NCBI GenBank assembly: GCA_016205125.1
Contig: JACQJE010000165.1
Location: 1-14,365, forward strand
Length of the DNA stretch: 14,365 nucleotides
DNA from: Deltaproteobacteria bacterium
GTDB lineage: Bacteria > Bdellovibrionota > O2-12-FULL-43-9 > JACQJE01
Reading direction: 5' to 3'
The notes under the pieces are model-generated. The model was not told the DNA's origin. It did no database searches and saw nothing but the letters and a program-made list of their open reading frames with translations. The position numbers and the translations under genes were made by a program. Shown here piece after piece: positions 1-14,365 of this stretch; the stretch's first letter is position 1; the number at the start of each line of letters is the position of its first letter.

Positions 1-44
1 ACGTAACTATGCTAAAGTTTCAATTGACGTGAGTGGGGGGTAGC
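1..44. repeat. Possible partial copy of the tandem hairpin repeat at the window edge
   Basis: This stretch ends in GAGTGGGGGGTAGC followed by GTAAAATG. That matches the pattern G-tract, then AGCC-like, then GTAAAAT, which closes the next unit (GGGGGAGCC then GTAAAAT at 107-122). The upstream half does not align convincingly. I read it as the eroded end of an additional copy, cut by the window edge. Confidence 0.35.
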
Positions 45-115
45 GTAAAATGAAAACTGTAAGGTACCGTAATTTCTCAGATGACCTCAGGTTATTGAGA
101 AGTTACGGGGGAGCC
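45..115. repeat. Tandem hairpin repeat, copy 1 (71 bp)
   Basis: The unit begins GTAAAATGAAAACTGTAAGG and ends GGGGGAGCC. It contains a long imperfect palindrome: 67-79 (CCGTAATTTCTCA) pairs with 96-108 (TGAGAAGTTACGG), 13 positions with one U-G wobble. Inside it, TGACC and GGTTA pair around a TCA loop. The result is one long rod-shaped hairpin. The unit recurs immediately downstream at a 71-bp offset. Confidence 0.75.
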
Positions 116-191
116 GTAAAATTGAAAGTGTAAGGCACGGTGATTTCTCAGGTAACCTCAGGTTATTGGGAAGTTACGGTTGGTTAACCGT
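116..191. repeat. Tandem hairpin repeat, copy 2 (76 bp)
   Basis: The unit begins GTAAAATTGAAAGTGTAAGG and keeps the same layout as copy 1. Arms GTGATTTCTCA (140-150) and TGGGAAGTTAC (167-177) still pair through G-U wobbles despite several substitutions. The core TAACC-TCA-GGTTA (153-165) is now a perfect stem. Retained pairing with changed sequence hints that the RNA fold is under selection. It is followed by GGTTAACC (182-189). Confidence 0.75.
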
Positions 192-230
192 GTAAATATT
201 GTAATTTCTCTCAGAGAGGGGGGTAAAGCC
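192..230. repeat. Degenerate third repeat copy forming the leader of the downstream gene
   Basis: GTAATTTCTC is shared with copy 1, but the central palindrome is collapsed to CTCTCAGAGAG. The copy ends in GGGGGGTAAAGCC directly before a GTG start. The G-tract of each unit therefore corresponds in position to the ribosome-binding site of the gene at 231, so the repeated unit looks like a duplicated 5' leader. Confidence 0.5.
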
Positions 231-482
231 GTGAATAAGCTAACATTAGTATTTTTTTCTTTGACAATTGCATTGGTGGTTTCGGGAGGATCCCTGCAAA
301 ACGCTCAGGCCATCGAGGATTGCACTTTTACTGTGCTCGATAATCCCAAAGCCTGCGATTTTTTCGAAAACCAAAACCTCTTTATTTTTGAGAAACAGCT
401 CACACACATTTCCGATGAGGATGGAGATGGTATAGGGGAAACATGCCATTATGTTTGCGTGCCTTCCGCAGAACCCCAATGA
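231..482 (+). CDS. Small secreted protein with one thrombospondin-3-like calcium loop
   Basis: This is an 83-residue protein that I do not recognise as a named family. I chose the GTG at 231 over in-frame starts upstream (from 180) for two reasons: a G-rich ribosome site (GAGAGGGGGG) lies 7 nt upstream, and the protein then starts directly with a clean signal peptide. That signal peptide has MNK, a hydrophobic stretch at residues 4-17 and an AQA cleavage site at 25-27. The mature part is about 56 residues with four cysteines (C31, C42, C72, C76), consistent with two disulfides. Residues 62-72, DEDGDGIGETC, match the DxDGDGIGDxC pattern of bacterial thrombospondin type 3 calcium repeats, here as a single loop. 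The likely location is periplasmic or extracellular. The gene is monocistronic, preceded by the hairpin array and followed by a strong terminator. Confidence 0.75.
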   Translation: MNKLTLVFFSLTIALVVSGGSLQNAQAIEDCTFTVLDNPKACDFFENQNLFIFEKQLTHISDEDGDGIGETCHYVCVPSAEPQ

Positions 483-543
483 TGAACCATCTGGGACCCC
501 AGGATCTCGAATTGAGCTTTCTTAAAAAGTGAATGTCAAAAAG

Positions 544-586
544 CCGGAGGTTCGCAAGAAAAGCTAGCCTCCGGATTTTTTTGTTT
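544..586. terminator. Bidirectional intrinsic terminator
   Basis: CCGGAGG (544-550) pairs with CCTCCGG (568-574). On the plus strand the stem is followed by ATTTTTTTG (575-583), terminating the small secreted-protein gene. On the minus strand it is followed by CTTTTT, so it could also stop transcription arriving from truB. It sits between the convergent genes. Confidence 0.8.
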
Positions 587-594
587 TCTTTACA

Positions 595-798
595 GGTAGA
601 CACCGCATAGCCTCCCCCAAAATGCTCTCCCGTACAATTCCTTTCCTTGCCATAGAATTGTCGGGCAATCGCTATAGCACTCTTCCCTTTGATGAAGCCA
701 ATCACAGACGCCACCGATTATTTTTGTGGAATCATGATGCACATGTGAACGTGGTCCGGCATAAGGAGAGCGTCCGAGGATGCGGTGACAAGGCTCCC
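595..798 (-). pseudogene. Decayed IS200/IS605-type transposase (TnpA) fragment
   Basis: Reading the minus strand gives LLMPDHVHMCIMIPQK, then a TAA stop (718-720), then SVASVIGFIKGKSAI continuing through GEHF and GGYAVST. These are hallmark blocks of Y1 (HUH) transposases of the IS200 type: PDHVHM carries the HUH histidines, and the KGKSA and GEHFWARGYxVST blocks follow. The damage is clear. A nonsense codon stands where relatives usually have Tyr (PPKYSVAS). The GEHFWARGY block is reduced to GEHFGGGY. The start is missing, with a possible frameshift near 768-790. Homology stops at about 595, before the C-terminal YxxxQ block bearing the catalytic tyrosine. The fragment begins a few bases after the truB stop. 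Family assignment is from remembered motifs. Confidence 0.75.
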
Positions 799-801
799 AG
801 G

Positions 802-1722
802 CTAACTTGCGCCAAAGAAGACGCGGACGAGGTCGATGATTCCCTCGTTTTTAACCTTCCCGACGGCGACCAGCCCTCCACTCTTTTCATCCAGGAGACG
901 CACGCAGCTCTGGTCACGAAACGAGGCGCACTGAACAGGAGGCCGGTGCAGGGGGATTCCATTTCGCACTCTGCGCACCTCGTGAGGTGCAAGGAAAAGT
1001 GACGGGAACATCGGCAATGCATCTGCCGGCCGGATCATCACCTCTTCCAATGCGGCAGGGTTGTCCCGCACCTTCTCTTCCAAAGTCTCCAGGGTGAGCG
1101 CGGAAGATTTGGAAAAAATACCGCTCTGCAGACGATCGAGATGAACAAGATGGGCAAGAGATCCCAGACTTCTCCCGAGGGCCTTGACGAGAGAACGAAT
1201 GTAGGTCCCCTTTGCGCAGTGGATCTCCAAGGTCGCGTGTGGAAGACTGAAATCAATCAAATCGATTTGGTAAATCAGACTCTTTCGCCGGGGGAGTTCC
1301 TTCACTTCAATCCCTCGGTGCGCATAGAAATAGAGAGGCCTTCCGCCCACCTTGACTGCCGAATGAAGTGGAATTTCCAGTTCGATCTCACCACAATAGT
1401 GGGACAATTCCCTGCGAAGCCGCTCGGGAGTCACCTCTTCCCATTCTGCCGCCGCCACTACATCTCCTTCCACGTCCCCTGTATCTGTTTCGGACCCGAA
1501 ACGGACCGTTGCCTGGTAACATTTGTCATCCAGCGCAAGAAACTGGACAAGCTTGGTCGCCTCATTGACGCAAATCGGCAATACGCCTGTGGCAAATGGG
1601 TCGAGAGTTCCCGTGTGGCCTGTTTTCTTCGCGGAAAGAAGGCGCTTCACCCCCTGCGTCACTGCGTGGGAGGTAGAGCCGGCAGGTTTATTGATGATGA
1701 CAACACCCGAAGGACACAACAT
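802..1722 (-). CDS. truB: tRNA pseudouridine(55) synthase TruB
   Basis: TruB isomerises U55 of the T-loop in most tRNAs to pseudouridine. The 306-residue protein has the family opening GVVIINKPAG (residues 6-15, the KPxG block) and the catalytic motif GHTGTLDPFATGVLPI, with the catalytic aspartate at D41. A TyrTyr-type block (CYQATVRFG) and the late GTYIRSLVKALG block also match. The C-terminal part (about 235-306) is the expected TruB C-terminal/PUA-like region. Length is normal. The ATG lies 2 nt after the nrnA stop, so it is the last gene of the rimP operon here. No rpsO or pnp follows; a transposase remnant abuts the stop codon. Confidence 0.97.
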   Translation of the reverse strand: MLCPSGVVIINKPAGSTSHAVTQGVKRLLSAKKTGHTGTLDPFATGVLPICVNEATKLVQFLALDDKCYQATVRFGSETDTGDVEGDVVAAAEWEEVTPERLRRELSHYCGEIELEIPLHSAVKVGGRPLYFYAHRGIEVKELPRRKSLIYQIDLIDFSLPHATLEIHCAKGTYIRSLVKALGRSLGSLAHLVHLDRLQSGIFSKSSALTLETLEEKVRDNPAALEEVMIRPADALPMFPSLFLAPHEVRRVRNGIPLHRPPVQCASFRDQSCVRLLDEKSGGLVAVGKVKNEGIIDLVRVFFGAS

Positions 1723-1724
1723 GC

Positions 1725-2699
1725 TTATAGCTTTGACAAAGCGCGCCGGACGGCGGACGAAATCTGTTTTTTGACGGATTCAAGAGAACCATTCAGGCGG
1801 CATCCCGCTGCGGCATAATGCCCGCCGCCGCCAAACTCTTTGCAAATCTCTGCGACACTCACACGGCCCTTTGAGCGCATGCTCATTTTAAACTGGTTCT
1901 CCGCGCTTTCTTTAAAGAAAACTGAAACTTCGACACCCTCGATTCCGCGGGGGTAATTGATAAACCCTTCCGACCACTCCTGCTCAATATTGAACTCCCT
2001 CAAATCTCTCTGCAGCATCGTAATGTGAGAGTATTTTCCGCCGCATTCCACTTCAATTGAAGAGAGAACCCTCTGCAAAAGATCGAGCTTCTTTTTGGGG
2101 TAGGTTTCAAAAAGATAATCCGCAACGTCTTTCGCATTGACACCGATCTCAATCATCTCTGCGGCAAGGTGCAGACATTCAGAGGTCGTATTGGAATACC
2201 GGAACGATCCTGTATCCGTAATGAGCGTACAGTAAATATTTGCAGCGATTTCCCGCGTGACTTTGCATCCCAAAGCTTTTAAGACCGAATTGACCACCTG
2301 CCCCGTACTGCTTGCCTTTCCATCTACGATATTGAGATCGCCGAATCTCGTGTTGGTAATATGGTGGTCAATATTCACTAAGGTAGAATAGGGGCGCATT
2401 TTGATGACTGGCTCACCGACCATATTGAAATCCCCCATGTCGACAGCGAAGAATAAATCAACCGGACGAGCGGGGAGAGTACTCGTGACCCGGTCTGTGC
2501 CGGGGAGAAAACGCAATATCTGGGGAATGGGGTCGACATTGTAGATCATCACCTCTTTTCCCAACTCCTCCAAACCTAAACCAAGTGCAATAGAAGAGCC
2601 GAGTGCGTCTCCCTCTGGATTGCCATGAGAGGCAACAAGAACCGACTTGCTTCTCGAGAGAAGCTTCCGAAGCTGATCGAACTGTTCTGTAAAGTCCAT
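1725..2699 (-). CDS. nrnA: DHH/DHHA1 phosphoesterase, NrnA-type nanoRNase/pAp phosphatase
   Basis: This 324-residue DHH-superfamily protein probably degrades 2-5 nt RNAs and may dephosphorylate pAp, as NrnA does. Metal-binding motifs are visible: motif I HGNPEGDALGS (H25, D31), the DMGD block (D87, D90), the signature DHH at 111-113 and TDTGSFRYSN (D162). The DHHA1 substrate-binding glycine motif GGGHYAAAG follows at 291-299. Motif I has NPEGD rather than the commoner NPDGD, a substitution I believe occurs in the family. The start ATG overlaps the rbfA stop by one base (TAATG), and the end lies 2 nt before truB, so it is translationally coupled in the operon. The position between rbfA and truB is typical of nrnA. 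Confidence 0.92.
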   Translation of the reverse strand: MDFTEQFDQLRKLLSRSKSVLVASHGNPEGDALGSSIALGLGLEELGKEVMIYNVDPIPQILRFLPGTDRVTSTLPARPVDLFFAVDMGDFNMVGEPVIKMRPYSTLVNIDHHITNTRFGDLNIVDGKASSTGQVVNSVLKALGCKVTREIAANIYCTLITDTGSFRYSNTTSECLHLAAEMIEIGVNAKDVADYLFETYPKKKLDLLQRVLSSIEVECGGKYSHITMLQRDLREFNIEQEWSEGFINYPRGIEGVEVSVFFKESAENQFKMSMRSKGRVSVAEICKEFGGGGHYAAAGCRLNGSLESVKKQISSAVRRALSKL

Positions 2700-3061
2700 T
2701 ATTCTTCCCCACGCTCTTTCTTCAATTTAGCCAAGAGAGAATCGATACGCATCCCATAGAGAGTAGAATCATCATAAAAGAACTCCAGCTCTGGCACAAA
2801 CCTCAGCCTCAAGTGGTCCGCCAGCCAGTTGCGAAGCCAGCCTTTTACCCGGGAGAGCCCCTTTTCAATTGCATTCTTCTTATCAAGATCGTCTGCCATG
2901 ACGCTGTAATAGACTCGGGCAATGCGCAGATCGGGAGTCATTCTGACGTAAGTAATTGTAAGGAGAGAAAGGCTGGGATCCTTGATGTGAAACAAGAAAA
3001 CCTGGGCCAACTCCTCTTTGACCAGATCGCCAACCTTTTGAACGCGCGTATCGTTAACCAC
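2699..3061 (-). CDS. rbfA: 30S ribosome-binding factor RbfA
   Basis: RbfA is a small KH-fold factor that binds pre-30S subunits and helps mature the 5' end of 16S rRNA, with a role in cold adaptation. The 120-residue protein shows the family pattern: basic N-terminus, LVKEELAQVF helix, the IKDPSLSLLTITYVRMTPDLRIARVYYSV core (about residues 26-54) and LRLRFVPELEFFYDDST near the C-terminus. The start is GTG at 3061, directly after the infB stop TAA with no spacer, and I see no strong ribosome site. Translation is therefore probably by coupling to infB. Its stop overlaps the nrnA start by one base. Confidence 0.95.
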   Translation of the reverse strand: MVNDTRVQKVGDLVKEELAQVFLFHIKDPSLSLLTITYVRMTPDLRIARVYYSVMADDLDKKNAIEKGLSRVKGWLRNWLADHLRLRFVPELEFFYDDSTLYGMRIDSLLAKLKKERGEE

Positions 3062-5587
3062 TTATTTTTTTTCTGCCATCTCATAAGAGATGATCACATC
3101 TCCCTCTTTGAGATCCTTGAAGTTTTCGATGGCAATCCCGCATTCGTAGCCTTCGGCCACTTCCCGGACATCTTCTTTAAATCTCTTGACAGAAGAAAGC
3201 TTCCCTTCGAATACGACCTCATCGCCGCGCATCAGACGAACGAGACTTCCACGCTTTATCTTCCCTTCAAGCACCATAGATCCAGCAATAGTACCTACCT
3301 TGCTGACATGGAAAAGAGAACGAACTTCTGCCCGACCGAGAATCTGCTCTTCAAATTTGGGCTCCAGCATTCCTTCCAGCGCTTTTTGCACCTCTTCCAC
3401 CGCCTCATAGATGATGGAATAGGTTTTAATATCAACGCCCTGACGTTCCGCCGCTTCCTTTGCTTTGGTATCAACGCCCACATGGAACCCAATAACAACT
3501 CCTTCTGAGGCTGCTGCCAGATTGACATCGTTCTCATTGATCACGCCGACACCGGAGTGAATGACATTGACGTGAATATCTTCTTTTTGGCATTTTCGAA
3601 GCGATTCCCGAAGCGCTTCGATCGATCCCTGAACATCTCCCTTGAGGATGAGTTTGAGCTCTTTCCTGCCCTCTGCTTCCACCTGCTCAAAGAAATTCTC
3701 GAGTGTCACCTTTGTTCTCTCTTCAACGGATTCCGCCTTCTGTTGGAGCAAGCGGAGATCGGCAACCTCCTTTGCAATCTCCTCATTCTTGACGGCGTAG
3801 AGAAGAGAGCCCGCTTGAGGAACATCGGACAAACCGAGAATCTCGACCGGCATACTCAAAAACGCCTCCCGCACTGGATTTCCATGATCATCCATCATGG
3901 CTCTCACTTTGCCAGTGCAGGTTCCGCAAACAATGATGTCTCCTGTTTTCAATGTCCCTTCCTGAATCAGGATATCAGCCACCGGACCACGCCCGCGATC
4001 GATCCTCGCCTCCAGCACAATCCCTTTCGCAGGAAGCGTGGAGTCCCCTTTAAGCTCAAGCATTTCTGCCTGAAGCGCAATCAGTTCCAGAAGTTCGGGA
4101 ATTCCTGTCCCCTTCAGGGCAGAAACAGGGGCCATGATCGTATTGCCTCCCCAATCTTCGGCAATCACTCCATGGCTTGAAAGCTCCTGTTTAACTCGAT
4201 CTGGCGCCGCCTGAGGTTTATCAATTTTATTGATCGCCACAATAATGGGGACATTGGCTGCTTTGGCGTGATCAATCGCTTCCACTGTCTGGGGCATGAC
4301 GCCATCATCGGCCGCAACCACTAAGATCACAATGTCGGTACACTTTGCTCCTCTGGCCCGCATGGCCGTAAATGCTTCGTGACCGGGTGTGTCAATAAAC
4401 GTGATGACATCCTTTCCAACTGAGATCTGATAGGCCCCGATATGCTGAGTAATTCCTCCCGCCTCACCCGCCGCAACGCGAGTCTTCCGAATGTAATCGA
4501 GAAGCGATGTTTTGCCATGATCGACATGTCCCATCACCGTCACGACAGGCGGCCTTTTGATCCGATGCTCAGCTTTTGATTCTGGCCGCTTCAAAAGATC
4601 CGCTTCCTGAATGACAATATTTTGAATTTCATATTGGTAATCGTGCGCAACCAAAGAGGCGGCATCTGCATCAATGGTGTCGTTGAGCGTCGCCACTATT
4701 CCGAGATTCATCAACTTTTTCAGAATCTCTCCCGCCTTTACGCCGAGTTCAATCGCGAGATCGCGCACCATGATGGTGCCCTGCATCCTGATGATCCGCT
4801 TGCTCGCCTTCGGAATCGTAATCTCGGTCTTTCTGGGCGGGCGGGTCATCACGGTCGGCGCTTTTTTGGCGGGAATATAGACAATCTTTTCGCTCGGGAG
4901 GACCGGCTCTTCCCCCTCTTCAGGCACAACCACAACCGGCTCTTCCCGCTCATCACGTTTTGCACGGCGCCTGAGCGGGGTCTTCTTCGCAAGTTCATCC
5001 TTTTCCCGCTCAATAAGCTCCTGCAGCTCTTTTGCAGTTTTCTTCCGAACTAAAGTGACTCTCTTCGGCTCCCCTTTTCCAGCCTCCTCTCGCGGTTTGA
5101 CCTGTTCGATCATCTCTTCAATCGAAATCGCCGTCTTCTTCTGCGGCTCACTGACCCTGCCACGCGGCTCGGCTGGCGCCTCCTCCTTTTTTGAAGAGAT
5201 TTCCTCTTCCTCTGAGGGGAGATCTACCCCCCTTTCCTCTTCAATTTTCTGAATCGCGCTCTGAATGGCCCCTTCCACCTCTGCTTCAGCTTCGGACAGC
5301 ATGCGGCGGCGGCGGCGGATAATGGTCGGCTGAACGCGCTGCTCTTCAACAGCAACGCTCCCCTCCTCTCTCTGTTCGATGCGGGTGCGGATCGTCTGGT
5401 CCCGTTTCGATTTTACTTCAATCTCCGCTGTCATTCTCTTCTGCACGGCATCGATCTGCTCCGAAGAAAGCGCTGCCATGTGAGTGGTGATCTTAAAACC
5501 ACACTCCTGCAGTTTGGCAAGGAGCTCTTTAGAGCTCAGATTGAGCTGTTTTGCGAATTCGTAAACTTTAACTTTCTTAGAACTCAT
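3062..5587 (-). CDS. infB: Translation initiation factor IF-2
   Basis: IF2 is the GTPase that brings fMet-tRNA to the 30S subunit and drives subunit joining. I start it at the ATG at 5587 (841 residues), because a perfect AAGGAGGT lies 6 nt upstream and the protein then opens [20 protein letters not shown], a classic IF2 N-terminal domain. A longer in-frame reading from 5641 would run through the palindrome and is rejected. Then come a charged Arg/Glu/Lys linker (about 60-250) and a second IF2_N-like segment (about 270-330). The G domain carries G1 GHVDHGKT (353-360), G3 DTPGH (399-403), G4 NKID (453-456) and G5 SAL (489-491). The remainder is the usual IF2 domain II/III/C region. The stop codon touches the rbfA start. 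The start region is locked in a palindrome (5578-5761). Confidence 0.97.
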
Positions 5588-5761
5588 TTCATAACCTCCT
5601 TCGTTACGAGGCTGAGTGAAAAGCAAGCAGTCGAGGTACAAAGGGTCAAAATATTCGGAGACGTACTCCCTGTAGTACGTCGAGGATATTTTGACCCTGA
5701 GTACGAAGAGTGCTTGCTTTGCAACCAGCCGCAGTAGAAGGAGGTTATGAAATGAGTTCTA
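5578..5761. repeat. 184-bp palindrome filling the nusA-infB gap
   Basis: The outer arms 5578-5602 and 5737-5761 are perfect reverse complements over 25 bp. Inside, 5620-5629 pairs with 5711-5720 (10 bp). 5642-5656 pairs with 5684-5698 (15 bp, one wobble). GACGTACT (5660-5667) pairs with AGTACGTC (5674-5681) around a 6-nt loop centred near 5670. Segments between these stems pair partially (TAC/GTA, GGCT/AGCC). In operon mRNA the 5' arm begins exactly with the nusA stop codon, and the 3' arm holds the infB Shine-Dalgarno, start codon and codons 2-3. The middle stem is more diverged than the outer arms. No flanking direct repeat is visible. It could be an inverted duplication, a palindromic mobile element or a regulatory hairpin. 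Confidence 0.9.
5585..5602 (-). promoter_or_regulatory. infB ribosome-binding site sequestered in the palindrome stem
   Basis: On the minus strand AAGGAGGT (5601-5594) lies 6 nt before the ATG (5587-5585). The complementary ACCTCCTT sits in the other arm (as AACCTCCTTC, 5746-5737 on the minus strand), just after the nusA stop. Full pairing would hide both the ribosome site and the start codon. A ribosome terminating on nusA would cover the base of this stem, which suggests translational coupling; that is inference. Confidence 0.6.
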
Positions 5762-7108
5762 TTCATTCTTCTCCTCAACCTGCTCTTCACTCACCGACGC
5801 AGAGGCATCTGCTTTCTCGCTCTCAGGTGTGGATTCCTCAGCTCTTGTACTCTCTGGCTCCCCTATTTCCGCCTTCTTTGTGAGCGCTTCTTGAGCGGCC
5901 TGATGGATAAGCGATCCCTTTTCCTCTCCAATACCCGCTACTTTACTCAGCTGTTCCGGATTGGCCCGCACCACATCATCAATTGTAAAATAGTTGTTCT
6001 GGTAAAGCGCCATGGCAATGGTGTCTCCCACGCCCTCGATGCTCTTGAGCTCAGCAATGGCCTTCTGTCTCCGCGCAGTCACTTCCGTTTCTCCAGCAAT
6101 ATCGAGCTTCCAGCCTGTCAATTTGGATGCGAGACGGACGTTCTGCCCTCTCCTGCCAATCGCGAGCGAGAGTTGATCATCCGCAACGACCACTTCCATA
6201 CTCTTCATTTCTTTATTGATCTTTACACTGGAAATCTGCGCAGGCGCCAACGCACTGGAAACAAACGTGGCTGGATCAGCAGACCAGGGAACAATATCGA
6301 TCTTCTCCCCCTTGAGTTCATTGACAATGCTCTGCACGCGAGAACCTTTCATTCCGACGCAAGCCCCTACTGGATCGACATTGCTCTCCTTCGAAGTCAC
6401 AGCGATCTTGGCTCTTGCCCCCGGCTCCCGCGCTGCTGTCTGAATAGAGACAATCCCGTCGCTGATCTCCGGAACCTCCATCTCGAAGAGTTTCACGACA
6501 TACTCTGTGCAAGCCCGCGAGAGAATAATCTGAGGGCCATAGGAAGTTTCCACAACGTCTAAAAGATAAGCCTGGACTCGGTCATTAACTCGAAATTGCT
6601 CTCCGGGAATCATTTCTCTCAGTGGAAGTCTCGCTTCGGTACGCCCTAAATCGATGACCAAAGAGCCCCGCTCAATCCGGCGGGCAATGCCGGTGATAAT
6701 CTCTCCTTTCCTTCCAACATAGTCTCCAAAAATAATCGAATGTTCAGCCTCCCGCACTTTCTGAATAATCACCTGCTTCGCTGCTTGCGCCGCAATCCGG
6801 CCAAAACTAGCCGCGTCGAGTTTCACACCCAGACTGTCTCCCTCTGTTGTTTCCGGATCGAGTTTGTGCGCTTCTTCTACGGTGATCTCCAGGGCAGGAT
6901 CCGTTACCTCTTTCACAACCGTCTTGAACTGAAAGAGCTCAATTTCTCCCATTTCTTCGTTATAATGCGCTTCGAGTTCTGCCTCCAGCCCATACTTCTT
7001 ATGTGCAGCGGCCTCCACAGCACTTTCGAGGGCTTCGATCACTATGCTCTTATCGATTCCCTTTTCGCGACCTACCTGTTCAATGATTCTCGCTAGTTCC
7101 GGCAACAT
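5759..7108 (-). CDS. nusA: Transcription termination/antitermination factor NusA
   Basis: NusA binds RNA polymerase and nascent RNA and modulates pausing, intrinsic termination and antitermination. The 449-residue protein has the N-terminal polymerase-binding domain (about 1-125, with EALESAVEAAAHKKYG), an S1 domain (about 130-200) and KH1 with the conserved VDPVGACVGMKGSRVQ. KH2 follows with LSLAIGRRGQNVRLASKLTG, then one helix-hairpin-helix-like C-terminal repeat (about 350-410, LKSIEGVGDTIAMALYQNNY). The final 40 or so residues are a Glu/Ser-rich acidic tail of low complexity. ATG at 7108 has AAGGAG about 9 nt upstream. It follows rimP by 50 bp, and its stop codon TAG is the first triplet of the palindrome arm shared with the infB start. 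No ylxR/rpl7Ae-like gene is present between nusA and infB. Confidence 0.97.
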   Translation of the reverse strand: MLPELARIIEQVGREKGIDKSIVIEALESAVEAAAHKKYGLEAELEAHYNEEMGEIELFQFKTVVKEVTDPALEITVEEAHKLDPETTEGDSLGVKLDAASFGRIAAQAAKQVIIQKVREAEHSIIFGDYVGRKGEIITGIARRIERGSLVIDLGRTEARLPLREMIPGEQFRVNDRVQAYLLDVVETSYGPQIILSRACTEYVVKLFEMEVPEISDGIVSIQTAAREPGARAKIAVTSKESNVDPVGACVGMKGSRVQSIVNELKGEKIDIVPWSADPATFVSSALAPAQISSVKINKEMKSMEVVVADDQLSLAIGRRGQNVRLASKLTGWKLDIAGETEVTARRQKAIAELKSIEGVGDTIAMALYQNNYFTIDDVVRANPEQLSKVAGIGEEKGSLIHQAAQEALTKKAEIGEPESTRAEESTPESEKADASASVSEEQVEEKNE

Positions 7109-7158
7109 TCATTCCTTCTCCTTCTTAAATAGACTCCCCTGAAAATAGCGCGATCTTC

Positions 7159-7659
7159 TTAGATCTCTATTTCTAGTTTTGCCTTGTCAATTAAATCAAT
7201 AGGAATAGTAAATAAACCATCCTCACATTCCAACGTGACATTTTCCTCTGCGGCCCCTTTGATCACTCCCAGAAAATTCCTGCGGTGATCCGGACTGTTT
7301 GATGCGAGAGGAGCCTTGGTTGTCACTCTCACCTTTTTTCCAGAAAATCTCAAAAAATCCTTAGACGTTTTAAGGGGCCTGTCTAAACCCGGCGAAGAAA
7401 CTTCTAACACATACTCATGACTAATCAAATCTTCCACATCGAGCAGGACACTCAATTCGCGGCTCAGCCTGGCACATTCATCGAGTGTCACTCCTCTGCC
7501 GATGATCTCAGCGCGGTCGACAAAAAGGCGCAAAACCCACCCTCTCCGCTCTTTTCGGTATGTCACCTCAGCAAGTTCCAGACCCGCACTCTCAATCACG
7601 GGGACGAAGACTCGATAAACAAAATCGATGACTCGCTCTTGCTCATATCCTGATGACAA
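7159..7659 (-). CDS. rimP: Ribosome maturation factor RimP
   Basis: RimP assists early 30S assembly. The 166-residue protein matches in length and motifs: an N-terminal alpha/beta domain with ESAGLELAEVTYRKERRGWVLRLFVD-type sequence (about 20-50), the GVTLDECARLSRELSVLLD helix, and the signature YVLEVSSPGLDRPLK (about 103-117). A small C-terminal beta domain (VTLECEDGLFTIPIDLIDKAKLEIE) ends the protein. The start is TTG at 7659, supported by GGAGG 7 nt upstream; the nearby GTG and ATG are out of frame. It heads the nusA-infB operon and is preceded at about 34 nt by an intrinsic terminator, suggesting attenuation. Confidence 0.95.
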   Translation of the reverse strand: MSSGYEQERVIDFVYRVFVPVIESAGLELAEVTYRKERRGWVLRLFVDRAEIIGRGVTLDECARLSRELSVLLDVEDLISHEYVLEVSSPGLDRPLKTSKDFLRFSGKKVRVTTKAPLASNSPDHRRNFLGVIKGAAEENVTLECEDGLFTIPIDLIDKAKLEIEI

Positions 7660-7692
7660 TCACGTTCCTCCAGTCAAAATCCCCAGCCAGCC

Positions 7693-7720
7693 AAAAAAAA
7701 GCGGGCTTTCTGGGCCCGCT
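7693..7720 (-). terminator. Intrinsic terminator in the rimP leader (putative attenuator)
   Basis: On the minus strand AGCGGGC (7720-7714) pairs with GCCCGCT (7706-7700) around a 7-nt loop and runs straight into a U-tract of about eight (7700-7693). It sits 34 nt before the rimP start and before its GGAGG. Upstream on this strand is only about 240 bp with no gene, so the natural targets are transcripts of the rimP operon itself. Attenuation is inference; termination of an unseen small RNA is the alternative. Confidence 0.75.
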
Positions 7721-7958
7721 GACAACAGAATCCCATATGATTTCTCTGCATTCGTAACAGTTTTTCCTCCCAAAATCAAGCGCCGTTTAACCCCCCACGG
7801 GACCCTGTAACCCCCAACGCTATTCAATGCTATTGGATCTAAAAAATCTTCTTGTTTCGAGAGGTTACAAATTCTTTATCTTTTTCGGAAATCTTCCGAT
7901 GAAAAAGGGGAACGATCAACGCAATTGAACCAACCCAATTGAACAAAGGAGAGCGGCT
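7721..7958. other. Divergent intergenic/leader region
   Basis: This segment separates rimP (leftward) from the gene at 7959 (rightward), so it should hold the promoters of both. I see C-tracts (TTTAACCCCCC and GTAACCCCC), a short perfect hairpin TCGGAA-atc-TTCCGA (7885-7899) and a 9-bp direct repeat CAATTGAAC at 7922-7930 and 7936-7944. No tRNA or recognisable riboswitch is apparent, and I cannot pick a convincing promoter for the rimP operon. Confidence 0.5.
7852..7880 (+). promoter_or_regulatory. Weak candidate sigma-70 promoter for the gene at 7959
   Basis: TTGTTT (7852-7857) and TTTATC (7875-7880) are separated by 17 nt and point toward the gene at 7959. The -10 matches consensus only partly, so this is a tentative call. 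The TCGGAA/TTCCGA hairpin would lie near the start of the transcript. Confidence 0.22.
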
Positions 7959-8297
7959 GTGCGAATCGAATTTACAGAAGAGCTGCAATCAACGCGTCAT
8001 TTCGATCATTTAAACGAGCGTTCAACCTATATCGTACATCTAAAATTTGATTCCGGAATTCCTCTTCATCTCTATTACAAACCTGAAAATATGTTCTATG
8101 CTGTCATCCCTGACAATGACAAAAAAATCCTTCGCCTCTATCGCATTCACTTCAACGAACCGGACGAGTTGGAGAGTTTTCGAAAATTTTTCTTCCAGGA
8201 GGATCTCAACCTTCTGAGCGATCCTGCAAAAAAACAGTTTGAATCCCTTGTCCAGGGAAAATTGATCGGCTTAGAGAGACCAGCAACCCCTCGGTAG
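7959..8297 (+). CDS. Hypothetical small cytosolic protein
   Basis: This is a 112-residue protein that I do not recognise. It has no signal peptide, membrane segment or cysteine. The N-terminal half alternates hydrophobic and charged residues in a strand-like way (STYIVHLKFDSGIPLHLYY, then MFYAVIPDNDKKILRLYRIHF). The C-terminal third looks helical and charged (DELESFRKFFFQEDLNLL to FESLVQGKL), so a small alpha+beta fold is plausible. The start is GTG with AAAGGAGAG upstream at normal spacing, which supports genuine translation. It is divergent from the rimP operon and convergent with pyrD. The stop TAG ends one base before the left arm of the large inverted repeat at 8298. Confidence 0.75.
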   Translation: MRIEFTEELQSTRHFDHLNERSTYIVHLKFDSGIPLHLYYKPENMFYAVIPDNDKKILRLYRIHFNEPDELESFRKFFFQEDLNLLSDPAKKQFESLVQGKLIGLERPATPR

Positions 8298-8504
8298 AGG
8301 GTCCCGTCAAACTCATGACAGGGTGGCATGGGGATCTCTCGTAAAGGGGCTATGGAGCCGCCCAAGAACTTAGCAAATGATAGCTGGGCGGCGGAATGCA
8401 GCGCGGACTTAGGGAACAAAAGTGGCCTATATGATCAAGGTCGTGTCCGCGCGTCCCTTGAGAGAGATCCCCATGCCACCCTGTCATGAGTTTGACGGGA
8501 CCCT
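8298..8504. repeat. 207-bp inverted-repeat element with perfect 43-bp arms and two internal hairpins
   Basis: 8298-8340 and 8462-8504 are exact reverse complements (43 of 43), starting AGGGTCCCGTC and ending GGATCTCTC. Pairing continues weakly inward (342-348 with 454-460). The interior carries two further hairpins: GCCGCCCA (8357-8364) with TGGGCGGC (8385-8392), and GCGCGGAC (8401-8408) with GTCCGCGC (8445-8452). The second encloses GGCCT/AGGTC. A single strand would fold as a three-way junction. The right arm encodes the last six residues and stop of pyrD; the left arm begins right after the stop of the gene at 7959. No T-tract follows, so it is not a simple intrinsic terminator. A palindromic, MITE-like non-autonomous element is plausible. 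Confidence 0.9.
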
Positions 8505-9416
8505 GCCCAAGCCTACAACCTCAGCGAGACTGGAATATGGAGATTTTTCCAGCCATTGACGGAGAGACGAAACGATTTCCAAACCTGCAGCTGGATTCAC
8601 AAAATGAACGGTTCCAATCTGAACAGCGCAGGCACCTGCCATGAGATATTCGACTGCATCTTCGGCGCCCATCACCCCGCCCGATGCGACAATCGGTATC
8701 TTGACTCTCTCTGCAATTTTCCAGACATGATATAGGGTGAGGGGTTTGATGGCCGGTCCTGACAATCCCCCCGTGATATTCGCCAACAGCGGCCTTTTTC
8801 TTTCGATGTCAATCGCCAGAGCAGGATACGTATTCGCAACTGTCAAGGCAGACGCGCCTCCTTCTTCAGCCGCGCGCGCGACATCGACAGCGATTCCATA
8901 ATAAGGAGCTAATTTCACCCACACAGGAAATGACGTCACTTTGCACACCGCCTCAACAATCTTTCGCACCGCTTTGGGATCGGATGCAAATTCCAGCCCC
9001 CCCGCTTCGACATTCGGGCATGAAATGTTGAGCTCAAAGCCGGCGATTCCCTCGCACTCTGACAGACGTTTCGCCAGAAGGGGAAAGTCTTTCACTCTCT
9101 GTCCGAAAAGGTTGATCAGAACAGGTGCACCTAAGGATTCAAACAACGGCACTTTATCCCTGATAAAAGCTTCCAGACCGGGGTTCTGCAAACCGATCGC
9201 GTTGAGCATCCCGGCAGTCGTTTCACAAATGCGCGGGGTCTCATTTCCTGTCATCGGCTCGACAGACACCCCTTTGACAATCACAGCGCCCAGCTCGCCC
9301 GGAGGGTAATAATCTTTGTATTCCAGTCCGTAGCCAAAGGTCCCTGAAGCCGCAATAATTGGATTTTTCAGTTCGAGGGATCCTACTTTAACCGAGAGCG
9401 ATTTGACGTCACTCAT
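8484..9416 (-). CDS. pyrD: Dihydroorotate dehydrogenase B (NAD+), catalytic subunit PyrD
   Basis: This is the FMN-containing TIM-barrel subunit that oxidises dihydroorotate to orotate in UMP synthesis. The 310-residue protein has ASGTFGYG (23-30), NAIGLQNPG (72-80) and the catalytic-loop motif ELNISCPNV, with Cys133 as catalytic base, the residue typical of class 1B rather than class 2 enzymes. It also has NTYPALAIDI, TGGLSGPAIKP (215-225) and the FMN phosphate loops GGVMGAEDA and AVQIGT. It pairs with PyrK, encoded immediately upstream with a 4-nt ATGA overlap. The final residues RVPSNS and the stop lie inside the arm of the 207-bp inverted repeat, so the natural C-terminus may have been replaced by that element. 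Confidence 0.95.
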   Translation of the reverse strand: MSDVKSLSVKVGSLELKNPIIAASGTFGYGLEYKDYYPPGELGAVIVKGVSVEPMTGNETPRICETTAGMLNAIGLQNPGLEAFIRDKVPLFESLGAPVLINLFGQRVKDFPLLAKRLSECEGIAGFELNISCPNVEAGGLEFASDPKAVRKIVEAVCKVTSFPVWVKLAPYYGIAVDVARAAEEGGASALTVANTYPALAIDIERKRPLLANITGGLSGPAIKPLTLYHVWKIAERVKIPIVASGGVMGAEDAVEYLMAGACAVQIGTVHFVNPAAGLEIVSSLRQWLEKSPYSSLAEVVGLGRVPSNS

Positions 9417-10243
9417 CTGCTTCTATTCCAGATTACGCGGGATGAATCAATCACAGGTCCTTCTACACAAAGGCGGATCCAGGATTTCTCTCCCTGAGAA
9501 CTCGCGCAAAGCGCTGTGCACCCAAGGCAGACCCCCACACCGCAAGCCATGCGCTCTTCGAGAGAGACTTCACAGGGAATCCCTTTTTGAGAACAAATCT
9601 CCGCAATCGATTTCATCATCGGGTAAGGGCCGCAACCGGCGACATGGAGAGAATCGCGCTGGCGATCTTTCAGGAACTCTGAAAATGGCAAAGTGACCAA
9701 ACCTCGAACTCCAATACTTCCATCCTCCGCCGTCACAAAAACCTTTTCACAAAAGCGCTCCAATTTGTCTACAAAGAAAACATCTGCTGACGTTCTTCCT
9801 CCGTAGAAAAAGTAGATTCCTTTTGCAGATTTTCGAATTTTAAAAAGCGTTTCTGCAGCACTGTAGAGGGGGGGCATCCCCACTCCCCCCGCCAGAAGAG
9901 CCACAGGTCCATTTTCGGGGAGTGAAAATGGAATACCGAGCGGACCCCACATCTGCAATACATCATTCTTTCGCATCTGCGCCAAGACGCCCGTCCCTTT
10001 CCCAACCACACGGTAACAGAAGATGAGCTTTCCATCTTCCACGGACATGATCGCCATCGGCCTCCCTAAAAAGGGGGAGAGTTGATGATTGACCCTCACC
10101 ATCAAAAACTGCCCCGGCGCAAAGGTGAAATCTTTAGGCACAGCAGCCATCATCATAGAGTAACCAAGCGAAACCTCTTCATTTAAAAGAATTTTTGCCG
10201 ATGGGAAATAGCGCGGTTTGGGTGGAAATGTATGGATCATCAT
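9413..10243 (-). CDS. pyrK: Dihydroorotate dehydrogenase B, electron-transfer subunit PyrK
   Basis: PyrK carries FAD and a [2Fe-2S] cluster and passes electrons from PyrD to NAD+. The 276-residue protein has a ferredoxin-reductase FAD domain (about 11-105, RPMAIMSV at 61-68 and GTGVLAQM at 83-90). A NAD-binding domain follows with LLAGGVGMPPLYSAAE (116-131) and VAGCGPYPMM (201-210). The C-terminal cluster ligands C234, C239, C242 and C259 have the C-x4-C-x2-C spacing of PyrK. The RPMA motif replaces the commoner RPxS. The start is a tandem ATG with a weak ribosome site 43 bp after the preceding gene, and the stop overlaps pyrD. Confidence 0.95.
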   Translation of the reverse strand: MMIHTFPPKPRYFPSAKILLNEEVSLGYSMMMAAVPKDFTFAPGQFLMVRVNHQLSPFLGRPMAIMSVEDGKLIFCYRVVGKGTGVLAQMRKNDVLQMWGPLGIPFSLPENGPVALLAGGVGMPPLYSAAETLFKIRKSAKGIYFFYGGRTSADVFFVDKLERFCEKVFVTAEDGSIGVRGLVTLPFSEFLKDRQRDSLHVAGCGPYPMMKSIAEICSQKGIPCEVSLEERMACGVGVCLGCTALCASSQGEKSWIRLCVEGPVIDSSRVIWNRSR

Positions 10244-10286
10244 CCTTACCGGAAAAAATAGAGAATGCGAACGTCTTTGTTTGGGC

Positions 10287-11069
10287 TTAATGCAGATGAT
10301 CTGTCAAATAAGTCACCTGAGCATTCTTAATAAGCCTCCCTATCCACCTTTCATATAACTCCCGGCGCTTTTGATCAACTAACTTTTTTTCTGCCGGCGG
10401 AAAGGGTAATTCTGGAGAAAGGGCGGGAATCGAGGTGAGCTTCTTCTTCTCAAAGGCAGACACTCTTAATTTCCTCGCAACCATTTCCCGGAGCTCAGAT
10501 TCACGCAATCCGGAAACCGTGAGGAATCGAGACCACTCCGCGGCTCCAAGACGCGAGGAAACTCTTCTGATCGATCCTGCCACATCAGCACCAAAGGTTT
10601 CATACTCCAGAAATCTTAAAGCTTCCCGATCGATCAGGATCTCACGAACAAGCCGGGGCAAGTAGTTGAGAAGCTCAGCGCGCGTCAAGTGTGCCGAATC
10701 AATCGCTCTTCCCTGAAAGAGAGCGCGGTCTATCGCAGCCTCTGTCCTCAACTCGAGAGAGGTGATCACCCGGCGTTCGAAAAAAGCGGTGACGCTATCT
10801 GTGTAGGACCTTGATCCACCGTCTCCTCGGACGCTCCGACTCGTAACATCGTGCTCTGCCTCGCTCTGCGCCATTAGTCTCCGCTCGGTTTCGGCTCGCG
10901 CAGGTGAAAGAACGTCTGCCCCGCTCGCCTCCACACGCCTCGTCGCTGGTGGATCTGCGGTTATCGCACTGAAGGTAGATGGAGGATTTTGGTAGGACTC
11001 CTCTCCGCGCGCCTGACTGCAGAGCAGAAGTGCAAAGGCGGGAAGGAGGATTTTGATTTTACGAGCCAT
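10287..11069 (-). CDS. Exported protein with SurA/PrsA N-terminal-like domain, no PPIase domain
   Basis: I start this 260-residue protein at the ATG at 11069. It overlaps the stop of the DUF3047 gene by 11 nt and begins MARKIKILLPAFALLL, a signal peptide with likely cleavage near SQA (18-20). The longer reading from 11138 would bury the signal peptide. Residues 22-95 are polar, Ala/Arg/Ser-rich and probably disordered. Residues 96-205 resemble the helical chaperone region of SurA-type proteins: VITSLELR (like IT-x-x-E), LVREILIDREAL, a residue run ending SGLRESELREMVARKL. The C-terminus (RWIGRLIKNAQVTYL, 241-255) resembles the helix and strand that close such chaperone domains. No parvulin domain is present. 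Function in periplasmic folding or binding is inference. Confidence 0.7.
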   Translation of the reverse strand: MARKIKILLPAFALLLCSQARGEESYQNPPSTFSAITADPPATRRVEASGADVLSPARAETERRLMAQSEAEHDVTSRSVRGDGGSRSYTDSVTAFFERRVITSLELRTEAAIDRALFQGRAIDSAHLTRAELLNYLPRLVREILIDREALRFLEYETFGADVAGSIRRVSSRLGAAEWSRFLTVSGLRESELREMVARKLRVSAFEKKKLTSIPALSPELPFPPAEKKLVDQKRRELYERWIGRLIKNAQVTYLTDHLH

Positions 11070-11880
11070 TCGCTTGCGGTCGTATAATAGTAAAGTCATC
11101 ATAACTCGCTTCAGCTTCAGTCCCTGTGGAATCTGCATCTGTTAAAAGCCCGATACCTATGACCTGAGGCGCTTTTTCCAGTTTAAAAATCCTGGAAAAA
11201 TCCTCGGCAATATTCACGCGCTCACTCATCCAGCGGTTCAACATTTCACTTCCGCTCTCCAAAACCACTGTCCATGTCTGAAAATCTTCGGTCCATGCTG
11301 GATTTTTCGCAACCGTCCCTACAGGCAGAGTAGAGCTCCAGGTATACTTGAGGATATAGGCTGTGCCGGATTTACTCTGAAAATAGACATAGACACCCGC
11401 CGCGGCATCATTTGTTTCTGCCTTCAACTCATTTCCCCCCTTCGGAAGGAGATGCACGCGCCATTTCCAGGATAAGTAGGGGTACTCCGCACTATCGAAT
11501 CGGTACCGCTTAATGATCGTCGTCGGAGGGTGTACATAGAGAGCTTTCAGATACTTTTCTCCCTCTTCCCGCTGGACCAAATACTGCCTTGTACGGAACA
11601 CATCGATCGAGAGAATGTACCAACCCGATGGAAATTCCCCCTCTTTCTGTTCTGTAAAATCTTCGATGATGACGCGGGGAGCGGTCAGTTTGGGTCCTGC
11701 CGCATCGAAAAATGCTGCCGCTTTTTGAGTCAACTCTCCTTTCTGGCTCGGCAGATCTCTCGCTGAAGATAAAGGGATGTGCGTCAAAAAGAAAAGAATG
11801 AGCAATGCCTTCCAAAATCGACCTCTTCTCTTTCCACGCCACTTCTCCTTCTGTGCACCAAAGAGTGGTCGGCCGCTCAT
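11059..11880 (-). CDS. DUF3047 family exported protein
   Basis: I start this 273-residue protein at the ATG at 11880, which has GGAGG 8 nt upstream; the ATG at 11895 has none. A basic region (KRRGRFWK) is followed by a hydrophobic segment (24-36) and a cleavage site near LSSA (37-40), so it is exported. The body fits my memory of DUF3047: IIEDFTE and FPSGW near the start, YLSWKWRV (135-142), NDAAAGVYVYF (157-167), LKYTWSS (177-183), RVNIAEDF (221-228), GLLTDADSTG (244-253) and SYDDF (259-263). The DUF3047 fold is thought to be a beta-sandwich of unknown function. It lies 83 bp after the lipoprotein gene and overlaps the SurA-like gene, so it is part of the envelope cluster. Confidence 0.85.
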   Translation of the reverse strand: MSGRPLFGAQKEKWRGKRRGRFWKALLILFFLTHIPLSSARDLPSQKGELTQKAAAFFDAAGPKLTAPRVIIEDFTEQKEGEFPSGWYILSIDVFRTRQYLVQREEGEKYLKALYVHPPTTIIKRYRFDSAEYPYLSWKWRVHLLPKGGNELKAETNDAAAGVYVYFQSKSGTAYILKYTWSSTLPVGTVAKNPAWTEDFQTWTVVLESGSEMLNRWMSERVNIAEDFSRIFKLEKAPQVIGIGLLTDADSTGTEAEASYDDFTIIRPQANGS

Positions 11881-11963
11881 AATAAAATCCTCCATTGGAC
11901 GCTTTTCAGATCACACCTTGTTTCCATAATGATTTTCGGAAGATTGGCGCCAGGACTAAAGAC

Positions 11964-13295
11964 TTATTTTTGAGCTTTCGGCAAAAGAATCAGCTCTCGC
12001 CGTATCGAGCGCGGGAGAGAGAAACTCTCCACCTCTCTGGCATTCCAGGAGTAAGGTGCAGGAGAGGACTCGGAGAGCCGTTCAGCAGTGTAGAGTCTGA
12101 AATCGCTGTCGCAGAGGAACTCCTGAATCAGAGGGGATGCAGGGTTTTTCCTCCAATAGTCTTTCATCGGAGAGAGAATCTCAGAGGAGATTTCTGAGTA
12201 AGAAAGGGCTGTCGTCAATCGCAGCAGTATCTTCTCCTCCGGTGTGGCGGGATCTTCACTCGGCGGGAATCGCAAGCTCAGAAGATCGTTTTCGTTTAAG
12301 ATCCAGGGCGCTGTCTCCCGCTTCTTGAGGACCCACTCTCCGTTTTCTTTCCGATATTTTTCCAGATGCGCGTAAAATTGGGGTGTCAACTTCTTCGCAT
12401 AAATGGGGGTAAAGCGATTCTCCCTCAATACAATCTCAGCATGAAGGCGCGGGCCAGGCGCTTCGAGTAAAAACCACACCGGTACCGGTGAGGCATTTTC
12501 AAGGGCAATTGTTCTAAGCAGAATGACTCTTTCCTGCGGGTCAACTTCCGATTTCAGCAGATGAGCCAATGGAATCAACGGCAAAAAGAGATCGGATTCA
12601 AACTCCCCCGCAAAACTCCCCTCAGCCGCTTCATCGAAAATCGCGTCTTCCGCCACCCTGATCTCTGGAGCGAGGGTTTCCACTTCAAATGCATAGCCTG
12701 CTTCGGAAGAAGAATGGCCTGCGTTATCGAACGCAATGACATGGAGCGCCCATGAGCTCTTTCCCACATAAGACTGAATGGAACTCTCAGCCGTGCGGTC
12801 ATTCAATTGCAAACGAAACAGCGCTTCTCCAGTCACGCTGTCGAGAGAGACGCGGCGCTCCTCTCTCCAATGGGGCGTCTCGTTGAGTTCAGCAGATCGG
12901 GCAAATCGATATTTCAAAAAGAGATTTTCATGCGAAGAATCCAAATCACGCAGACGAACTTCAAATACGGGAAGATTGAGAGCAAATGTTTTTTCCGAGG
13001 GACGATAAATTTCTGACTCTTCCTTCCATGTCGATCGATATTTGGAAATCAGAGGGGGCTGAGCCTTATTATAATTCTTCCACGCGACAGGCGTATCAGG
13101 CGCATTTTCAGCATAACCGGTCCAGTACTTCAATGAAACAATCTCAGGAGCCTTCTTATCCTCTCGCTTTACGAGCGCCGCTGAATTTTTCCCTTCAGGA
13201 CCCTTCACACCCTCTTCTTGCGGTTTTGTTCCTCGGGCACAACCTGCGAGAAAAAATGTCACTAAGGAAATCAACAAAACAACTTGCTTTTTCAT
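11964..13295 (-). CDS. Large lipoprotein of unknown function
   Basis: This is a 443-residue protein that I do not recognise. MKKQVVLLISLVTFFLAGC is a textbook lipoprotein signal with lipobox LAGC and lipidated Cys19. After a charged linker (RGTKPQEEGVKGPEGK) come segments with beta-strand character. One of them, SSWALHVIAFDNAGHSSSEAGYAFEVET, resembles bacterial Ig-like repeats that describe an embedded domain ending in DxxAP-like sequence (TLAPEIRV). The C-terminal half is mixed and unassigned. No Asp at mature position 2 is seen (Ala follows Cys), so outer-membrane sorting is likely if the host follows the Lol rule. The start overlaps the previous gene's stop by 4 nt (ATGA), indicating coupling with the smaller lipoprotein. 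Confidence 0.85.
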   Translation of the reverse strand: MKKQVVLLISLVTFFLAGCARGTKPQEEGVKGPEGKNSAALVKREDKKAPEIVSLKYWTGYAENAPDTPVAWKNYNKAQPPLISKYRSTWKEESEIYRPSEKTFALNLPVFEVRLRDLDSSHENLFLKYRFARSAELNETPHWREERRVSLDSVTGEALFRLQLNDRTAESSIQSYVGKSSWALHVIAFDNAGHSSSEAGYAFEVETLAPEIRVAEDAIFDEAAEGSFAGEFESDLFLPLIPLAHLLKSEVDPQERVILLRTIALENASPVPVWFLLEAPGPRLHAEIVLRENRFTPIYAKKLTPQFYAHLEKYRKENGEWVLKKRETAPWILNENDLLSLRFPPSEDPATPEEKILLRLTTALSYSEISSEILSPMKDYWRKNPASPLIQEFLCDSDFRLYTAERLSESSPAPYSWNAREVESFSLPRSIRRELILLPKAQK

Positions 13296-13735
13296 GACTT
13301 AAATTCTCTGGGCGGATAAAGTTTGATCGTCACAGGCGTCTTTCTCCCAACGTAGTAATCAAATGTCTCAACACCTTCTAATAAGTTCTCAGAGGTGAAA
13401 GAGAGCGCCTTTACTTCAACAGTCAGTGCGGAATCGTGCGGAAGTTGAGGAAGGATCACCCCCGAATTCTCCTTTCTTCGAACAAGATCCTTAAAGACAA
13501 CCTGGCCGCATTCTTTCTTAATGACGATCTCCCAAAAAGCGATCTGGTTGAGAAACTCCACCCCCTCGCTAGTCTCCGGAGAGATCTCTTTCCCCTTCGC
13601 GTCAAAACCGACAAGCTTCATCTCAAGCGGAGATTCCTCGTCCTTCTGCGCCGATTCTTCACCACAGGCGGGGAGCCAGAGCAGGCCTAATAGAAAGAGC
13701 GTCAAAAAAGGAAGAGGGCCTTTCGATTGCATCAT
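13292..13735 (-). CDS. Small lipoprotein of unknown function
   Basis: This is a 147-residue protein beginning with a hydrophobic stretch (8-20) and lipobox LPAC, with Cys24 as the predicted lipidated residue. The mature domain (about 120 residues) is rich in alternating hydrophobic residues and may be a single beta-sandwich: MKLVGFDAKGKEI, FWEIVIKKECGQVVFKDLV, ALTVEVKALSF and TPVTIKLYPP. The pattern resembles a small carbohydrate-binding or Ig-like fold, but I cannot assign it. The ATG overlaps the stop of the glycine-rich gene by 4 nt and has GGGAGG about 8 nt upstream. It is coupled at its end to the larger lipoprotein. Confidence 0.82.
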   Translation of the reverse strand: MMQSKGPLPFLTLFLLGLLWLPACGEESAQKDEESPLEMKLVGFDAKGKEISPETSEGVEFLNQIAFWEIVIKKECGQVVFKDLVRRKENSGVILPQLPHDSALTVEVKALSFTSENLLEGVETFDYYVGRKTPVTIKLYPPREFKS

Positions 13736-14364
13736 TCCAACACCTCCCCTGCTTTTCCTTCGCCTCCGCGATTTCCTTTCTTCGCTTCGGCACCTCTCGA
13801 AGCCCGGTACATCTGAGGATCATTCTCATCGAAAATCATACCCAAAGGCTGATGAGGGCCGGAGAAGACCAGAAGACCCGGCTCGCCCGCCCTACCCGGC
13901 AAACCCGGTCTCCCCCCTTCGCCAGGTTTACCGGCAGAGAGAAGCGTCACAAATGTCTCACCCTGTCTGGAAACATTGCTTTTTACCCTGATTCTGACAT
14001 TCCCTCCGTCACCTGCCGAACCCCCGGAAGCCCCAGCGCCGGCATTCCCGCCACTTCCGGGTGCACAAACAGCCTGTGCCTTTTCAACGCTGTAATCATC
14101 CGGCGGAACTCCATGCCCCGAGTGGACAAATCCACTCGCGCCGTTTCCTCCGTCTCCCCCGTCACCCCCATTGCCGCCATTGCCGCCACGCGCGACAAAA
14201 AGGCCTCCAGAAAACTGCTCCGCTTCAATGGTAATATTTCCCGCAGATCTTCCTGCGGTGCCGAACTGGCCAGATTCGCCATCCCACCCTCTCTTGTCAG
14301 CCTGCGAAGGACCCGCGTGACGACTGGAGGGGGCGACGCCATCTCTCGCCTTCTCTCTTTTAAG
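13732..14364 (-). CDS. Glycine-rich, collagen-like protein, N-terminus outside the window
   Basis: The minus-strand frame is open without a stop from the window edge down to the TGA at 13732-13734: 210 residues, with the start missing. Composition is extreme in glycine. GGNGGNGGDGGDGGNG is followed by a second Gly-rich block (GSGGNAGAGASGGSAGDGG), and then five to six perfect G-X-Y triplets, GKPGEGGRPGLPGRAGEPG, as in collagen-like proteins. Between them are short beta-strand segments (GNITIEAEQFSGGLFVARG; GNVRIRVKSN; ETFVTLLSAG), suggesting a beta-helix or beta-sandwich interleaved with Gly loops. A cell-surface or secreted location is likely but the signal peptide is not visible. It overlaps the downstream lipoprotein gene by 4 nt. 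Confidence 0.8.
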   Translation of the reverse strand, partial: LKREKARDGVAPSSRHAGPSQADKRGWDGESGQFGTAGRSAGNITIEAEQFSGGLFVARGGNGGNGGDGGDGGNGASGFVHSGHGVPPDDYSVEKAQAVCAPGSGGNAGAGASGGSAGDGGNVRIRVKSNVSRQGETFVTLLSAGKPGEGGRPGLPGRAGEPGLLVFSGPHQPLGMIFDENDPQMYRASRGAEAKKGNRGGEGKAGEVLE

Positions 14365-14365
14365 T

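Follow-up and report, generated by a model that had tools for sequence, protein, structure and literature searches.

Correia elements (CREE), known from Neisseria, duplicate a TA and occur in internally deleted size classes. They are described as short and non-autonomous, with inverted ends and a hairpin in the host mRNA, and RNase III cleavage of Correia-bearing mRNA has been reported (PMC10969869). The routes of action named in that 2024 review of prokaryotic MITEs are IHF sites, RNase cleavage, gene disruption and sRNAs, with promoters appearing in a cited title; a term search of the review's text gave zero occurrences of 'start codon' and zero of 'ribosom' (PMC10969869). Rickettsia palindromic elements (RPE), of about 150 bp, are compatible with coding sequence (PMC10969869). 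BOX, RUP and SPRITE of pneumococcus and MITEAba12 are short repeats able to supply stop or start codons; MITEAba12 has start codons near its ends, the BOX-encoded ORFs tested were without good Shine-Dalgarno candidates, and the relevant parts of these papers describe no recurrent replacement of conserved gene starts (PMC3049150, PMC6382973). In integrons, ORF-11 of attI1 is a leader ORF with its own Shine-Dalgarno that couples translation to the downstream gene, and short ORFs in attC are said to keep stem-loops from forming (PMC8876359). In the mitochondria of Magnusiomyces, inserts in genes are neutralised at translation (PMC5009743).

The palindrome at the nusA-infB junction of a deltaproteobacterial contig (the window, that is, the whole stretch of 14,365 nt analysed) shares some features with each of these systems. 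It is very probably a copy of a short non-autonomous MITE-like element whose ends replace gene starts; we refer to its copies as family A. Unlike Correia elements, family A has ends that carry a Shine-Dalgarno and a start codon and replace gene starts. An RPE is fused in frame with the host ORF (PMC10969869), whereas the family A insert is 2 mod 3 in length and the gene would restart at the element ATG. Integrons are a site-specific cassette system and family A is a dispersed repeat that replaces the starts of resident genes; by analogy, integron ORF-11 is its nearest functional parallel. Ribosomes skip the insert in Magnusiomyces (PMC5009743), whereas the anatomy of family A suggests a stop and a restart. 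Searches of open-access papers turned up no such start-carrying element. Judged by its anatomy, we call family A a MITE, the new feature being ends with a Shine-Dalgarno and start codon that would replace gene starts.

The palindrome itself, described in an earlier note as joining the nusA stop to the infB start, proved real (Table 1; the mRNA of nusA and infB corresponds to the minus strand). Its 25-nt outer arms are 100% complementary and its 45-nt inner arms 80%. The predicted RNA fold of the 184 nt (plus strand) has an energy of -114.2 kcal/mol compared with a shuffle mean of -44.1 (z -16.7), and 0 of 200 shuffles were equally stable. The nusA stop coincides exactly with the arm end at the base of the stem; the closing (3') arm contains the Shine-Dalgarno and ATG of infB. 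When the gene-sense mRNA was folded with 80 and 60 nt of flank, the 3' arm paired with a probability of 0.98-1.0 (0.73 for its last base), so the proposal that the fold would block infB translation holds as far as the predicted pairing of the start signals goes. The Shine-Dalgarno region was still partly paired in a fold omitting the first 40 nt of the element, and full opening would therefore need translation further in. An Rfam search of window positions 5000-9000 with E up to 5 gave a single match, at 7168-7234 (E 4, under its gathering score).

Table 1. Features of the nusA-infB junction, given as positions within the window
Feature	Positions	Strand	Remarks
infB	3062..5587	-	TIGR00487, E 8.3e-246
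nusA	5759..7108	-	TIGR01953, E 5.4e-121
Family A copy with flanking TA duplications	5578..5761		element proper 5580-5759; insert length 182 = element plus one TA
Target-site duplication TA, infB side (putative)	5578..5579		collapse to one TA gives back an in-frame infB start
Target-site duplication TA, nusA side (putative)	5760..5761
Outer arms	5578..5602 and 5737..5761
Inner arms	5610..5654 and 5686..5730
Terminal inverted repeat in use	5580..5602	-	reads GAAGGAGGTTATGAAATGAGTTC; source of the infB Shine-Dalgarno and start
Element-borne Shine-Dalgarno AAGGAGG	5595..5601	-	7 nt ahead of ATG
infB start codon inside the element	5585..5587	-
Leader ORF	5584..5766	-	pre-insertion infB ATG 5766-5764; 60 codons; TGA 5586-5584 overlaps the new ATG (ATGA)
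nusA stop TAG	5759..5761	-	its TA is target sequence, its G belongs to the element
Mirror terminal inverted repeat	5737..5759	+	outward Shine-Dalgarno and ATG, antisense to nusA; frame of only 43 codons
Palindromic core, 134 bp	5603..5736		related to cores of sister families with other ends

The assembly to which the window belongs (1.36 Mb, 219 contigs, 78% complete) was searched with the 184 bp. This gave 27 matching stretches on both strands, the window copy included, among them another two full-length copies, with 90% and 88% identity. The 23-bp end pattern, with up to three mismatches, was found at 14 sites on ten contigs, and the reversed pattern at none. Family A thus comprises ten loci, on contigs C98 (nusA-infB), C32, C102, C183, C167, C70, C113, C3, C46 and C190. 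Complete copies measure 97-184 bp including both TAs (100 bp at C183, 97 bp at C167). C46 has one family A end followed by a sister family, and C190 (stretch L021) a lone end without core at 49-71, between a tRNA-Ser gene (78-167) and the contig end. This last end lies six bases from the tRNA-Ser gene and may be a remnant, a footprint or the origin of the family A end. The contigs C70, C113 and C3 end inside the element, which would suit an assembly artefact, but any two of the three full copies differ at 19-22 of 184 positions, and their flanks are unrelated. The earlier note had considered a recent local inverted duplication or a chimeric second arm; the arms turned out to be the terminal inverted repeats of a dispersed family, and we regard either origin as having almost no likelihood.

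Compensatory changes, which the note had proposed to look for, are present in part, and between the three dispersed copies: among 74 base pairs, 60 are invariant, four vary on one side, six are changed on both sides, and four are broken in at least one copy. The changes on both sides fit upkeep of the hairpin, and templated correction between the arms of the palindrome could give the same pattern. These six pairs, together with the stable hairpin over the infB start and the nusA stop at the stem base, would favour the dedicated switch that the note had envisaged, one evolved at nusA-infB and tying IF2 output to NusA translation. The layout also fits coupling from nusA to infB, in that the nusA stop overlaps the old infB start and the leader ends in ATGA on the new one. 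The same element, however, stands before other, unrelated genes. Among 58 other genomes, one belonging to the same class and the others from elsewhere in the phylum, G012 alone matched, by 47 nt of the inner core. The junction is also short in most relatives measured: of 29 infB loci inspected, the nusA-infB gap was measurable in 19, and it spans -4 to 36 nt in 17 of these and 72 and 230 nt in the other two. The part of the coupling claim that required a dedicated switch was rejected on the dispersal of the 184-bp repeat through the genome, and we consider that explanation very improbable; a secondary regulatory use of the element at infB may exist.

As a candidate MITE, family A is short, dispersed over ten loci and bounded by 23-bp terminal inverted repeats. 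The target-site duplication is TA by frame logic at four loci, and AA in a comparison of nuoM/nuoL contigs in which one may be a paralogue; as regards an IS630/Tc1-mariner origin, TA at the four collapsed loci stands beside AA at one other. At 184 bp at most, the element is too short for a transposase of its own. No autonomous partner with matching ends was found in the 78% complete assembly, where the 14 end sites show no longer element; accepted MITEs commonly lack a known autonomous partner. For an IS630 transposase, PF13358 had no match in this genome and NF033545 matched only a 40-position stretch that contains a stop and falls under the cut-off. No IS630 helper above the cut-off was found in this assembly.

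The same genome holds many other palindromic elements with a related core and different ends, such as GAATTCTGTTTCCGGATGAGAACTA and GATTGTCATTTCCGGATGAACACTA. Their ends share the final ATG and CT(A) of family A, and the Shine-Dalgarno is absent. Nesting or chaining of these sister families is common, truncated cores lying beside full ones (stretches L071, L073, L075-L077, L079, L085 and L096), a pattern suggestive of repeated insertion into elements or of recombination between them. With a sister-family query, four of 290 genomes of the phylum matched, the genome itself included (two candidates per genome scored); the six loci inspected in the other three are, by eye, hairpins whose ends differ and lack the Shine-Dalgarno and ATG. 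In these hairpins (G012, G055 and G104; L159-L164) the inner core is common and the ends are quite different, a conserved centre with variable termini being the reverse of what is expected of a transposon. The family A pattern had one match in a wider collection of genome contigs, which may omit the window's own and very near genomes: a single Erysipelotrichia site, set aside as by eye an ordinary gene start. A scan of viral contigs with the pattern gave no match. Within the window, a second multicopy palindrome with a different core and ends lies at 8298-8504 (50-nt arms, 94%). It has six further near-complete copies at 85-90% besides partial ones, and pyrD takes its last six codons and stop (RVPSNS*) from the end of this palindrome. 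A tandem pair of 71-bp repeats, 83% alike, occupies 36-177, just before a small ORF (180-482) whose product looks secreted by eye.

Read outward, the inverted repeat of family A consists of AAGGAGG, a 7-nt spacer, ATG, AGT and TC, and it is present at both ends; each end supplies the codons ATG AGT TC-T A. At six loci the element ATG is followed in frame by a gene, namely infB (C98, its product confirmed as InfB by the NCBIfam profile), a family 2 glycosyltransferase gene (C32), sdhA (C113), a ManC-like guanylyltransferase gene (C3), a cdsA-like cytidylyltransferase gene (C183) and a TPM-domain gene (C167). Counted from this ATG, the Pfam match begins at residue 6 in the glycosyltransferase, 10 in SdhA, 10 in the ManC-like protein and 11 in the CdsA-like protein; in the TPM protein it begins at residue 34, after what is by eye a hydrophobic N-terminus. 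Between the preceding stop and the new ATG, the alternative in-frame starts are TTG or GTG only, except at C167, where an ATG lies four codons upstream. Start replacement would change the N-terminus of infB from MNKK... to MSSKK.... The gene product appears to be kept with a few first residues altered, and we infer that the element ATG would be the start used in the cell.

When the insert is collapsed to one TA, an in-frame ATG appears just upstream at all four loci that have both flanks and a replaced start. The collapsed sites read ATGAA-TA-AG (infB), ATGAAAAC-TA-AA, ATGGAAAA-TA-AC and ATGTT-TA-GA, with the insertion 5, 8, 8 and 5 nt behind the A of ATG, and the restored N-terminus of infB resembles the InfB starts of relatives such as MSTKLKVYELAKE. 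The InfB N-termini of these relatives are in turn like that of Bdellovibrio. With 182, 98 and 95 nt, every insert has a length of 2 mod 3, and the element is phased such that its own ATG continues the frame of the gene. A further case comes from the upstream half at C70, where a nuoL-like gene and its stop are followed by ATGGTGAC-AA-GAACTC. A search for nuoM led to contig C124, which lacks the insert and reads ATGGTGACAAATCAC (MVTNHIL). The two contigs share 54 identical nt, differ at several positions around the nuoL stop, and are identical again over the last 18 nt to the insertion point; the duplication here is AA, 8 nt after the A of ATG, which restores the phase. We read C124 as a natural empty site, for which strain polymorphism would be the simplest cause; a paralogue is possible because C25 carries another nuoL/nuoM-like set. 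Two such sets are present in the assembly (L166/L168 on C25, L165 on C124, L004/L167 on C70). That C70 and C113 are the halves of one sdh insertion was ruled out, C70 translating as nuoL-like. The multicopy state, the mobile anatomy, the replaced starts, the frame rule and one apparently insert-free counterpart are shown by the sequence.

Seven of the ten loci are at a gene start (the six replaced starts and C70 on the nuoL side), with only the downstream side seen at C113 and C3 and only the upstream side at C70. The other three lie away from a replaced start: the element at C102 stops 51 nt short of glpK, that at C46 29 nt short of an ORF that is by eye a metal P-type ATPase, and the lone end at C190 16 nt short of an ATG with only ten codons on the contig. 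One explanation for this distribution is an ordinary, untargeted MITE, whose copies at start sites alone were retained since their ends by chance look like a ribosome-binding site. Most insertions elsewhere are lost to purifying selection, and an in-frame phase would be needed for survival in essential genes, both of which agree with such a history. Against it, 144 kb of sequence contain 799 non-coding TAs and 13 start-site TAs, or about 60 tolerated non-coding TAs for each suitable start TA, yet seven of ten loci are at starts. Six loci have both flanks (C98, C32, C183, C167, C102 and C46, the last with one family A end only), and four of them at start sites would be expected by chance at about 1e-6, a rough, order-of-magnitude figure that assumes that only non-coding TAs and start sites are tolerated and that rests on simple ORF calling in 55 non-redundant stretches of 128 (the 144 kb), element loci included, with the offsets 5 and 8 picked after seeing the loci.

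The sister families provide a control for this explanation. At least 200 codons are open from the ATG of the end in 5 of 12 family A ends compared with 0 of 38 sister-family ends, where the longest such frame has 81 codons; these 50 ends exclude C113 and one C167 end, and some of the 38 lie directly against a nested element or a contig end and so have poorer odds of a long frame. The Shine-Dalgarno end and location at gene starts therefore go together, and the lack of long frames after ends without a Shine-Dalgarno counts against untargeted insertion, which we nevertheless consider quite possible, if short of probable.

How the gene downstream would be translated through so stable a hairpin is suggested by the leader frames. 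At infB (60 codons) and at the C32 glycosyltransferase gene (61 codons), the leader read from the old ATG stops exactly at the new start, in an ATGA overlap, an arrangement in which termination-reinitiation is known (PMC6728339). We infer termination-reinitiation through the hairpin: the old start would be translated as a leader through the element, and the ribosome doing so would open the hairpin and reach the overlapping or nearby new start. Against this, leaders end early at C183 (14 nt before the new ATG) and C167 (8 nt before it), the ManC-like copy at C3 has an in-frame TAG near the contig end, and the old start of the C32 glycosyltransferase gene is without an evident Shine-Dalgarno. 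In shuffled sequences an open leader frame arises by chance in 2-14%, and the right-end frame of C98 and C102 contains one late TAG. Among right ends that face a gene, this position is CAG in two of three (C32 and C113) and TAG in C183, and the right ends of C98, C102 and C167, which are unused, have the TAG, numbers too small to be read as a pattern. Selection on the sequence of the leader peptide was also considered and is unsupported, as the codon differences between copies are mostly nonsynonymous (44 versus 5 synonymous in one frame and 41 versus 11 in the other).

The leader may instead be irrelevant, if the hairpin is cut by a nuclease such as RNase III or if translation of the mRNA precedes closure of the hairpin. 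In favour of this are the long duplex that the element forms, the RNase III processing reported for Correia elements (PMC10969869), and a leader that is not conserved as a protein and stops early in some copies. RNase III cleavage is a serious rival for the coupling step. Standing against a MITE that does without leader coupling, all three size classes of insert leave the same remainder modulo 3, and at infB and the glycosyltransferase gene the leader frame in use runs exactly to ATGA; we hold this alternative to be possible and somewhat doubtful. Returning to termination-reinitiation, the broadest reading, which we put forward tentatively, is of a selfish element that would target translation-initiation regions and neutralise itself by a built-in stop and restart, moving ribosome-binding sites and adding a leader-coupled hairpin to each gene. 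Its supposed target would be a Shine-Dalgarno, an ATG and a dinucleotide 5-8 nt on, much like the element's own end, in which the ATG lies 8 nt before the TA. Such an element would be a bacterial, translation-level counterpart of intron-generating transposons.

These results suggest that mobile DNA could live in operons, even in infB, by bringing a replacement translation start rather than by avoiding genes. If this is true, transposition would rewrite start codons, ribosome-binding sites and N-terminal residues, and the annotation of start sites in such genomes would be partly element-derived. The ends of family A would then constitute a natural, portable start module that works from either end.
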